In this document: positions 1 through 64,000 of the stretch, piece by piece
Layout: each line of letters starts with the position of its first letter
Numbering within the stretch: position 1 is the stretch's first letter
Origin: Bacteroidales bacterium
Lineage (GTDB): Bacteria; Bacteroidota; Bacteroidia; Bacteroidales; BM520
Assembly: GCA_031276035.1 (NCBI GenBank)
Contig: JAISNV010000031.1
Span: forward strand, 1 to 64,000
Reading direction: 5' to 3'
Length of the DNA stretch: 64,000 nt
Position numbers and translations under genes: made by a program
The notes under the pieces: model-generated
What the model was told of the DNA's origin: nothing
What the model saw: only the letters and a program-made list of their open reading frames with translations
Database searches by the model: none

Positions 1-929
1 TTAATATCTCCGTTTACATCTAATTTCTTGGTAGGTGAAAGTGTGCCTAATCCTACATTGCCGTTATTTTCTATATACAAATTATATTTAGTAACATCAA
101 TAGCTCCGCCGGCTTCATAAATAAAATGTAAACCAGATGTCTCACGTTTTATATGCCAGCCTACATTTGATGCAGGATCAGCTGCCAACACAATTTCGTT
201 TTTTGCTATTATTTTATCTTCTGACAAAATATTTCCGGTAACATGTAAACGTTCCGAAGGTAATATAGTGCCTATTCCTACTTTTTCATCATTACTTAAA
301 AACAATATCTGTTTTGGTTTACTTCCAATTCCCTCTGTTCTATAATCAAAACGTAAACCGGTATTGTTTGAAAAAACAATCCAAGTGTCGTTTGCAATAC
401 TACTATTATACTTAAACTTTAATTCTCCCGAATTAGCAGATGCACTTTCTAATAATAAATTCCCGGCAACACTTAATAACTCTGTCGGTGCTGTAGTACC
501 TATTCCAACATAACCCGGAAATGATGTATTGGATTGGCGTACTATTGTAAGCGACGGCACAGTAGTAACTCCAAGCATTATACTATTGGTAATATTATTT
601 TGAAGATTGTTATACTTGTCGATTCCCAAACCTATAAGAATTGAGTTCGGCAAACCGACTTTTAGATTATTTCCTAAAGCCATACTACCGCCGGCAGTTG
701 ATTGTACTATTGCATAATTACCGTATGCAAAACTGTTGGAAGCCAATACTTGTGAGAACGCACCTCCTACAAATGAGTTTAATCCAGTAACTGAGGTTGA
801 TGTTCCTATAGATATGGAGGATAAACCTACTGCTTTATTTTCTGTCGGGCAATCCCAACAATTTTGGCCAAACAATTGCGAAACAAAAATAAAAAATAAT
901 AAATGGAGCGTTAAAGTTATTTTTTTCAT
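1..929 (-). CDS. Secreted surface/fibre-like protein with head and tail-fibre repeats (3' end beyond window)
   Basis: An open frame runs from an ATG at 929 down to base 1 without a stop, about 309 codons, so the C-terminus lies outside the window. The N-terminus has a lysine start, a hydrophobic stretch and a cleavage-like site ending FGQN, so it is probably a Sec signal peptide. Residues about 33-105 carry loose S-x-A/S-x-G and AxG repeats resembling YadA-type head repeats (SISIG, SFAYG, SMALG, SILIG). Then come three copies of a tail-fibre-like motif: VGIGTTAPTELLSVAGN, VGIGTILPSERLHVTGN and VGLGTLSPTKKLDVNGD. This motif is common in large Bacteroidota surface proteins and in phage fibres. 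I infer an extracellular, possibly trimeric, adhesin or fibre protein. The substrate and the anchoring domain are not visible. Confidence 0.8.
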   Translation of the reverse strand, partial: MKKITLTLHLLFFIFVSQLFGQNCWDCPTENKAVGLSSISIGTSTSVTGLNSFVGGAFSQVLASNSFAYGNYAIVQSTAGGSMALGNNLKVGLPNSILIGLGIDKYNNLQNNITNSIMLGVTTVPSLTIVRQSNTSFPGYVGIGTTAPTELLSVAGNLLLESASANSGELKFKYNSSIANDTWIVFSNNTGLRFDYRTEGIGSKPKQILFLSNDEKVGIGTILPSERLHVTGNILSEDKIIAKNEIVLAADPASNVGWHIKRETSGLHFIYEAGGAIDVTKYNLYIENNGNVGLGTLSPTKKLDVNGDI

Positions 930-1475
930 TAGATTTTTTATAAAAGCTGAAAATAATCAAACATTTTTTGAATTTATTTTACTCTTATTTTTTTTAAACA
1001 GGGTAAAACATACTAAAATAAAAGAACGCGATTAAACTTAAATCCCCTTGATAAACATATATATATTGTGTATTACATTAAAAAAAAATCTTATATTAAT
1101 AAATGTTAACGACGTCCGAAGATAACAATCTTATTCTAATAATTTCAATGATATTTAGAAAAAAGTTATCAACATATTGTTAACATTTTTCAAGGCAAAG
1201 GAGGAAGACTGCTAATTATTGCTCCCAATATTCACAATTTGCTATATAACAAGCACCTACAACAACATTATAATCCAAGAATAAAGCTGTTAAGACACTT
1301 CTTTGAATTATTAAATCATTAAATTTTTGAATTAATCATCAATCTGGAATTTGGGGGATTAGCATTTTGTTCAGCTTTTGAATCATAAATGGGATTTCAG
1401 AACTATTAAAAAATTATTGCAATGATTCAAAAGTTCTAAACATCAGGTTTAAGAACCTGATATTTATACATTATT
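930..1475. other. Intergenic region of about 546 bp without a recognisable gene
   Basis: This AT-rich stretch separates the start of the truncated surface protein gene from the end of the anti-sigma gene. I see no convincing reading frame, tRNA or repeat in it. Its only clear structure is the short inverted repeat at 1442-1461. The promoter of the surface protein gene should lie in its left part, but I find no clear TAnnTTTG box there. Confidence 0.5.
1442..1461 (-). terminator. Weak hairpin after the sigma/anti-sigma pair
   Basis: A perfect 8-bp inverted repeat (ATCAGGTT ... AACCTGAT) with a 4-base loop lies 14 bp past the stop of the minus-strand anti-sigma gene. The T-run after it on the minus strand is poor, so it may be a weak or factor-dependent terminator. 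Confidence 0.4.
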
Positions 1476-1868
1476 CTAATTATTATTAGATGCTTCCCGT
1501 GATTTTCTAGCGAAGAATTGTACTAAGGCGAACATTAATGCCAGACAGGAGATAATTGTCATAATTAAAGACAGATTATTTATTTCTGGCCAGGTAATAT
1601 TATTAAGGAAACGCATAGCTTTCAGAATATACGGAGCAATAAATTTTTGAATAAAGAAAAGTACATCATCTTTAAAAATTATTATCAATGATGATGACAC
1701 AACAGCAGCAGCTCCTATTATCAAAACCATAAAAGTTTTTAAAGAAATTTTATTAGGTTGGGCTATATTCTCAACTTTATCCATGACTTTGGCGGAGAAA
1801 TCAACACTTGGTTCATCCAAATCAATATTTTGAAACAAGTTATATAAATTATCTTTATTCATTGTCAT
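1476..1868 (-). CDS. Small membrane protein, candidate anti-sigma factor
   Basis: A 130-residue protein has a soluble N-terminus of about 42 residues, a transmembrane segment near 43-65 and a second near 98-120, then a short basic tail. It overlaps the 3' end of the upstream ECF sigma gene by 14 bases, the usual arrangement for a sigma factor and its membrane-bound regulator. I see no zinc-binding HxxxCxxC motif of the classical ZAS anti-sigma domain, so the assignment rests on context and topology. A second ATG two codons in (1862) is equally possible as the start. It could also be an unrelated membrane protein co-translated with the sigma factor. Confidence 0.6.
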   Translation of the reverse strand: MTMNKDNLYNLFQNIDLDEPSVDFSAKVMDKVENIAQPNKISLKTFMVLIIGAAAVVSSSLIIIFKDDVLFFIQKFIAPYILKAMRFLNNITWPEINNLSLIMTIISCLALMFALVQFFARKSREASNNN

Positions 1869-2406
1869 TTTTGTTTAGTTTTGATAATAATTTTTTTCGT
1901 GTTCTGAATAGTTTAATTTTCACATTTGAAACACTGATATTCAGTATCTGAGATATTTCTTCAACCGAGTTGTTCATATTATAATATAAACTTAAAAGAA
2001 GAGCTTCATCCGCATTTAACAAGCTTAACTCTTTCTTAAGTCTGATTATCATTTCATCAGAATAAACCAAATCGGGATCATCAACATTTTCATCTAATTC
2101 ATTTTCATTAATATTTTCGATAGGAGTAAAAAATTGCTTATTTTTTCTGGAGAAGGATATTGCTTCATGATAAGCGATACTATACAACCATGTTGAAAAT
2201 TTCGATTCGAATTTATAACTACTAAGTGATTTAAATGCTTTCACAAAAACATCTTGCGAAACATCTTCGGCATCCTCAACAGCTTTAATTACTTTATGAA
2301 CAATGGTATAAACCATATTTCGGTATTTTCCGACAATGAAAGAAAAAGCATTAACATCTCCTGAAAGTGTTTTTGCAATACAATCATTATCATCAACCGA
2401 TCTCAT
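1855..2406 (-). CDS. ECF-type RNA polymerase sigma factor
   Basis: This 183-residue protein matches the ECF sigma-70 layout. Region 2 spans about residues 20-90 (FSFIVGKYRNMVY, then EDVSQDVFVKAF and FSTWLYSIAYHEA). An acidic linker follows at about 95-118, and region 4 covers about 122-178 with a helix-turn-helix (SVEEISQILNISVSNVKIKLFRTRKKL). It would direct RNA polymerase to a small regulon. Translational overlap with the downstream membrane protein suggests control by membrane sequestration. The target promoter is not identifiable. A TAnnTTTG-like box at 2421-2428 (minus strand) lies 14 bases before the ATG. Confidence 0.93.
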   Translation of the reverse strand: MRSVDDNDCIAKTLSGDVNAFSFIVGKYRNMVYTIVHKVIKAVEDAEDVSQDVFVKAFKSLSSYKFESKFSTWLYSIAYHEAISFSRKNKQFFTPIENINENELDENVDDPDLVYSDEMIIRLKKELSLLNADEALLLSLYYNMNNSVEEISQILNISVSNVKIKLFRTRKKLLSKLNKNDNE

Positions 2407-2440
2407 ACAAACTTTAGACGCAAATTTAGATTTTGGTTAC

Positions 2441-2480
2441 AAAAAAAGGTCTGTCAAAGATTCTTTTCTGACAGACCTTT
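2441..2480 (-). terminator. Rho-independent terminator of tRNA-Pro
   Basis: A 12-bp perfect stem (2445-2456 with 2469-2480, AAAGGTCTGTCA and its complement) with a 12-base loop is followed on the minus strand by seven Ts. It starts 1 base past the tRNA 3' end. Confidence 0.9.
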
Positions 2481-2481
2481 G

Positions 2482-2556
2482 TCGGGATGAGAGGATTTGA
2501 ACCTCCGGCCTCTTCGTCCCGAACGAAGCGCGCTAGCCAAACTGCGCCACATCCCG
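2482..2556 (-). tRNA. tRNA-Pro, anticodon CGG
   Basis: Read on the minus strand, this folds into a complete cloverleaf. The acceptor stem is CGGGATG/CATCCCG with discriminator A, the D stem GCGC/GCGC, and the anticodon stem CTTCG/CGAAG closes loop TTCGGGA with anticodon CGG. The T arm is GGAGG-TTCAAAT-CCTCT. No CCA is encoded. The length is 75 bases. Confidence 0.95.
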
Positions 2557-2631
2557 ATAAATTTTCGACTGCAAAAGTATAAGAATAATTTTTATTATGC
2601 AAATATTTTTGCAGTCGAAAACAAAAAAGTT

Positions 2632-4401
2632 TTATTTCAATATTGCTTTAAAATCGTTGTCGTTACGATATTTTATAAATTCCACATCATTAGCTGCTTT
2701 AGTCTTAAACGAGGAATTAACCTTAAACGCGTTGTTCAGATTTTCAATAACTGCGCTTTTCTTGTTATTACGAGCAGCAATAACAGCTTTCAGATAATGA
2801 GTTTCATTAGCATTTGCACAAGACAAAGCTTGTTCCGCTTTATTTGCATCACCGTTTGCCAAGAACATTAGAGCAGCATTATAATTACATTTTTCAGAAG
2901 CTAAATTCTTATTTGCTTCATTATAATTACCTTCCATTAAATTAAGTATTCCAGTATTATATCTTACATCGGCACCGACCAATTTAGCTTTATCATAATA
3001 ATTTCTTGCGGTAGCAATATCGCCGGCTTGAGAATATCTTGCACCGAAATTATCAAGAACTATCGGATTGTTAGCCGATTGTTTATTTGCTTTATCCAAA
3101 TACTCATGAGCCTCTTCACTCCTATTTTGTTTTAGCAGAACTGCCGCATAATTAACGTTTCCTTTCCAATCGTGCGGGAAAAATTCCGAATACGTTTTAT
3201 ATATTTGCTCTTGCTCTTTAATATTATCAGTTAATGTACCCGCATAAAGCAACTCTTTATTCATTAAAGAAGCTGGTCTGTTTAATGCCAGATTTAAAAT
3301 TTCTTCACTGGATTTCTTTGGTTCGTAGCAATAAACTTTAATCTCAACACGACGCAACGGAGGAAGAACTTCATCTTTCAATTCTTCATAAATTAAAGTC
3401 ATATTACGAATTTCTTGTTCCTTTTGAATAGGCGATGCTTGAGATCTTACAACATTAAGAATAATGTTTTTGTCTTTAATATTTGAAGCGCTTACAGCTT
3501 TGATAAAACCATCCCAATCTTCGCCTAAAGCCTGTGTGTCAAATTTATACACGCTCTCAGGATTCTTAACTTTAACGTTTGAATTATATTCGGTAGATAA
3601 TTCTTTAAAGATATCATTAACTATTTTTATACCGGTAACGGCTCTTCTTTCAGAAAGTCCTTCATTAAAACGCTCTTCGCCTTCAGGAGAAGCGTATGCC
3701 TTAATTTCAATCTTTTCTATTTCCCATCCTTTATCAATAAATCTTTTTATCTCCCTTGTTTGTGAATTTAAGTCATGAGTTTTATTTAACTTCAAGTTTT
3801 TATCCAAATTATGAAGATTAACTTGGAAATACGCGGTCATTTCCTGACTAACAATAGTAACAGGTTCATAATATTCGCTAAGATCCATTCCGAACATAGC
3901 GGCGGTTTCCTTATTAGCAAAATACAAGTGTTCATCGTGCATTACGTCTGCGTAGGTAGTAACAACTCCGTCAGCCAATTTTACTTCATCCTGATCAATA
4001 GTTTTCTTACCTTTAGCAACCTTAGGTTCCACAACCAAAACTGCATTCTCCATACCCGGTTCAAAAGTTATACTTTCTTTATAAGTTAAAGCGGTCGGCT
4101 GTTTATAACTAATAACTTTACCTTGTCCGGCAGCTTTTTCACCTTTAAAATATGCGGATTTGAATTCTTTTTCTTTATTCCCATATTTTAATACCGGAGT
4201 AAACTCCATAGTAGCTTTTTTGTTAAAAGCTTTAGCAGGTATTTCTGCGTTAATATCAACACTAACCTTGTTATCCGCCAGCACCAAAGGGTTTGGAGTA
4301 ACATTATACGAATCAGGAAGTTTTACACCAGCACAACCTGTAAAAAGGATGATTGACAAACTTATCAATGCAATAGACTTAAAGTTAAATTTTAAATTCA
4401 T
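2632..4401 (-). CDS. Lipoprotein with OmpA-like and TPR regions
   Basis: This 589-residue protein has a lipoprotein signal with lipobox LFTGC (Cys23), so it is probably anchored in the outer membrane facing the periplasm. The N-terminal part (about 30-190) looks like beta-rich repeats of unknown type. Around residues 225-265 an OmpA-like segment is visible (KIEIKAYASPEGEERFNEGL, then SERRA), the signature of peptidoglycan-binding OmpA_C domains, though the rest of that domain is degenerate. The C-terminal 200 residues are TPR-like helices (SEEAHEYLDKANK, DIATARNYYDKAK). A likely role is envelope structure or scaffolding. A promoter-like box lies at 4442-4449. The gene stands alone between the tRNA and the methyltransferase gene. 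Confidence 0.8.
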   Translation of the reverse strand: MNLKFNFKSIALISLSIILFTGCAGVKLPDSYNVTPNPLVLADNKVSVDINAEIPAKAFNKKATMEFTPVLKYGNKEKEFKSAYFKGEKAAGQGKVISYKQPTALTYKESITFEPGMENAVLVVEPKVAKGKKTIDQDEVKLADGVVTTYADVMHDEHLYFANKETAAMFGMDLSEYYEPVTIVSQEMTAYFQVNLHNLDKNLKLNKTHDLNSQTREIKRFIDKGWEIEKIEIKAYASPEGEERFNEGLSERRAVTGIKIVNDIFKELSTEYNSNVKVKNPESVYKFDTQALGEDWDGFIKAVSASNIKDKNIILNVVRSQASPIQKEQEIRNMTLIYEELKDEVLPPLRRVEIKVYCYEPKKSSEEILNLALNRPASLMNKELLYAGTLTDNIKEQEQIYKTYSEFFPHDWKGNVNYAAVLLKQNRSEEAHEYLDKANKQSANNPIVLDNFGARYSQAGDIATARNYYDKAKLVGADVRYNTGILNLMEGNYNEANKNLASEKCNYNAALMFLANGDANKAEQALSCANANETHYLKAVIAARNNKKSAVIENLNNAFKVNSSFKTKAANDVEFIKYRNDNDFKAILK

Positions 4402-4441
4402 AACGTTCTAATTTACTATTAAACAATATAAAAATTTTGTA

Positions 4442-4449
4442 CAAAGATA
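4442..4449 (-). promoter_or_regulatory. -7 box TATCTTTG upstream of the TPR/OmpA lipoprotein
   Basis: TATCTTTG on the minus strand fits the Bacteroidota TAnnTTTG consensus. A TTG sits 18 bases upstream (4468-4470) as a possible -33 element. The box is 40 bases before the ATG at 4401. Confidence 0.5.
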
Positions 4450-4496
4450 TACTATTTGCATTAGATTCAACTTATAAAAATTGTGAAAATTTTTTC

Positions 4497-5027
4497 TTAA
4501 CGTAACATTTTCCCAAATAAGTTATAAAGCACTATACCGCAACAAACAGAAATGTTTAGAGAGTGTTTTGTACCGTATTGTGCAATTTCAATACAAACAT
4601 CAGATTGTTCAATAATTTCATCTTCCACACCATGTACTTCATTCCCGAAAACCACGGCATATATTTTATCTTTTTCCGGGAAAAAATCATCAAGTAAAAT
4701 ACTGTTATCGGTTTGTTCTATAGAGACAATTACAATGTTATCCTTTTTTAATTGTTCAATACACTGTGCAGTTGTTTCATAATACTGCCACTCAACCGAT
4801 TCGGTTGCTCCAAGCGCTGTTTTATTTATGTCTCTGTGCGGCGGCGTACATGTAATTCCGCAAAGACAGATTTTTTGTACCAAGAAGGCATCGGCAGTAC
4901 GAAAAACAGAACCAATATTATTCAGGCTTCTGATATTATCTAAAACAACAATTATAGGAGTTTTAGAAGCATCTTTGAAGTCATCAACACTGATTCTGTT
5001 CAATTCGGAATTCTGCAATTTACGCAT
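4497..5027 (-). CDS. SpoU/TrmH-family RNA 2'-O-methyltransferase
   Basis: This 176-residue protein carries the three SPOUT motifs. Motif 1 is at about 31-43 (NIRSLNNIGSVFR, with the RNA-binding/catalytic Arg). Motif 2 is at 125-133 (VVFGNEVHG, with the conserved Glu130). Motif 3 is at about 147-168 (IAQYGTKHSLNISVCCGIVLY), which forms the knotted SAM site. It should methylate the 2'-OH of a tRNA or rRNA nucleotide using SAM. It is short and has no N-terminal L30e-like domain, more like tRNA TrmH/TrmL types than RlmB. The exact target nucleotide cannot be read from sequence. Confidence 0.9.
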   Translation of the reverse strand: MRKLQNSELNRISVDDFKDASKTPIIVVLDNIRSLNNIGSVFRTADAFLVQKICLCGITCTPPHRDINKTALGATESVEWQYYETTAQCIEQLKKDNIVIVSIEQTDNSILLDDFFPEKDKIYAVVFGNEVHGVEDEIIEQSDVCIEIAQYGTKHSLNISVCCGIVLYNLFGKMLR

Positions 5028-5066
5028 TTTGTTTAGCTTAAATTAGATTCCTTAATTCGAAATGAA

Positions 5067-6041
5067 TTAGTTACATTTAAGAACTTCAGTCATTTTATGA
5101 GTTGCCTCTTCTTTAAAGGTTGCGGAAGTAGCGGCTTGACTATAATATTTGCAGGCATTATCTTTATCACCTTTTGCTTCGTATGCTCTCGCTAATTCAA
5201 GGTTAATACCATTGCGAATGTCCTTGCTGTCTGATTCTGTTTCAAGGCCCATTAATCCTGCTTCAATAGCTTCATCGGATTTATTAAGTTTATTAAAGCA
5301 CGAAGCTTTTAAATACCAGGTAGTTTCAATACCGCCATCAATAGAAATAGATTTATTTAAAGCATCTATAGCTTCATTAAATTTATTTTTAGCAATCAAT
5401 TCTTGAGCTTGATTATTAAAATAGGTTGTTCCGACTTGTTTTGCGGAATTTACAGTTTTTTCATCATTTTTTGCATTGCCATAGCTTACTGCTTTTGTGA
5501 TTGATTCAACCATTTTGTCTTCATTGTTTAATTCACTGTAAGAAAGCGCATTGAATAAATAAGCTTTTGGAGTAGCAACATTATATTTAATTGCCAAATC
5601 AGATAATTTAATCGTTTCCTCCCAGTTTTTTTGTCCGAAAGCACTACCGGCCTGTGAAACATAAACATTGGATATTAACGACTTAGATGAGTTCGCTATT
5701 TTAGTCTCACCAAGTTTTTCGGCGTCATCAACAGCTTCCAACAAGTACTTCAAAGCCTCATCAATGTTCTTATTTTGAATTAATTCTTTACCATAATTAA
5801 CCTTAGTTGTTGGTATCATCTTTTCTATTTTTCCAGCCAAATCTTTTCCGTCTTCGCCGAGTTGATTTGCAATTGAAAGAGCATTTTGATATGATTTCAA
5901 TGCTCCGTTAAAGTTTTTACTTTTAAATTGCTCGTTAGCTGTGTTAAATAATTCACCTGCTTCATTTAATGATTGTGCTGAAACGGTTGTTGCAAATACT
6001 AATAATACGATTGATAAAATTAAGTTTTTCTTCATTTTCAT
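5067..6041 (-). CDS. Secreted tetratricopeptide repeat protein
   Basis: The protein starts most likely at 6041 (MKMKKN) or 6035. A longer frame from 6086 would put 15 non-signal-like residues before a clear signal peptide (LILSIVLLVFATTVSAQ), and its ATG would sit almost on a promoter-like box at 6095-6102. The remaining roughly 300 residues are helical TPR-type repeats (for example AGELFNTANEQFKSKNFNGALKSYQ split over two helices, EAIDALNKSISIDGG, and DNACKYYSQAA near the end). It is a periplasmic scaffold-type protein with no catalytic motif. The partner is unknown. Confidence 0.85.
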   Translation of the reverse strand: MKMKKNLILSIVLLVFATTVSAQSLNEAGELFNTANEQFKSKNFNGALKSYQNALSIANQLGEDGKDLAGKIEKMIPTTKVNYGKELIQNKNIDEALKYLLEAVDDAEKLGETKIANSSKSLISNVYVSQAGSAFGQKNWEETIKLSDLAIKYNVATPKAYLFNALSYSELNNEDKMVESITKAVSYGNAKNDEKTVNSAKQVGTTYFNNQAQELIAKNKFNEAIDALNKSISIDGGIETTWYLKASCFNKLNKSDEAIEAGLMGLETESDSKDIRNGINLELARAYEAKGDKDNACKYYSQAATSATFKEEATHKMTEVLKCN

Positions 6042-6094
6042 TAAAATTTTTATGTTTTGGTTTATAAAAAGCCTATAAAATTGCAATAATTGAG

Positions 6095-6102
6095 CAAAAA
6101 TA
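6095..6102 (-). promoter_or_regulatory. -7 box TATTTTTG upstream of the TPR protein
   Basis: This minus-strand match to TAnnTTTG lies 54 bases before the preferred ATG at 6041 and only 9 bases before the alternative ATG at 6086. It therefore favours the shorter protein. No clear -33 element is seen. Confidence 0.4.
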
Positions 6103-6146
6103 TAAGAAAAAAATAAGAATTCTAAGCTTTTTAGAAAAATTATGAT

Positions 6147-6884
6147 TTAAACTTCATTAAACTTATCCCTAACTGCTTCCATCACAATATCGTTTCTTTC
6201 TTCATCCAAAGAAACAAAAGATATATTAAGTTCAATATGTTTATCAGTATTATTAGCAACTTTGATAACCGGAGCTTTATTTGTTGATACAGAAGGAAAT
6301 GTCAGTAAATATTTTTTAATTTCCGAAATTTTATTCACACTGTAATTTTCCGAAAAGATTTTTATAGAAAAGCTGAAAACAGAACTTTGTTCAGTATCTG
6401 CCCGCCTACTGATTACTCCTTTCATTAAGTTCGAATAATTTACATAAAAAATATCTCCGTTTTTAGATTCCAATTCTATATATTTATTTTTAAAACTCTT
6501 TACCCTCCCACTAACATTATTCACTGTTATATAATCATCAAGATAAATATTATAATTTGTTCTGAATATCAAACCGTTTATATAATCTCTAAAATAAAAC
6601 CATAGAAAATACAGAATCGCTGCCGCAAGTAGAGAAATAATAATTATTTGAGTAACTAAATGCTTGTTGTTAAGTTTATTAATTACATGTATCAAAAACA
6701 GCACCCAAGCAATAATTTCGAAAATCTGCGTATGTTTTCTTAACAACTTCCTGAATTTCTCTTTTTTAGGCAGCAAAGGCAAAAACTTTCTTATCAATTT
6801 TAAAATAATAAATAATGCTAATGCTTCTATGATTAACAGAACAATGCTTGATGAAGTTATATTTAAAAATTCTTCGGTATTCAT
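6147..6884 (-). CDS. Small MscS-like membrane protein
   Basis: This 245-residue protein has three predicted transmembrane helices (about 10-32, 48-68, 75-97) followed by a beta-rich domain. That domain resembles the MscS middle beta barrel: YNIYLDDYITVNNVSGRVKSF, then KYIELESKNGDIFYVNYSNLM and GVISRR at about 113-160. A C-terminal alpha/beta part follows, as in MscS. This family forms mechanosensitive or ligand-gated ion channels of the inner membrane. The gene begins 5 bp after the giant SLC12-like transporter gene and is surely co-transcribed with it, pointing to ion or osmotic homeostasis. The pore helix is less typical than in E. coli MscS, so channel activity is inferred. Confidence 0.75.
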   Translation of the reverse strand: MNTEEFLNITSSSIVLLIIEALALFIILKLIRKFLPLLPKKEKFRKLLRKHTQIFEIIAWVLFLIHVINKLNNKHLVTQIIIISLLAAAILYFLWFYFRDYINGLIFRTNYNIYLDDYITVNNVSGRVKSFKNKYIELESKNGDIFYVNYSNLMKGVISRRADTEQSSVFSFSIKIFSENYSVNKISEIKKYLLTFPSVSTNKAPVIKVANNTDKHIELNISFVSLDEERNDIVMEAVRDKFNEV

Positions 6885-6889
6885 AATTA

Positions 6890-9800
6890 TTAAATTATTT
6901 CTATTTGTTTTAACTCACTGATTATAAATGGATATAAAACAGTATTAATTGCAAAAATATTTTCAGAAACCTTCTCAATTAATCCGTATCGTATTAAGAT
7001 ATTTATATCTTGCTTAACTTCGTTCATAGATCGTTTGCTTATAGCAAAGATTCTTTCAAAAGACATACTGTTATGGATCACGAATTGAGCCAAGAAAATT
7101 ATCTGTTGCCTTGTTAATAGTTGAAACGGAATACTTTCCGGAAGTTTGGGCTCATGAATATAGATAGTTTCATCGGTAACTTTATCAATACACGATAACC
7201 ACAATTTAAGCGCCGAACTAATATTTCCATCGGTAAACCGGTAATATCCCGTAAACAGTTTAGCGTAATTCCATTGATGAAAACTATCTTCGTTTTTACC
7301 GTTGATCACAAATTTATAACTGCCAGCTTTATGCCTGCGCATAATAATTGCTTCAAGTTCCTGAGCGTTAAACGGCGACAAACTAACATTCCCGACAACA
7401 ACTTTATTAATATTCGTTGTAAGTTTCATCGCGTTGAAACCAGTATTATTAGCGGTAAGAATAAAGAGATAATCTTTAGAATATGTTTCAATCATTGATA
7501 TTAATTTATCAATAACATTATTTCCTCCTTCGTTTCTATGCCACCATTGTTCAATATTATCGAAAATAAATACCGAACCTTTGGGAATATCTTCAATAAC
7601 TTTCTCAATTACCGAAGTGGGAGCAGCATCTATTGATCTGACAAATGCACGTTCGAATTTATTTACAGAATGACTTCCTCCCGTAACGGATTTAATATTA
7701 TAAATCTGACTTCCGGGCAAGAGATTTTTTGCTACATGATATGAGAAAAAACTTTTCCCTGTTCCGATATTTCCGGTAATTATAATAGCGCCTTGTCTCA
7801 ATCGTTGATACTGAGTTAAATAAATTTTGAAATCATTAATTTCCTTAGATTTACCAACCCACAAATCTTTATTATAATGTTGAGAAGCACTATACAGTTG
7901 CTTATAAGTATAAGGAAGCTCCTTATCAACACTTTGTTTTAAGGTTACTTTTGAAATATCATTAAAATACTTTCTAAGTCGCTCCTGATCACTGTCACGT
8001 TCGACAAGATAATTCGCATAATTTTTCCCCGAACTTCTTTTATACCAGAATTGTGTGAAATTATGACGGAAGAAATTCGAAATCTTTGCCGGAATACTTA
8101 CAATTTTATCTTTTTTATTAAAAATAGATTCAATATTTACAATGTTCTTTATATTTTCGGCATTTGTGATAAATGTTTCTAACTGAAGTTTTTCAAAAGT
8201 AAGTTCATAAACACTAAACACTTCCTCTTTTTCTTCTGCAAAATTATCATTCAACTTATCAATTTCGGCATTAATCATTTCACTGATTTTATCAACAACT
8301 GTTTTATAATTATCAATGAAAGACAGTTGAGTTACAATTGATTTTTCCTGTCCGAGAGAATTCTGGCAATATTGCATTAAATTACCAAGCAATGATTTAA
8401 TGTGTTTATAATAATAATTTTGAAGTATGTAATCCATTAATCTTGAAACAGAAAACTCAAAGAATTTTGGAATTTCTTCGTCCGATGTTTCGTATTGAGT
8501 TAGGCTGTCATTACTAATTACGGTTATTGTATTTGTTTGACGTTGAATAACTTTAATAATTCTATCATAAACTTCATTCAATAATGTATAAAGATCTAAA
8601 CCGCTTTCGGTATCAGATTGACTATCAATATCAATCTGATCAATTGAAGATGTTGTTTTAACAGAATTCAAAAATGATTTATGTTTGAAAACTACAACAT
8701 TATCAATATAATCTTTAACTCCCGAAATAATTTCCTCAGTACCGACATATAATTTTACTTTCAGAAATGTTAAATCAATATTTACTAATACCCTGTTTAA
8801 AATATTCGGAAATACATGAGACAGAGTTTTGTAATCTTCATTAATACTGCTTAACGATTCTTGAACTTTCTTAGATGTGCGTTTAAAATTAAATGAAATG
8901 TCACCGAAATTAATTATATTAAAATAATCAATTATTTCATTAAGATATTTTGTTTTGATATTATTAATTTCCGGATAGATATTTTGCCAAGAATTAATTA
9001 TTCCTTCTTTCAAAACTAATATTTCATTCTGTAACGATTTGATTATTTCTTTGCCGGATACATCATCTTTATTATCAGTTTTTTTAATCAACTGGATATT
9101 AACATCATTAATTAAATACACTATCTTAGTAAGATCGTAATAATAATTAACAGTAAGTGCTTTAATCTTCGTATAAACTTCAGAAATAATCTCATTATAC
9201 ATTTGATACAAATAAAATGAAATTGCATTTGAAATATTTACCTTATACTGGTATAAACTTTCCGGGTCAGTATTCTTTTTATAATACTTTCTGATTTTAC
9301 GTTTTAACTTCAGCAACTCTTTTGAATCATCAGGACTGTCATAAGAAATATCTTGATTATACAGAACCGTAAAATCTTTCGGAATTGAATTACAAATAGA
9401 ATTAATTTCATTAAAGAAGTCGTTATCAATACTAAGCGTCAGCGAATCATATTCAATAAGTTTATTGTTAATTAAATCAGTAACATTCATCTTAATCATA
9501 TTAGCCGCAGCAGCCATATATTTTTTAATCTCAACAGGAGAGTCGAGCTTTTTATAATTGATTTCGATAGAATTATTGATATTATCCAATAAAGAAGTAA
9601 GATAGGATTGCAATACATCAATTTTAACATTGACGGATTTTCTTGAAGCCTCAGCAAGGTTTTCTTTCAATGTTATCACAAATTCAGCGGCTTCAGGACG
9701 TAACGGAAGTGCAATATCATGATAAGGTGTATCCGACGGCTTTGTAATAATATGCTTTGTAACAATATCGAAGTTACTTAATGTCATAAAATCTTTCGAA

Positions 9801-11956
9801 GCCTCAACAAAAATTATTGTTTTGGCAATCTTACTGATATCATAAATTTTTGAATACGCTACATTCGGATTTTTAGTAAAATCAGGCATTGCAACAAAAA
9901 TAAGGTCCGAATCGGTACTATGACTTTCTATTAAGCTATGAACGGACTTACCGTCAATACCGTTATTAATAATTCTGATATCGGCAACAATTCTCATCTG
10001 ATTAATAACAGTATTGAGTTTATTATAAATAAAGCTGTAAGCGCTGTTATTGTTGCTAACAACATTAATTCTGAGCGAACTCTGACTCCAATTTTCGTTA
10101 GTCCAGAGTAATTTAACAAGGTTAAGAGTAAAAGCAATATCCTGTTCGCCCGGAGTTATCCAGATATCTATAATCTTTTTATTTCCGAAACCGTTGTCAT
10201 CATTAAAATGCATCATCAGGATATTCTTACTTAAACTGCTAATATTTGATAACATTTGACTAAATCTTTCATGATCGGCGGTAGTGTTATCAAATCCAAG
10301 AATTATAGTATTCGGTTCGATACCGGTAAATCCGTAAGTTCCGGAAATCGTTTCGATTCCTTCATAAATATTCCTGCATTTATATATCTTAGCTTCAATC
10401 CATTGATCTTTATTTCCTTCTTCAATAATCGAATTGTCGTCATCAGCAATATAAAACTTATTATCAGTAGTAATTTTAAGATTAAAGTTGCTAAGGAAAC
10501 CGTGTTTGCCTATAAGCCATTTTCCAAAATCAACTAAATACGGTCGCGAGTCATTGCCGCCACTAAATACAATAACATTTGGCTGCCAATTCCTATTTTC
10601 GAGTTTCCTTTTGCTTATTCTTCTCAAAGAATTTCGAGTAATGGTTAGAAGTACGCTCTGCCAGACATCGCCGTATTCAAGTTGAATTTTCTTCCTTCTA
10701 ATGTATAAATAAAGCAATCCCATTACAAGAAATGATAGCAACATAGCAACTTTGTTAAGTTCAAACATCACAAATATGCAGGCAATAAAACCGACTAATC
10801 CTATATATCTGCTAACATTAAAACTCGGACGAAAATCGGTACTCGACCATTTTTCCAATACAAATGCAAGATTGATAAAAGCGTATGACACCATAAAGAA
10901 CATTGTTGCTATCGGCGCAATAACATTGAGATCGCCTATCAACAAAAAACATTCGGCAAGAATAATTATAAATATGAGCGCATTTCGCGGTTCATTGTTT
11001 TTACCATATCCTTTAGCGAAAAACTGCGGAATAATTTTATCATAGCCTATGGCTTGTAAAATTCTCGGAGCTCCTAAAATTGATCCTAAAGCGGTTGAAA
11101 TTGTAGCACCCCAGATTCCCAGGTAAACAAGAGTTGGGTTCCATGCAACTTTAGTAAGAAAGTTAGTATCGGTGAGCAGCAAGTTTCTATCAACAAAAAA
11201 GGCGAAGCAAATTGCTAAGGTAATGTATGTTACAAAACCCGTAGCTATTGCACTCATAACTCCAACAGGTATAGACTTTTTTGGATCTTTCAAATCGCCG
11301 GACATAGCAACACCGGTGGTAAACCCTGTTGCAGCCGGAAAGAAAATTCCAAATAATACCATAAACGGCAACTGAGTGTCAATTCCTGACAAATTAGGCG
11401 TAACAGGATGAATATCAGTATTGATAATAAATCCTAATATTATCGAAATAATTGACAGAATTACGGCGCCAAGGACAAAGTACTGTGTTTTAATTGCAGA
11501 AGACGTACTAATCAAGGCAATTACAGCAATTAGAATCAGTGTAATAGTTCCGATAAGTCTATATGCCGGAATTCCGGGAACCAATCCCAAAAAATTAGCA
11601 ATAGGTTCTATTGATAAAAACGATTCCGAAAAAGCAATTATTTGCAGAGCAATGGTAAGTATCATTGCAAGAGAAATTGCGATACCGATAGCACCGCCCA
11701 TAGGTAATCCCAAGCTTCTCGACAGTATATAGTAAATTCCTCCTGATTTTATTCTTTTGTCTGTAGCTATAGAAGATATACTTAATCCGGTTGAAAATGA
11801 TATAATGTGCGCTATAGCAATTATTATCAAAGTTTTATATAATCCGGCCTGACCAACAATCCAACCAAGACGCAAATACATAATTGCGCCTATGATAGTA
11901 AGCAAAGATGGAGTAAATACAGCAGCAAATGTGCCGTATTTTTTCGAATGTGCCAT
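6890..11956 (-). CDS. SLC12-like cation-chloride cotransporter fused to a P-loop ATPase and winged helix
   Basis: This 1688-residue protein has an unusual architecture. Residues 1 to about 430 form an amino acid-polyamine-organocation (APC) fold with about 12 membrane helices, including the SLC12 signature GAIMYLRLGWIVGQAG (23-38). Residues about 455-740 match the cytosolic C-terminal domain of SLC12 transporters (VIVFSGGNDSRPYLVDFGK; IIDIWITPGEQD near 600). Residues about 750-1330 are helical and probably coiled coil. A P-loop ATPase module follows: Walker A GNIGTGKS at 1395-1402, Walker B VFIFDN with Asp1466, and a sensor-like LTANN. The last 75 residues look like a winged helix. The family moves Na+/K+ with Cl- across the inner membrane. 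The ATPase part may sense or regulate. The gene lies in an operon with an outer-membrane protein gene upstream (37 bp) and an MscS-like gene downstream (5 bp). Confidence 0.88.
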   Translation of the reverse strand: MAHSKKYGTFAAVFTPSLLTIIGAIMYLRLGWIVGQAGLYKTLIIIAIAHIISFSTGLSISSIATDKRIKSGGIYYILSRSLGLPMGGAIGIAISLAMILTIALQIIAFSESFLSIEPIANFLGLVPGIPAYRLIGTITLILIAVIALISTSSAIKTQYFVLGAVILSIISIILGFIINTDIHPVTPNLSGIDTQLPFMVLFGIFFPAATGFTTGVAMSGDLKDPKKSIPVGVMSAIATGFVTYITLAICFAFFVDRNLLLTDTNFLTKVAWNPTLVYLGIWGATISTALGSILGAPRILQAIGYDKIIPQFFAKGYGKNNEPRNALIFIIILAECFLLIGDLNVIAPIATMFFMVSYAFINLAFVLEKWSSTDFRPSFNVSRYIGLVGFIACIFVMFELNKVAMLLSFLVMGLLYLYIRRKKIQLEYGDVWQSVLLTITRNSLRRISKRKLENRNWQPNVIVFSGGNDSRPYLVDFGKWLIGKHGFLSNFNLKITTDNKFYIADDDNSIIEEGNKDQWIEAKIYKCRNIYEGIETISGTYGFTGIEPNTIILGFDNTTADHERFSQMLSNISSLSKNILMMHFNDDNGFGNKKIIDIWITPGEQDIAFTLNLVKLLWTNENWSQSSLRINVVSNNNSAYSFIYNKLNTVINQMRIVADIRIINNGIDGKSVHSLIESHSTDSDLIFVAMPDFTKNPNVAYSKIYDISKIAKTIIFVEASKDFMTLSNFDIVTKHIITKPSDTPYHDIALPLRPEAAEFVITLKENLAEASRKSVNVKIDVLQSYLTSLLDNINNSIEINYKKLDSPVEIKKYMAAAANMIKMNVTDLINNKLIEYDSLTLSIDNDFFNEINSICNSIPKDFTVLYNQDISYDSPDDSKELLKLKRKIRKYYKKNTDPESLYQYKVNISNAISFYLYQMYNEIISEVYTKIKALTVNYYYDLTKIVYLINDVNIQLIKKTDNKDDVSGKEIIKSLQNEILVLKEGIINSWQNIYPEINNIKTKYLNEIIDYFNIINFGDISFNFKRTSKKVQESLSSINEDYKTLSHVFPNILNRVLVNIDLTFLKVKLYVGTEEIISGVKDYIDNVVVFKHKSFLNSVKTTSSIDQIDIDSQSDTESGLDLYTLLNEVYDRIIKVIQRQTNTITVISNDSLTQYETSDEEIPKFFEFSVSRLMDYILQNYYYKHIKSLLGNLMQYCQNSLGQEKSIVTQLSFIDNYKTVVDKISEMINAEIDKLNDNFAEEKEEVFSVYELTFEKLQLETFITNAENIKNIVNIESIFNKKDKIVSIPAKISNFFRHNFTQFWYKRSSGKNYANYLVERDSDQERLRKYFNDISKVTLKQSVDKELPYTYKQLYSASQHYNKDLWVGKSKEINDFKIYLTQYQRLRQGAIIITGNIGTGKSFFSYHVAKNLLPGSQIYNIKSVTGGSHSVNKFERAFVRSIDAAPTSVIEKVIEDIPKGSVFIFDNIEQWWHRNEGGNNVIDKLISMIETYSKDYLFILTANNTGFNAMKLTTNINKVVVGNVSLSPFNAQELEAIIMRRHKAGSYKFVINGKNEDSFHQWNYAKLFTGYYRFTDGNISSALKLWLSCIDKVTDETIYIHEPKLPESIPFQLLTRQQIIFLAQFVIHNSMSFERIFAISKRSMNEVKQDINILIRYGLIEKVSENIFAINTVLYPFIISELKQIEII

Positions 11957-11993
11957 ATTAAAAAATTTAAATATTAAAAGATATCAAAGAATA

Positions 11994-12731
11994 TTAATAA
12001 TAATATCCGTCGGCACTTTGCACATAGCGACGGAAGTAGAACTGAGTGTTTCGAAAGATATTGAAACTAAGACTTATATAATAAACATTAACGCCAAATT
12101 CATTGTATTGAATTTCAGGAATATATGGGATATTATCTGTGCATTTTGCATCAAAGAATTGAGTAATATACCATTTAAATTTAAGATTTATGCTATAAGG
12201 AAATTCTACCCCCAAAAAGAAAGTATGGATAAAATTAGGGGTTTTGTCACTAAACCATTCTCTATAAATATGTTTTTCATCACCAATAAAAGTTTTTTCC
12301 TTGTAATGCAAAGGAAGTTCTATTTCATAGCCGCCATAAAAGAAAAATTTATCGAAACTGCCGAGCTTAATTCCCACCGGTACTCCGAGATTATATGTTC
12401 TGAATTTCTTCCTAATTTCGGTTCTTGAAAAAGAGACGTCTATTGTTGACGGATCACTAATTTTATAAATAAATCCAACATTTTTCAAAGAAATACCTGC
12501 AAAAAATCCGAATCCGTTAGTAATATCAAAGTTTATACTTTCCTGAATATTAATCCATGGCGCGAATCTGAGAACAGTTCCTTTTTTGCTGTCATAAACA
12601 TCAAGACTTGACAGGGAAAATGGAAATTCCAGTCCCGAAGTTAAGTAAATATTAGTTTTTTGTGCGAAAACAGTATTCGCTGCAATTACAAATAAGAGAA
12701 TGAATAGAAACTTTTTCATAGTCATCTTCAA
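11994..12731 (-). CDS. Outer-membrane beta-barrel-like protein of unknown function
   Basis: This 245-residue protein has a signal peptide (KKFLFILLFVIAANTVFAQ) followed by alternating aromatic/polar beta strands (NGFGFFAGISLKNVGFIY, FFYGGYEIELPL, YYISLSFNIF), the pattern of a small outer-membrane barrel. No family is recognised. It is the first gene of the transcription unit that continues into the SLC12-like fusion gene 37 bp downstream. Three ATGs are close together at 12731, 12725 and 12719. The start choice is not important for the mature protein. A TATCTTTG box lies at 12773-12780. It could be a passive porin or a structural protein serving the transporter. Confidence 0.72.
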   Translation of the reverse strand: MKMTMKKFLFILLFVIAANTVFAQKTNIYLTSGLEFPFSLSSLDVYDSKKGTVLRFAPWINIQESINFDITNGFGFFAGISLKNVGFIYKISDPSTIDVSFSRTEIRKKFRTYNLGVPVGIKLGSFDKFFFYGGYEIELPLHYKEKTFIGDEKHIYREWFSDKTPNFIHTFFLGVEFPYSINLKFKWYITQFFDAKCTDNIPYIPEIQYNEFGVNVYYISLSFNIFRNTQFYFRRYVQSADGYYY

Positions 12732-12772
12732 TTTAATTTACATTAAATAATTAATTAGTTTTACATCAAGTG

Positions 12773-12780
12773 CAAAGATA
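12773..12780 (-). promoter_or_regulatory. -7 box TATCTTTG for the outer-membrane protein/SLC12/MscS operon
   Basis: TATCTTTGC on the minus strand matches the Bacteroidota -7 consensus and lies 41 bases before the first ATG at 12731. This spacing gives a normal leader. Confidence 0.5.
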
Positions 12781-13021
12781 ATTTATTTAATTGAGAATGT
12801 AGAACCGGAAATTGAGAATTTTATTTAGACTTAGAAAGTGAAATCCTAATAAAAAGTAAATTATGATCGTTAAATATTTCATGAGTTTTTATTTTGAAGT
12901 ATATTATTTACATAAGTTACTAAGAATAATACCATTAACCATCAAAAGAATGATTTAAAAACAAAAACTTAATAATTCTCAATTGTTACAATTATGAAGC
13001 TTACAATAACGTAAATTATTA

Positions 13022-13029
13022 TATCTTTG
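13022..13029 (+). promoter_or_regulatory. -7 box TATCTTTG directly before the DUF6913 gene
   Basis: TATCTTTGC matches TAnnTTTG but ends only 4 bases before the ATG at 13034. If used, the transcript would be leaderless or nearly so. There is no clear -33 TTTG. Confidence 0.4.
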
Positions 13030-13033
13030 CAGC

Positions 13034-13585
13034 ATGATAAAAAAAGCATTATCTAAAACAAGAAGCATATTGGGTAACAAGCAATTACACCAAGAATTAT
13101 CACAACGCAAAACAAGAAATATTAAATATACTGCGGTTGATGATGCTAAAACTATTGCTATTATTAGTGATTTAAGCAACGACTATACATTCAATAATAT
13201 AATTAATTTTTCCAAGAAATTTTCTTCAGAAGGCAAAGAAGTTACAACATTATTCTGCAATAATGACAAGGAGATTCCCAAGTTTTATAATCGTGAGCCA
13301 TCTTTAATTGATAAATCATTAATCAGTCGTATCGGCATTCCTGAGAAAAGTGCGATAGAAAAATTTATTAATACCGAGTTCGATTACTTATTTGATTTTT
13401 CCGATAATAATTCTTTTACTATTGAATATATTTTTGCATTATCATCGGCACATTTGAAGGTATCCAAATCTTCTTTAAATACATCGAAATTTGCTGATGT
13501 TTGCTTAGCTCTACATGGTAAAAATGAAGTTCAGGATTATCTAAATGCAATCAACAATTATTTAAACATATCAACGAAAAAATAG
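13034..13585 (+). CDS. DUF6913-like conserved Bacteroidota protein
   Basis: This 183-residue soluble protein has a basic, helical N-terminus (KKALSKTRSILGNKQLHQEL) followed by an alpha/beta region (TIAIISDLSNDYTFNNIINFSK ending near 67, then EVTTLFCNN, FDYLFDFSDNN). I match it by overall pattern to the family called DUF6913, often found just before dapA in this phylum. No catalytic motif is evident. It ends 7 bp before dapA, so the two are probably translated from one transcript. Function is unknown, and a link to lysine/peptidoglycan precursor synthesis is only contextual. Confidence 0.75.
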   Translation: MIKKALSKTRSILGNKQLHQELSQRKTRNIKYTAVDDAKTIAIISDLSNDYTFNNIINFSKKFSSEGKEVTTLFCNNDKEIPKFYNREPSLIDKSLISRIGIPEKSAIEKFINTEFDYLFDFSDNNSFTIEYIFALSSAHLKVSKSSLNTSKFADVCLALHGKNEVQDYLNAINNYLNISTKK

Positions 13586-13592
13586 TTTTAAA

Positions 13593-14501
13593 ATGAAAAA
13601 TTCTAAATTTTTACATGGTACTGGAGTTGCAATTATTACTCCTTTTAATGACGATTTAAGCATTGATTACACTTCTCTTGAGAAGAACATTGAAAATTTG
13701 ATTGAAAATAATATAGGTTATATTGTTTTGCTTGGTTCAACCGGGGAAGCCTCTTCTATTTATATTAATGAGCAGGATGAAATGATTAAATTCTCTTCTC
13801 AGGTAATAAATTCTCGCGTACCATTAATTGTGGGTTGTACGAATAATTCTACGACACATGCCGTAGAAAGAGTTAAGGAAATATCAAAATTCGATATCGA
13901 CGGAATCTTATCCGCCGCTCCTTATTACAATAAACCGTCACAAGAAGGAATTTACGAACATTATTATGCTATTGCACACGCTACCGAATTACCAGTAATT
14001 CTTTATAATGTACCCGGAAGAACCGCATCGAATATTACACCTGAGACTTGCATAATGCTGGCTGAAGATGTCGAAAACATTGTTGCCGTTAAGGAAGCTT
14101 CGGGAAATATTTGTCAGGTTATGGAAATTATTAGTAAAAAAGATCATCTTGATGGATTTTTAGTTATTTCCGGAGAAGATTCTTTAAATGTTCCACTAAT
14201 TTCAATCGGTGCTGCAGGAACTATTTCTGTTATAGCCAATGCATTTCCGCATCAAGTATCCGAAATGGTAAGACATGCGTTAGAAAATGATTTTCAGCAT
14301 GCATCCTCCATACATTATGACTTGCTCAATGTTACAAATTACATCTTCAAAGAAGGTAATCCGGCAGGAATCAAAGCTTTGCTTTCTTATCAAGACATGT
14401 GCAATAATGTCCTTAGACTCCCACTTATGTGTGTTAGTCAATTGTTATATGAATTATTAGCAAATGAATGCGACAAAATATCAGACAAATATGAAGACTA
14501 A
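13593..14501 (+). CDS. dapA: 4-hydroxy-tetrahydrodipicolinate synthase
   Basis: This 302-residue TIM-barrel aldolase condenses pyruvate with aspartate semialdehyde in the lysine/diaminopimelate pathway. Visible active-site features are GSTGE at 48-52, the catalytic Tyr138 in ILYNVPGRT (with Arg143 for substrate carboxylate binding) and the Schiff-base Lys167 in VAVKEASG. The length is typical for the family (about 290-300). It follows the DUF6913 gene by 7 bp and overlaps the next lipoprotein gene by 11 bp, forming a compact three-gene unit. Confidence 0.97.
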   Translation: MKNSKFLHGTGVAIITPFNDDLSIDYTSLEKNIENLIENNIGYIVLLGSTGEASSIYINEQDEMIKFSSQVINSRVPLIVGCTNNSTTHAVERVKEISKFDIDGILSAAPYYNKPSQEGIYEHYYAIAHATELPVILYNVPGRTASNITPETCIMLAEDVENIVAVKEASGNICQVMEIISKKDHLDGFLVISGEDSLNVPLISIGAAGTISVIANAFPHQVSEMVRHALENDFQHASSIHYDLLNVTNYIFKEGNPAGIKALLSYQDMCNNVLRLPLMCVSQLLYELLANECDKISDKYED

Positions 14502-14754
14502 ATATGTAAAATATTTCCTCGTTGCAGTCTTAAGTTTTGTAATGATTTGTTTTTCCGGATGTTCTTCTTCTAAAAACACCGGCAGGCCACATCAAATGAA
14601 AACATACAAAGATAAACCTGCCGTAAGCATGCAAAAGAAAGCTAATCCGCCGAAAAAGGATTATAAAGTTAAAGGTTATAAGCATAATACTAAACCTGTA
14701 GGTGCAAGAACACCGGAAAATACGAAAGGAAAAAAGGTTAAAGGTAAAAGATAA
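14491..14754 (+). CDS. Small, very basic lipoprotein
   Basis: This 87-residue protein starts at the ATG at 14491, overlapping dapA by 11 bases. An upstream in-frame ATG at 14464 would add nine residues before the signal. The lipobox ends FSGC (Cys24), and the mature part of about 63 residues is rich in Lys, Pro and Gly (KTYKDKPAVSMQKKANPPKK; KGKKVKGKR end). It is too short and charged to be an enzyme. It may bind peptidoglycan, LPS or another polyanion at the envelope. No family is recognised. Confidence 0.75.
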   Translation: MKTKYVKYFLVAVLSFVMICFSGCSSSKNTGRPHQMKTYKDKPAVSMQKKANPPKKDYKVKGYKHNTKPVGARTPENTKGKKVKGKR

Positions 14755-15043
14755 TGAATGGTAATAAAATATGAATAGTAAAACATCGGCAAAATTAAAA
14801 TTAAAACTTTTTAATTACAGACGGAGAATAAATTCAATATCAATAAAATCCTGAGAAGGCGGCACAATTTTGAGAGTTAAAAAGTTGAAATGGAGAAAGG
14901 AGAAAAGGTATATAATTTCGAACATAACAAAATTATTAATCAATAAATTACATAAGGAAAATCTCATCGGATGACGTCAAAGCTTAATACCATATAAACA
15001 ATACAAACACTTTTAATTGTCAATCACATAAAATTATTATAAC

Positions 15044-15742
15044 ATGAAGAAACAAACTTTAATCATTGTATTTACTTTATGTTTGGCACAGATTGCCGGA
15101 GCACAAAGTTCGGAAAACTTTAACAGAACGAAAAGCAACACAACTTATAGCGGACAATCTAAATTTGAAATATCAGTTAGTCCGGGATTTTTCTTAGGAG
15201 GAAAAATGGATAATTTTAAAATCGGAAATTCAGCTAACTTTACAGTAGGTTTGAGTTTTAAATTACCTTCAAGAAATTCAGATATAGAATTGAGTTATAC
15301 CGGAGCATTTCCTAAGGGTGAATTAATTCACAACGACAACCATAATATCAATAACTTAAACATGAGTAGTTATATCAGTCTCATTCAAATCGGGTATAGA
15401 AATTATCTTACCAACGGCAATTTCAAGCCATATTGGTTGTTTACTGTTGGGGCTTTTAATATCAATTCGAAAACAACGAGCACGTTGCTTTTTGAAAATC
15501 CGGATGAATATGATATTAACAAATGGATGTTTGCCGCAGCATTAGGTGTCGGTTGTAAGTATGATATAAATGATAAAATCGCTTTAAAATTGCAAGCGAG
15601 ATTGTTAATGCCTATGATTTTCACTTTTTCCGGAGTAGGAATCTCTGTTGGTACCGGAGGAATTTATCCGAGTTTAAATATTAATTCGAGCCGACCAATT
15701 TGGGAAGGCGATTTCAGTTTAGGTTTTATTTATAAATTATAA
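15044..15742 (+). CDS. Outer-membrane beta-barrel protein, unknown function
   Basis: This 232-residue protein has a signal peptide (KKQTLIIVFTLCLAQIAGAQ). The body shows repeated beta-strand pairs with glycine turns and aromatic ends (FEISVSPGFFLGGKMD, NFTVGLSFKLPS, WMFAAALGVGCKY, DFSLGFIYKL at the C-terminus). A terminal aromatic/hydrophobic residue pattern is typical of outer-membrane barrels. It lies alone after a 289-bp gap and 10 bp before lpdA, although a functional link to lpdA is unlikely. No family is recognised beyond an outer membrane protein beta-barrel. Confidence 0.75.
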   Translation: MKKQTLIIVFTLCLAQIAGAQSSENFNRTKSNTTYSGQSKFEISVSPGFFLGGKMDNFKIGNSANFTVGLSFKLPSRNSDIELSYTGAFPKGELIHNDNHNINNLNMSSYISLIQIGYRNYLTNGNFKPYWLFTVGAFNINSKTTSTLLFENPDEYDINKWMFAAALGVGCKYDINDKIALKLQARLLMPMIFTFSGVGISVGTGGIYPSLNINSSRPIWEGDFSLGFIYKL

Positions 15743-15752
15743 AAATATTTTT

Positions 15753-17138
15753 ATGTACGATATAGCAGTTATCGGAAGCGGCCCGGGTGGTTATGTTGCC
15801 GCTATTAAAGCAGCTCAATTAGGATTCAGCGTTGTTGTTATTGAAAAAGCCGAGTTGGGTGGAATTTGTTTAAACTGGGGTTGTATCCCTACTAAAGCTT
15901 TACTGAAAAGCGCCACCGTTTATAAATATGCAAAAAATGCAAATAATTTCGGTATAAAAATAGATAATGTTGAAGCAGATTTCAATGCAATTATCAATCG
16001 CAGCAGAGGTGTAGCCGAAACCATGAGTAAGGGGATTCAATTTCTTCTGAAAAAGAATAAGGTTGATGTTGTTAACGGCTTCGGAAAACTTATCACAAAG
16101 AATACTATTGAAGTAGCTAAAACAGACGGCACAACACAATTTATAGAAGCCGGCAAAATAATTTTGGCAACCGGTACTCACTCTCGCGATTTACCTAATA
16201 TTGTAAAAGACGGCAAGAAAATTATCGGTTATAGAGAAGCCATGACTTTAGATAAAAAACCTGAAACAATGCTTGTTATTGGTTCCGGTGCTATAGGAAT
16301 GGAATTCGCTTATTTTTATCAAACACTCGGTACAAATGTTACTTTAGTTGAATATATGCCCGATATTCTTCCTTTGGAAGACAGGGAAATAACAAAACTT
16401 TTAGGCAGGGAATTGAAAAAAATGAAAATGAATGTAATGACTTCTTCTGTTGTTATTTCGGTAGATACTAATGGTGAAAAATGTATTTCCACAATAAAAA
16501 CTCCTAAGGGAGAAGAAACTGTTGAAACGGATATTGTTTTGTTGGCCGCAGGCGTTACTACAAACCTTGAAGGAATAGGTCTGGAAAAAATAGGCGTTAA
16601 TATTGAGCATGGAAAAGTTATTACAGACAAATTCTACAAAACTTCTGTCGATAATATTTATGCTATAGGAGATATTGTTACAGGTCCTGCACTGGCTCAT
16701 GTTGCTTCGGCAGAAGCTATATGCTGTGTTGAAAGCATTGCCGGATTAAATCCTAATCCTATTGATTACAACTTAATCCCGTCGTGCGTTTATTGTAGTC
16801 CGGAAGTTGCATCTATCGGACTCACCGAGGAAAAAGCAGTTGAAGCCGGTTATTCATTACATATCGGAAAATTCCCTTATACTGCTTCGGGAAAAGCTAC
16901 CGCTTCGGGAAACCGCGAAGGAATGATTAAAATTATTTTAAATGCCGATAATGACGAGATTTTAGGTGCTCATTTTATGGGAGATAATGTAACTGAAATG
17001 ATTGCGGAAATTTCTTTAGCAATGAAAAACAAAGTTAAAGGAAAAGATGTTATAAAAACGATTCACCCGCATCCTACCATGTCGGAAGCAATTATGGAAG
17101 CAACTGAAGCTGCTCACGGAAACAGTGTACATTTATAA
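15753..17138 (+). CDS. lpdA: Dihydrolipoyl dehydrogenase
   Basis: This 461-residue flavoprotein re-oxidises dihydrolipoamide in 2-oxoacid dehydrogenase or glycine cleavage complexes. It shows the FAD-binding GSGPGGYVAA at 8-17, the redox disulphide in GGICLNWGCIPTK (Cys39, Cys44), the NAD-binding GSGAIGMEFA, the second FAD motif YAIGDI, and the catalytic His-Glu region HPHPTMSEAIMEA near the C-terminus. The length fits the family. No other subunit of a dehydrogenase complex lies nearby, so this copy is uncoupled from its partners. Confidence 0.96.
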   Translation: MYDIAVIGSGPGGYVAAIKAAQLGFSVVVIEKAELGGICLNWGCIPTKALLKSATVYKYAKNANNFGIKIDNVEADFNAIINRSRGVAETMSKGIQFLLKKNKVDVVNGFGKLITKNTIEVAKTDGTTQFIEAGKIILATGTHSRDLPNIVKDGKKIIGYREAMTLDKKPETMLVIGSGAIGMEFAYFYQTLGTNVTLVEYMPDILPLEDREITKLLGRELKKMKMNVMTSSVVISVDTNGEKCISTIKTPKGEETVETDIVLLAAGVTTNLEGIGLEKIGVNIEHGKVITDKFYKTSVDNIYAIGDIVTGPALAHVASAEAICCVESIAGLNPNPIDYNLIPSCVYCSPEVASIGLTEEKAVEAGYSLHIGKFPYTASGKATASGNREGMIKIILNADNDEILGAHFMGDNVTEMIAEISLAMKNKVKGKDVIKTIHPHPTMSEAIMEATEAAHGNSVHL

Positions 17139-17145
17139 GATTATT

Positions 17146-17694
17146 ATGGAAATAATAAAAAAATATACAAAGGGCTTATATGTAATTAAACCTAAGATTT
17201 TCGAAGACAATCGTGGATATTTCATGGAATCATATCAAAAGAAAGCCTTCGAAGACTTGGGATTGGAAGCGGATTTTATTCAAGACAACGAATCATATTC
17301 GAAAAAAGGAGTAATTCGCGGATTACATTTTCAGAATCCGCCTTTTGCTCAAATCAAATTAGTAAGAGTTATTTCCGGTTCCGTATTAGATGTTGCCGTT
17401 GATATAAGAAAAGGTTCCCCTACTTATGGACAATGGTTCGGAGAAATTCTAAGTGCCGAAAACAAACTTATGTTTTGGATAGAAGAAGGTTTTGCGCATG
17501 GGTTTCAAGTACTTGAAGACAATACAATATTTCAATATAAATGTTCTGACTTTTACAATAAAAAGAGTGAAGATTCTTTATTATGGAATGATATTGATAT
17601 CAACATAAAATGGAAAAACATTGATACGATAATTTCAAACAAAGACTTTGAAGCAGGGACATTCAAAAATTTTAAATCAAATTTCGAATATTAG
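17146..17694 (+). CDS. rfbC: dTDP-4-dehydrorhamnose 3,5-epimerase
   Basis: This 182-residue cupin enzyme epimerises dTDP-4-keto-6-deoxyglucose toward dTDP-L-rhamnose for surface polysaccharides. Visible features are FEDNRGYFMESY near the start, the catalytic-site segment VIRGLHFQNPP, and WIEEGFAHGFQVL. The start at 17146 gives the family-typical MEIIKKYTKGLYVI. A further upstream ATG would overlap lpdA. It lies 7 bp behind lpdA and 9 bp before uvrA. The other rml genes are not in the window, so it is separated from its pathway. Confidence 0.95.
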   Translation: MEIIKKYTKGLYVIKPKIFEDNRGYFMESYQKKAFEDLGLEADFIQDNESYSKKGVIRGLHFQNPPFAQIKLVRVISGSVLDVAVDIRKGSPTYGQWFGEILSAENKLMFWIEEGFAHGFQVLEDNTIFQYKCSDFYNKKSEDSLLWNDIDINIKWKNIDTIISNKDFEAGTFKNFKSNFEY

Positions 17695-17703
17695 GAGAAC
17701 TTT

Positions 17704-20508
17704 ATGTCGTTGAAAGAAATCAACATTTCCGGTGCAAGAGTAAATAATTTAAAAGATATCAACTTGGTAATTCCGCAAAAGAAACTTGTAGTGATAACTG
17801 GTTTGAGCGGAAGCGGAAAATCTTCCCTGGCTTTCGATACAATTTATGCCGAAGGTCAACGCAGATTTATGGAAACTATGTCGAGATACGCGCGACAATT
17901 TATCGGTAACTTAGAAAGACCCGACGTTGATTCTATAACCGGACTTTGCCCGGTAATTTCCATCGAACAAAAAACAACAAATAAAAATCCGCGCTCTACT
18001 GTAGGAACAATCACTGAAATATATGATCTTTTAAGATTATTATATGCCCGTATTTCCGATGCATACTCGCCCGTTACCGGAAAGCTGATGATTAAATACA
18101 CAGAAAATCAAATCATCGAACTTATTTCCTCAGAGTATAAAGATAAATCAATATTGATTCTTGCTCCGTTAATCAAAGGTAGAAAAGGGCATTATAGAGA
18201 ACTTTTTGAAAACTTTCGCCGACAAGGATTTCTAAAAATTATGGTTGACGGTGAGATAAAGGAATTAAAACCGGGAATGCATGTGGATCGATATAAGATT
18301 CATGATATTCAACTTGTTGTTGATAAACTAACTATCAATGAAAAATCGGAAACTCGATTGAAAGAAAGTGTTAAAACAGCGTTCCGACTGGGAAAGGATA
18401 ATCTTTTAATCATAGATAACGAGACTAATGAACAGAAAAATCTAAGTAAAAGATTGGTTTGTCCCGATACCGGAATTTCTTACAGTGATCCGGAACCGAA
18501 TCTGTTTTCTTTCAATTCACCTTATGGGGCTTGTCCTAAATGTAACGGATTAGGTTATATAAAAGAAGTTGATATCGACAAAATTTTTCCGAACAAAAAA
18601 TTAAGTATAAAAAAAGGCGGAATTGCTCCTTTAGGCGAATATAAAAAGAATTGGATATTCAATCAGATTGAAGCTATCGGAATGAAATTCGGCTTTACCA
18701 TGAATTCAACAATTGAGGAGCTTTCAGAAGAAGCTATCAATGTAATTTTATTCGGAGCAAAAGAAAAGTTTTCCGTAAAAAATTCATATTTGGGAATAAA
18801 TTTAAATTACGATTTAAATTTTGACGGAATTATTAACTTTCTTGAAGAACAAGATAAAATGCCCGATTATCTCTCGTTAAAGAAATGGGTTAGCTCTTAT
18901 ATGAACGAAATTCCCTGCCCGGAATGCCACGGCAGGCGCTTACAAAATGAATCCCTACATTTCTTAATAGGAGGCAAGAATATTACCGAAGTAGCACATT
19001 TAGAGCTAAACGATTTAAGAGAATGGATCAATGAAATCAGGGAATCGGTTGATGAAACAAAAAAACTTATTGCTAACGAGATTTTTAAGGAAATAAACAG
19101 TAGGCTCAATTTTATTATTGATGTAGGATTGGATTATCTTTCTTTAGATAGATCGGCGCCGTCTTTATCAGGCGGAGAATCTCAAAGAATCAGACTTGCA
19201 ACACAAATCGGTTCGCAGTTAATCGGAGTATTGTATATTCTTGATGAACCAAGTATCGGTTTACATCAAAAAGATAATTACAGATTGATACAAGCATTAA
19301 AAGATTTGCGCGATATAGGAAACTCGGTAATTGTTGTTGAACATGACGAAGCAACTATGTTTGCGGCAGATCAAATAATAGATATTGGTCCGGGAGCGGG
19401 AAGGCTCGGCGGACATGTTGTTGCCCAAGGAACTGTTGAAGACATCATCAAATCCGGCTCTATCACAGGAAAATATTTAAATAAGGAATTACAAATATTA
19501 CCTCCTGAGAAAACTCGTGAAGGAAACGGAAAATTCATTTCAATAAAAGGTGCTAATGGTCATAATCTCAAAAATATTGACATTGATATTCCACTAAACA
19601 AACTAATATGCGTAACGGGAGTTTCGGGCAGTGGTAAATCATCATTAATAAATCAAACCTTATATCCGGTATTAGTAAACAAATTGCATCACGGGAAACG
19701 CCATGCGTTGGAATATGAAAACATTACCGGAATAGAGCACATTGACAAGGTAATTGATATTGATCAATCTCCTATTGGAAGAACTCCGAGATCCAATCCA
19801 GCAACATATACAAATGTTTTCAGTGATATCCGAAATCTTTTTGCCGAAACTCCTCAGGCAAAGATAAGAGGGTATAAATCGGGAAGATTTTCATTCAACA
19901 TAAAAGGCGGTCGTTGCGAAGAATGCCAAGGCAGCGGCGAGCGTGTAATTGAAATGAATTTCCTGCCGAGCGTACATATCAAATGTGAGAAATGTCAAGG
20001 AAAAAGATATGACCGGGAAACTTTGGAAGTTCGCTATCACGGAAAATCTATTTACGATGTTTTAAATATGACTATAAATCAAGCTGTAGAATTTTTTGAA
20101 AATATTCCGAACATTACAAGGAAGATTAAAGTTTTGCAGGATGTAGGATTGGGATATTTGAAATTGGGGCAGTCGTCTACTACCCTTTCGGGCGGAGAAG
20201 CTCAGAGAATAAAATTAGTTTCGGAGTTAAACAAACGCGATACGGGCAATACGCTTTACATTCTGGATGAACCTACAACAGGTTTGCATTACGAAGATAT
20301 TAAAGTGTTATTACATGTTATCAATCGGTTGGTAGATAAAGGTAATACCGTAATTATTATTGAGCACAATTTAGATGTAATCAAATCAGCAGATTACATC
20401 ATTGATATGGGGCCGGGCGGCGGTTACAAAGGCGGTGAAATAATTGTTACCGGTACTCCGGAAGAAATAAAAAAATCAGGTAAAGGTTTTACATCTCAAT
20501 ATTTATAA
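17704..20508 (+). CDS. uvrA: Excinuclease ABC subunit A
   Basis: This 934-residue damage-recognition ATPase belongs to nucleotide excision repair and forms UvrA2-UvrB on DNA. It has two ABC ATPase halves, with Walker A motifs GLSGSGKSSL (N half) and GVSGSGKSSL (C half) and signatures LSGGESQR and LSGGEAQR. The zinc-finger cysteines are present (CPKCNGLG and CPECHGRR in the first half, CEECQGSG and CEKCQGKR in the second). The length is normal and the gene appears intact. A good Shine-Dalgarno (AGGAG) precedes the ATG. A retropepsin-like gene starts 2 bp after the stop. Confidence 0.97.
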   Translation: MSLKEINISGARVNNLKDINLVIPQKKLVVITGLSGSGKSSLAFDTIYAEGQRRFMETMSRYARQFIGNLERPDVDSITGLCPVISIEQKTTNKNPRSTVGTITEIYDLLRLLYARISDAYSPVTGKLMIKYTENQIIELISSEYKDKSILILAPLIKGRKGHYRELFENFRRQGFLKIMVDGEIKELKPGMHVDRYKIHDIQLVVDKLTINEKSETRLKESVKTAFRLGKDNLLIIDNETNEQKNLSKRLVCPDTGISYSDPEPNLFSFNSPYGACPKCNGLGYIKEVDIDKIFPNKKLSIKKGGIAPLGEYKKNWIFNQIEAIGMKFGFTMNSTIEELSEEAINVILFGAKEKFSVKNSYLGINLNYDLNFDGIINFLEEQDKMPDYLSLKKWVSSYMNEIPCPECHGRRLQNESLHFLIGGKNITEVAHLELNDLREWINEIRESVDETKKLIANEIFKEINSRLNFIIDVGLDYLSLDRSAPSLSGGESQRIRLATQIGSQLIGVLYILDEPSIGLHQKDNYRLIQALKDLRDIGNSVIVVEHDEATMFAADQIIDIGPGAGRLGGHVVAQGTVEDIIKSGSITGKYLNKELQILPPEKTREGNGKFISIKGANGHNLKNIDIDIPLNKLICVTGVSGSGKSSLINQTLYPVLVNKLHHGKRHALEYENITGIEHIDKVIDIDQSPIGRTPRSNPATYTNVFSDIRNLFAETPQAKIRGYKSGRFSFNIKGGRCEECQGSGERVIEMNFLPSVHIKCEKCQGKRYDRETLEVRYHGKSIYDVLNMTINQAVEFFENIPNITRKIKVLQDVGLGYLKLGQSSTTLSGGEAQRIKLVSELNKRDTGNTLYILDEPTTGLHYEDIKVLLHVINRLVDKGNTVIIIEHNLDVIKSADYIIDMGPGGGYKGGEIIVTGTPEEIKKSGKGFTSQYL

Positions 20509-20510
20509 AT

Positions 20511-20963
20511 ATGAATTACAAAATCAAATTATTAACAATAGATAATCTTGACGACCGTAACGGTTCGCTAAAATATATAAGCGCAAGAATTAACAGAAAA
20601 GATATATTATTTCTAATCGACACAGGCGCAACGCGTACATGCGTTAACGAAGAAACTTTAGAATCTTTCCTTAACAGAAAAGAATTAAAACAAATCAAAG
20701 AAGGGGCGGATATCCTGGGGCTGGGCACATCAAACCATAAAAGTCAGGAATGTATTATAAATAAAATAAGTTTTAACCGCCTGATTATACATGAGTTTCC
20801 TATAATAATTACAAATTTATCCGACATTTTCTCAGCATTGGAGTCAGCTTCAAACATAAAACTTCACGGCATTATCGGAAACGACTTTCTTGTAGAACAT
20901 AATGCGGTTATTGATTATGAAAAAAATATCCTGAAATTAAAAAAGGAAAAGATTAAGAAGTAA
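20511..20963 (+). CDS. Retropepsin-like aspartic protease domain protein
   Basis: This 150-residue protein carries the active-site motif FLIDTGATRTCV (catalytic Asp37 in DTGA) and, at the C-terminal side, the flap/second hydrophobic motif LHGIIGNDFLVEH. It therefore has the single-lobe organisation of retroviral-type aspartic proteases, which act as dimers. No signal peptide is visible, so it is cytoplasmic. It starts 2 bp after uvrA and is almost surely co-transcribed with it. The substrate is unknown, and a role in the SOS or repair context is only guilt by association. Confidence 0.85.
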   Translation: MNYKIKLLTIDNLDDRNGSLKYISARINRKDILFLIDTGATRTCVNEETLESFLNRKELKQIKEGADILGLGTSNHKSQECIINKISFNRLIIHEFPIIITNLSDIFSALESASNIKLHGIIGNDFLVEHNAVIDYEKNILKLKKEKIKK

Positions 20964-21094
20964 TCGTTTTGTGTTATGGAAGAATTATCAGAAGCCAATC
21001 GGTTGGTTTACTCATAAACTTTCGCACTTCATTATAAATTACATTTCGGAACTAAAAGTTTGAAATTCGTAATCAAAAACCCGAAGTTTTGAAC

Positions 21095-23083
21095 TTAGTA
21101 TATTCCAAACCAGAAATCATCAACATAAACTCTTGATTTACCGGGATTATAAAGATATATCGCAAATTCATAATCATCAACGTCCAATTTCGGCACTTCA
21201 AATCCTACCGACAAATCTTCCCACTCTTGAGAACATGATAAGGCTTCTTCCAAACTATAATTTTTATAATAAATATTTTCATTATTATGTATTATTGACA
21301 ATACCAAATGACAATCGGTAATATACTGACACATAAATTTTGCTTTAAAGAAAATAAAGTTATTCTTTTCAGACAAAACCGATAAATCCTTAGTCTTGAA
21401 AGTCAATCCGTAAAGCATATCCTGAGCCAATAAACCGGAATGTGAACCCGAATAACTTACTTCAGAAGTAGAAAAAGTATTTTTCCAAAGTTGATGTAAC
21501 TCATTTTCATAATCAGCGAACATTTCAAAAACCGGTTCCTGGGGATTATCAGCTAAAGTAAAAACAGAAATTTTATCATTTCCACCTATTTTGTTTATTC
21601 TATATATTATATCCGAATATTTCTGATAAATTCTGGAAAGATAATATTCGTTTTGTAAAATAATATAATCGTAATTTAATGAATCTAAAGCCAATTTGAT
21701 TTTTCCCTCATCATATTTTCTCACAACAAATCCTTTTCTACCCATCAAAATAAATGGAATATTAGGCGTCGGACAATCAATAATCAAAATTTTCGAATCA
21801 TTCGGGATATTCAATTCGCTTAATAAGTTTTTCGAATCAATAAAACTTTTATAAGTCTTTTCCGCCCTACTCCAATCCTTCTCTTCATAACGTCCGTCTT
21901 GTGATGCTATTGCTTTGCTGCTCAGCGGATATGCAATAACAAGAAATAGAATTAACCAAAAGCCGTTACTTATTTTTTTATTTTGAAAATCTGGAATAAT
22001 AGAAATTAAAAATATTATCAGCAGAATTATCGGGAGAAAAAATGTATCAAGGAAATAATAATCGTGCGCCGGAAATTGTCGTATTAAGGCTATAAGAAAC
22101 ATTATGCTACCTATAAATATCGTCAAAATATAAAGAATAAAATACGACTGTTTACTATTTATTTTACGGATTAAGAATCCAAAAACAGACAAAAGTATAA
22201 TCCCAGCAAATATCAGATAGTGAATTTTAGTGAAATAATCAAAAAGCCAATTTTCAGCAGTTAATTTAATCAGAGAAAAAAATTCCGCGAAATTATCTGC
22301 AGGCATAAGCTGACTAAGAAAAATTGAGCCGTAATTATCTTTTAGAATTTTATTATATATAAAATTCAAAGCAATAAATAATGTTGATATAATAACGGGT
22401 GCTACTTTTGGTAATAATTTAGAATTATTTTTTATAATCCTGATAAATTCCACACAATAAACCGCTATTAAAGGAATAATAAAAGTTAAGCGGGATAATG
22501 CCGCCAAAGTAAAGAAGATTAATGATATATTAAAATTTTTGTTTCTGCTATTTTCAATATACAATGAATAAAAATAAACTCCGATTATTGCGTTTGATAA
22601 AGACGGAATTGTAGGCAAGAAACCGCCCTGATAATAAACAAAGACAGGTGAAGTTGCTGCCAATAAAAGAATTATTAATGATTTAAAATAATTTTTTGTC
22701 CAGATTTGTGATAATTTAAACAGGAAAAACAATCCCATAAAGCCATACAATAATATGTAAATACGAAAAAATATTACATCATTACTCTTAAACAACTTCA
22801 TAAAGATTGCCGGAATAAAATCATGTATTGGAAAATCGGCAGCCGTAATTGTAGTTTCGGGATAATCGTGCCAAAGTTCAGGAAATTGATAATAATATAC
22901 AAAAGTTTGTGGCTTAAAAAAGTTCAAATCATTTTCAACAAATCCGAGTGCGATAGCCAGTCTGTCGGATTGTGTCCATGCATGAATTTGATACGGGAAA
23001 GTATTCAGATACTTATAATTAAAAATCAATCCAATGAAAACAATTATAATAATTGCCGATAAATTTTTGTATAAATCTTTCAT
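21095..23083 (-). CDS. Integral-membrane GT-C type glycosyltransferase
   Basis: This 662-residue protein has about 11-12 hydrophobic helices over residues 8-430 and a soluble C-terminal domain of about 230 residues (beta-rich end VYVDDFWFGIY). The first extracytoplasmic loop contains an acidic residue after an aromatic stretch (HAWTQSDRLAIA, Asp40), like the catalytic Asp of ArnT/PMT-family lipid-linked sugar transferases. It probably transfers a sugar from a polyprenyl phosphate donor to an envelope acceptor. The C-terminal part resembles a carbohydrate-binding beta-sandwich. It is encoded alone on the minus strand. A TATATTTG box precedes it at 23109-23116. Confidence 0.8.
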   Translation of the reverse strand: MKDLYKNLSAIIIIVFIGLIFNYKYLNTFPYQIHAWTQSDRLAIALGFVENDLNFFKPQTFVYYYQFPELWHDYPETTITAADFPIHDFIPAIFMKLFKSNDVIFFRIYILLYGFMGLFFLFKLSQIWTKNYFKSLIILLLAATSPVFVYYQGGFLPTIPSLSNAIIGVYFYSLYIENSRNKNFNISLIFFTLAALSRLTFIIPLIAVYCVEFIRIIKNNSKLLPKVAPVIISTLFIALNFIYNKILKDNYGSIFLSQLMPADNFAEFFSLIKLTAENWLFDYFTKIHYLIFAGIILLSVFGFLIRKINSKQSYFILYILTIFIGSIMFLIALIRQFPAHDYYFLDTFFLPIILLIIFLISIIPDFQNKKISNGFWLILFLVIAYPLSSKAIASQDGRYEEKDWSRAEKTYKSFIDSKNLLSELNIPNDSKILIIDCPTPNIPFILMGRKGFVVRKYDEGKIKLALDSLNYDYIILQNEYYLSRIYQKYSDIIYRINKIGGNDKISVFTLADNPQEPVFEMFADYENELHQLWKNTFSTSEVSYSGSHSGLLAQDMLYGLTFKTKDLSVLSEKNNFIFFKAKFMCQYITDCHLVLSIIHNNENIYYKNYSLEEALSCSQEWEDLSVGFEVPKLDVDDYEFAIYLYNPGKSRVYVDDFWFGIY

Positions 23084-23108
23084 GCTCTAAAATTAATTTT
23101 AGCAAATG

Positions 23109-23116
23109 CAAATATA
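23109..23116 (-). promoter_or_regulatory. -7 box TATATTTG upstream of the GT-C glycosyltransferase
   Basis: A minus-strand TAnnTTTG match sits 25 bases before the ATG at 23083. It is an AT-rich context match only. Confidence 0.4.
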
Positions 23117-23337
23117 CATTAAAATGTATACAAGATTTATTATACATAAAGAGGAAATATTCAATAAATATTTAACTTCTGTTTTTCTTTCGGAAAGATT
23201 CTACAAATAATAATGAAACTCATTAATTTAATCTTCATTAATATTAAATTAAAATACTTTTGCTTCACAAAGATCAACCACCTATCAGTCAATAAATTAA
23301 TCTCAAAGCTATAGTTATCACAAATATATTATATGAT

Positions 23338-23345
23338 TAAATTTG
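23338..23345 (+). promoter_or_regulatory. -7 box TAAATTTG upstream of the DUF1016 gene
   Basis: TAAATTTGC matches TAnnTTTG and ends 35 bases before the ATG at 23381. The region is very AT-rich, so chance is not excluded. Confidence 0.35.
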
Positions 23346-23380
23346 CATAAAGTATTCGTATTATAATCAATTGTATAATT

Positions 23381-24421
23381 ATGAAAAAAGAGGGCGTAGA
23401 GAATAACCTAATTAAAAAAATATCCAAATTATTAGAAACGGCAAAACAAACTGTTCTTAATACTGTTAATCAAACAATGGCGTTAACTTATTTTGAAATC
23501 GGCAGAATGATTGTAGAAGAAGAGCAGAAAGGGAAAGGAAGAGCTGATTATGGAACACAACTTATTTATGAAATTTCAAAAAGATTAACTGAAGACTTCG
23601 GCAAAGGATTTTCGATTACTAACATTAAGCAAATGAGAAGTTTTTACTTAATTTACTCAAAAGGTCAGACAGTGTCTGACGAATTACAATCAACTTATTT
23701 AACGCCCGTTACAATAGTACAAGAATTTAAATTAAGTTGGTCGCATTATCTAAAATTAATGAGAATAGAAGATGAAAATGAACGAAGATTCTATGAAATA
23801 GAAGCCTATAAGAATAATTGGAGTTTAAGAGAATTACAAAGACAATACGATTCCGGTTTATATACAAGGTTAGCTTATAGCCGAAACAAAAATAAAATTA
23901 TAGAATTGTCGGCAAAAGGACAAATAATTGAAAAAGCTAAAGATGCTATTAAAGATCCGTATATATTGGAATTTTTAGAATTACCTGAATTATCCGGATA
24001 TTCTGAAAATGATTTCGAACAAAAATTAATTGACAAATTGGAACAATTTATTTTGGAATTAGGAAAAGGTTTTACTTTTGTTGCACGACAAAAAAGAATA
24101 ACTTTTGATGAAAAACATTTTAGAATTGATTTGGTTTTTTATAATAGAATATTAAAATGTTTTGTATTGATAGATTTAAAAATGGGAGAATTAAAACACA
24201 ATGATTTAGGACAAATGCAGATGTATGTAAATTATTATGACAGAAACATTCGTCTTGAAGATGAGAACAAAACAATCGGAATTATACTTTGCAAAGACAA
24301 AAATGAATCTGTTGTCAGATACACACTACCGGAAAACAACGAACAAATATTTGCCAGTAAATATCTAACAATTCTACCGAGTAAAAACACGCTAAAGAAA
24401 TTACTTGCAAATAAAGACTGA
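23381..24421 (+). CDS. DUF1016 / YhcG-type PD-(D/E)XK nuclease protein
   Basis: This 346-residue protein has the DUF1016 N-terminal helical domain (about 8-185; VNQTMALTYFEIGRMIVEEEQ split across it, LSWSHYLKLMRI, YEIEAYKNNWSLRELQRQ). A C-terminal PDDEXK nuclease domain follows (about 215-340; FTFVARQKRITFDEKHFRID, then LVFYNRILKCFVLIDLKMG with the D...DLK catalytic core). The family is widespread and mobile, implicated in DNA processing and often found next to restriction systems. Here no restriction or other defence gene adjoins. A variable segment (GQTVSDELQSTYL) between the two halves is encoded by a palindrome also found in the terminator 767 bp downstream. It is a single-gene unit with its own terminator, consistent with lateral acquisition. 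Confidence 0.9.
   Translation: MKKEGVENNLIKKISKLLETAKQTVLNTVNQTMALTYFEIGRMIVEEEQKGKGRADYGTQLIYEISKRLTEDFGKGFSITNIKQMRSFYLIYSKGQTVSDELQSTYLTPVTIVQEFKLSWSHYLKLMRIEDENERRFYEIEAYKNNWSLRELQRQYDSGLYTRLAYSRNKNKIIELSAKGQIIEKAKDAIKDPYILEFLELPELSGYSENDFEQKLIDKLEQFILELGKGFTFVARQKRITFDEKHFRIDLVFYNRILKCFVLIDLKMGELKHNDLGQMQMYVNYYDRNIRLEDENKTIGIILCKDKNESVVRYTLPENNEQIFASKYLTILPSKNTLKKLLANKD
23659..23680. repeat. Palindrome inside the DUF1016 gene, matching the terminator downstream
   Basis: GTCAGAC-AGT-GTCTGAC (23664-23680) is a perfect inverted repeat. With its AAAAG flank, 21 of 22 bases equal the left part of the terminator palindrome at 24426-24447. The middle base is G instead of A. Confidence 0.8.
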
Positions 24422-24424
24422 AAT

Positions 24425-24453
24425 AAAAAGGTCAGACAATGTCTGACCTTTTT
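24425..24453. terminator. Rho-independent terminator of the DUF1016 gene
   Basis: A 13-bp perfect stem (AAAAAGGTCAGAC / GTCTGACCTTTTT) with loop AAT lies 3 bases after the DUF1016 stop and ends in T runs on the plus strand. It is symmetric, so it could function in both directions. It separates DUF1016 from nqrA. Confidence 0.92.
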
Positions 24454-24563
24454 ATTTTCTTATTTCTTTCGTTAAAAATTTGTTAATAAAAATAAATTAT
24501 TTTTATTGAAACATAAAAGATTAAGATTAATTTTACCACAAATTTTGTGAAAAGTATTTTTGC

Positions 24564-26111
24564 ATGAAAAGTGTTTTCAAAATAAAAAAAGGTTTGGATG
24601 TCAAACTGATTGGCGACGCCGATTTCATTATTAAAGCTCATAAAGTATCTAAAGTTGCCGTTTGTCCTGATGACTTTAAATGGTTAAAGGCAAAGCTAAA
24701 CGTCAATGAGAGAGATAACGTAAAAATCGGCACACCGATAATCTTCTCGAAAGATAATCCGGAAATTAAAATAGTAGCGCCAATAAGCGGTGAAGTTACA
24801 AGTATCGTTAGAGGTGAGAAACGTAAGATTGAACGAATTGTAATAACTTCCGATAATAAATTTGAAAAAGAAGATTTTAATCTAGACTTTAAATTAGAAA
24901 GAACCGCCATAATTAACGCCATGCTCACAACCGGTTTGTGGCCCTTTATAAAACAGCGCCCTTTCGACTGCATTGCAGATCCGAATGATATTCCGAAAGC
25001 AATTTTCATTTCTTGTTTTGACAGCTCACCATTAGCTCCCTCATACTCTTTTCTCTTGCAAGACAGACAAGAAGAATTTCAAAAAGGTATTGAGATTCTT
25101 TCACATCTTACAAACGGACCAATTATTCTCGGTTTGAAAAATAATATAGGAAATTCTTTTTTTGAAGCTACAAAAAACGTTCAATTCAAATATTTCGAAG
25201 GACCACATCCGAGTGGGAATATCGGAACTCAAATTCATTATATATCTCCTCTTGCTAAAGGTGAAATTGTTTGGTACGTAAACCCGCAGGATATTGCAAT
25301 TATCGGAAAATTATATTTAAAAAACGAATTGGATTTTTCAAAGATAATAGTACTTTGCGGCTCCGGAATCGCAGAACCTTACTATCTTAAAACTATTAGC
25401 GGCAGTAATATTTTAGATGCGATAATGAAAATGTCTAATATAGAATGCGCTTATGTAAATGACAAATGTATTCATCCGGAATCCGAATGTTCAAACTGCC
25501 AGATAAAAGGTACGAACTTGGTAAGCGGAAGAATGCAACTTGGAAAGCTTCGAATTAAAAATTACGGATTTGTTATTGAAGATAAGCGTAATAAACGTAA
25601 GAAGAAGTTTAAAGATGTTGATGACAACACCGTTTATATATCAAGTAATAGCGGTCCTACGGATGCACGAATTATCAGTGGGAATGTTTTGACGGGAACG
25701 AATATTTCCAAATCAACATTTCTGAGATTTTACCACAATCAGGTTACTGTTATTCCCGAAGGCGGTAAAAGGAGGTTCCTTGGATGGCTATATCCCGGTT
25801 TTCGCCTCTGGAGTGTTTCGCACACTTATGTTTCTTGGCTGTATCCCAATAGAAAACACAATTTAGATACTACTCTACACGGAGGAAAACGTGCCATGAT
25901 CTTATCTGATATTTATGAAAAAGTTTTTCCTTTGGATATTCTTCCTATGGAATTATTAAAAGCCTGCGTTATAGGCGACACTGAATTAATGGAACAACTC
26001 GGTATTTATGAAGTAGTTGAAGAAGATTTCGCGTTATGCGAAGTAGTTTGTCCTTCTAAGACAGAATGCCAAAAGATTATTTATGACGGTTTATCACTTT
26101 TAAAAGAATAA
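24564..26111 (+). CDS. nqrA: Na+-translocating NADH:quinone reductase subunit A
   Basis: This 515-residue peripheral subunit of the Na+-pumping NQR complex is recognised from the N-terminal KIKKGLDVKL, the P-S-G-H-like segment FEGPHPSGNIGTQIHYI (about 211-227), ISGNVLTGTN and FYHNQVTVIPEG. Usual NqrA proteins are near 445-455 residues. This one appears to carry about 60 extra residues (about 293-366) containing four cysteines, Cys295, Cys302, Cys309 and Cys312. A further three Cys are near the C-terminus (Cys492, Cys496, Cys502), part of them in the usual CEVVCPSKTE tail. It begins the six-gene nqr operon, with nqrB 3 bp downstream. Confidence 0.95.
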   Translation: MKSVFKIKKGLDVKLIGDADFIIKAHKVSKVAVCPDDFKWLKAKLNVNERDNVKIGTPIIFSKDNPEIKIVAPISGEVTSIVRGEKRKIERIVITSDNKFEKEDFNLDFKLERTAIINAMLTTGLWPFIKQRPFDCIADPNDIPKAIFISCFDSSPLAPSYSFLLQDRQEEFQKGIEILSHLTNGPIILGLKNNIGNSFFEATKNVQFKYFEGPHPSGNIGTQIHYISPLAKGEIVWYVNPQDIAIIGKLYLKNELDFSKIIVLCGSGIAEPYYLKTISGSNILDAIMKMSNIECAYVNDKCIHPESECSNCQIKGTNLVSGRMQLGKLRIKNYGFVIEDKRNKRKKKFKDVDDNTVYISSNSGPTDARIISGNVLTGTNISKSTFLRFYHNQVTVIPEGGKRRFLGWLYPGFRLWSVSHTYVSWLYPNRKHNLDTTLHGGKRAMILSDIYEKVFPLDILPMELLKACVIGDTELMEQLGIYEVVEEDFALCEVVCPSKTECQKIIYDGLSLLKE

Positions 26112-26114
26112 ATT

Positions 26115-27290
26115 ATGGGTTGGCTGATAAACTTAAGTGAAAGATTAGAAAAAGCATTCTCCAGCAGACGCTTACTAAAAAGGTTTTATGCGCTTTATGA
26201 TGCTGCCGATACCTTCTTATTAACACCTAACGCTACTACAAAAACAGGCAGCCACATTCGTGATGTTGTTGATATGAAACGAATTATGATTGCAGTGATG
26301 ATAGCTTTAGTGCCTCCTCTGTTATTTGGAATTTGGAATATAGGATATCAACATTTTTTAGTAAACAGCATCGATGCAAGCTTATGGCAAATGTTCTCGT
26401 ACGGATTTCTGAAATGGCTTCCTATAGTTCTTACGGTTTATGCAAGCGGATTAACAGTTGAAATTATTTTTGCCCAAAGGCTCGGTCACAGTGTTGCTGA
26501 AGGATTTTTTGTTTCGGGAATGCTGATACCTATGATTGTTCCTCCTGAAATTCCTTTATGGATATTAGCTCTGGCTACAATTTTCGCAACATTATTCGCA
26601 AAAGAAGTTTTCGGCGGAACAGGCTATAATTTCCTAAATGTTGCCTTAGTTGCCCGGGCTTTTATATTCTTTGCATATCCGAGTGTGATTTCGGGAGATA
26701 ATGTTTGGATTGCCGGCAAACCTGATAGTATCTCTGGCGCCACTCCATTAGCACAATTATCCAATGGTAATATCACCGATATGCCAAGCATTTTCGAAAT
26801 GTTTATCGGAACAATTCCGGGCAGTATAGGCGAAACTTCAAAATTAGCGATTATTCTCGGAGGAATTTTTCTCGTATATACGCAAGTGGCCAGTTGGCGG
26901 ATAATGTTATCGGTAATGTTTGGCGGATTGAGCATGGGATTTATTTTTAATTTGATTGGCACTACTCCGATAATGCAAATTCCGCCATACGAACATTTGC
27001 TCATGGGAGGATTTATGTTCGGGGCGGTTTATATGGCTACCGATCCCGTTACTTCACCGCATACAAATTGGGGAAGAGTTATTTTCGGCTTCCTCATAGG
27101 CGTTATAGCAGTAATGATTCGCGTCATCAACAAAGGATATCCCGAAGGAATGATGCTCGCAATTCTTCTGATGAATGTATTCGCACCGCTAATAGACTAT
27201 ATTGCTATTCAAAATAATATCAGAAAGAGAAAAAAACGACATGCGAAATTAAGTTTGAAAAACATTACTTCACAACCAAATATTAATTGA
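26115..27290 (+). CDS. nqrB: Na+-translocating NADH:quinone reductase subunit B
   Basis: This 391-residue membrane subunit is the largest membrane component of NQR. It has about ten hydrophobic helices and the covalent FMN attachment motif SGATPLAQL, with FMN expected on Thr210. The glycine-rich GGTGYNFLNVALVARAFIFF (split), KEVFGG and FGAVYMATDPVTSPH motifs are also family-typical. It participates in Na+ translocation and quinone reduction. It lies 3 bp after nqrA and 1 bp before nqrC, so the genes are tightly coupled. Confidence 0.96.
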   Translation: MGWLINLSERLEKAFSSRRLLKRFYALYDAADTFLLTPNATTKTGSHIRDVVDMKRIMIAVMIALVPPLLFGIWNIGYQHFLVNSIDASLWQMFSYGFLKWLPIVLTVYASGLTVEIIFAQRLGHSVAEGFFVSGMLIPMIVPPEIPLWILALATIFATLFAKEVFGGTGYNFLNVALVARAFIFFAYPSVISGDNVWIAGKPDSISGATPLAQLSNGNITDMPSIFEMFIGTIPGSIGETSKLAIILGGIFLVYTQVASWRIMLSVMFGGLSMGFIFNLIGTTPIMQIPPYEHLLMGGFMFGAVYMATDPVTSPHTNWGRVIFGFLIGVIAVMIRVINKGYPEGMMLAILLMNVFAPLIDYIAIQNNIRKRKKRHAKLSLKNITSQPNIN

Positions 27291-27291
27291 T

Positions 27292-28038
27292 ATGAATACC
27301 GATAGTAATAAATATGTTTTTCTATATATCACAATACTTGTGTTGATTGTTGCTGTAGTTTTATCCCTCTTTTCAATTAAATTGCAACCCCTGCAGAAAG
27401 CAAATACGGATATCGAAAAAATGTATCAGATTCTAACGGCAGCAAATTATAAAAACATCAGTAAAGAAAACGTAATAAACCAATATGAAAAATTAACTAC
27501 GGAAATCATTATCAATAATGATGGAAATGTAGTATCTGTTTACTATTTCAAAAATAATGCAGATGAAGTTCGTGCCTTCAATTTATCCGTAGCAGAAGAA
27601 TATCAAAAAGCATTCGACGGAAAAACGGATTATATTTTACCTGTTTTTGCAGTAAAAAATCCTGATAACTCGATTACAAATGTAATTCCTGTTGCCGGTA
27701 AAGGTTTGTGGGGACCGATTTGGGGATATGTTGCAATTGCTTCCGACGGAAATACAATTACGGGAGCAATCTTTGACCACAAATCCGAGACTCCCGGACT
27801 TGGCGGCGAAATTTCTACTGAGAAATTCGCATCAATGTTCGAAGGGAAAATGCTTTTCAATAACAAGGGTGAATATGTTGCGGTAAAACTTGTCAAAGGT
27901 GGGATTTTAAACAGTAATATTGATCCGAAACACGGAGTTGATGCTATTTCCGGAGGAACTATCACTTCTCAAGGAATTGAAAAAATGATACATGATTGTT
28001 TAAAACTTTACATTCCATATATAAATAATAAATTATGA
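27292..28038 (+). CDS. nqrC: Na+-translocating NADH:quinone reductase subunit C
   Basis: This 248-residue subunit has one N-terminal transmembrane helix (about 9-28) and a periplasmic FMN-binding domain. The covalent FMN site is [12 protein letters not shown] with Thr223, and the [12 protein letters not shown] and [12 protein letters not shown] motifs are conserved in the family. It passes electrons between the FMN carriers of NqrB/NqrC and the NqrD/E iron centre. Its stop overlaps the nqrD start by 4 bases. Confidence 0.96.
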
Positions 28039-28649
28039 ACATCAGAAAATATTTAGGTCCGTTAAATAAAAACAATCCGATTACAGTGCAGGTATTAGGA
28101 GTTTGTTCGGCTTTGGCGGTTACTGCACAAATGAAACCGGCAGTTGTTATGTGCCTTGCCGTAACCGTTGTATGTGGAATTTCAAACCTCATAATTTCAT
28201 TAATCAGAAAAACTATTCCAAACAGAATAAGAATCATCGTCCAGCTCGTTATAGTAGCAAGTTTGGTAATTATTGTCGATCAGTTCCTGCAAGCATATTT
28301 CTACGAAATTAGTAAAATGCTTTCCGTTTTTGTAGGTTTAATAATCACTAATTGCATAATCATGGGACGTCTCGAAGCTTTCGCTCTGGCTAACAAACCG
28401 GTACCTTCTCTAATAGACGGATTGGCTAATGGATTCGGTTACGGAATTGTTTTGATAATTGTAGCTTTTTTCAGAGAACTTCTCGGTTCCGGTACTTTAT
28501 GGAATTATCAAATAATTCCCGCAAGTTTTTATGAATACGGCTATTTAAATAACGGTTTGATGACTTTACCGAGCATGGCGTTAATTATCATCGGTATCAT
28601 GATATGGATTCAACGTACCAAAGAAAGTGAATTACAAGAAAAACAATAA
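28035..28649 (+). CDS. nqrD: Na+-translocating NADH:quinone reductase subunit D
   Basis: This 204-residue integral membrane subunit has six helices. The fold is shared with NqrE and the Rnf subunits. Family motifs include [18 protein letters not shown] (start region), [14 protein letters not shown] (about 107-120) and [11 protein letters not shown] cysteine in the ITNC motif supplies a ligand of the membrane-buried iron centre shared with NqrE. The ATG overlaps the nqrC stop (ATGA-type coupling) and nqrE follows 3 bp later. Confidence 0.96.
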
Positions 28650-28652
28650 TTT

Positions 28653-29264
28653 ATGGAATCATTAACAGAAATATTTGTACGTTCGATATTTACGGAAAAT
28701 ATGATTTTTGCATATTTCTTAGGAATGTGTTCATATTTGGCGGTTTCAAAAAATGTAAAAACCGCGTTCGGACTTGGGATTGCCGTTTGTTTTGTACTTG
28801 TTGTAACAATTCCTGTGAATTATTTAATATATAATTTCCTGCTGAAAGCCGGAGCATTAACTTGGATTTCAGCACAATTAGGAAATATTAATCTATCTTT
28901 CTTATCATTAATAATTTATATTGCAGTCATCGCATCTATAGTACAATTACTCGAAATGATAATCGAAAGATATTCTTCAGCATTATACAATTCGCTCGGA
29001 ATTTTTCTTCCGTTAATAGCAGTAAATTGTGCGATTTTAGGCGGTTCGCTTTTTATGCAGGAAAGAAATTTTCCGACAGTCGGACATAGCCTTGTTTATG
29101 CATTAGGCTCAGGAATAGGTTGGTTACTCGCCATTGTTGCATTTGCAGCGATAAGAGAAAAAACGAGATATTCAAAAACGCCAAAACCATTGCGCGGATT
29201 AGGAATCGCTTATATTACAACAGGTTTAATGGCATTGGCATTTTTAGCGTTTTCCGGAATTTAA
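28653..29264 (+). CDS. nqrE: Na+-translocating NADH:quinone reductase subunit E
   Basis: This 203-residue integral membrane paralogue of NqrD has six helices. Conserved features are [19 protein letters not shown] with the N-terminal iron-ligand Cys, and [14 protein letters not shown] with the second. Together NqrD and NqrE hold an iron centre between the inner and outer halves of the membrane. The gene lies 3 bp after nqrD and 11 bp before nqrF. Confidence 0.96.
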
Positions 29265-29275
29265 AATCAAGAAAC

Positions 29276-30523
29276 ATGAATGGATTAATCATTATAATTT
29301 CAATAATAATCTTTCTGATAGTTATCTGGTTATTAGTTATTGTATTACTTTTTGCAAGGAAAAAACTTATTCCTGGCGGAAAAGCAACAATACACATAAA
29401 CAATGATGAGAAGAGTGTTGAAAGCGACAAAGGAATAACTCTCCTCAATGCTTTGTCCGGCAATCAAATTTTCATGTCGTCTGCATGTGGTGGCGGCGGA
29501 ACATGCGGTGCATGCAAGGGAATCGTACTTTCGGGCGGCGGAACTATACTTCCAACTGAAACATCACACATAACCAGAAAAATGCAGGAAGAACAATACA
29601 GATTATTCTGTCAGGTGAAAGTTAAAGAAGATCTTGATATAGAAATTCCGCCTGAAATTTTCGGAGTGAAGAAATGGCAATGCGAAGTTATCTCTAACAA
29701 AAACGTTGCAACTTATATAAAGGAATTTATCGTAAAACTTCCCGATAATGAAACATTAGATTTTCGTTCCGGAGGATATATACAGGTGGATGTTCCTAAA
29801 TGTAATATTCCTTTCAGTAGTTTTGATATTGCCGATGAATACAGACAGGAATGGGACAAATTAAATCTTTTCGATTTAAAAATGAAAAATAACGAAAGTG
29901 AAGTTGTTCGTGCATATTCAATGGCAAATTGTCCGGCAGAAAATAATATCATAACATTGAATGTGAGAATTGCAACTCCACCTTTCGACAGCAAGAAGAA
30001 AGCTTTAAAGAAAGTTAATCCTGGAATCTGTTCATCATACATTTTTTCATTAAAATCCGGCGATAAGATAACTATTTCCGGACCCTACGGCGAATTTTTC
30101 ATTAAGGATACCGATAATGAAATAATGTTTATCGGCGGCGGTGCCGGAATGGCTCCGATGAGATCTCATATCTTCGATCTTTTCAAAACGAAACAAAGTA
30201 AACGTAAAACAACATTCTGGTACGGAGGAAGGTCTCTGAAAGAATTATTTTATATTGACGAATTTCAACAAATTGAAAAAGACAATGACAATTTCTCTTT
30301 CCATGTTGCTCTATCAGCTCCATCGCCAGAAGATAATTGGACAGGAGACACAGGTTTTATTCATGAAGTTATTTTGGAGAAATATTTAAGTAAGCATCCT
30401 TTTCCTGAAGACATAGAATATTACATTTGCGGTCCAGGATTAATGTTGGATGCTGTTCTAAAAATGCTTGACAATCTTGGTGTTCCAAAAAGTATGATTT
30501 TTTATGATGACTTTGGGAACTAA
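29276..30523 (+). CDS. nqrF: Na+-translocating NADH:quinone reductase subunit F
   Basis: This 415-residue subunit oxidises NADH. It has an N-terminal anchor helix (about 3-26), a ferredoxin domain with 2Fe-2S cysteines in SACGGGGTCGACKG and a further Cys in LFCQV, then FAD-binding RAYSMANCP and an NADH-binding GGGAGMAPMRSH region. A much longer open frame begins at 29120 inside nqrE. The ATG at 29276 is chosen because it gives the normal N-terminal anchor (MNGLIIIISIIIF). It is the last gene of the nqr operon. Confidence 0.96.
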   Translation: MNGLIIIISIIIFLIVIWLLVIVLLFARKKLIPGGKATIHINNDEKSVESDKGITLLNALSGNQIFMSSACGGGGTCGACKGIVLSGGGTILPTETSHITRKMQEEQYRLFCQVKVKEDLDIEIPPEIFGVKKWQCEVISNKNVATYIKEFIVKLPDNETLDFRSGGYIQVDVPKCNIPFSSFDIADEYRQEWDKLNLFDLKMKNNESEVVRAYSMANCPAENNIITLNVRIATPPFDSKKKALKKVNPGICSSYIFSLKSGDKITISGPYGEFFIKDTDNEIMFIGGGAGMAPMRSHIFDLFKTKQSKRKTTFWYGGRSLKELFYIDEFQQIEKDNDNFSFHVALSAPSPEDNWTGDTGFIHEVILEKYLSKHPFPEDIEYYICGPGLMLDAVLKMLDNLGVPKSMIFYDDFGN

Positions 30524-30554
30524 TTTATAATAATAAATATCCGAATTATATAAA

Positions 30555-31229
30555 ATGAATAAACGTAAAACAATTTATGCAATTATAGTTTTTTACGCAA
30601 TTGCTATCTGCTCAAGATATATCACCAATAAAACCGGAATTTTATCCGGAATGGATAATTTTTTCTTAAAAGCTGTTTTAGAAGGAATGGGGCCGGCAAT
30701 AGGAGCCTTAGTTGCAATGCTTATTTTTAAAATCCCAATGCAGATGAGCCTCAAAGGAAATTTCAAAAATATTATTATTCCTCTTTCAATTTATTGGTTT
30801 CTGCCTATAATTTTAATTACAGCGGTAGCCTATTTTACAAACCTAACATTTCCTGTTATAGGAGTTACAACAATTTTAATTTACGGATTATTGGAAGAAA
30901 TAGGATGGCGCGGATTTTTGCAACAATTATTAAAACCATTACCAAAATTTATCGGAATACTGATAATAACTATTTTGTGGTTTATTTGGCATTTGGATTT
31001 TAGTTTAACCATAGGTAATCTTATCTTTCTGGGAATATTGTTCTTAGGAAGTTGGGGTATCGGTTTAGTTGCAGACAAAACTAATTCTTTATTAGCCGTT
31101 GCTGCTTTTCATTCTTTGAATAATTTCTTCACAGAATTGAATACACAAAAAATTATCATTTTAGTTATACTTATTGTTATTTGGATTTTAACAATTGTAT
31201 ATAGAAGAAAATTGAAAGTTCTAACATAG
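30555..31229 (+). CDS. CPBP-family intramembrane glutamic endopeptidase
   Basis: This 224-residue membrane protein has six to seven hydrophobic helices and the Abi/CPBP motifs: motif 1 EEIGWRGFL (about 114-122, with the paired Glu), motif 2 FIWHLDF, and motif 3 FHSLNNFF. The family includes CAAX prenyl proteases (Rce1) and bacteriocin-immunity proteins. It starts 31 bp after nqrF on the same strand and could be read through from the nqr operon. Its substrate is unknown. Confidence 0.9.
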   Translation: MNKRKTIYAIIVFYAIAICSRYITNKTGILSGMDNFFLKAVLEGMGPAIGALVAMLIFKIPMQMSLKGNFKNIIIPLSIYWFLPIILITAVAYFTNLTFPVIGVTTILIYGLLEEIGWRGFLQQLLKPLPKFIGILIITILWFIWHLDFSLTIGNLIFLGILFLGSWGIGLVADKTNSLLAVAAFHSLNNFFTELNTQKIIILVILIVIWILTIVYRRKLKVLT

Positions 31230-31359
31230 TTTGATAATAGATAATATCGGTTAGTATTATGAGGTGCACAAGGAAATTATTAATTGAAGAAATTCACTTA
31301 TTAATTCAATCTTCTATCTATTTCGAAATACTTTATAAAAAACATTTAACTCACAAACC

Positions 31360-32274
31360 ATGAATCATACTTGCAATTTTTGCGCTCACAACTGCAACGT
31401 CAACAGAAACAATGAATCAGGCTTCTGTAAAATAGATTCTGGAATGTATATTTCCACTATTTGCGTTCATAAAGGTGAAGAACCTGTAATTAGCGGTGAG
31501 AAAGGAATTTGCAATGTGTTTTTTAATCACTGTAATTTGCAATGCGACTATTGTCAGAATTATCAAATCAGCGATAATAAAGGCGATTTACATCAATTCT
31601 CTATAGACTTAGAAAGTGCTTATTCTCAAATTGCTAAAATATTGGATAGCGGAATAAAGTCTCTCGGATTTGTTTCCCCAACTCCATACATTTCGAAAAT
31701 TCACGAACTTGTAAATCTTCTTCATTCGCGGAAGTATTTTCCTACAATTGTTTACAACACTAATGCTTACGAAAACCCGCAAACTATATTAGACTTAGAA
31801 AGTATTGTAGATGTGTATCTTCCGGACTATAAATATGCAAACGAAGAAATAGCAAAAAAATATTCTCACATAAATAACTATCCGGAAACTGCTTTAGCAG
31901 CCATTAAAGAAATGTATCGGCAAAAAGGTTCTGATTTAATTTTAGATGAAACCGGTTTAGCTAAACAAGGTTTAATAATCCGTCATTTAGTTTTACCTTC
32001 AAACATAGAAAATTCCAAATCGGTTTTACTGAATATAGCTTTAGAAATATCTTCCAAAGTACACATTTCCTTGATGTCCCAGTATTATCCGATTTATAAA
32101 TCTTACAAACATCCTGAAATTAATCGTAAATTAAGCGAAGAAGAGTATAATAGTGTAATAGATTTTATGGATGATTTGGGCTTGAACAGCGGCTGGGTAC
32201 AAGAGTTAGAAAGTTCGGAAAATTATTTACCGAATTTTGAAAACGAAAAAGCGTTTGGAGAAAACAAAAAATAG
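31360..32274 (+). CDS. Radical SAM protein of the PflX-like group
   Basis: This 304-residue protein has the radical SAM cluster motif C58-x3-C62-x2-C65 (HCNLQCDYCQNYQI), which binds a 4Fe-4S cluster and S-adenosylmethionine. N-terminal cysteines (Cys5, Cys8, Cys12, Cys23) may bind an additional cluster or zinc. Its pattern resembles the uncharacterised PflX-like relatives of pyruvate formate-lyase activating enzymes. The target of its radical chemistry is unknown, and no glycyl-radical enzyme gene lies nearby. It converges with the minus-strand gene ending at 32301. Confidence 0.88.
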   Translation: MNHTCNFCAHNCNVNRNNESGFCKIDSGMYISTICVHKGEEPVISGEKGICNVFFNHCNLQCDYCQNYQISDNKGDLHQFSIDLESAYSQIAKILDSGIKSLGFVSPTPYISKIHELVNLLHSRKYFPTIVYNTNAYENPQTILDLESIVDVYLPDYKYANEEIAKKYSHINNYPETALAAIKEMYRQKGSDLILDETGLAKQGLIIRHLVLPSNIENSKSVLLNIALEISSKVHISLMSQYYPIYKSYKHPEINRKLSEEEYNSVIDFMDDLGLNSGWVQELESSENYLPNFENEKAFGENKK

Positions 32275-32300
32275 CATAATTACACTACTCCACATCACTC

Positions 32301-34241
32301 TTAATTCTTAACTCCCAACTTAACTCTAAACTCCGTTCTTCGATTCAGAGCCCTCCCCTCTTCGGACGCATTATCGGCTATAGGGAATTTTGAACCGTAA
32401 CCTTTATAGATTAATCTTGAAGAAGCAATTCCTTTGGAAACTAAATAGTCGTAAACAACCTTTGCCCTGTTTTCAGAAAGTGTGAGATTATAAGCATCGG
32501 AACCTATATTATCCGTATGACCGCGTATTTCAAAATTTATTTCGGGATTTTTAGCCATCAAAGAAATCAATCTGTTTAATTCCACATAAGAAACACTTTC
32601 TAGCTCATAACTATCGTGAGCAAATACAATATTCCTTGCTATAATATCCTTTCCGTCTTCCAAAGGATGTAATCCGATTTCAAATATTTCGGAAATATTC
32701 TTTGCCGAAAGAGAATTATCGGAATAAATCATATATCCGTCAGCAGAAACAGTAATTCCGAAATCGACTTTATCTTCGATGCAAATAACAAAATGTCCGT
32801 CATTTGCTGTATTAATAGAACTTAACAGGTTAGAATTACTTGTTGAGACAAGCTCAACTAAGGCATTTAATTTTCCCCCTGTAACAATGTCAAAAACATA
32901 ACCTTCAATGCAAATAACAGGTACAGGGCGAATTTCTTCCGGAATCAAATAACAATAAATATCAAAATTGCCGCTTTCTGCAGCCGAAGAAACATAAGCT
33001 GTAGTTCCGTCCGGACTTACCAAGAAACATTGTTGATCGCTTTTGTCATTAATCGGATAACCGAGATTAGTTGCTTTATCTTCATGATTTTTAAGATCAA
33101 TTTTAAACAAATCCATTCCTCCCAAACCGGGATGACCATCAGACGAGAAATATAAAGTTCTGGCATCAAAATGTATAAATGGAGTTCTTTCGTCGCCGGA
33201 AGTATTTACGCGGTCGCCGAGATTCTTTGCTTCACCGAAATTTCCATCTTCATCCATAACGGAATACCAAATATCTGATTTTCCATAACCTCCGGGGCGA
33301 TTGCTCACAAAATAAAGAGTGTATCCATCAGACGACATATAAGGTTGGGTTTCCCAATATTTTGAATTTACATTACTTCCTAAATTTACGGGATTTGTCC
33401 AATTATTCCCGATACGATATGAACAATAGATATCACAACTTCCGTATCCGTCTCTCCAACCGCAACCGACAAAAAAAATCGTATTGCCGTCTGGAGAAAT
33501 AGTAATTCCGCGTCCATCCGCAAATTGCGGATAAAATTCATCAAATTTATAAACAGTATCCCAAATACTTAAATCTTCCGTTAAATTACGTTCTGCAATA
33601 TAGGCAACTTCATCAACAATTCTAATTATCTGTTCATTACCAATATATGTAGTATCTTCATAACTTCGCGTAAAAAACAGCTTCTTTTCATCGGCAGAAA
33701 TTGCAGTTATATATTCATTAATATTAGAATTTACCGGATAATCAATTCTTTTCATTTCAATCTGCAAAGGATTTTTCATAATCTCAAGTGCTGCACTTGT
33801 AATTTCAAGCAAAGAATCAACTAATTGGACAGGATATCTTCTTTTATCACTTTCATCTTTCATCATCAACAGCTTTTCCTTAGCTTTTTGATAATCACCG
33901 CATTCAACTGAAAACCTGTATAAATCGTATAAATTTCCGGCATATTTTAGATTTAAAACTTCGGCAGCTTTATCAAATAGCTCAACAGCAGCACAATAAT
34001 CATTCAGATCGACCATTATGCTGGCTTTCATTATATAAGCATCGCCAAAGAAAGGATCTTCCTTAATACAATTATCAACAGCAGTAATTGCTTTATCTAA
34101 TTCATTTTTAGAATAATATTTTTTTGCTGTTTCAAATTCTTTTTGAACTTTTTTGGATGGGATATAAATAGATTCGGATTTTTGAGCGAAAGAGATTTGA
34201 AACATTAATATAAAAATTAATGATAATAGTGAATGTTTCAT
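32301..34241 (-). CDS. PorE-like TPR / PD40 / OmpA periplasmic protein
   Basis: The 646-residue protein starts best at 34241 (MKHSLLSLIFILMFQISFAQ signal). An ATG at 34262 would add seven residues. The order of domains is TPR helices (about 22-140), a PD40/WD40-like beta-propeller (about 170-410, with repeats such as SPDGNTIFFVGCG and SSDGYTLYFVSNRPGG), a carboxypeptidase-regulatory-like domain (about 430-505) and an OmpA C-terminal domain (about 525-640; EIRGHTDNIGSDAYN). This is the architecture of PorE (PG1058), a T9SS component in Porphyromonas, but that protein is a lipoprotein while this one has no lipobox. It probably tethers an envelope complex to peptidoglycan. folD lies upstream. 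Confidence 0.85.
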   Translation of the reverse strand: MKHSLLSLIFILMFQISFAQKSESIYIPSKKVQKEFETAKKYYSKNELDKAITAVDNCIKEDPFFGDAYIMKASIMVDLNDYCAAVELFDKAAEVLNLKYAGNLYDLYRFSVECGDYQKAKEKLLMMKDESDKRRYPVQLVDSLLEITSAALEIMKNPLQIEMKRIDYPVNSNINEYITAISADEKKLFFTRSYEDTTYIGNEQIIRIVDEVAYIAERNLTEDLSIWDTVYKFDEFYPQFADGRGITISPDGNTIFFVGCGWRDGYGSCDIYCSYRIGNNWTNPVNLGSNVNSKYWETQPYMSSDGYTLYFVSNRPGGYGKSDIWYSVMDEDGNFGEAKNLGDRVNTSGDERTPFIHFDARTLYFSSDGHPGLGGMDLFKIDLKNHEDKATNLGYPINDKSDQQCFLVSPDGTTAYVSSAAESGNFDIYCYLIPEEIRPVPVICIEGYVFDIVTGGKLNALVELVSTSNSNLLSSINTANDGHFVICIEDKVDFGITVSADGYMIYSDNSLSAKNISEIFEIGLHPLEDGKDIIARNIVFAHDSYELESVSYVELNRLISLMAKNPEINFEIRGHTDNIGSDAYNLTLSENRAKVVYDYLVSKGIASSRLIYKGYGSKFPIADNASEEGRALNRRTEFRVKLGVKN

Positions 34242-34322
34242 AATTGAGATTTTGAGTTTCATATTAAATATCGGCTTTTATTCATTATCAACTCTCAATT
34301 GCCGCTCGTACTGCCTTGTGCT

Positions 34323-35198
34323 TTATCTTTCGCGTTTATAAGCTTTAAGTGTATTAAGAATCAATCCGGTTATTGTCATTGGTCCTACACCTCCGGGAAC
34401 CGGGGAAATGTAAGATGCTTTCTTTGATACTTCTTCGAAATCCACATCACCTACGAGAGCAAATCCTGATTTAGTTTTATCGGATGGAATTCTGTTTGTA
34501 CCGACATCGATTACAACGGTATCTTTTTTAATCATATCACCGGTAATAAATTTGGGACTACCGATTGCTGCAATAAGGATATCCGCCTGCAAACAAAAAT
34601 TCTTGATATTTTGTGTTCTGCTATGACAAAGTGTAACGGTACAATCGCCGGGATAAGCTTTACGAGAGAGCAAAATACTTGCAGGAGTTCCTACTATATT
34701 GCTTCTTCCTACAATAACACAATGCTTTCCGGAAGTTTCTATTTTGTAATACTCCAGCAATTTAAGAATCCCGAAAGGAGTTGCAGGTAAGAAAGTATCT
34801 TCACCGGCTACCATTTTTCCTACATTCACAGGATGGAAACCATCAACATCTTTTGAAGGATCGATTGCGTTAATAATCAAATCTTTGTCAATATGTTTCG
34901 GAAGAGGGAGTTGTACAATCATTCCATCAACTTCATCATCATTATTAATAAAATTAATTGTTTCAAGAAGATCCTCTTGCGTAATATTAGCCGGCAATTT
35001 GTATATTGTGGAAGTCATTCCGACAGATACACAGGCTTTTTCCTTATTATTAACGTAAGTATGACTTGCAGGATCGTCGCCAACAAGGATAGCCACAAGA
35101 TGCGGAGCTCTTTTTCCGGAGTCAATAATTTCGCTTACTTCTTTTTTTATTTCTTCCTTTATTGCCGAAGAAACTTCTTTACCATCAATTAACTGCAT
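34323..35198 (-). CDS. folD: Bifunctional methylenetetrahydrofolate dehydrogenase / cyclohydrolase
   Basis: This 291-residue enzyme converts 5,10-methylene-THF to 10-formyl-THF via methenyl-THF. It has the motif YVNNKEK with the catalytic Lys52 and Tyr48, DGMIVQLPLPKH, the GRSNIVGTPASILL cofactor-binding segment and the conserved PGGVGPMT loop. The length is normal. It lies 23 bp downstream of ffh on the minus strand, probably one unit with it. Confidence 0.97.
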   Translation of the reverse strand: MQLIDGKEVSSAIKEEIKKEVSEIIDSGKRAPHLVAILVGDDPASHTYVNNKEKACVSVGMTSTIYKLPANITQEDLLETINFINNDDEVDGMIVQLPLPKHIDKDLIINAIDPSKDVDGFHPVNVGKMVAGEDTFLPATPFGILKLLEYYKIETSGKHCVIVGRSNIVGTPASILLSRKAYPGDCTVTLCHSRTQNIKNFCLQADILIAAIGSPKFITGDMIKKDTVVIDVGTNRIPSDKTKSGFALVGDVDFEEVSKKASYISPVPGGVGPMTITGLILNTLKAYKRER

Positions 35199-35221
35199 AT
35201 ATCTTTATATTTTATGTTAGA

Positions 35222-36556
35222 TTACGCTCCACCTTTTCGCATCGCATTCATCATTCCTGCTCTTCCGGAACTTGAATTCATCATTTTCATCATTTTCTTA
35301 GCGTCTCCGAATTGCTTCAAAAGTTGATTAACTTCCTGAACAGTAGTTCCGCTGCCTTTAGCTATTCTCTTTCTTCTGCTACCGTCTATCATAATAGGAT
35401 TCTCACGTTCTTCGGGAGTCATCGAATGTATCATAGCCTCAATTCCTTTAAAAGCATCATCATCAATATCAAGATCTTTGATAGCTTTTCCCATTCCGGG
35501 AACCATTGCCATTAAATCTTTGATATTACCCATTTTCTTTATCTGTTTGATTTGATTTAGGAAGTCATCAAAATTAAAAGTATTCTTAGCAATCTTTCTT
35601 TGCAGTTTTTTAGCTTCTTCTTCATCAAATTGTTCCTGTGCTTTTTCAACAAGAGAAACAATATCACCCATTCCGAGAATTCTATCAGCCATACGCTTCG
35701 GATAGAAAACATCAAGAGCATCGACTTTCTCGCCGATTCCGACAAATTTGATAGGTTTATTTACAACTGCTTTTATTGTAAGTGCCGCACCGCCACGAGT
35801 ATCACCATCGAGTTTAGTAAGCACAACCCCGTCATAATCAATCTTATCATTGAATGCCTTTGCTGTGTTAACCGCATCCTGACCTGTCATGGAGTCAACA
35901 ACAAACAAAGTTTCATGAGGCTTAACAGCATTTTTTACGTTTGCTATTTCGTTCATCATTTCTTCATCTACAGCTAAACGACCGGCAGTATCTATGATAA
36001 TTGCCGTAAAACCTTTTTCTTTTGCATATTTGATTGCATGTTGTGCAATTTCTACAGGATTTTTATTTTCCGGTTCCGAATAAACCTCAACACCGATTGA
36101 TTCCCCTAGAACTTTAAGCTGGTCAATTGCGGCGGGACGATATACGTCGCCGGCAACTAACAATGGTTTTTTTGATTTTTTATTTCGAAGATAATTTGCA
36201 AGTTTAGCAGAAAAAGTTGTTTTACCGGAACCTTGGAGCCCGGCGATAAGAATAATTGCCGGATTGGCTTTAACATCAATTTCCGAATGTTCGCCGCCCA
36301 TAAGTTCAGTAAGTTCATCATGAACTATTTTAACTAATAATTGGCTCGGAGAAACGGCGGTAAGTATTTTTTGCCCCATTGCTTTTTCTCTCACTTCATC
36401 GGTAAAAGATTTGGCAACTTTGTAACTTACGTCGGCTTCAAGCAAAGCTTTCCTAACATCCTTAATTGTTTCCGCAACATTAATATCCGTAATATATCCT
36501 TGTCCCTTTAATATCTTAAAAGACCTATCTAATCTATCACTTAAACTTTCAAACAT
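35222..36556 (-). CDS. ffh: Signal recognition particle protein Ffh
   Basis: This 444-residue GTPase binds 4.5S RNA and signal sequences for cotranslational membrane targeting. It has the N domain at the start (MFESLSDRLDRSFKILKG), G-domain motifs GLQGSGKTT (P-loop), DTAGR (G3), TKLDGDTRGG (G4), and a methionine-rich M domain (RRKRIAKGSGT; a C-terminal run with many Met). A TACCTTTG promoter-like box lies at 36576-36583. folD follows in the operon. Confidence 0.97.
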   Translation of the reverse strand: MFESLSDRLDRSFKILKGQGYITDINVAETIKDVRKALLEADVSYKVAKSFTDEVREKAMGQKILTAVSPSQLLVKIVHDELTELMGGEHSEIDVKANPAIILIAGLQGSGKTTFSAKLANYLRNKKSKKPLLVAGDVYRPAAIDQLKVLGESIGVEVYSEPENKNPVEIAQHAIKYAKEKGFTAIIIDTAGRLAVDEEMMNEIANVKNAVKPHETLFVVDSMTGQDAVNTAKAFNDKIDYDGVVLTKLDGDTRGGAALTIKAVVNKPIKFVGIGEKVDALDVFYPKRMADRILGMGDIVSLVEKAQEQFDEEEAKKLQRKIAKNTFNFDDFLNQIKQIKKMGNIKDLMAMVPGMGKAIKDLDIDDDAFKGIEAMIHSMTPEERENPIMIDGSRRKRIAKGSGTTVQEVNQLLKQFGDAKKMMKMMNSSSGRAGMMNAMRKGGA

Positions 36557-36575
36557 AAAAATTCAATTTTGCCTG

Positions 36576-36583
36576 CAAAGGTA
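36576..36583 (-). promoter_or_regulatory. -7 box TACCTTTG upstream of ffh
   Basis: TACCTTTGC on the minus strand, 20 bases before the ffh ATG, matches TAnnTTTG. No good -33 element is visible. Confidence 0.5.
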
Positions 36584-36728
36584 GTTATTTTAATTGAGAA
36601 TGAAAGACAGGGAGTGTATAATTTTTACACTTGAAGGAAAAAGACGATAAAGCAAAAATATAATTTAAAACATAAACATTCGTCCTTTCATAATAGGATT
36701 TTCGAATATTTTAAACTTGAAAAATATA

Positions 36729-37823
36729 TTAATTAAAACTAACAATAGTTTCCGACGGTTCAGCAGTCATCGGGTAGTTTGTAGTTCTTACTCTTATTTG
36801 ATATTTGTTGCCGGCTTTAATTTTTTCTTTTGGAATTTTTCCTGAGATGACACCGGAAATATCAGATTCTACACTTCCTAATACTATTGCGGAAGTAAAA
36901 TTTCCTTTATCATCCGAAAGTTCAGCAATAACTTTATTTTTAGCATTATTAAGATTATACGGAGACATTGTTCCGATAAGGGAGTACGGAATATCAACCG
37001 GAATATATTCCGAATAATCAGAAATTTTATAATTTGCCATTGATAATTTCTCGGTTTTTAAAGTAGGATTATAAACAAGAAGCACGTCATCCATAAAGAG
37101 TTCATCAGACTCATTGCCTTGTCCGGCGTTATTATTTGTTGAAAACGATGCCAAAATATATTTAGAATCATCATGAGTACACTCATGATCGCTAATAAAC
37201 GGCACCGACATTCTTTCCCAGATATAATCATTACTTTTAGGAGAACTTTTGGCAATAGTGTATCCATCTCCTTTTGCAACTAATAAATCCGAAGGATGAT
37301 ATGTTCCGTCGCTAACCAAACGACAATTATAATTGCCATGAACCGAGCAATGAATGAACGCGGAATCTGTTTTGGAGTCGGATCTAAAACAAAACCATAT
37401 TGTAATAGAATCCGGCACACAATCAATAGGAGTATTAAAAGCAGGATTTGATGTCTCAGTGAAAAAATAATTTCCTTTGCCATTAGCCGACATGCTTCCG
37501 GCATTCATTCTTCCGTTAACCAAAGTACCGTTAGCTTTAACTCCTAAAACTTTTTTAACTTGTACTTTTGCGCTAAATTTTCCTTTTGAACCCGGACGAA
37601 TTAATTCTGAACGACTGACGCTATTCGGAGTAAAAGTTATTAATGAACCTACACCCGATTTAAAACTATGCCAATAAAGCGGTTCATATTTGTTGCCATT
37701 ATTATCCCAATGCGCCCAGTCTTCAAAACCCATATTTCTAAATTGTTTGCCGTAAGGTTCCTGAGCATGAATACATGTAAATATTGAAACCGATAATATT
37801 AGTAATACAAAGTTAGTTTTCAT
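36729..37823 (-). CDS. PCMD-domain-like secreted protein, stand-alone paralogue
   Basis: This 364-residue protein has a signal peptide (FVLLILSVSIFTCIHAQ) and then a region shared with the N-terminus of the giant repeat protein downstream (GFEDWAHWDNN, RPGSKGKFSAKV, GRMNAG, FINTPIDCVPDSIT-like, FMDDVLLVYNP, GTMSPYNLNNAKNKVIAELSDD split, RVRTTNYPMTAEP). The composition fits the putative carbohydrate metabolism domain (PCMD) family of Bacteroidota. Unlike its larger paralogue it has no InlB-type repeats and no C-terminal sorting domain. It may be soluble in the periplasm or the outer membrane space. Its ligand is unknown. Confidence 0.82.
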   Translation of the reverse strand: MKTNFVLLILSVSIFTCIHAQEPYGKQFRNMGFEDWAHWDNNGNKYEPLYWHSFKSGVGSLITFTPNSVSRSELIRPGSKGKFSAKVQVKKVLGVKANGTLVNGRMNAGSMSANGKGNYFFTETSNPAFNTPIDCVPDSITIWFCFRSDSKTDSAFIHCSVHGNYNCRLVSDGTYHPSDLLVAKGDGYTIAKSSPKSNDYIWERMSVPFISDHECTHDDSKYILASFSTNNNAGQGNESDELFMDDVLLVYNPTLKTEKLSMANYKISDYSEYIPVDIPYSLIGTMSPYNLNNAKNKVIAELSDDKGNFTSAIVLGSVESDISGVISGKIPKEKIKAGNKYQIRVRTTNYPMTAEPSETIVSFN

Positions 37824-38000
37824 GTTTATATAACGAATATTTTATTAATAATACTATTTTATAATTTTAAAAATTTATCTGTTTGATGTAAATTATATTA
37901 TAAATTGCGATTAACAAGATTATTTGACTTGTAGTTTAATGATTAATCTCTTATAATCATATCACTTCTTATATACTTTTCATAAGATTTCATTCATATA

Positions 38001-38030
38001 AAAAGAGCCCGCAAAAAACACGGGCTCCTT
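38001..38030 (-). terminator. Rho-independent terminator of the giant repeat gene
   Basis: A 7-bp GC-rich stem (GAGCCCG at 38005-38011, CGGGCTC at 38021-38027) with a 9-base loop is followed on the minus strand by TTTTT. It lies 22 bases past the gene's stop. Confidence 0.9.
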
Positions 38031-38052
38031 TCAAATAATTAGTTTTTTTATT

Positions 38053-41000
38053 CTATTTTGTAATTATGATTTTCTTATTTATAAAATTATTTTCAATCTT
38101 TATCTTTAGAATATAACTGCCGTAAACAATATCGGAAACATTTATTCTTGTGTGATTTGTGTTAACAGTTACTCTTTTCACAAGCTTTCCTGATAAATTA
38201 AATATTTCAATATATTCTATATCATAAGGTGCGTCGATAATAATATATTCGTTAGCAGGATTCGGATATACATTCAAATTTTCAATAATATAATCTTCAA
38301 TGGAACTATATTTAAACATTACACTAAGATTCATATCCCTCTCAACAACAATATTAAATTCAGGTTGATTTGATATTTCAATACCATCTTCATACCATCC
38401 TACAAATGTGTAATTAGTATAAGGAACCGCAATAAGCGTAATTTCCGTTCCTATTTCATATTCACCTGCACCGATTACTGTTCCGGCATCAGGATTTTGG
38501 ATAGTAACTTCAATTGAATGATATTGTATTTGCTCAAAATTAGCTGTTAAGTTTCTATTGCTCTCAATAATGAAGACATAATCATTTAAAGTGGAAACAA
38601 TTGCACCATTCTCAGTCCAGTTTATAAATCTATAACCGTCATTTGCAACGGCAACAACACTAACTTCCACATCGGGAGAGAAAGTACCGCTACCGCTTAC
38701 AATACCTCCATCTGCAGGATTAGCCAAAAGGCTAACAGTATATAAAGTATTTTCCTCAAATTTTGCTACAAGAGATCTGTTATTATTAATAACAAATTCA
38801 TAAGCAGCGGTTGTTGCAAGTATATTTCCGTTTTCAGTCCAATTTACAAAGACATAACCGTCATTAGCAACAGCAAGTATGCTTACTTCTGTTCCTTCGG
38901 TGTAGGTACCTTCGCCCATAACAGTTCCGCCTTCTTCCGGATTAGCGGAAAGTTCTACTGTATAACTATAATTTGTAACGAAGTTAGCAACAAGATTTCT
39001 ATCTTCCGAAATTACAAAAGTATAACCTGTAGTTGTTGAAATAACATTTCCGTTCTCCGTCCAATTTACAAAGATATAGTTATCATTAGCTTCAGCAAGT
39101 ATTGTAACTTCAGTATCTTCATCATAAGTACCGGCGCCAATAACATCACCGCCGTCAGCAGGATTAGAAGATAATACAACATTATATTGTATGATTTCAT
39201 CAAAATTTGCAACTAAATCAGTGTTTTCAACAATAATAAACTCATAAACATTATCTGTTGAAACAACATTTCCGTTTTTAGTCCAGTTAACAAAGGTAAA
39301 ATTCGGATTTGCAGTAGCAGCCACGGTAACACTTAAACCGGAAACATATACTCCATCGCCGACAAGTGTACAGCAATTTGCAGGATTTGCAGTTAAAGTT
39401 ACTGTATATTGAATTATTTCTTCGAAATTTGCAATTAAATTTCTGTCACCATTAATATTGAAAGTATATATTGATTGTGAAGAAACAACACTTCCATTTT
39501 CTGTCCAATTGATAAAGTTGTAATTATCATTTGCAGTAGCTATTATAGTTACTTCGCTGCCACTAATATAGTCACCTTCTCCTGAAACACTACCGCCTTC
39601 AACAGGATTTGCAGTTAAATTGACGTTATATTCGGTTATTTCTTCAAAGTTCGCCACTAAGTTTCTATCTTCGGAAATAACAAAACTGTAACCTGCATTA
39701 TCGGATACAATATTTCCATCTTCTGTCCAATTAATAAATTCATAATAATCATTGGGTACAGCTAAAACCGTAACATTTGCACCAGAGACATAATTTCCAT
39801 CACCGGAAACCGTACCTCCTTCAATCGGATCAGCAGTAAGGCTTACGTTAAAAGTAGTTATTTGAGCAAAATTTGCAACCAAACTTCTATTTTCTGTCAA
39901 TGTAAAACTTATTTCATCTTCGCTTGAAATAACATTACCATTTTCAGTCCAATTGACAAACTCGTAACCGGTATAAGCAAATGCAGAAAGAGTTACATCA
40001 TGACCTTCTTGATACGTTCCCGCACCTGAAACATAACCACTATTTTCAGGATTAATTTCAACAGAAACCGTATATTGTGCTTTAAAATTAGCAAAATAAT
40101 GAACATCTTCTTCAATAATAAAATTATAGACAGAGTTTGTAGATATTATTTGATCGTCAGTATCCTTCCAATTATTGAAAACAAAACCCGAATTAGGAGT
40201 TGCGGTAATTGTTACTTCGGAACCGGATATATATTCTCCCGCACCCGACACGCTACCGGCATTTTCAGGAACAACATCCAAGCTAACAAGATAACTGAAT
40301 ATTTCATTAAAATTAGCTGTAATGCTCCTACTTTCATTAATAAAAATTGTATGAGAATAAGAAGTAGATATTACATTGCCATTTTCTGTCCAATTCACAA
40401 ATTCAAAACCTTCTTCAGCAACTGCCATTATTGTTACTTCATTACTTAAATAATAAGTTCCATGACCATAAACAGTTCCGCCATTTATTGGGTTTGCTAT
40501 TAACTCCAATGTGAATATCTCCACAAAGTTGGCTTTCAGTATTCTATTTCTATTAACTGTAAAAGAATAATTTAAGTTGGTTGAAACCTGATTTCCATTT
40601 TCTGTCCAGTTAACAAATTCATAACCTTCATTAGCTATTGCAGAAACTGTAATTGGTGTTCCTTCTTGATAATTGCCATCTCCCGTAAGAATTCCGCCTT
40701 CTGTTGGATCAGAAATCAGGGTAATATCATAATAATTTATTATATAATTGAAATTGGCAACAAGTGTTCTCTCACTTTCAACTATAAAAGAATAATTTGC
40801 ATCTGTTGAAACTTCAAGGCCATCTTCAGTCCAATTAACAAATTCGTAATTAGCATTAGGAGTCGCAATAACTTCTATACCTGTTCCGCTGTCATAATTA
40901 CCACCGCCTGATACATTCCCGCCATTAGTCGGATTAGCACTAAGGATAATATCATAACCAACTGAAATACTAGTGAAATTTGCTACCAAATGTCTATTTT

Positions 41001-44000
41001 CACTTGCAATAAAAGAATAAATATTATTGGTAGAAACTTCCGTACCTTCTTCTGTCCAATTGACAAATTCATAACCAGAATTAGCCGTAGCGGTAAGATT
41101 TACATCCGCCCCTTGTCTGAATGTTCCGGCTCCTGATATTGTTCCGCCCGCAGCTGGTGAAGATGCGGTAGAAATAACATATTGCGGAATCAATTCAAAG
41201 TTGGCTGTTAAAACAGTATTTTCCATTATTTGGAAAGTATAGGCCCCATCTTCTGAAACAATGTTACCGAGTTTAGTCCAATTTTGGAAAGTATAATCAC
41301 TTTCAGGAGTTGCGGTAACTGTTACATTTGCGCCTTGGGTATAAGTTCCGTTACCGGTATAAGTACCGGCACCTTCGGGATTAACTATTATACTCAAAGT
41401 ATGACGCGGTAAAAAGTTAGCTACTAAGTTAATGTTACTGGAAATATTAAATGAATAGTTTGCCGTGGTTGAAACAACATTTCCATCGACTGTCCAATTA
41501 GAAAACACAAATCCTGTGTTAGCTATTGCAGCAACTGAAACAGCCGAACCATTTGTAAAAATACCCGTACCGTTCGTAATACCGGCACCGCTTACAGTTC
41601 CGCCATTTGCAGGATTTGCACTAATATTTATTGTATATAATTCTATAAAATTAGCAACCAATTCTCTATCTTCCACAGCGATAAATGAATATGTAGTACC
41701 TGAGTGTACTATAACACCTTCTTCAGTCCAATTTTGAAATTGATAACCGGAATTTGCGGTTGCTCGCAAAGTAACCGGTTCATTAATTTCATAAACTCCG
41801 GTACCGCTGATAGTTCCAGCACCATCAGGATTTGTTGTTGCCGAAATATTATATGTTGGGATTAATTCGAAATTAGCTATTAAAGTTCTATTTCCTGTAA
41901 CTTGGAAAGTATAATTCAAATCTGAGGAAACAATTTGACCGTCTTCAGTCCAGCTTGCCAAATAATAACCGCTATATGGTAAAGCTCTTACGGTAACTGA
42001 TGAATTTTCATTAAATGTACCGTCGCCGGAAACGTGACCGCCTTCTGCAGGGTTAGCTGAAACGCTTATTGTATACTTCGGAACAAAGTTAGCTACAAAG
42101 GTTTTATTTGACGTAATGTTGAACGTATATTGCTGCGTAGTAGCTATTTCTTGTCCATTTTCTGTCCAATTAATAAATCCGAAATTATTATTGGGCGTTG
42201 CGGTTATTGTAACTTCAGCATTGGGTTGATAATGCCCGGTACCTGATTTACTGACAGTACCGCCATCAGCAGGATTTGCACTTAAATTTACAGTTAATAA
42301 TTGATTGAAATTAGCAATAAGACTTGTGTTTTCTGTTACTGTAAAAGTATAATTAGCCGAAGTACCTACAATATTTCCATTTTTTGTCCAATTCAGAAAG
42401 TAATAACCAGTGCCGGCAGCTGCATTAACTGTAATTTCAGTACCGCTCGCAAATGTTCCGCCACCTGATACATTACCACCCGCTGTAGGATTTGCCGATA
42501 AACTTACATTGTAAAGATTAATAAAATTCGCAATTAATGTTCTGTTACTATTTGCAATAAAATTATAAATATAATTAGTAGAAACCACATTACCATTTTC
42601 AGTCCAATTAACAAACTGATATCCTGAAGCTGCAACTGCCGTAAGTGTAACTTGTGCGCCGCTTGCAAAGCTGCCACTACCTAAACCACTGATAGTACCC
42701 GCTCCTACCGGATTTACGGTTGCAGAAATCGCATAATAAACATTTTGAGTAAAGTTAGCAACTAATGTTCTATTTTGAGAAACTGTAAATGTATAACTTG
42801 CAGTAGTTGAAACTACATTGCCGCTTTCAGTCCAATTCTGGAAAGTATAACCGGAAGCAGCTATTGCAGTAACTGTAAGGGAGTGGCCGTTTTGATAGTT
42901 TCCACCGCCACTAACAGTACCGCCTGAAACCGGATTAGCTGATAGTGAAATATTATATGAAATAATTTGCGTAAAATTAGCAACTAAATTTCTGTTTGAA
43001 GTTACCGCAAAAGTATAATTAGCATTGGTTGATACTATATTACCATTTTCAGTCCAATTTGTAAAACTATACCCTGAACTCGGATATGCATTAACAGTAA
43101 TCTGTGTACCATCAAGAATATTAGTTCCGCCACCACTGACAGAACCGCCAGCTACAGGATTGGCAGAAAGATTTACAGTATATAATGCTATGAAGTGAGC
43201 AACTAAATTTCTATTTTCAGTTGCATTAAATGAAAGTAAAGGGTTAGTTGAAACAGTTTGTCCGTTCTCAGTCCAGTTAACAAATTGATATCCTGTATTT
43301 GCTGTTGCTTGCAAACTAACCTGAGCACCATGAGTATATTGTCCGGCACCGGTAATAGAACCTCCCGCGACAGGATTAGCCGTTGCAGCAATAGTATATG
43401 TTGATATTTGATTAAAATTCGCAACAAAAGTTCTATTAGAAGATATTGTAAAATTATAATTGCTGTTTGTAGAAACTATATTTCCACCTTCAGTCCAATT
43501 TACAAAACTATATCCAGAATTCGGAGTAGCAATAATTGTAACCGATTGCCCGGAGTTATATGTTCCGCTACCTGAGTATGTACCTCCGACAGTAGGATTA
43601 GCCGTAATAGATACCGCATATTGTTGAACTGCTGTATTTATTGTAATTGTAGAAGTTGATACTGTTGTCATAGGATAATTTGTCGTTCTCACGCGAACTT
43701 TATATCCGGCACCATCTGGTACCGAAGCAGGAATTATACCTGAAATAGTACCGCTAACATCAGTAATAATGGGCGAAATTAATTGTATAGGATTACCCCA
43801 ATTTCCGTTCGCATCAGATAATTCCGCGATTACTTTATTAGCATCCGCATTAAGATTATATGGAGACATTGTACCTTGTATATTATAAGGTATAGAAATG
43901 GATACTGCCCCACCGCCAACAGGCCTTGTATAAGTAGTTGTTGCAAGAGCCGGAACGGTTAAAGCCGGATTGTAAACGAGGAGAACGTCGTCAACATATA

Positions 44001-44760
44001 GAAAATCTCCTTCCGAAGTATTGCTCGGGTTGGTACTTGTACAGAAGCTTGCAATAACATATCTGGGATTATTACTCACGCAATCACCATCTCTGGTAAA
44101 AGGGACAGACTTTCTTTCCCATGTCAAGGAAGAACTTGAGGCACATGTACGGGAAAATTCTAAATCACCTTTAGCAACTAACATATTAGCAGGGTCATAC
44201 GATCCATTACTCACTAATTTAAAGTCAGCATCATCATGAACAGCACAATGTATAAATGATTTATGAGATGAATTGTTTGTCCAAGAAGCTACCCAAACGG
44301 TTATCGAATCAGGGATTGATGTTACCGGAGTATTAAAAACATCATTACTGCGTACTGTGCGCATGTAATTATTTGCATTAAGAGGAGTAGTGCTACCTGC
44401 GTACATTCTACCGTTAGTCAATGTCCCAACAACCTGAGCAACAGTAATACCGAATACCTTATATGGTTTAGTTGTCAATAATACCGATCTCGAACCGCTA
44501 CTACCTGGGCGTACTGTTGTTGATGATGTAAGAACTCCATCAGGAACTGCACTCGCCCAAGTTCCATCAGCTGACTTCAAACCGTGCCAATTGAGTGGTT
44601 CGGGTCTGGAAGAGCTGTTATTCCAATTTTCCCAAGTTTCAAAGCCCATATTCTCAAACTGAGGTCCATATGTACTTTGTGCATTAACAATATTACTATT
44701 TAAAGTAATTAAACAGGAAAAAGTAATTAACGCTAAATATAAAAAAATAGATTTCTTCAT
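38053..44760 (-). CDS. Giant surface protein: PCMD-like head, 24 InlB-type repeats, T9SS sorting domain
   Basis: The protein is about 2235 residues from the ATG at 44760, chosen because it gives a clean signal peptide (KKSIFLYLALITFSCLI) and because the ATG at 44787 lies within the promoter box. Residues about 25-380 are homologous to the neighbouring 364-residue protein, with a PCMD-like fold. Then come 24 tandem repeats of about 73 residues (each with the core F-V-N-W-T-E-N-G-N-V-x-S-T and VANF end), the Listeria-Bacteroides / divergent InlB B-repeat type. The C-terminus is a type IX secretion sorting domain (NLNVYPNPANEY, SGKLVKRV, YILKIKI, KKIIIT). It should be exported by T9SS and attached to the cell surface, acting as an adhesin or ligand-binding stalk. 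Confidence 0.92.
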   Translation of the reverse strand: MKKSIFLYLALITFSCLITLNSNIVNAQSTYGPQFENMGFETWENWNNSSSRPEPLNWHGLKSADGTWASAVPDGVLTSSTTVRPGSSGSRSVLLTTKPYKVFGITVAQVVGTLTNGRMYAGSTTPLNANNYMRTVRSNDVFNTPVTSIPDSITVWVASWTNNSSHKSFIHCAVHDDADFKLVSNGSYDPANMLVAKGDLEFSRTCASSSSLTWERKSVPFTRDGDCVSNNPRYVIASFCTSTNPSNTSEGDFLYVDDVLLVYNPALTVPALATTTYTRPVGGGAVSISIPYNIQGTMSPYNLNADANKVIAELSDANGNWGNPIQLISPIITDVSGTISGIIPASVPDGAGYKVRVRTTNYPMTTVSTSTITINTAVQQYAVSITANPTVGGTYSGSGTYNSGQSVTIIATPNSGYSFVNWTEGGNIVSTNSNYNFTISSNRTFVANFNQISTYTIAATANPVAGGSITGAGQYTHGAQVSLQATANTGYQFVNWTENGQTVSTNPLLSFNATENRNLVAHFIALYTVNLSANPVAGGSVSGGGTNILDGTQITVNAYPSSGYSFTNWTENGNIVSTNANYTFAVTSNRNLVANFTQIISYNISLSANPVSGGTVSGGGNYQNGHSLTVTAIAASGYTFQNWTESGNVVSTTASYTFTVSQNRTLVANFTQNVYYAISATVNPVGAGTISGLGSGSFASGAQVTLTAVAASGYQFVNWTENGNVVSTNYIYNFIANSNRTLIANFINLYNVSLSANPTAGGNVSGGGTFASGTEITVNAAAGTGYYFLNWTKNGNIVGTSANYTFTVTENTSLIANFNQLLTVNLSANPADGGTVSKSGTGHYQPNAEVTITATPNNNFGFINWTENGQEIATTQQYTFNITSNKTFVANFVPKYTISVSANPAEGGHVSGDGTFNENSSVTVRALPYSGYYLASWTEDGQIVSSDLNYTFQVTGNRTLIANFELIPTYNISATTNPDGAGTISGTGVYEINEPVTLRATANSGYQFQNWTEEGVIVHSGTTYSFIAVEDRELVANFIELYTINISANPANGGTVSGAGITNGTGIFTNGSAVSVAAIANTGFVFSNWTVDGNVVSTTANYSFNISSNINLVANFLPRHTLSIIVNPEGAGTYTGNGTYTQGANVTVTATPESDYTFQNWTKLGNIVSEDGAYTFQIMENTVLTANFELIPQYVISTASSPAAGGTISGAGTFRQGADVNLTATANSGYEFVNWTEEGTEVSTNNIYSFIASENRHLVANFTSISVGYDIILSANPTNGGNVSGGGNYDSGTGIEVIATPNANYEFVNWTEDGLEVSTDANYSFIVESERTLVANFNYIINYYDITLISDPTEGGILTGDGNYQEGTPITVSAIANEGYEFVNWTENGNQVSTNLNYSFTVNRNRILKANFVEIFTLELIANPINGGTVYGHGTYYLSNEVTIMAVAEEGFEFVNWTENGNVISTSYSHTIFINESRSITANFNEIFSYLVSLDVVPENAGSVSGAGEYISGSEVTITATPNSGFVFNNWKDTDDQIISTNSVYNFIIEEDVHYFANFKAQYTVSVEINPENSGYVSGAGTYQEGHDVTLSAFAYTGYEFVNWTENGNVISSEDEISFTLTENRSLVANFAQITTFNVSLTADPIEGGTVSGDGNYVSGANVTVLAVPNDYYEFINWTEDGNIVSDNAGYSFVISEDRNLVANFEEITEYNVNLTANPVEGGSVSGEGDYISGSEVTIIATANDNYNFINWTENGSVVSSQSIYTFNINGDRNLIANFEEIIQYTVTLTANPANCCTLVGDGVYVSGLSVTVAATANPNFTFVNWTKNGNVVSTDNVYEFIIVENTDLVANFDEIIQYNVVLSSNPADGGDVIGAGTYDEDTEVTILAEANDNYIFVNWTENGNVISTTTGYTFVISEDRNLVANFVTNYSYTVELSANPEEGGTVMGEGTYTEGTEVSILAVANDGYVFVNWTENGNILATTAAYEFVINNNRSLVAKFEENTLYTVSLLANPADGGIVSGSGTFSPDVEVSVVAVANDGYRFINWTENGAIVSTLNDYVFIIESNRNLTANFEQIQYHSIEVTIQNPDAGTVIGAGEYEIGTEITLIAVPYTNYTFVGWYEDGIEISNQPEFNIVVERDMNLSVMFKYSSIEDYIIENLNVYPNPANEYIIIDAPYDIEYIEIFNLSGKLVKRVTVNTNHTRINVSDIVYGSYILKIKIENNFINKKIIITK
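38056..38286 (-). other. T9SS type A C-terminal sorting domain coding segment
   Basis: The last 77 or so residues of the giant protein show the Por secretion tail signature NVYPNPANEYIIID, EYIEIFNLSGKLVKRV, and the end SYILKIKI...KKIIIT. It directs secretion and anchoring by the type IX system. Confidence 0.9.
38305..43620 (-). repeat. 24 tandem InlB-type repeats (about 74 codons each)
   Basis: About 5.3 kb of tandem units of roughly 220 bp, each coding for a beta-grasp-like InlB B repeat. The core NWTENGN recurs nearly unchanged. The DNA is diverged between copies, so this is an old array kept in frame, not a recent DNA duplication. One unit (around 39370) has CC in place of the usual GG before a valine-rich strand. 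Confidence 0.92.
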
Positions 44761-44784
44761 TTTATAAATTTTTAAATTAACGCG

Positions 44785-44792
44785 CAAAAGTA
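44785..44792 (-). promoter_or_regulatory. -7 box TACTTTTG upstream of the giant repeat gene
   Basis: This TAnnTTTG match lies 25 bases before the chosen ATG at 44760. The alternative ATG at 44787 lies within the box, so the box supports the shorter start. Confidence 0.55.
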
Positions 44793-45029
44793 ATTATATT
44801 TTTTTAATTTCGACTTATTTTTTAAAAAAATTCGACAATAAATATATAATTATCAGCATGTTTTATGTTTTTGCACTAATTTAGTTTAGTAGTCAAAAAC
44901 ACAAAACAAAGCTAATGAGCGTATAAAATACTAATTATAAAATTATGGAATAAATTATTAAACAAAAGTTTATTAAAAGTAGAACTTAATAGATGATTTT
45001 TCTTTGAAAAATATACTATTTTAATATAA

Positions 45030-46505
45030 TTATTTCGAATTATCCAATTCAATTATATCAAGAATCCCATCTCTACTCATTACCACCCTGAACCCTTTGT
45101 ACTCTGAATGGTCTTCAAATTTAAGTTGCATGACTATGTGAATATTATAAATCTTTCTTGTGGGTAAACTTACTACTTTTCCGTTTTCATCCAAAGTTTC
45201 AAGAGAAACTTCCGGATTATCCATTTTTTGCGTAAAACTGTTGATATACAACCTTATAATATCATTGATTCCTGATATTCTGTATTGATAATGACTTCCT
45301 AAGTCATTGTTATTAATATAAGCTTTCTTTCTGTATAACAATATCTTTTCATCAAAAAATTCATTTTCAGCCTGTAAGAGATTAGACCTGTTTCTAATTT
45401 CCAAAACTTCCGAAGGAGTTTTTTCGTCGGTAATAAAATCCACACCTTCTTTAATCCATCCTACTTTGTCATTTTTTACATGAATTATAGATTTATTATC
45501 GAAAAATCTATCTTTCATTTTATATGCAAAATAATGTCGCATTAAATCTTTTATTCTGTCTTTCAACATATAACTTACAACTAAGGCAACAAACAAAGGC
45601 ATTGAAAAACTTCCATAAGTTTTTTGAAAATAAAATGCGATTATAGTTGCAAAAACCATTGCTATGCCCGCTGCAAGACTAAAATAAATCTGCTGTACAG
45701 ACACCCCGTCTTTCTTTTTATTCAATTTTACATATAAATCGCTTTCAATATATTTTTTTAAGATGCCATGTCTCAGAATCATATTTCTATTATTTTCCTT
45801 ATCATCCTTTTTAGCAACATAATAGCCTCGTAATTTTCTATGATCATTTATTTCATTAATAAGAGTTGAAAATTTATTTTTTATGTTATTAATATCATCA
45901 TTATTTTCCATTATTTGAAGATTTTGTAATATCCTCATTGAGTAGAAATTAATAATATGACATAAATATTCGTCTCCGAAGGAAAAATGATTTTTATCTT
46001 CGTCCTTTACAATAGGAACGTTTATCACATTCCAAAGTTCTCTATATTTAAAGATAATATCATTCACATTATCAATATAATTCTTACATAAAAACAATTT
46101 ATCTCTAAGATTTGTAGTACTAATAATATGTTCGGATTCATTTCTCAGTGAACTTTTTAAAATAGCACAAAACATTTTTATCTGATAAATATAATCCGCT
46201 ATAGTTGTCCTCAAAGGGTTTGATGCCGCATTTTCAAATGCAGTTTTCAGATAATTATAAGGCACACCATTATTACCGGTAATATCTCTAAGAAGAAAAA
46301 CCGGAGTTATTAAGCGAACATTAGATTTTATATCTCTATAAAACTGTGTTTTATCGTAAGTTGTAGAATTTATATCAAGGCTATTAGGCACGAACAACCA
46401 AGTATTTATAATAAAATTATTATCTTTCATACTTCGCCTAACAACAAATCCTACTTTGAATTCAACAGAAAATTTATCATGTATTTTTGTTTGTACGTAA
46501 ATCAT
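45030..46505 (-). CDS. Unrecognised two-TM membrane protein at the end of the anion locus
   Basis: This 491-residue protein matches no family I recognise. It has a cytosolic, helix-rich N-terminal part (1 to about 275; YDKTQFYRDIKSNVRLITP, LRDITGNNG, IKMFCAILKSSL), two adjacent membrane helices (about 277-312; IYFSLAAGIAMVFATIIAFYF and a shorter one ending MPLFVALVVSYML), then a basic amphipathic stretch and a C-terminal beta-rich domain (about 350-491). It is the last of six codirectional genes with porin, CYTH and SLC13 genes, 22 bp downstream of the symporter. It could be a membrane sensor or accessory subunit of that transporter. Confidence 0.75.
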   Translation of the reverse strand: MIYVQTKIHDKFSVEFKVGFVVRRSMKDNNFIINTWLFVPNSLDINSTTYDKTQFYRDIKSNVRLITPVFLLRDITGNNGVPYNYLKTAFENAASNPLRTTIADYIYQIKMFCAILKSSLRNESEHIISTTNLRDKLFLCKNYIDNVNDIIFKYRELWNVINVPIVKDEDKNHFSFGDEYLCHIINFYSMRILQNLQIMENNDDINNIKNKFSTLINEINDHRKLRGYYVAKKDDKENNRNMILRHGILKKYIESDLYVKLNKKKDGVSVQQIYFSLAAGIAMVFATIIAFYFQKTYGSFSMPLFVALVVSYMLKDRIKDLMRHYFAYKMKDRFFDNKSIIHVKNDKVGWIKEGVDFITDEKTPSEVLEIRNRSNLLQAENEFFDEKILLYRKKAYINNNDLGSHYQYRISGINDIIRLYINSFTQKMDNPEVSLETLDENGKVVSLPTRKIYNIHIVMQLKFEDHSEYKGFRVVMSRDGILDIIELDNSK

Positions 46506-46527
46506 AATAGATTAATTAAGTATTAAA

Positions 46528-48135
46528 TTAGAAGAACAACCCATTTGTATAGCCTAACCATCTGAGAACAGTTTCACCCCAAATAATTATCATAATCCAA
46601 GTAATAACCATCATAGTTATTCCGAATTTAAAAGTATCACTCCAGCTATATTGATTGGTTGTATAAAGTAAAGCAGCAGGTTTACTATTAAACGGCAGAA
46701 CATACACATGTTCAATTAATAATGCCGCGGGAAAAGCCAAACTTAAAGTAGGAAATCCGAATCTTTGTTCTATACCTAAAGCTATGGGTATAAATATTAA
46801 CGTTCGCATTGTTTTGGACTGAAACACTAATGCGCTGAAAAGCATCAAAAAAGTAATCAATAAAAACAAAACCCAATAAGGAGTATTATTAGTAATTCCG
46901 AGATGATCAAAACCTACATCTACTAAAGTTGCAGGAAGTCCGGTAACATCAAATCCGACTCCAAGAACATAAGCGCCGGCAGAAAATATCATCAAATGCC
47001 AAGGAATATCCACATCATTCCAATTAACAATACCAATTTTAGGCAGTAAGGCTAAGATTGCACCGCCGAACGCAACGGTAGTTTGACTGATACCGTGCTG
47101 TTTATCAGTTGCCCATAGCACTAAAACAGCTACAAAAATTGCAATTGCTTTATATTCCTGAAAACTCATTTTACCCATTTTGTCGAGTTCCTCTTTCATA
47201 CGTTGCATTCCACCTTCGATTTGAGGTTTGCGTTCTTCGGGTTTTAAAGGAAAAATTACTTTTGTTCCGATAAGCCAACCTAAGATAATTAGTATTAATG
47301 CCAATGGAAAGGCTGCAACAAACCAATCCTGATAACTAAATATTGATGTTCCCAAAGCTCCCGCCATCATTGCGGCCGCAAGAAGGTTTGCTCCGGAACC
47401 GGTTAAAAAACCGGAAGCACCTACGTTTATTTGAAATAAATTTTGTAAAACTATGTTTCTGCCGAAATTATTTCTGTTATCGCCGCCGGTTGCGCCGTAT
47501 ATGGCAGCTATAACCATAAAAATAGGTAACAAGATAGCAGCCTTAGCCGTAGTTGCGGAGATAAAAGCCGACAATACTATGTTTATAACTACAAAACAGA
47601 GAATTATTGAAGTAGCGGATTTACCGAATTTTACCATCATCCATAGTGCAAAACGTTTGGCTACTTTTGTTTTCACCAACATACTCGCAAGTATAAATGA
47701 TAAAATATTCAACCACATTACAGGATGACCTAATTGTGCAAAAGCTGTTTTTTCTGTGGTTACATGGCAAAGCACAACAGCTAAGATTACGAATAATGAA
47801 GTGAGGTAATTCGGTATAGCTTCTGTTATCCAAAGCACAATGGACGCCGCAAAAATTGCAAGCATTGCGTAATTTATACGTATAAATGCTTCCTGACCAA
47901 GTATCTCAAAACGGGCAAGTGCTGTTGTATCCAATCCTTCGGAAGAAATTGTGTTTAAAAAGGGTATATCAACAACCCAGTATATCAAGATAAACACTAA
48001 CAGCGCCAATGGTCCGCCTACTATTGCCATCCATTTTTCAAATCCCGATTTTTTCATTTTCGGGAGTTGCTCTATTCTATAATTATTCATATCCAGCGGA
48101 TCGAAATTCGCCGGACGAGTATTGTTGTCATTCAT
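46528..48135 (-). CDS. SLC13/DASS-family anion symporter
   Basis: This 535-residue inner-membrane transporter has about 12 hydrophobic helices. Family features are LWITEAIPNYLTSLFV near 105-122, the first hairpin/ion motif region SAFISATTAKAAILLPI (about 190-206, a variant of the usual S-N-T-A-T-A), the second at VGASGFLTGSGANLL (about 236-250) and YTTNQYSW near the end. DASS proteins move dicarboxylates, sulphate or phosphate with Na+. The variant of the first motif (TTAK instead of NTAT) suggests a substrate different from dicarboxylates. It lies between CYTH-type genes and an unknown membrane gene, and I infer an inorganic anion. Confidence 0.9.
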   Translation of the reverse strand: MNDNNTRPANFDPLDMNNYRIEQLPKMKKSGFEKWMAIVGGPLALLVFILIYWVVDIPFLNTISSEGLDTTALARFEILGQEAFIRINYAMLAIFAASIVLWITEAIPNYLTSLFVILAVVLCHVTTEKTAFAQLGHPVMWLNILSFILASMLVKTKVAKRFALWMMVKFGKSATSIILCFVVINIVLSAFISATTAKAAILLPIFMVIAAIYGATGGDNRNNFGRNIVLQNLFQINVGASGFLTGSGANLLAAAMMAGALGTSIFSYQDWFVAAFPLALILIILGWLIGTKVIFPLKPEERKPQIEGGMQRMKEELDKMGKMSFQEYKAIAIFVAVLVLWATDKQHGISQTTVAFGGAILALLPKIGIVNWNDVDIPWHLMIFSAGAYVLGVGFDVTGLPATLVDVGFDHLGITNNTPYWVLFLLITFLMLFSALVFQSKTMRTLIFIPIALGIEQRFGFPTLSLAFPAALLIEHVYVLPFNSKPAALLYTTNQYSWSDTFKFGITMMVITWIMIIIWGETVLRWLGYTNGLFF

Positions 48136-48164
48136 ATTTTTCAGTTCTTAATTTATATTTACGA

Positions 48165-48638
48165 TTATTTCCAATTTTTATATGGATTTTTCATCAACAT
48201 TGAGTTGAAATATTTTACGTCACCGGTAACTTCTTCACCAAGCCAATCAGGTTTTGAAAATTGTTCGTCCTCCGATTTCAATTCCAATTCGGCTACAGTT
48301 AAACCTTCATTATCTTTATAAAATTCATCAACTTCAAATGTATGACCGTCAACCGGAACAAGATAACGGGTTTTATCAATTACGCCGGGTTCACATATTT
48401 TCAAAAGTTCCTCAACATCACTAACAGGAATTTCCTTTTCCCATTCAAATCTACTTGCTCCGCTATCGTTTCCCATTCCCTTTACGGTAATATAACCTTT
48501 ATCACCTTTGATACGTACACGAACGGTTCTTTCGGGAACGGAACTGAGATAACCTTGGGTAATGCGTGTTGCTTTAGTTACATAAGGCTTAAAATCTCCT
48601 GTAACTAAAAACTTTCTTTCAATTTCTTGTAATGCCAT
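48165..48638 (-). CDS. Single-domain CYTH / triphosphate tunnel metalloenzyme
   Basis: This 157-residue protein is of the short CYTH type. It has the ExExK signature EIERKFL (Glu5, Glu7, Lys9), the strand pattern TVRVRIKGDKGYITVKG, the acidic RFEWEKEIP strand, KTRYLVP, FEVDEFY and VAELEL with paired Glu. Together these residues line a tunnel binding a triphosphate with divalent metal. Characterised single-domain homologues (for example from Clostridium and Nitrosomonas) hydrolyse tripolyphosphate, and others act as adenylate cyclases. It lies 29 bp before the SLC13 gene and 10 bp after a divergent relative, in the same transcription unit. Confidence 0.92.
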   Translation of the reverse strand: MALQEIERKFLVTGDFKPYVTKATRITQGYLSSVPERTVRVRIKGDKGYITVKGMGNDSGASRFEWEKEIPVSDVEELLKICEPGVIDKTRYLVPVDGHTFEVDEFYKDNEGLTVAELELKSEDEQFSKPDWLGEEVTGDVKYFNSMLMKNPYKNWK

Positions 48639-48648
48639 AATATTAATT

Positions 48649-49293
48649 TTATTCGTTAGCTAATTTTTTTGAACTCATTCCTATAACACGCTTGATTGCC
48701 TGTAAGTAATTGATATTTTCAACACTTTCAAGACCAATATCTTTGATTGTTTTTTTGATGTCTTCAATTTCTGTTGACTCCGAATTGATTGTAACAATTT
48801 TAGCACCATTAATAAGCACGTTTCCTACTTCACAGATTGTATCATTAACCATATACCCGAACCGTTGTTTATGTACTCTTACGGCAATTAGATCTGGATG
48901 ATTATTTACCATTTCGATAAATTCATCGTAGGTATAAGATTCTTTTGTAAAATTTGGAGGGACAACCATAAATGCAGTAAAGACTTCCTTTTTAAGGATG
49001 TTGGCAGATATAGGAAATTCACCTTTCATCAGCGGATTCCATTGTTCAAGTCCGTCAACCGTTTGTACAAATGTTTTAATATCCATTTTGCCGTCGCGAA
49101 TCTTGGTATTGTTAATATCGTTTGTACGAGAGATGATATATACCTCATCGCTTGTGCGTTCCCAAACTTTTTCAGGGACAGGAACCGAGAGGCGCGCCAT
49201 TCTTTTGTGTGCTGCTGTAAAATCCTGTCCAAATGAACGAAATTCAAATCTTGGTTTTGAAATTGCTCCTATTTCAAGTTTTTCTTGTGACAT
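48649..49293 (-). CDS. Divergent CYTH-like protein, possibly inactive
   Basis: This 214-residue cytosolic protein has no confident family by eye, but its layout follows the CYTH fold. The start strand RFEFRSFG stands where ExExK is expected, so the first Glu is replaced by Arg15, Glu17 remains and the Lys becomes Arg19. TKIRDGKMDIKTF then resembles the RxK-rich strand. IAVRVHKQRFGYMV matches the K-R-Y strand, CEVGNVLI the E-x-D strand, and AKIVTINSES a final acidic strand. It is thus a candidate degenerate triphosphate-binding protein, a regulator or partner of the canonical CYTH enzyme encoded 10 bp downstream. It could also be an unrelated fold. Confidence 0.5.
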   Translation of the reverse strand: MSQEKLEIGAISKPRFEFRSFGQDFTAAHKRMARLSVPVPEKVWERTSDEVYIISRTNDINNTKIRDGKMDIKTFVQTVDGLEQWNPLMKGEFPISANILKKEVFTAFMVVPPNFTKESYTYDEFIEMVNNHPDLIAVRVHKQRFGYMVNDTICEVGNVLINGAKIVTINSESTEIEDIKKTIKDIGLESVENINYLQAIKRVIGMSSKKLANE

Positions 49294-49359
49294 ATTATAT
49301 AAATTTTGATTTTGATTAATTCTGATAATTAAAAATTATGATTTTCTAAATAATTCAAG

Positions 49360-49406
49360 CATAAAACCGATAAAAAATTTAATTTTTCTATTTTACCGGT
49401 TTTATG
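49360..49406 (-). other. Inverted repeat between the lamin-tail lipoprotein and CYTH-like genes
   Basis: A 10-bp perfect stem (CATAAAACCG at 49360-49369, CGGTTTTATG at 49397-49406) surrounds an A/T-rich self-complementary middle. It lies 66 bp before the CYTH-like ATG. There is no T run afterwards, so it may be an internal attenuator or mRNA-processing site, not a strong terminator. Confidence 0.5.
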
Positions 49407-49467
49407 ACTTAATTATTTTTATTATGTATAACACCTTAAAATAAAGGAAAATATACAAACTCGCAAA

Positions 49468-50757
49468 TTATTCTTGAGGAATTTCATCTCCGGTTGCAGG
49501 GTTAGCTGTACCCGGAGTTGCCTCTTCAACTAATTTCCAATCACCGCCATCGGGAGTGCGAGCCATAGATTTAGAACCTAAATCTGATAAATTTGTTACA
49601 TTCCATGGTTCAGGACCTCTTGTAAACACATCACGAGATGTACCGTCTGGCATAAACAACTCAATTTTAACCGATTTCTTAGCAGATAATCCGCTGCCGA
49701 AAATCTGATTTGCCGGATGTGTAGGATGAGTTGAAGCAACATCTTCGCTATATAACAACAAATATCCATTGGCAGGAATAACTATATCCTCGGAAGTCCA
49801 AATAAGTGTACTACCGTCTTTTTCCATATACATATCTTTTAATGACAGTTCAACATTGCCCTTATTGTAAAGTTCGATAAATTTAAATCCGCCGTTTAAT
49901 TCATTTAAAACCAAATTAGTATAATCGGGAGTCGGGATAACACCGCCCTCAAGTCCTTCAACTATTTCGGTACCATCAACATTTTGAGCACCGGGAGTAG
50001 CTACCGCATGATACCAAACACCATCGGCATTTCTACTATAGGAATTTGGGGCTGTAATTACAAGAGTTGTGAGATTAAAGTCATCAATACTAACGCCACC
50101 CGGAGTAAAGAGCTGTACCCTTACTTCTTTTTTCGCAGAAAGCCCGCTGTTGAAAAACAGATTTTCAGGATGTTCCGGATAATCGGCCTTAACATCAACA
50201 CTATATAACAACAAATATTCACCCGCGTTAACTATTATAGTTTCATCGGCTCTCCAATTTTCCAGACCGTCTTTTTGAATATAAACACCAGTCATTGGAA
50301 TAGCAATTGTTCCTCCATTGTATAACTCAATAAACTTATCGTTTCCATTAAGTTCATTCAATCTTAATTTTGTATAATCAATAACCAAAGCACCAACTTC
50401 ATAATCTAATTTTGTAGATTCTACAGTTTTTTCATCACTATTTGCAACAATCCAATAAACAATTTTTGCATTAAGTGCTTGTTCGGGAATTGCTGCAATA
50501 TATTCTTTATCATTTGAAGAATTAGAACGGTTCATTTCAACAATATTTTCCTGTCCTTCATTTACGGTGTAATACAATTTTGCCGTAAAATCAACAAAAG
50601 AAGTAATATCTGCCGTAACAAAAACTTCATCATTATCTGTTATTGTTTCCGGAGAATGTTTGATATTAGTAATTGTTATTCCATCATAAATAGGGTCTTT
50701 AACACAGGCAGTAACGCAAATAACTATTGCTAATACTGCGAATAATATTTTTTTCAT
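49468..50757 (-). CDS. Lipoprotein with two lamin-tail domains
   Basis: This 429-residue protein has a lipobox CVTAC (Cys18), so it is a lipoprotein, probably surface or periplasmic. After an N-terminal Ig-like region (about 30-120) there are two lamin-tail domains. One starts LRLNELNGNDKFIELYN (about 131-235), the second LVLNELNGGFKFIELYN (about 285-400), each with an LLLYSxD strand and a GLSAKK motif. Bacterial lamin-tail domains bind DNA or polyanions or help attach secreted enzymes. It follows the OprO/P porin gene by 37 bp. The function here is probably ligand capture for the porin. Confidence 0.85.
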   Translation of the reverse strand: MKKILFAVLAIVICVTACVKDPIYDGITITNIKHSPETITDNDEVFVTADITSFVDFTAKLYYTVNEGQENIVEMNRSNSSNDKEYIAAIPEQALNAKIVYWIVANSDEKTVESTKLDYEVGALVIDYTKLRLNELNGNDKFIELYNGGTIAIPMTGVYIQKDGLENWRADETIIVNAGEYLLLYSVDVKADYPEHPENLFFNSGLSAKKEVRVQLFTPGGVSIDDFNLTTLVITAPNSYSRNADGVWYHAVATPGAQNVDGTEIVEGLEGGVIPTPDYTNLVLNELNGGFKFIELYNKGNVELSLKDMYMEKDGSTLIWTSEDIVIPANGYLLLYSEDVASTHPTHPANQIFGSGLSAKKSVKIELFMPDGTSRDVFTRGPEPWNVTNLSDLGSKSMARTPDGGDWKLVEEATPGTANPATGDEIPQE

Positions 50758-50794
50758 ATATTTTTCTATTTTAAATTAAATAATAAATTAATAA

Positions 50795-52168
50795 TTAGAA
50801 TGCTACCTGGAATCTGCATGATAACATGTGATAATCAACTCCTGCTTTTCCGTCGGCAGCGACAACCTTTGTATAATCTTTAGTCGGATTTCCATCAGCA
50901 TCATATCCGACAAATAATTTACCTCTACCGTTTGCATAACGGTCGTTATTATTATATTGATAATTAACAGCAAATTTGAAATTTTTACCGAAATAAACAT
51001 TAATGCCTGCGGTATAAGCTTCGGCCGAACCGCCATAAACGCCACCTTCAAAATCATTTAAATCGATAAATTCATATCTCAAACATAACTCAATGTCACC
51101 CCATTTTCTACCTCCGGATATTTTACTGTACTTTGCTCCGCCTACGTCATAGCTTTGGGTACCTCCGAGCAGCAGATAACCTGCTTGAAAATACCAGCCT
51201 TGCATAAGTTTTGTTTCGGTATTATACTGAGAATCTTCTTTAATAAAAACATTATCCCAAATATAAGCACCTTCATATCTTAAACCTTTATAATGACCGG
51301 CAAGTTCGACTGTGTACAACAAATCAAATTTAGTATCTCTTATAAGGTCTGTGTCTAAATATTTTTTACGGTTAACAGTAGTGCTGTTACGGGTGCTGAA
51401 GCGAGTAGATCCGTAATCGCCGGTACTTACACTTGATTTAGGATTTCTGTAAGAAATTGCTCCACCGATATGTAAACTTGCATCAGACATTTGATATAAG
51501 GGACGAACAACTATTTTTCCGGTATATGATAAACCGGAACCGCGACCGTAATCTTTATTGTTATCTTCTACATAAATACGCTCCTCCGAACCTGCAATTT
51601 CCTGGAAAGCAATACCTGCCGACGCCCAAAACACAGGAACAGAATATTTTACATTAAGACCAATGAATCTACTTGGGGTTAATGCTTGAACAACCATAGG
51701 CCGTTCCATAAATTGCAGGTATCTTGATGTAGTATTACGAGATATCGAAAAATTTTCCTTAAAGTTACCGGCCTGTATTTCAAGATTTTTCACCCCTGTA
51801 TAGCGAATAATAGCATCTTTTAATTCGAAAACACCATCGGCAGCATCAATATCAATTTCGCCATACCAATCCGGTGTGATCTGAGCCTTAACGGCAAATC
51901 TGGCCCTTCTTATAGAAGCGCCGTCACCGATTTTATCAAAATCCGGATTTTCACCGAAGTAACCAGAAAAATCCGCTTGAATACGAGTATCCAACCAGAT
52001 TCTATATTTATCACCTCTGAATACTAGAATACCGTCTTCTTCAAAAACACTAACAGGTTTTGAAGTAACAGTAATACCATACTGGTCTTTTTGGGTTGTT
52101 GCTTCTTGAGCAAAACCGGTCGCAGCAAATATTGTTACAACGACTAAAAAAAGAATAATTCTTTTCAT
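50795..52168 (-). CDS. OprO/OprP-type phosphate-selective porin family protein
   Basis: This 457-residue outer-membrane protein has a signal peptide (KRIILFLVVVTIFAATGFAQ). The sequence has the pattern of the phosphate-selective porin O/P family: YRIWLDTRIQADFSG near the start, SIRRARFAVKAQITPDWYGEID (split), FELKDAIIRY, EIQAGNFKENFSI, and repeated amphipathic strands to the end. Such porins let phosphate or polyphosphate through the outer membrane, though in Bacteroidota the family is broader and its selectivity is untested. It is the first gene of the six-gene unit that continues to 45030. A palindromic ATTACGTAAT lies just upstream (52184-52193). Confidence 0.88.
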   Translation of the reverse strand: MKRIILFLVVVTIFAATGFAQEATTQKDQYGITVTSKPVSVFEEDGILVFRGDKYRIWLDTRIQADFSGYFGENPDFDKIGDGASIRRARFAVKAQITPDWYGEIDIDAADGVFELKDAIIRYTGVKNLEIQAGNFKENFSISRNTTSRYLQFMERPMVVQALTPSRFIGLNVKYSVPVFWASAGIAFQEIAGSEERIYVEDNNKDYGRGSGLSYTGKIVVRPLYQMSDASLHIGGAISYRNPKSSVSTGDYGSTRFSTRNSTTVNRKKYLDTDLIRDTKFDLLYTVELAGHYKGLRYEGAYIWDNVFIKEDSQYNTETKLMQGWYFQAGYLLLGGTQSYDVGGAKYSKISGGRKWGDIELCLRYEFIDLNDFEGGVYGGSAEAYTAGINVYFGKNFKFAVNYQYNNNDRYANGRGKLFVGYDADGNPTKDYTKVVAADGKAGVDYHMLSCRFQVAF

Positions 52169-52183
52169 AAATTTTAAATTTTA

Positions 52184-52193
52184 ATTACGTAAT
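52184..52193 (-). promoter_or_regulatory. Palindrome ATTACGTAAT before the porin gene
   Basis: A perfect 10-bp palindrome lies between the gapA terminator and the porin ATG. It may be an operator. No TAnnTTTG box is seen in the 45 bp available. Confidence 0.3.
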
Positions 52194-52210
52194 AATGTTT
52201 ATTTAGTGTA

Positions 52211-52245
52211 TATAAAAAAGGCGATGAAAATAATTCGTCGCCTTT
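52211..52245 (-). terminator. Rho-independent terminator of gapA
   Basis: The stem AAAGGCGATGAA (52217-52228) pairs with TTCGTCGCCTTT (52234-52245) around a 5-base loop, with one G-U pair. On the minus strand it is followed by TTTTTT. It lies just after the gapA stop. Confidence 0.9.
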
Positions 52246-52253
52246 ATTTTTTA

Positions 52254-53267
52254 TTATTTGATCAACTTTTCAATTAAATCAACTACTCTTTCCGAGTAAC
52301 CCCATTCGTTGTCATACCAAGAAACGACTTTTGCGTTCCGACCTCCTTCCATAACCATTGTTAACTGTGCATCAAAAATTGATGAATGCGGATTATGAAT
52401 GATATCACAAGAAACAATAGGATCTTCTGTGTATTGAAGAATTCCTTTCATAGGGCCTTCGGCAGCTTTTTTCATAGCAGCATTTATTTCTTCCTTAGTA
52501 ACAGGTCTGCTTAATGTTACACTAAGATCTACAACTGAACCTGTAGGAACCGGAACTCTCATTGCTAAGCCATCAAGTTTGCCTTTGAGCTCAGGGATAA
52601 TTTTACCTACGGCTTTAGCAGCGCCTGTAGTTGTAGGAATAATGGAGACCGCAGCGGAGCGAGCTCTTCTCAAATCGCTGTGAGGAGCATCCAGAATTCT
52701 TTGATCATTTGTGTATGCATGAATTGTATTCATCAAACCTACTTCAATACCAAAATTATCTTGAAGAACTTTAGCAATCGGAGCTATACAGTTTGTGGTG
52801 CAAGATGCATTGGAAACACATTGGTCGGAATCTCTGAGCGCGTTGTCATTCACTCCAATAACTATCATGTTGTCTATTTCATCTTTAGCGGGTACAGTAA
52901 GAAGAACTTTTTTAGCGCCGTTTTTCAGATGGTCGCCGTAACCGCCTTTTTCAGATTCGCGTTTTGTAAATACACCTGTTGATTCAACAACAACATCGGG
53001 AGTTTTTGACCATTTGATATTTATCGGTGCCTTTTCCGCATAAACGGGAATCGCTTTTCCGTTTACGATAAGTTCGGTATCTGTATAATCAACAGTTCCA
53101 TCAAACTTTCCTTGAGTAGAGTCATACTTTAAAAGATGAGCAAGTACTTTAGTACTCGTAAGATCGTTTATGCCAATAATTTCGATATTGCCTCTTTCAA
53201 GGGCAATTTTAAAAACGTTTCGACCGATTCTGCCGAAACCGTTAATTCCTACTTTAATAGTTGTCAT
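52254..53267 (-). CDS. gapA: Glyceraldehyde-3-phosphate dehydrogenase, type I
   Basis: This 337-residue glycolytic enzyme shows GINGFGRIGRNVFK (7-20) for NAD binding, Asp35 in INDLT that favours NAD over NADP, the catalytic Cys156 in SNASCTTNCIAP and the conserved SWYDNEWGYSERV near the end. The length is normal. The gene lies 8 bp after an FKBP lipoprotein gene, on the same strand, and ends before a strong terminator. Confidence 0.97.
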   Translation of the reverse strand: MTTIKVGINGFGRIGRNVFKIALERGNIEIIGINDLTSTKVLAHLLKYDSTQGKFDGTVDYTDTELIVNGKAIPVYAEKAPINIKWSKTPDVVVESTGVFTKRESEKGGYGDHLKNGAKKVLLTVPAKDEIDNMIVIGVNDNALRDSDQCVSNASCTTNCIAPIAKVLQDNFGIEVGLMNTIHAYTNDQRILDAPHSDLRRARSAAVSIIPTTTGAAKAVGKIIPELKGKLDGLAMRVPVPTGSVVDLSVTLSRPVTKEEINAAMKKAAEGPMKGILQYTEDPIVSCDIIHNPHSSIFDAQLTMVMEGGRNAKVVSWYDNEWGYSERVVDLIEKLIK

Positions 53268-53275
53268 GATTTTAT

Positions 53276-53998
53276 TTATTTTAAAATTTCAAGTAATTCT
53301 ACTTCAAAGATTAATATTGAGTTTGCCGGAATTAATCCGGTAATTTCTCTATCTCCGTAACCAAGTTGCGGCGGAATTGTAAATTCATAAATCGAACCAA
53401 CAGGCATTAATTGTAAACCTTCCGTCCAACCGGAAATAACTTGATTTAAAGCAAATTCAGCGGGCATTCCATGATCTTTTGAACTATCGAAAACCGTACC
53501 ATCAATTAACCTGCCTGTATATTCCACACGCACAACCTCTTTATCACTACCCGGTTTTTCACCTTTACTTTCTTTAATTACTCTATATTGCAACCCGCTT
53601 CGTGTAGTTTTAATTCCGTCTTTTTTGGCGTTTTCACCTAAATATAAAATATTATCTTCGTCTGTTGGTTGTTCCATTGCTTCAAATTGTTGTTGTTCGC
53701 TTCTACGTTCTGCCATAAGTTTTTCAAAATGAGCATTCAAAATATCATATGCTTTATCTTGATCTATTTTAGGATTCCCTGCAACATAATCCGAGAAACC
53801 CACAGCAAAGAGATCATTATTATAAGTTTCACCAGTACTCGCCATTCCCATCAAAGCATTAGCAGCATAGTCAACTCCGAGAGCATAACTAATACTATCA
53901 TTGTAATTGGTAATCTTATTGTTTTTTCCTGAATTACAAGACGTAAACAAAACACTTGCTGCGACAGCAACAACTGCCAATAAAAATATTTTCTTCAT
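53276..53998 (-). CDS. FKBP-type peptidyl-prolyl isomerase lipoprotein
   Basis: The protein has 240 residues when started at 53998 (MKKIFLLAVVAVAASVLFTSC, lipobox FTSC with Cys21). A longer frame from 54025 would overlap the promoter box at 54023-54030. An N-terminal helical dimerisation-like part (about 28-110) precedes the FKBP domain (about 125-240; YRVIKESKGEKPG, VEYTGRLIDGTVFDSS, GWTEGLQLMPVGS, PPQLGYGDRE). This matches the FkpA/Mip-type arrangement. It speeds proline isomerisation of envelope proteins. gapA follows 8 bp downstream. Confidence 0.93.
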   Translation of the reverse strand: MKKIFLLAVVAVAASVLFTSCNSGKNNKITNYNDSISYALGVDYAANALMGMASTGETYNNDLFAVGFSDYVAGNPKIDQDKAYDILNAHFEKLMAERRSEQQQFEAMEQPTDEDNILYLGENAKKDGIKTTRSGLQYRVIKESKGEKPGSDKEVVRVEYTGRLIDGTVFDSSKDHGMPAEFALNQVISGWTEGLQLMPVGSIYEFTIPPQLGYGDREITGLIPANSILIFEVELLEILK

Positions 53999-54022
53999 AT
54001 TTAATTTTAATTTAATTATTTG

Positions 54023-54030
54023 CAAAGATA
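54023..54030 (-). promoter_or_regulatory. -7 box TATCTTTG upstream of the FKBP/gapA unit
   Basis: TATCTTTGC on the minus strand matches TAnnTTTG. It lies 25 bases before the ATG at 53998, a usual leader length. Confidence 0.5.
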
Positions 54031-54202
54031 GTTTTAATAATTGACAATTTACAATTGAAGATTAAAATAATTTAGATGTGTTGAAGTAATTCCAAATTTT
54101 GAATCATTGTTATCGAGCTATAAATGTGAATTTTAATATCGAAAATCTAAAAAATTAAAGATATTATTTATTCACTCATCATATCATCTAATATCTTAAC
54201 CA

Positions 54203-54241
54203 TTAACCATTAACAATAAGCGGTTAATTGTTAATGGTTAA
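54203..54241. repeat. 15-bp hairpin built of TTAACC-type repeats before lepA
   Basis: A perfect 15-bp stem (TTAACCATTAACAAT and its complement) with a 9-base loop lies 29 bp before the lepA ATG. The direct TTAACCA repeat is also present at its left. It may be a terminator of upstream reading or a regulator of lepA. Confidence 0.6.
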
Positions 54242-54256
54242 TTATGAATTATTTCG

Positions 54257-54264
54257 TATCTTTG
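54257..54264 (+). promoter_or_regulatory. -7 box TATCTTTG immediately before lepA
   Basis: TATCTTTGC ends 7 bases before the lepA ATG at 54271, so the mRNA would be leaderless or nearly so. The box lies downstream of an in-frame ATG at 54244, which supports 54271 as the start. Confidence 0.5.
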
Positions 54265-54270
54265 CAAGTT

Positions 54271-56058
54271 ATGAAGAAAATTAGAAATTTTTGTATTATC
54301 GCTCATATAGATCACGGTAAGAGCACTTTAGCCGATAGGCTTTTGGAGATTACAGGTACAGTTTCAGGAAAGGACCTCCAAAATCAGACTCTCGACGACA
54401 TGGATTTAGAGCGGGAAAGAGGAATTACTATAAAAAGCCACGCCATTCAGATGAATTATAAGCACAATGGCGAAGAATATATATTAAATCTTATTGACAC
54501 TCCCGGCCACGTGGACTTTTCCTATGAAGTCAGTCGCTCCATAGCTGCATGCGAAGGCGCACTACTCGTAATAGACGCCACTCAAGGTATTCAAGCCCAA
54601 ACAATATCAAATCTCTATCAAGCAGTTGACAACGATTTAGTTATTATCCCCATAATGAATAAGATGGACATGGGTAATGCGATGCCTGATGAAGTAGAAG
54701 ATATGATTATTGATTTAATAGGCTGCAGTCCGGATGATATAATCCGTGCAAGCGGTAAAACCGGTATGGGCATTGAAGAAATTCTCGAAGCTATTATAAC
54801 CAAAGTACCTCCGCCGGAAGGAGACCCGGATGCTCCATTGCAAATGCTTGTATTTGATTCGGTTTACAATCAATTCCGCGGAATCATTGCTTATTTTAAA
54901 ATTGTTAACGGAACTATCCGTTCTAACGATTTTGTAAAATTCATGAGTACTAAAAAAGAATATCATGCCGACGAAATCGGAGTATTAAAACTTAAACAGC
55001 AACCCGCTAAAAGTTTGAGCGCCGGAAATGTCGGTTATATAATCTCCGGAATTAAAACTTCTTCGGAAGTTAAAGTCGGCGATACGATTACTCATGTCGA
55101 AAGACCTTGTGATAAACCGATAGAGGGATTCCAGAATGTTAAGCCAATGCTCTATGCGGGTGTCTATCCCGTTGACGCTGATGATTATGAAGAATTACGT
55201 GCTTCTTTGGAAAAATTACAACTCAATGATGCAAGTCTTTATTATGAATTAGAGTCTTCGGCTGCTTTAGGATTCGGCTTTCGCTGCGGATTTCTAGGAT
55301 TACTTCACATGGAAATAATTCAGGAACGACTTGATCGTGAGTTTGATATTGATGTCATCACTACTGTTCCCAACGTTAATTACAAAGCTTATTTGACAGA
55401 CGGAAGTACAGTTGAGGTTTATAATCCGTCTGGAATGCCTGAACCGACCAAAATGGATCATATCGAAGAACCATATATTATCGCTGAAATAATTACAACT
55501 CCGGAGTTTGTAGGACAAATTATGAAATTATGTCTTGATAAACGCGGAACTATTAAAAATCAGGTTTATCTGACGGAGACACGTATTGAACTTACTTTTG
55601 ATTTACCTTTAGGTGAAATTATTTTTGATTTTTACGATAAACTTAAAAGCATCTCAAAAGGTTACGCTTCTTTCGATTATCATATTTCAGGTTACAGACC
55701 TGCCAAATTAGTTCGTTTGGATATTCTTTTAAACGGTGAAATGGTTGATGCGCTCTCTTCTTTAATTCACGTAGATCACGCATATTCCTTCGGCAGAAGA
55801 ATTTGTGAAAAGTTGAAAGAATTGATCCCAAGGCAACAGTTTGAAATTGCAATTCAAGCCGCAATCGGTTCAAAAATCATAGCAAGAGAAACTGTTAAAG
55901 CTATGAGAAAAGATGTAACCGCCAAATGTTACGGAGGCGATATTACGCGTAAAAGAAAACTGCTTGAAAAACAAAAAGCAGGTAAAAAACGTATGCGTCA
56001 AATCGGAAATGTTGAAGTACCGCAATCGGCATTTCTGGCCATACTTAAAGTCGACTAA
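54271..56058 (+). CDS. lepA: Elongation factor 4 (LepA)
   Basis: This 595-residue GTPase rescues stalled ribosomes by promoting back-translocation. It has P-loop [10 protein letters not shown] (near the start), DTPGHVDF (G3), NKMD (G4) and the LepA-specific C-terminal domain ending [21 protein letters not shown] split across the end. The ATG at 54271 (MKKIRNFCI) matches family starts. An upstream in-frame ATG at 54244 would add nine residues and fall upstream of a TATCTTTG box. A glycosyltransferase gene follows 1 bp after the stop. Confidence 0.96.
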
Positions 56059-56059
56059 A

Positions 56060-57232
56060 ATGAAAATATTAGTATTACTTTCTCGCGTTCCTTATCCTAT
56101 CGAAAAAGGGGATAAACTTAGGGCATATAATTTCATCAGAGAACTTTCCAAGTCTAATGAAATTCATTTGTTCGCAGTTGACGACTGTAATACTAAAGCT
56201 GAAAATATAGAACATCTGAAACAATATTGCAAAACAATAACAGTTGTTCCTATTTCAACATTCAGTAAATTCTTTAATGCAATTGTAGCTTTTCTTAAAG
56301 GAATACCATTACAAGCAGGATTTTTTTACTCAAAACATATCAATAAGATTTTTAAATCTAAATTGGAAGAGATAAAACCCGATCATATTTTTTGTCAGCT
56401 GATTCGCGTAAATGAATATGTTAGGTTTATCGACCTGCCAAAAACCATTGATATTCAAGACACAATGTCTTTGAATTTCGGTCGTAGCGCAAAGCAATTA
56501 AAATCGATAAAGAAATACGTTTACAAATTCGAATCGAAACGTTTAAAAAAGTACGAACATAATATTTTTAATATCTACGATAACAAAATCCTTATTTCCG
56601 AATCAGACAAGAGAAACTATCCTCACAAAAACCGTGATGAAATAAGAATAATCCCAAATGGCGTTGATTATAATTTCTTTAAACCTGTAGAACATGAGAA
56701 GACTGTTGATGTAATTTTTACAGGAAACATGGGTTACATTCCTAATGTTGACGGTTCTATATTTCTTGTCAAAGAAATTTTACCTATTCTAATTAAGGAG
56801 AAACCTGAGATAAGAGTTATGATTGCAGGCGCAAATCCGCATTCGGACGTTAAGCACCTCGAATCTAAAAATGTTATTATAACCGGCTGGGTTGAGGATA
56901 TTCGGAAATGTTATTCGAGTGCAAAAATTTTCATTGCTCCAATGCGTATCGGCACAGGACTTCAAAATAAACTTCTGGAAGCAATGGCAATGCAAATGCC
57001 CTGTATTACCACTTCCTTGGCAAATGAATCGCTGAAGGCAAAAAATAATGAGGAAATTCTAATTGCAGATGATAAAACAGGTTTGGCAAAACACATAATC
57101 AATCTTTTAAACAATGAAGTTCTGGCAAGTAAAATAGCTTTAAACGGATATGACTTTGTTAAAAGAAATTATGATTGGACAAAAGCAGGAGATGAGTTAA
57201 ATAATATTATTCAATCAACTAAAAGGAAATAA
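56060..57232 (+). CDS. Family 4 glycosyltransferase
   Basis: This 390-residue protein of the GT-B fold has N-terminal [20 protein letters not shown] and C-terminal donor-binding elements ([38 protein letters not shown] with [12 protein letters not shown]). It resembles the TIGR03087-type family found in sugar or surface-polysaccharide gene sets. The ATG at 56060 is preferred. It starts 1 bp after lepA and ends 2 bp before hisS, so the three genes look like one unit. The acceptor sugar is unknown. Confidence 0.88.
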
Positions 57233-57234
57233 AA

Positions 57235-58602
57235 ATGATAAAGCCTTCCATTCCAAAAGGAACAAGAGATTTTGCACCTGAAATAATGGTAAAAAGAAAT
57301 TTTATTTTCGATACTATTAAGCATGTTTTTAATTTATACGGATATATGCCTATTGAAACTCCGGCAATGGAGAATTTATCTACTCTTCTGGGAAAGTACG
57401 GCGAAGAAGGCGATAAGCTTATTTTCAGAATATTAAATTCCGGTGATTTTCTTTCGAAAACGGATAAAAATGACTTGGATAATATTAATTCTTTTACAAA
57501 TAAAATTTCCGAAAAAGGTCTAAGATACGATTTAACAGTTCCTTTCGCAAGATTTGTTGTAATGAATCGTAATGAAATTGTTTTTCCTTTTAAAAGATAT
57601 CAGATTCAAACAGTTTGGAGAGCCGACAGGCCACAGAAAGGCAGATACAGAGAATTTTATCAATGCGACGTTGATATTGTAGGTTCAAAATCCTTACTTA
57701 ATGAATTTGAATTCGTTTTAATGATTAATGATGTATTTAATCGTCTCGGAATCAAGGTTACAATCAAAATAAATAACAGAAAAATTCTCAGCGGAATTGC
57801 ATCTTATATAGGATATGCCGATAAATTGACAGACATTACTGTTGCTATAGACAAAATTGATAAAACCGGTTATGATAATGTTGTTAATGAATTACTTGAA
57901 AAAGGAATTTCTGAGGAAGGTATTCAAAAACTAACACCTATCTTAAATTTAAAAGGCAGCAGTTATGAAAAAATCGAAAGTTTAAAATCTATTTTAAGTG
58001 ATTCCGAAGAAGGATTGCTTGGTATTGAAGAGATTAAAACCTTATTCGATTATATTAAAACCAATAATCTTGAAAGTTTATGCGAGCTTGATTTAACACT
58101 CGCCAGAGGATTAAGTTATTACACCGGAGCGATTTTTGAGGTTAAAGCTAATGATGTTTCTATAGGTAGTATTTGTGGCGGCGGAAGATATGATAATCTA
58201 ACATCAATTTTCGGATTGAATGATGTTTCAGGAGTGGGAATTTCTTTTGGTGCGGAAAGAATTTATGATGTGATGAATGAATTAAATCTTTTTCCTACTA
58301 ATAGTGAACAAACAACTCAGGTGTTAATTTTAAATCTTGGAAATAAAGAAGTTGAGTATTGCTTTCCTTTAATTCATACTTTAAGAAGAAACGAAATAAA
58401 TACTGAATTATATCCCGAAACAGCAAAAATGAAAAAACAAATGGAATATGCAAATAAGCGGAATATTCCATTTGTAATTATTGTCGGTGAAAATGAAATT
58501 ACGGCGAATATTGTTTCGGTAAAGAATATGAATAGTGGTGAGCAAATTAACTTATCATTTTCGGATTGCATCGAATATATCAAAAAACATTCTAACTTTT
58601 AA
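57235..58602 (+). CDS. hisS: Histidyl-tRNA synthetase
   Basis: This 455-residue class II aminoacyl-tRNA synthetase has [10 protein letters not shown] at the start, [13 protein letters not shown] (motif region), motif 2 [19 protein letters not shown] and the histidine-specific [16 protein letters not shown]. The C-terminal anticodon-binding domain follows. The length is normal. It sits 2 bp after a glycosyltransferase gene. The next gene (58631) is convergent. Confidence 0.96.
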
Positions 58603-58630
58603 AAGTAATGCTTATCAGCAATCTTACACA

Positions 58631-59845
58631 CTAAGTTACGGGGTTGACAGCAGAAAGTTTTTCTACTTCTTTTAAAAATTTCGGATAAATTTCTCTTACA
58701 TTATACTTGGAATATGCCGTTTGTTTTGCATTCTTCTCAATATTCATACAAAACTCAGCATCTTCAATAAGTTTTAAAACACATTCGGTGAAATTTTCTG
58801 GAGTATCGGCAATAAGTATATCCTTTCCGTTTTCACATTCAATTCCTTCGGCACCGATACTTGTAGCAACAATTGCTTTTCCCAACATCATTCCTTCAAT
58901 AATTTTCACACGCATTCCGCTACCAGAAAGCAACGGCACAATCATAATTTGCTTTGAGAGCATATATTCTTTTGCATCAGGAACTTCACCGTCAATTATA
59001 ACATTTTCCTTTTGAAGGCATAATAAACTTTGCTGCATATTTCTTCCCGCAAGATGAAGCTTAATATTATTATTTTCCTTATGGATTAACGGCCATATTT
59101 TTTCAAGCAAATAATTTATACCTTCTATATTAGGCGCCCAATCCATTGCACCTATGTGAAATACAGTATTTTTCTCTTCTTCAACATTATCCGGAACATT
59201 AACAGCATCCATATCAAAACCGGCAGGTAAAACATAAACAGGTATTTTAGTGTGTTTCCTCAAATATTCGGCATCAACAGAACTTACGGAAGAAATCATA
59301 TCAACTTCATTAATAACCCTCAATTCATATTTACGTAAAGTTCTGTAAACATGTATCAATAAAATCTTTTTCAAAATATTTTTTGTAGCCTTACTTGTCC
59401 TTTCCCATATTTTAAATTCGATATTATGAGCTCTCAAAACTATTTTAGCATTAGAATTTGCTCTTACAATATCAAGATACGGACAAACGAAAATTGATTC
59501 GAACATAACCAAATCGAAATCTTCAGATTTTAGTATTTCGATTATTTTTTTTTCAAAATCCTTAGAAATAAATCTTATAATATGCGGTGATTTTCCTGTA
59601 AAAATAGTAGTAAAAAACCTAAAAGGTTTTACTCTCATATCAAGCATAACCGATTCATAATCTACAGCATTTTTATAATCATCGGGAATGCAATCTGGAT
59701 CTGTGAAATTCTTTTCAGAATTAACAGCTAATACTTTTACATAATTGCCGAGCCTGGCAGCTTCCTTAATATACACATTCATCCCCATACAACCGCCGTC
59801 GCGCTCCGGATAAGGATTTTTATTACATAAAAATAAAATTTTCAT
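58631..59845 (-). CDS. Family 4 glycosyltransferase (second copy type)
   Basis: This 404-residue GT-B protein starts MKILFLCNKNPYPERDGGCM, near-parallel to the other glycosyltransferase ([19 protein letters not shown]). It shows donor-domain motifs HIGAMDWAPNIEGINYLL, VPLLSGSGMRVKIIEGMMLGK (with the E-G-M segment) and ATSIGAEGIE. It lies 3 bp after the lptF/G gene on the minus strand and is probably co-transcribed with it. Lipid-linked saccharide assembly is a likely setting. Substrate unknown. Confidence 0.88.
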   Translation of the reverse strand: MKILFLCNKNPYPERDGGCMGMNVYIKEAARLGNYVKVLAVNSEKNFTDPDCIPDDYKNAVDYESVMLDMRVKPFRFFTTIFTGKSPHIIRFISKDFEKKIIEILKSEDFDLVMFESIFVCPYLDIVRANSNAKIVLRAHNIEFKIWERTSKATKNILKKILLIHVYRTLRKYELRVINEVDMISSVSSVDAEYLRKHTKIPVYVLPAGFDMDAVNVPDNVEEEKNTVFHIGAMDWAPNIEGINYLLEKIWPLIHKENNNIKLHLAGRNMQQSLLCLQKENVIIDGEVPDAKEYMLSKQIMIVPLLSGSGMRVKIIEGMMLGKAIVATSIGAEGIECENGKDILIADTPENFTECVLKLIEDAEFCMNIEKNAKQTAYSKYNVREIYPKFLKEVEKLSAVNPVT

Positions 59846-59848
59846 AAA

Positions 59849-61321
59849 CTAATCATACTTAATTATTTCATCCCGATTATTCTTATTTCTCTTAAAGAAA
59901 GCTATAAACTTTTTATAATTCTTTTCCCATGAATCTCTGTCTAATATAGGAGCATCTGTTGTTGCTTTCGCAGTTAAGAAAATTCCGAAAGGCATAATAA
60001 TAAAATTTGCCATCCATATTCCGAAGAACGGGTTAAGTTCTCCTTCCAATACTGCTTTTTGACACGAGGTAAGAATAATATAATACGCAATGAATATAGC
60101 GGTTGACAGTACCAAAGGTAGCCCCAATCCACCTTTACGAATTATTGCCCCAAGCGGCGCCCCGACAAAAAACATAACCAGGCACGCAAAGGCTAACGCA
60201 CATCTTCTATTAAACTCTACCTTATGTTGGTTCATCTTATATTTAGTAAAAGTATAATTTGTTCTTTTAACGGTTTGTGTGGATTTGATGCTCCGCGCAT
60301 GTTCCAAAGCCTTAATAATAATTTTCTGCTGTTCTTTTAATTCATAATTATCTAAAAGCGGCATAACGAAATTGCAAAGATCCGAAGTATCATTACTGCT
60401 ATACTTAAGAGTATCAATTTGATTAACACTAAGATATCTATTACCGCGTTCCTTAACAAAAAGATCATAAGCCCTTACCTGAACACTGTCTAATTTCGCA
60501 ATCTCAGTATTCAATTGTCCGAAATTCAAATTTCTAAAATGGTTCCTTCTCAAATCTTCATCACTCCTACTCAAATCAAATTGAGACAAGTCAAAAACTA
60601 AGATTTCTTTTTCAAATTCTACTCGTTTAAACGGCAATTTTTCCTGATTATCCTTACTATTAGAATCGTCATAATTATATCCGTCGTATAAAGTCAAAAT
60701 CAAATTTGAACCGTCTTCCGTAACTTCCATAACCCCAACTTCCGCAAAAGTAACATTATCGTTTATTCCCTTATTATCCTTGTGTTTATACAACATTACT
60801 CCGTACAACGTTTTATCATCCTTATCCTTCTTATTTGCTCGAATAACATAACCTTCAATATCATTATAAAACACACCTTCTGTAAGATTAAATGCCATCT
60901 TTTTTCGTCTTATATCGTAAAAAATAGAATCGAATTTAAGATTGGCTCGAGGTAAAATATCATTACAGAAATAAAAAGAAAAAAGTGATAATCCGGCAAT
61001 TAGAAAAATCAATGGCTTTAAAATTCTTTTCAAAGAAACTCCCGCACTCTTAAGTGCAACTAATTCATATCTTTCTCCCAGATTTCCAAAAACCATTAGC
61101 GAAGCGAGCAACACGCCAATAGGCAAAGCCATCGGCACAAAAGTAGCTGATGCGTAAAGCATTAATTCTGCAATAACATACCACTCCAAACCTTTACCCA
61201 CTAATTCATCAACATAAGCCCAAAAAAATTGCATCAACAATATAAAATCACCAATGATTGATGTAATAATTAACGGACCTATAAAGGATTTAAGTAAATA
61301 TATATCGAAACGCTTTAACAC
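59849..61321 (-). CDS. LptF/LptG-family permease
   Basis: This 490-residue inner-membrane protein belongs to the YjgP/YjgQ family. It has N-terminal helices (RFDIYLLKSFIGPLIITSII, then a pair ending LPIGVLLASLMVFG), the conserved GNLGERYELVALKSAGVSLKR (split) coupling region, a periplasmic jellyroll (about 130-360) and three C-terminal helices. It works with LptB in LPS transport from the inner membrane. Which of F or G it is cannot be told. A glycosyltransferase gene follows after 3 bp. A promoter box lies at 61339-61346. Confidence 0.93.
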   Translation of the reverse strand: MLKRFDIYLLKSFIGPLIITSIIGDFILLMQFFWAYVDELVGKGLEWYVIAELMLYASATFVPMALPIGVLLASLMVFGNLGERYELVALKSAGVSLKRILKPLIFLIAGLSLFSFYFCNDILPRANLKFDSIFYDIRRKKMAFNLTEGVFYNDIEGYVIRANKKDKDDKTLYGVMLYKHKDNKGINDNVTFAEVGVMEVTEDGSNLILTLYDGYNYDDSNSKDNQEKLPFKRVEFEKEILVFDLSQFDLSRSDEDLRRNHFRNLNFGQLNTEIAKLDSVQVRAYDLFVKERGNRYLSVNQIDTLKYSSNDTSDLCNFVMPLLDNYELKEQQKIIIKALEHARSIKSTQTVKRTNYTFTKYKMNQHKVEFNRRCALAFACLVMFFVGAPLGAIIRKGGLGLPLVLSTAIFIAYYIILTSCQKAVLEGELNPFFGIWMANFIIMPFGIFLTAKATTDAPILDRDSWEKNYKKFIAFFKRNKNNRDEIIKYD

Positions 61322-61338
61322 GAAATATTTTTTTTGTG

Positions 61339-61346
61339 CAAATGTA
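61339..61346 (-). promoter_or_regulatory. -7 box TACATTTG upstream of the lptF/G gene
   Basis: TACATTTGC on the minus strand is 17 bases before the ATG. It fits TAnnTTTG. It is divergent from the box serving fabG. Confidence 0.45.
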
Positions 61347-61379
61347 CGTCATTCTTCCCAAAAAAACGACAAAAATCAT

Positions 61380-61387
61380 TACTTTTG
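61380..61387 (+). promoter_or_regulatory. -7 box TACTTTTG, candidate promoter of fabG
   Basis: TACTTTTGC lies about 104 bases before the fabG ATG. It gives a leader of about 98 nt, and its direction is divergent from the lptF/G box. Confidence 0.4.
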
Positions 61388-61491
61388 CACTTTTATTAAA
61401 GTAAACCCTAAACTCAAAATATTAGTAATAATCTTTAATCAATTTTAGTATTTTGAGTTTATTAAATAATTAGAAATTAATTAATTTAAGT

Positions 61492-62238
61492 ATGAAATTA
61501 TTAGAAAACAAAACAGCTGTAATTACAGGCGGTGCTCGCGGAATCGGCAAGGCTATCGCGATGAAATATGCACAAGAAGGTGCAAATGTTGCTTTTATAG
61601 ATTTACATTACGATGAATCGGCTATTGAAACAGAAAAAGAACTTCTGAGTTTCGGAACAAAATGTAAAGCTTATGCCGGTAATGTAGTTGACAGCGAAGC
61701 TATGAATCTTATTATTGAGGATATTGTTGCTAATTTCGGCAAAATAGACATCCTTGTTAATAATGCGGGTATTACTCGCGACAAATTACTTATGAGAATG
61801 ACGGAAGAAGATTGGGATATGGTTATCAATGTAAATCTAAAATCTGCTTTTATCATGATTAAAACGGTTCAATCTCATATGATTAAACAACGCGAAGGTG
61901 TTATTATTAACATGTCATCAGTTGTCGGTATTTCGGGAAATGCAGGTCAAACAAATTATTCCGCATCAAAAGCCGGATTAATAGGTTTTACAAAATCAAT
62001 AGCTAAAGAGTTAGGTTCAAGAAACATCCGTTGTAATGCAATTGCTCCCGGGTTTATTGAAACCGTAATGACCAAACAGCTTTCCGAAGACGTAATAAAC
62101 GACTACCTTAAAAAGATTCCTTTGCGTAAACCCGGTAAACCCGAAGACGTGGCAAATCTTGCGACATTCTTAGCATCAGATATGGCGAGTTATATTACAG
62201 GTCAGGTCATTACTGTTTGCGGAGGACTTCAAATATAA
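61492..62238 (+). CDS. fabG: 3-oxoacyl-[acyl-carrier-protein] reductase
   Basis: This 248-residue short-chain dehydrogenase reduces 3-oxoacyl-ACP with NADPH in fatty acid elongation. It has the cofactor motif TGGARGIGKAIA (12-23), NNAG at 90-93, and the catalytic triad Ser143, Tyr156 and Lys160 in MSSVVGISGNAGQTNYSASK. The end QVITVCGGLQI is typical. The length is normal. It ends 6 bp before a large membrane protein gene. Confidence 0.94.
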   Translation: MKLLENKTAVITGGARGIGKAIAMKYAQEGANVAFIDLHYDESAIETEKELLSFGTKCKAYAGNVVDSEAMNLIIEDIVANFGKIDILVNNAGITRDKLLMRMTEEDWDMVINVNLKSAFIMIKTVQSHMIKQREGVIINMSSVVGISGNAGQTNYSASKAGLIGFTKSIAKELGSRNIRCNAIAPGFIETVMTKQLSEDVINDYLKKIPLRKPGKPEDVANLATFLASDMASYITGQVITVCGGLQI

Positions 62239-62244
62239 TTTTTA

Positions 62245-64000
62245 ATGATACATTTTGAAACATCACCATTATGGTTGGTTGGCTGCGCAATCGCTGCAAT
62301 TTTATGTACTTGCATCTTATATTGGCGTAAGCGCAACGACTATATCGGTAAAAGATTAAAAACATTACTTTTCATCTTAAGATGTACGGCATTGTTTTTA
62401 ATCTTTACGATGTTTCTGAATATCATACTTATTACAAAAATAAACACATCCACAAAACCTGTCCTTATCTGCGCCGTCGATAATTCGCGCTCAATGATTG
62501 CAAGTAAAGATTCCACAAACGTAAAATCTTTTTTCGAAAATAATTACAATAATATTTTAGGTAAGTTAAAAGAAAATTTTACGGTTCATACTATTTTATT
62601 CGGAGAAGAAATAACTGAAAGAGAAAATCCTGATTTTAAAGACAATGCTACAAATATTTCTTCGTCGTTTATGTATTCCGACAGATTATATGATAAGAAT
62701 TCAATTGACGGAATGTTACTCATTACCGACGGTATTTACACAAGCGGATTTAACCCTACAGTTATTGCCGAAGACAATCCATACCCTATTTATACAGTCG
62801 GAATCGGAGATACTACAAGTGTTAATGATTTTTCAATAGTTAATATTCGTTTTAATGATGAAGTTTACATTCAGAGCAACTGCATTTTTGAAGTAAATAT
62901 AAGTGCTTCGGGATTCAACAACGAAGAACTTGTATTACAAATACTTGACAATAACAATCTAATATCGACAAAAACAATTAAGGTCAACAGCAACAATTTT
63001 CATACTACTTTGGATTTTATTTTTCCGCCGTCATCAGCAGGAAAACATTTCTTTAAATTCAAATTAAATGACCACGAAAATGATGCAATAAAAAATAACA
63101 ATGAAAAAACTTGTGTTGTTAATGTTATTGATACGAAAAAACATATTCTTATTGTAAGCAAAGGGGCGCATCCCGATATCAATGCAATCAAACAAGCATT
63201 GGAGTCGTCTCAAAATTATACTTATGAATCTTTTCTTTTGGAAGGATTTAATTTGAATGAATTGGATAAATGTGATATTGTTATTTTACACGGATTACCA
63301 GATAACAGTTCTACTTCAAAATTAATTCTTAATAAATTAAACGTAAGCAAGTTACCTTATTTGGCTATTTTCAGCGAACAAACGGATATTAATACTTTTA
63401 ATCAGCTTGATAAAAACCTTAACATTGAAGCTTTTAATGGTAAATTCGAGGAAGCATATCCTGATTTTAACAATAATTTTTCCGGATTTAAGATTAGTGA
63501 AAGCGAAATTAAAACATTTTCATCATATTCTCCATTAATAGCTCCATTCGGCATTTACAACATCCCTATTCAATCGGAAGTAATTTTATCTCAAAGAATT
63601 AATAGTATTCCAACAACAAGACCGCTGATTATTACGGTTCAAGATTATAACCGCAGGAGCGCATTTATTTTCGGAGAAGGTCTTTGGTTATGGAGAATCA
63701 AAAATTTCGTAACAGAAAACAGTCATAACTCTTTTGATGTTTTAATTAATAATATTGTTCAATATTTATCTTTATCCGATATTTTTAAACGTTATCAAGT
63801 ATTTATTAATGAAGAATATTTTGAAGGAGAAGAAATTATAATAAACGCAAGATTGTACAATGACAATTATGAATTATATAATACACCTGAAGCTCAGATA
63901 ACAATCACAAATAACGAACAAAAGTCACAATATCCGTATTATTTTTCCAGAACAGACGAATCCGGATATACTTTAAATGCGGGGACTTTGCCGCCGGGGC
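62245..64000 (+). CDS. VWA-like membrane protein (3' end beyond window)
   Basis: The frame is open for 585 codons to the window end. Two membrane helices (about 8-25 and 41-63) precede a von Willebrand factor A-like domain. Its MIDAS metal motif DNSRS is at 79-83, and the strand LLITDGIYTSG follows near 158-168. The rest (about 190-585) is beta-rich, possibly Ig-like, with a glutamine amidotransferase-like segment (IVILHGLP near 347) of unclear status. The family lies in Bacteroidota near Bat-type or chaperone genes. Function is unknown, and the C-terminus is absent. The gene starts 6 bp after fabG. Confidence 0.8.
   Translation, partial: MIHFETSPLWLVGCAIAAILCTCILYWRKRNDYIGKRLKTLLFILRCTALFLIFTMFLNIILITKINTSTKPVLICAVDNSRSMIASKDSTNVKSFFENNYNNILGKLKENFTVHTILFGEEITERENPDFKDNATNISSSFMYSDRLYDKNSIDGMLLITDGIYTSGFNPTVIAEDNPYPIYTVGIGDTTSVNDFSIVNIRFNDEVYIQSNCIFEVNISASGFNNEELVLQILDNNNLISTKTIKVNSNNFHTTLDFIFPPSSAGKHFFKFKLNDHENDAIKNNNEKTCVVNVIDTKKHILIVSKGAHPDINAIKQALESSQNYTYESFLLEGFNLNELDKCDIVILHGLPDNSSTSKLILNKLNVSKLPYLAIFSEQTDINTFNQLDKNLNIEAFNGKFEEAYPDFNNNFSGFKISESEIKTFSSYSPLIAPFGIYNIPIQSEVILSQRINSIPTTRPLIITVQDYNRRSAFIFGEGLWLWRIKNFVTENSHNSFDVLINNIVQYLSLSDIFKRYQVFINEEYFEGEEIIINARLYNDNYELYNTPEAQITITNNEQKSQYPYYFSRTDESGYTLNAGTLPPG

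Follow-up and report, generated by a model that had tools for sequence, protein, structure and literature searches.

Why should a secondary cation-chloride cotransporter carry an ATPase on the same polypeptide? The question is raised by a single reading frame in the window, by which we mean the whole stretch of 64,000 nucleotides analyzed here (contig JAISNV010000031.1 of the Bacteroidales bacterium assembly GCA_031276035.1). SLC12 cotransporters, among them the salt cotransporters of the kidney, are human drug targets (diuretics), and their control by cytosolic parts is a central question. We know of no secondary transporter that bears an AAA+ domain and of no operon that pairs an AAA+ ATPase with an MscS-type channel, and a search of the open-access literature turned up neither an SLC12-AAA fusion nor an AAA-MscS pair described before. 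The original prediction, made from the sequence, placed an SLC12 core, its cytosolic domain, a helical stretch of about 600 residues, an ATPase and a winged helix on one chain, and the open reading frame of 1688 codons, the domain matches and a structural model confirm this order (Table 1). Beyond that prediction lie an MscS-type gene downstream, which tracks the ATPase and not the SLC12 protein, the recurrence of that module on CPA exchangers, and the loss of the ATPase from one clade.

Table 1. Features of the fusion gene and its downstream neighbor, in window coordinates.
Feature	Position	Strand	Basis
SLC12-stalk-AAA+-winged helix fusion, 1688 aa	6890..11956	-	uninterrupted ORF; domain matches; same architecture in relatives
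SLC12 transmembrane core, residues 1-430	10667..11956	-	alignment to NKCC1, site tally
SLC12 cytosolic C-terminal domain, residues 431-690, KKIIDIW near residue 593	9887..10666	-	TIGR00930 to 673; KCC matches to 664
Soluble helical stalk in two related halves, residues 691-1330	7967..9886	-	AlphaFold model, hhalign
AAA+ ATPase core and lid, residues 1331-1600	7157..7966	-	PF00004, model, Foldseek
Walker A GNIGTGKS, residues 1395-1402	7751..7774	-	conserved in 66/66 homologues
Walker B region VFIFDNIEQWW, residues 1462-1472	7541..7573	-	acid at 1466/1467, W1471 and W1472 in 66/66
R1541-H1542 family signature, start of lid	7331..7336	-	66/66 homologues
Winged helix, about residues 1616-1670	6947..7111	-	model; weak MarR-like matches
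MscS-type channel, 245 aa	6147..6884	-	PF00924, profile, model, Foldseek

Occurrence of the fusion

A search of genome contigs with the single sequence found nothing, and a profile scan did find matches. The same domain order occurs in 13 aligned proteins, the window's included, and on about 60 named contigs, and among 60 relatives about a dozen genomes, drawn from many families, have it at full length. Of 295 Bacteroidales genomes searched with a profile of the stalk and ATPase, 85 gave a match, and in about 40 of these the frame measures 1650-1777 aa, the size of the SLC12 fusion. A scan of named genomes gave 80 loci, 66 of them classed as SLC12-stalk-ATPase with a readable downstream neighbor. 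The carriers are mostly Bacteroidales metagenome bins, as most of the loci sampled are metagenome bins, and rarely fall outside the Bacteroidales; bins of Crocinitomix, Ignavibacteriota and Myxococcota are also among them. The clustering of the two Myxococcota rows with each other (99% support) speaks against stray contamination. Furthermore, the fusion is found in two isolates, Perlabentimonas gracilis (L102) and Agaribacillus aureus (L143, on a 3.4-Mb contig). An assembly or frameshift artefact is thus ruled out by the intact reading frame, the same order in many relatives and these isolates, and the objection that homologues never hold both halves fails, since dozens do.

The SLC12 half and its ion sites

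All the best PDB relatives of the N-terminal half are SLC12 proteins (NKCC1, KCC and NCC, E down to 5e-73). This half matches PF00324 over residues 14-430 (E 5e-53) and the K-Cl cotransporter model TIGR00930 over residues 3-673 with E 7e-116, below the curated cutoff of TIGR00930, and it comprises both the SLC12 transmembrane core and the cytosolic domain. Ion-site residues were numbered by alignment to NKCC1 and their roles taken from published work (PMC7035313, PMC9645730). The window's protein has NKCC-type site segments in TM1 (LTIIG), TM6 (FPAATG) and TM8 (ATIST) and a tyrosine, Tyr358, in TM10. It keeps the equivalents of P496, T499, A610, S613 and Y686, whereas S614 is replaced by Thr (the Na+-site pair S613/S614 reading S and T within ATIST), N298 by Thr, W300 by Ile and Y383 by Gln (Gln105). 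Across the family, an alignment tally finds the Na+ site in most members (A610 in 72/76, S613 in 70/76, S614 in 67/76) and a tyrosine at the K+-site position of Tyr383 in 66 of the 76, so that the family is NKCC-like. The window's protein is putatively a cation-chloride cotransporter of the Na+-dependent type (NKCC/NCC-like). The window's own genus differs from the mostly tyrosine-bearing rest of the family in having Gln or His at the K+-site position (residue 105 in the window, 11640-11644). This recalls NCC, which does not transport K+ and has a histidine (His234) at the same place, and the genus may accordingly have lost K+ dependence, that is, have changed its ion selectivity.

In its core, cytosolic domain, P496, T499 and Y686 equivalents and Na+-site residues, the N-terminal half resembles the known SLC12 proteins (NKCC1, NCC, KCC and the Methanosarcina acetivorans protein of known C-terminal domain structure). 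Those proteins, however, stop after the cytosolic domain, without a stalk, an AAA+ domain or an MscS partner. Nucleotide binding in the SLC12 cytosolic region has been described, at a USP-like ATP site in the C-terminal domain of KCC (PMC8280820); in contrast, the ATPase found here is a separate and additional domain with Walker motifs, about 700 residues further on.

The stalk and the AAA+ ATPase

An AlphaFold model of residues 735-1688, built from 66 sequences (mean pLDDT 82), shows the stalk as long helices, with a small beta element breaking them at two points. These roughly 600 residues are an internal duplication, with the two halves related to each other (hhalign E 1.6e-5). The stalk has no relative in the PDB by sequence and matches no Pfam family; all the other parts of the system come from known superfamilies.

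In the C-terminal part, for which a structure prediction of residues 1330-1688 had been proposed, the model shows an AAA+ core, a lid and a winged helix with pLDDT of about 90. PF00004 matches above its cutoff over residues 1391-1504, and the Walker A motif lies exactly where it was first placed, with G1395, G1400, K1401 and S/T1402 kept in 66/66 aligned homologues. The Walker B acid, first assigned to Asp1466, is indeed acidic there in the window's protein, but most relatives have their acid at the next position: the 66 homologues have D (19), E (16) or N (31) at residue 1466, and D at 1467 in 55 cases, and every one of them has an acid at one or the other. W1471, W1472, R1541, H1542 and G1577 are likewise invariant among the 66. 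With Walker A and an acidic Walker B throughout, ATP binding by this domain, as predicted from its motifs, is near certain.

The original prediction had left the identity of this module between STAND and AAA. The AAA alternative stands; STAND membership is not supported, the nSTAND3 profile scoring 16.8 bits against a curated cutoff of 27.2. Foldseek places the module closest to archaeal ORC2/Cdc6 (1w5t, 2qby) and to RuvB; these targets match with a probability of 1.00, E-values of about 1e-7 to 1e-6 and TM-scores to the target mostly of 0.38-0.52, and the resemblance extends to core, lid and C-terminal winged helix. Sequence searches alone give the winged helix little support (PF25212, E 0.011; MarR-like chains, E about 0.02). 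AAA+ proteins of the ORC/Cdc6 and RuvB types commonly carry a winged helix attached to the lid, and with such best matches the simplest view of the one seen here is that it belongs to this standard equipment and does not signal DNA binding. Of the roles first suggested for the module, gating or sensing is the most likely, whereas nothing points to DNA partners, given this standard appendage and a membrane tether. The module differs from ORC/Cdc6 and RuvB in sharing only about 10-16% identity with them, in being tethered to the membrane by a transporter with no link to DNA, and in its own signatures, W1471-W1472 and R1541-H1542.

Linkage of an MscS-type channel to the ATPase

The next gene starts 5 bp past the stop codon of the fusion and encodes an MscS-type protein. 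PF00924 matches it above cutoff, a profile match to E. coli MscS (2vv5, E 2.4e-15) covers its whole length (residues 8-221), and in a Foldseek search with its model (pLDDT 88.7) all 50 matches listed are MscS-type channels. It thus has both the PF00924 beta domain and the MscS fold over its whole length, like known mechanosensitive channels of this family, from which it differs in its compact form of 235-260 aa and in being co-encoded with an AAA+ ATPase. A promoter and terminator scan gave no signal above shuffles.

An MscS gene adjoins 92 of 104 loci that contain the ATPase, whichever transporter is present: 59/66 where SLC12 is fused, 5/5 where a CPA exchanger is fused, 20/22 where no transporter is fused and 8/11 where the 5' end runs off the contig. 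The 104 loci are related and do not represent 104 independent events, but the linkage holds across separate architectures and phyla. In 68 of 78 named ATPase loci the MscS gene lies downstream, most commonly with a 4-bp overlap or within 40 bp (usual gap -4 to +40 bp). By contrast, it adjoins none of the 13 loci that lack the ATPase (0/9 for solo SLC12 genes, whose flanks are short, about 1.5 kb, and 0/4 for SLC12-stalk genes); the SLC12 halves of three interrupted fusions (L092, L115 and L144) were left out of this control, which would otherwise read 0/16. L092 had been considered as a natural split between SLC12 and ATPase genes and was rejected, a single in-frame stop separating its halves and its near relative L123 being intact; L115 and L144 are interrupted copies of the same kind. 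Adjacency to MscS, as a feature of gene order, shows shared function and not contact.

A separate observation concerns four loci labelled Flavobacteriales (L112, L124, L149 and L153), in which the ATPase region has an insertion of about 40 residues and no adjacent MscS gene was found.

Transporter exchange and parallel losses

The stalk and ATPase are not confined to SLC12 proteins. At L166 they are fused to a CPA exchanger (PF00999, E 7e-19); L167, L172 and L185 have similar multi-TM N-termini, while that of L173 is divergent, and MscS is present at all five loci. Since the SLC12-fused and CPA-fused versions are homologous end to end over stalk as well as ATPase, they represent one homologous unit and not merely two similar P-loops. 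TrkH and TrkA lie beside the CPA-fused gene, both by Pfam at L173 and, at L166, TrkH by Pfam and TrkA by reading; genes of the corresponding sizes occupy the same place at L172 and L185. Also near the CPA-fused gene, at L166:9691-10956 and L173:12279-13499, lies a further membrane protein (400-420 aa, about 7-9 helices) that matches no Pfam family.

The trees, which came from quick searches and leave several forks open, place L031 and L084, with 98% support, inside the SLC12-fused clade. L031 (G007:C482, 3142-11295) holds TrkH, TrkA, a CPA2 exchanger, a stand-alone stalk-ATPase of 941 aa and MscS in one run, and the position of L031 and L084 implies that SLC12 disappeared there and was replaced by another transporter, with MscS retained. 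At L175 and L178 the order is module, MscS and a separate exchanger. Genomes of Flavobacteriaceae type (the family name is a guess) have the module and MscS only, with no obvious transporter beside them, from which it follows that the transporter is not essential.

The reverse situation is found in six Bacteroidales loci (L180-L184 and L189, from G476, G502, G599, G682, G577 and G646) that have SLC12 and stalk without the ATPase. Their proteins are of 1310-1345 aa where complete (L189 runs off its contig) and end where the ATPase would start. The four counted in the control above, together with L180 and L189, form one clade (95%) nested inside the fused SLC12 tree, and this clade lost its ATPase at the domain boundary. 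Their conserved neighbors are a small lipoprotein-like protein, a secreted protein of about 150 aa and an aminotransferase-like gene, with no MscS gene among them. The sister of this clade, L126, has kept the ATPase but already lacks an adjacent MscS, and the order of losses, which is that of a single event, is consistent with an ATPase that serves the channel.

Discussion

Taken with the invariant ATP-binding motifs, the conserved MscS linkage, the re-use of the module and its parallel losses lead us to propose, with a probability of roughly 0.58, that the fusion and the MscS-type channel form a unit for ion and osmotic homeostasis in which the ATPase is a nucleotide switch controlling uptake and release together. 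Its regulator would be a cytosolic stalk of two related helical units ending in an AAA+ ATPase of ORC/Cdc6 type that bears a winged helix, held permanently on the cotransporter, and the channel encoded 5 bp downstream would join it. The nucleotide state of the ATPase would govern the channel encoded with it as well as, by way of the stalk, the transporter, in such a way that ions are not taken up and leaked simultaneously. As a guess at direction, the ATP-bound state would favor uptake with the channel shut, and loss of ATP or stress the reverse; that ATP is hydrolyzed, that the ATPase touches the channel and in which sense it acts are inferences. A stronger formulation, which we put forward tentatively and would not quite bet on, is that of a portable system in which a secondary cation transporter and an MscS channel are physically linked through the AAA+ ATPase in one ATP-controlled complex for uptake and release, the transporter being swapped in evolution (SLC12, CPA exchanger, Trk neighbors).

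Alternatively, the ATPase might regulate only the transporter to which it is attached, with MscS as a co-expressed safety valve lacking physical or allosteric contact. The ATPase is fused directly to the transporter, with MscS encoded separately; seven SLC12-ATPase fusions (L100, L103, L105, L108, L110, L118 and L126) lack an adjacent MscS gene (a count for the locus itself, as the gene could lie elsewhere in the genome); and ATP binding by an SLC12 cytosolic domain has a precedent in the USP-like site of KCC1 (PMC8280820). Nevertheless, the channel is kept at 20 of the 22 loci without a fused transporter (one of them, L092, being an interrupted fusion) and is absent where only SLC12 is left (0/13), which makes this explanation unlikely. 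Somewhat less probable still is an assembly or remodelling factor, a chaperone that would insert, assemble or disassemble channel and transporter rather than gate them: the Foldseek neighbors do include the remodelling AAA+ proteins CbbX and ClpC, and one ATPase serves transporters of unrelated fold, but the winged-helix appendage is typical of ORC/Cdc6/RuvB and a permanent one-to-one fusion to its client would be unusual for such a factor.

A defense or biological-conflict system, in which the ATPase would sense a trigger and open a membrane channel to kill or stop the cell, appears improbable. An ATPase with a membrane effector is a common logic in defense and the distribution is patchy (85/295 Bacteroidales genomes); however, neither the fusion nor the MscS protein matches a PADLOC model at E 0.1, the housekeeping neighbors (TrmL-like methylase, sigma factor, TPR genes) are conserved within the genus, and the partners are ion transporters (TrkH, TrkA, CPA, SLC12) with site residues kept. 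There is very little to recommend a primary pump powered by the ATPase. In its favor are the invariant ATPase motifs on a transporter chain, but the SLC12 ion-site residues of secondary cotransport are largely kept, the same module sits on APC-fold and CPA-fold transporters and also occurs on its own, and no AAA+ protein is known to drive carriers of this kind. A membrane-bound transcription regulator, with the modelled winged helix on DNA, is just as improbable, as this helix is integral to ORC/RuvB-type AAA+ proteins and the conserved partner is a channel, with no regulatory gene or conserved site found.

The closest analogy for the proposed joint switch is with TrkAH and KtrAB, in which a cytosolic nucleotide-binding regulator controls a K+ transporter, and genes for TrkH and TrkA indeed lie beside the CPA-fused version; unlike theirs, the regulator here is an AAA+ protein and not an RCK/Rossmann ring, and it is fused to the transporter. 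The system appears to be a switch, not described before, that puts ion flux under the control of ATP, and we class it conservatively under nucleotide-regulated ion transport. Evolution has attached one ATPase to SLC12, transferred it to Na+/H+ exchangers that are unrelated and retained MscS alongside, and if the proposed coupling is true this would be, to our knowledge, the first instance in which an AAA+ protein controls secondary ion transport. In this compact bacterial setting, the way in which nucleotides control a cotransporter and a release channel could be tested by single-residue changes, and natural variants without the ATPase, the channel or the transporter are available for comparison.

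Among the stand-alone forms, L160-L165 and other f77 loci encode stalk-ATPases of about 930-1020 aa (413 aa or less in some genomes) with no adjoining transporter, and their MscS protein is longer, at 300-360 aa, with an extra N-terminal segment.
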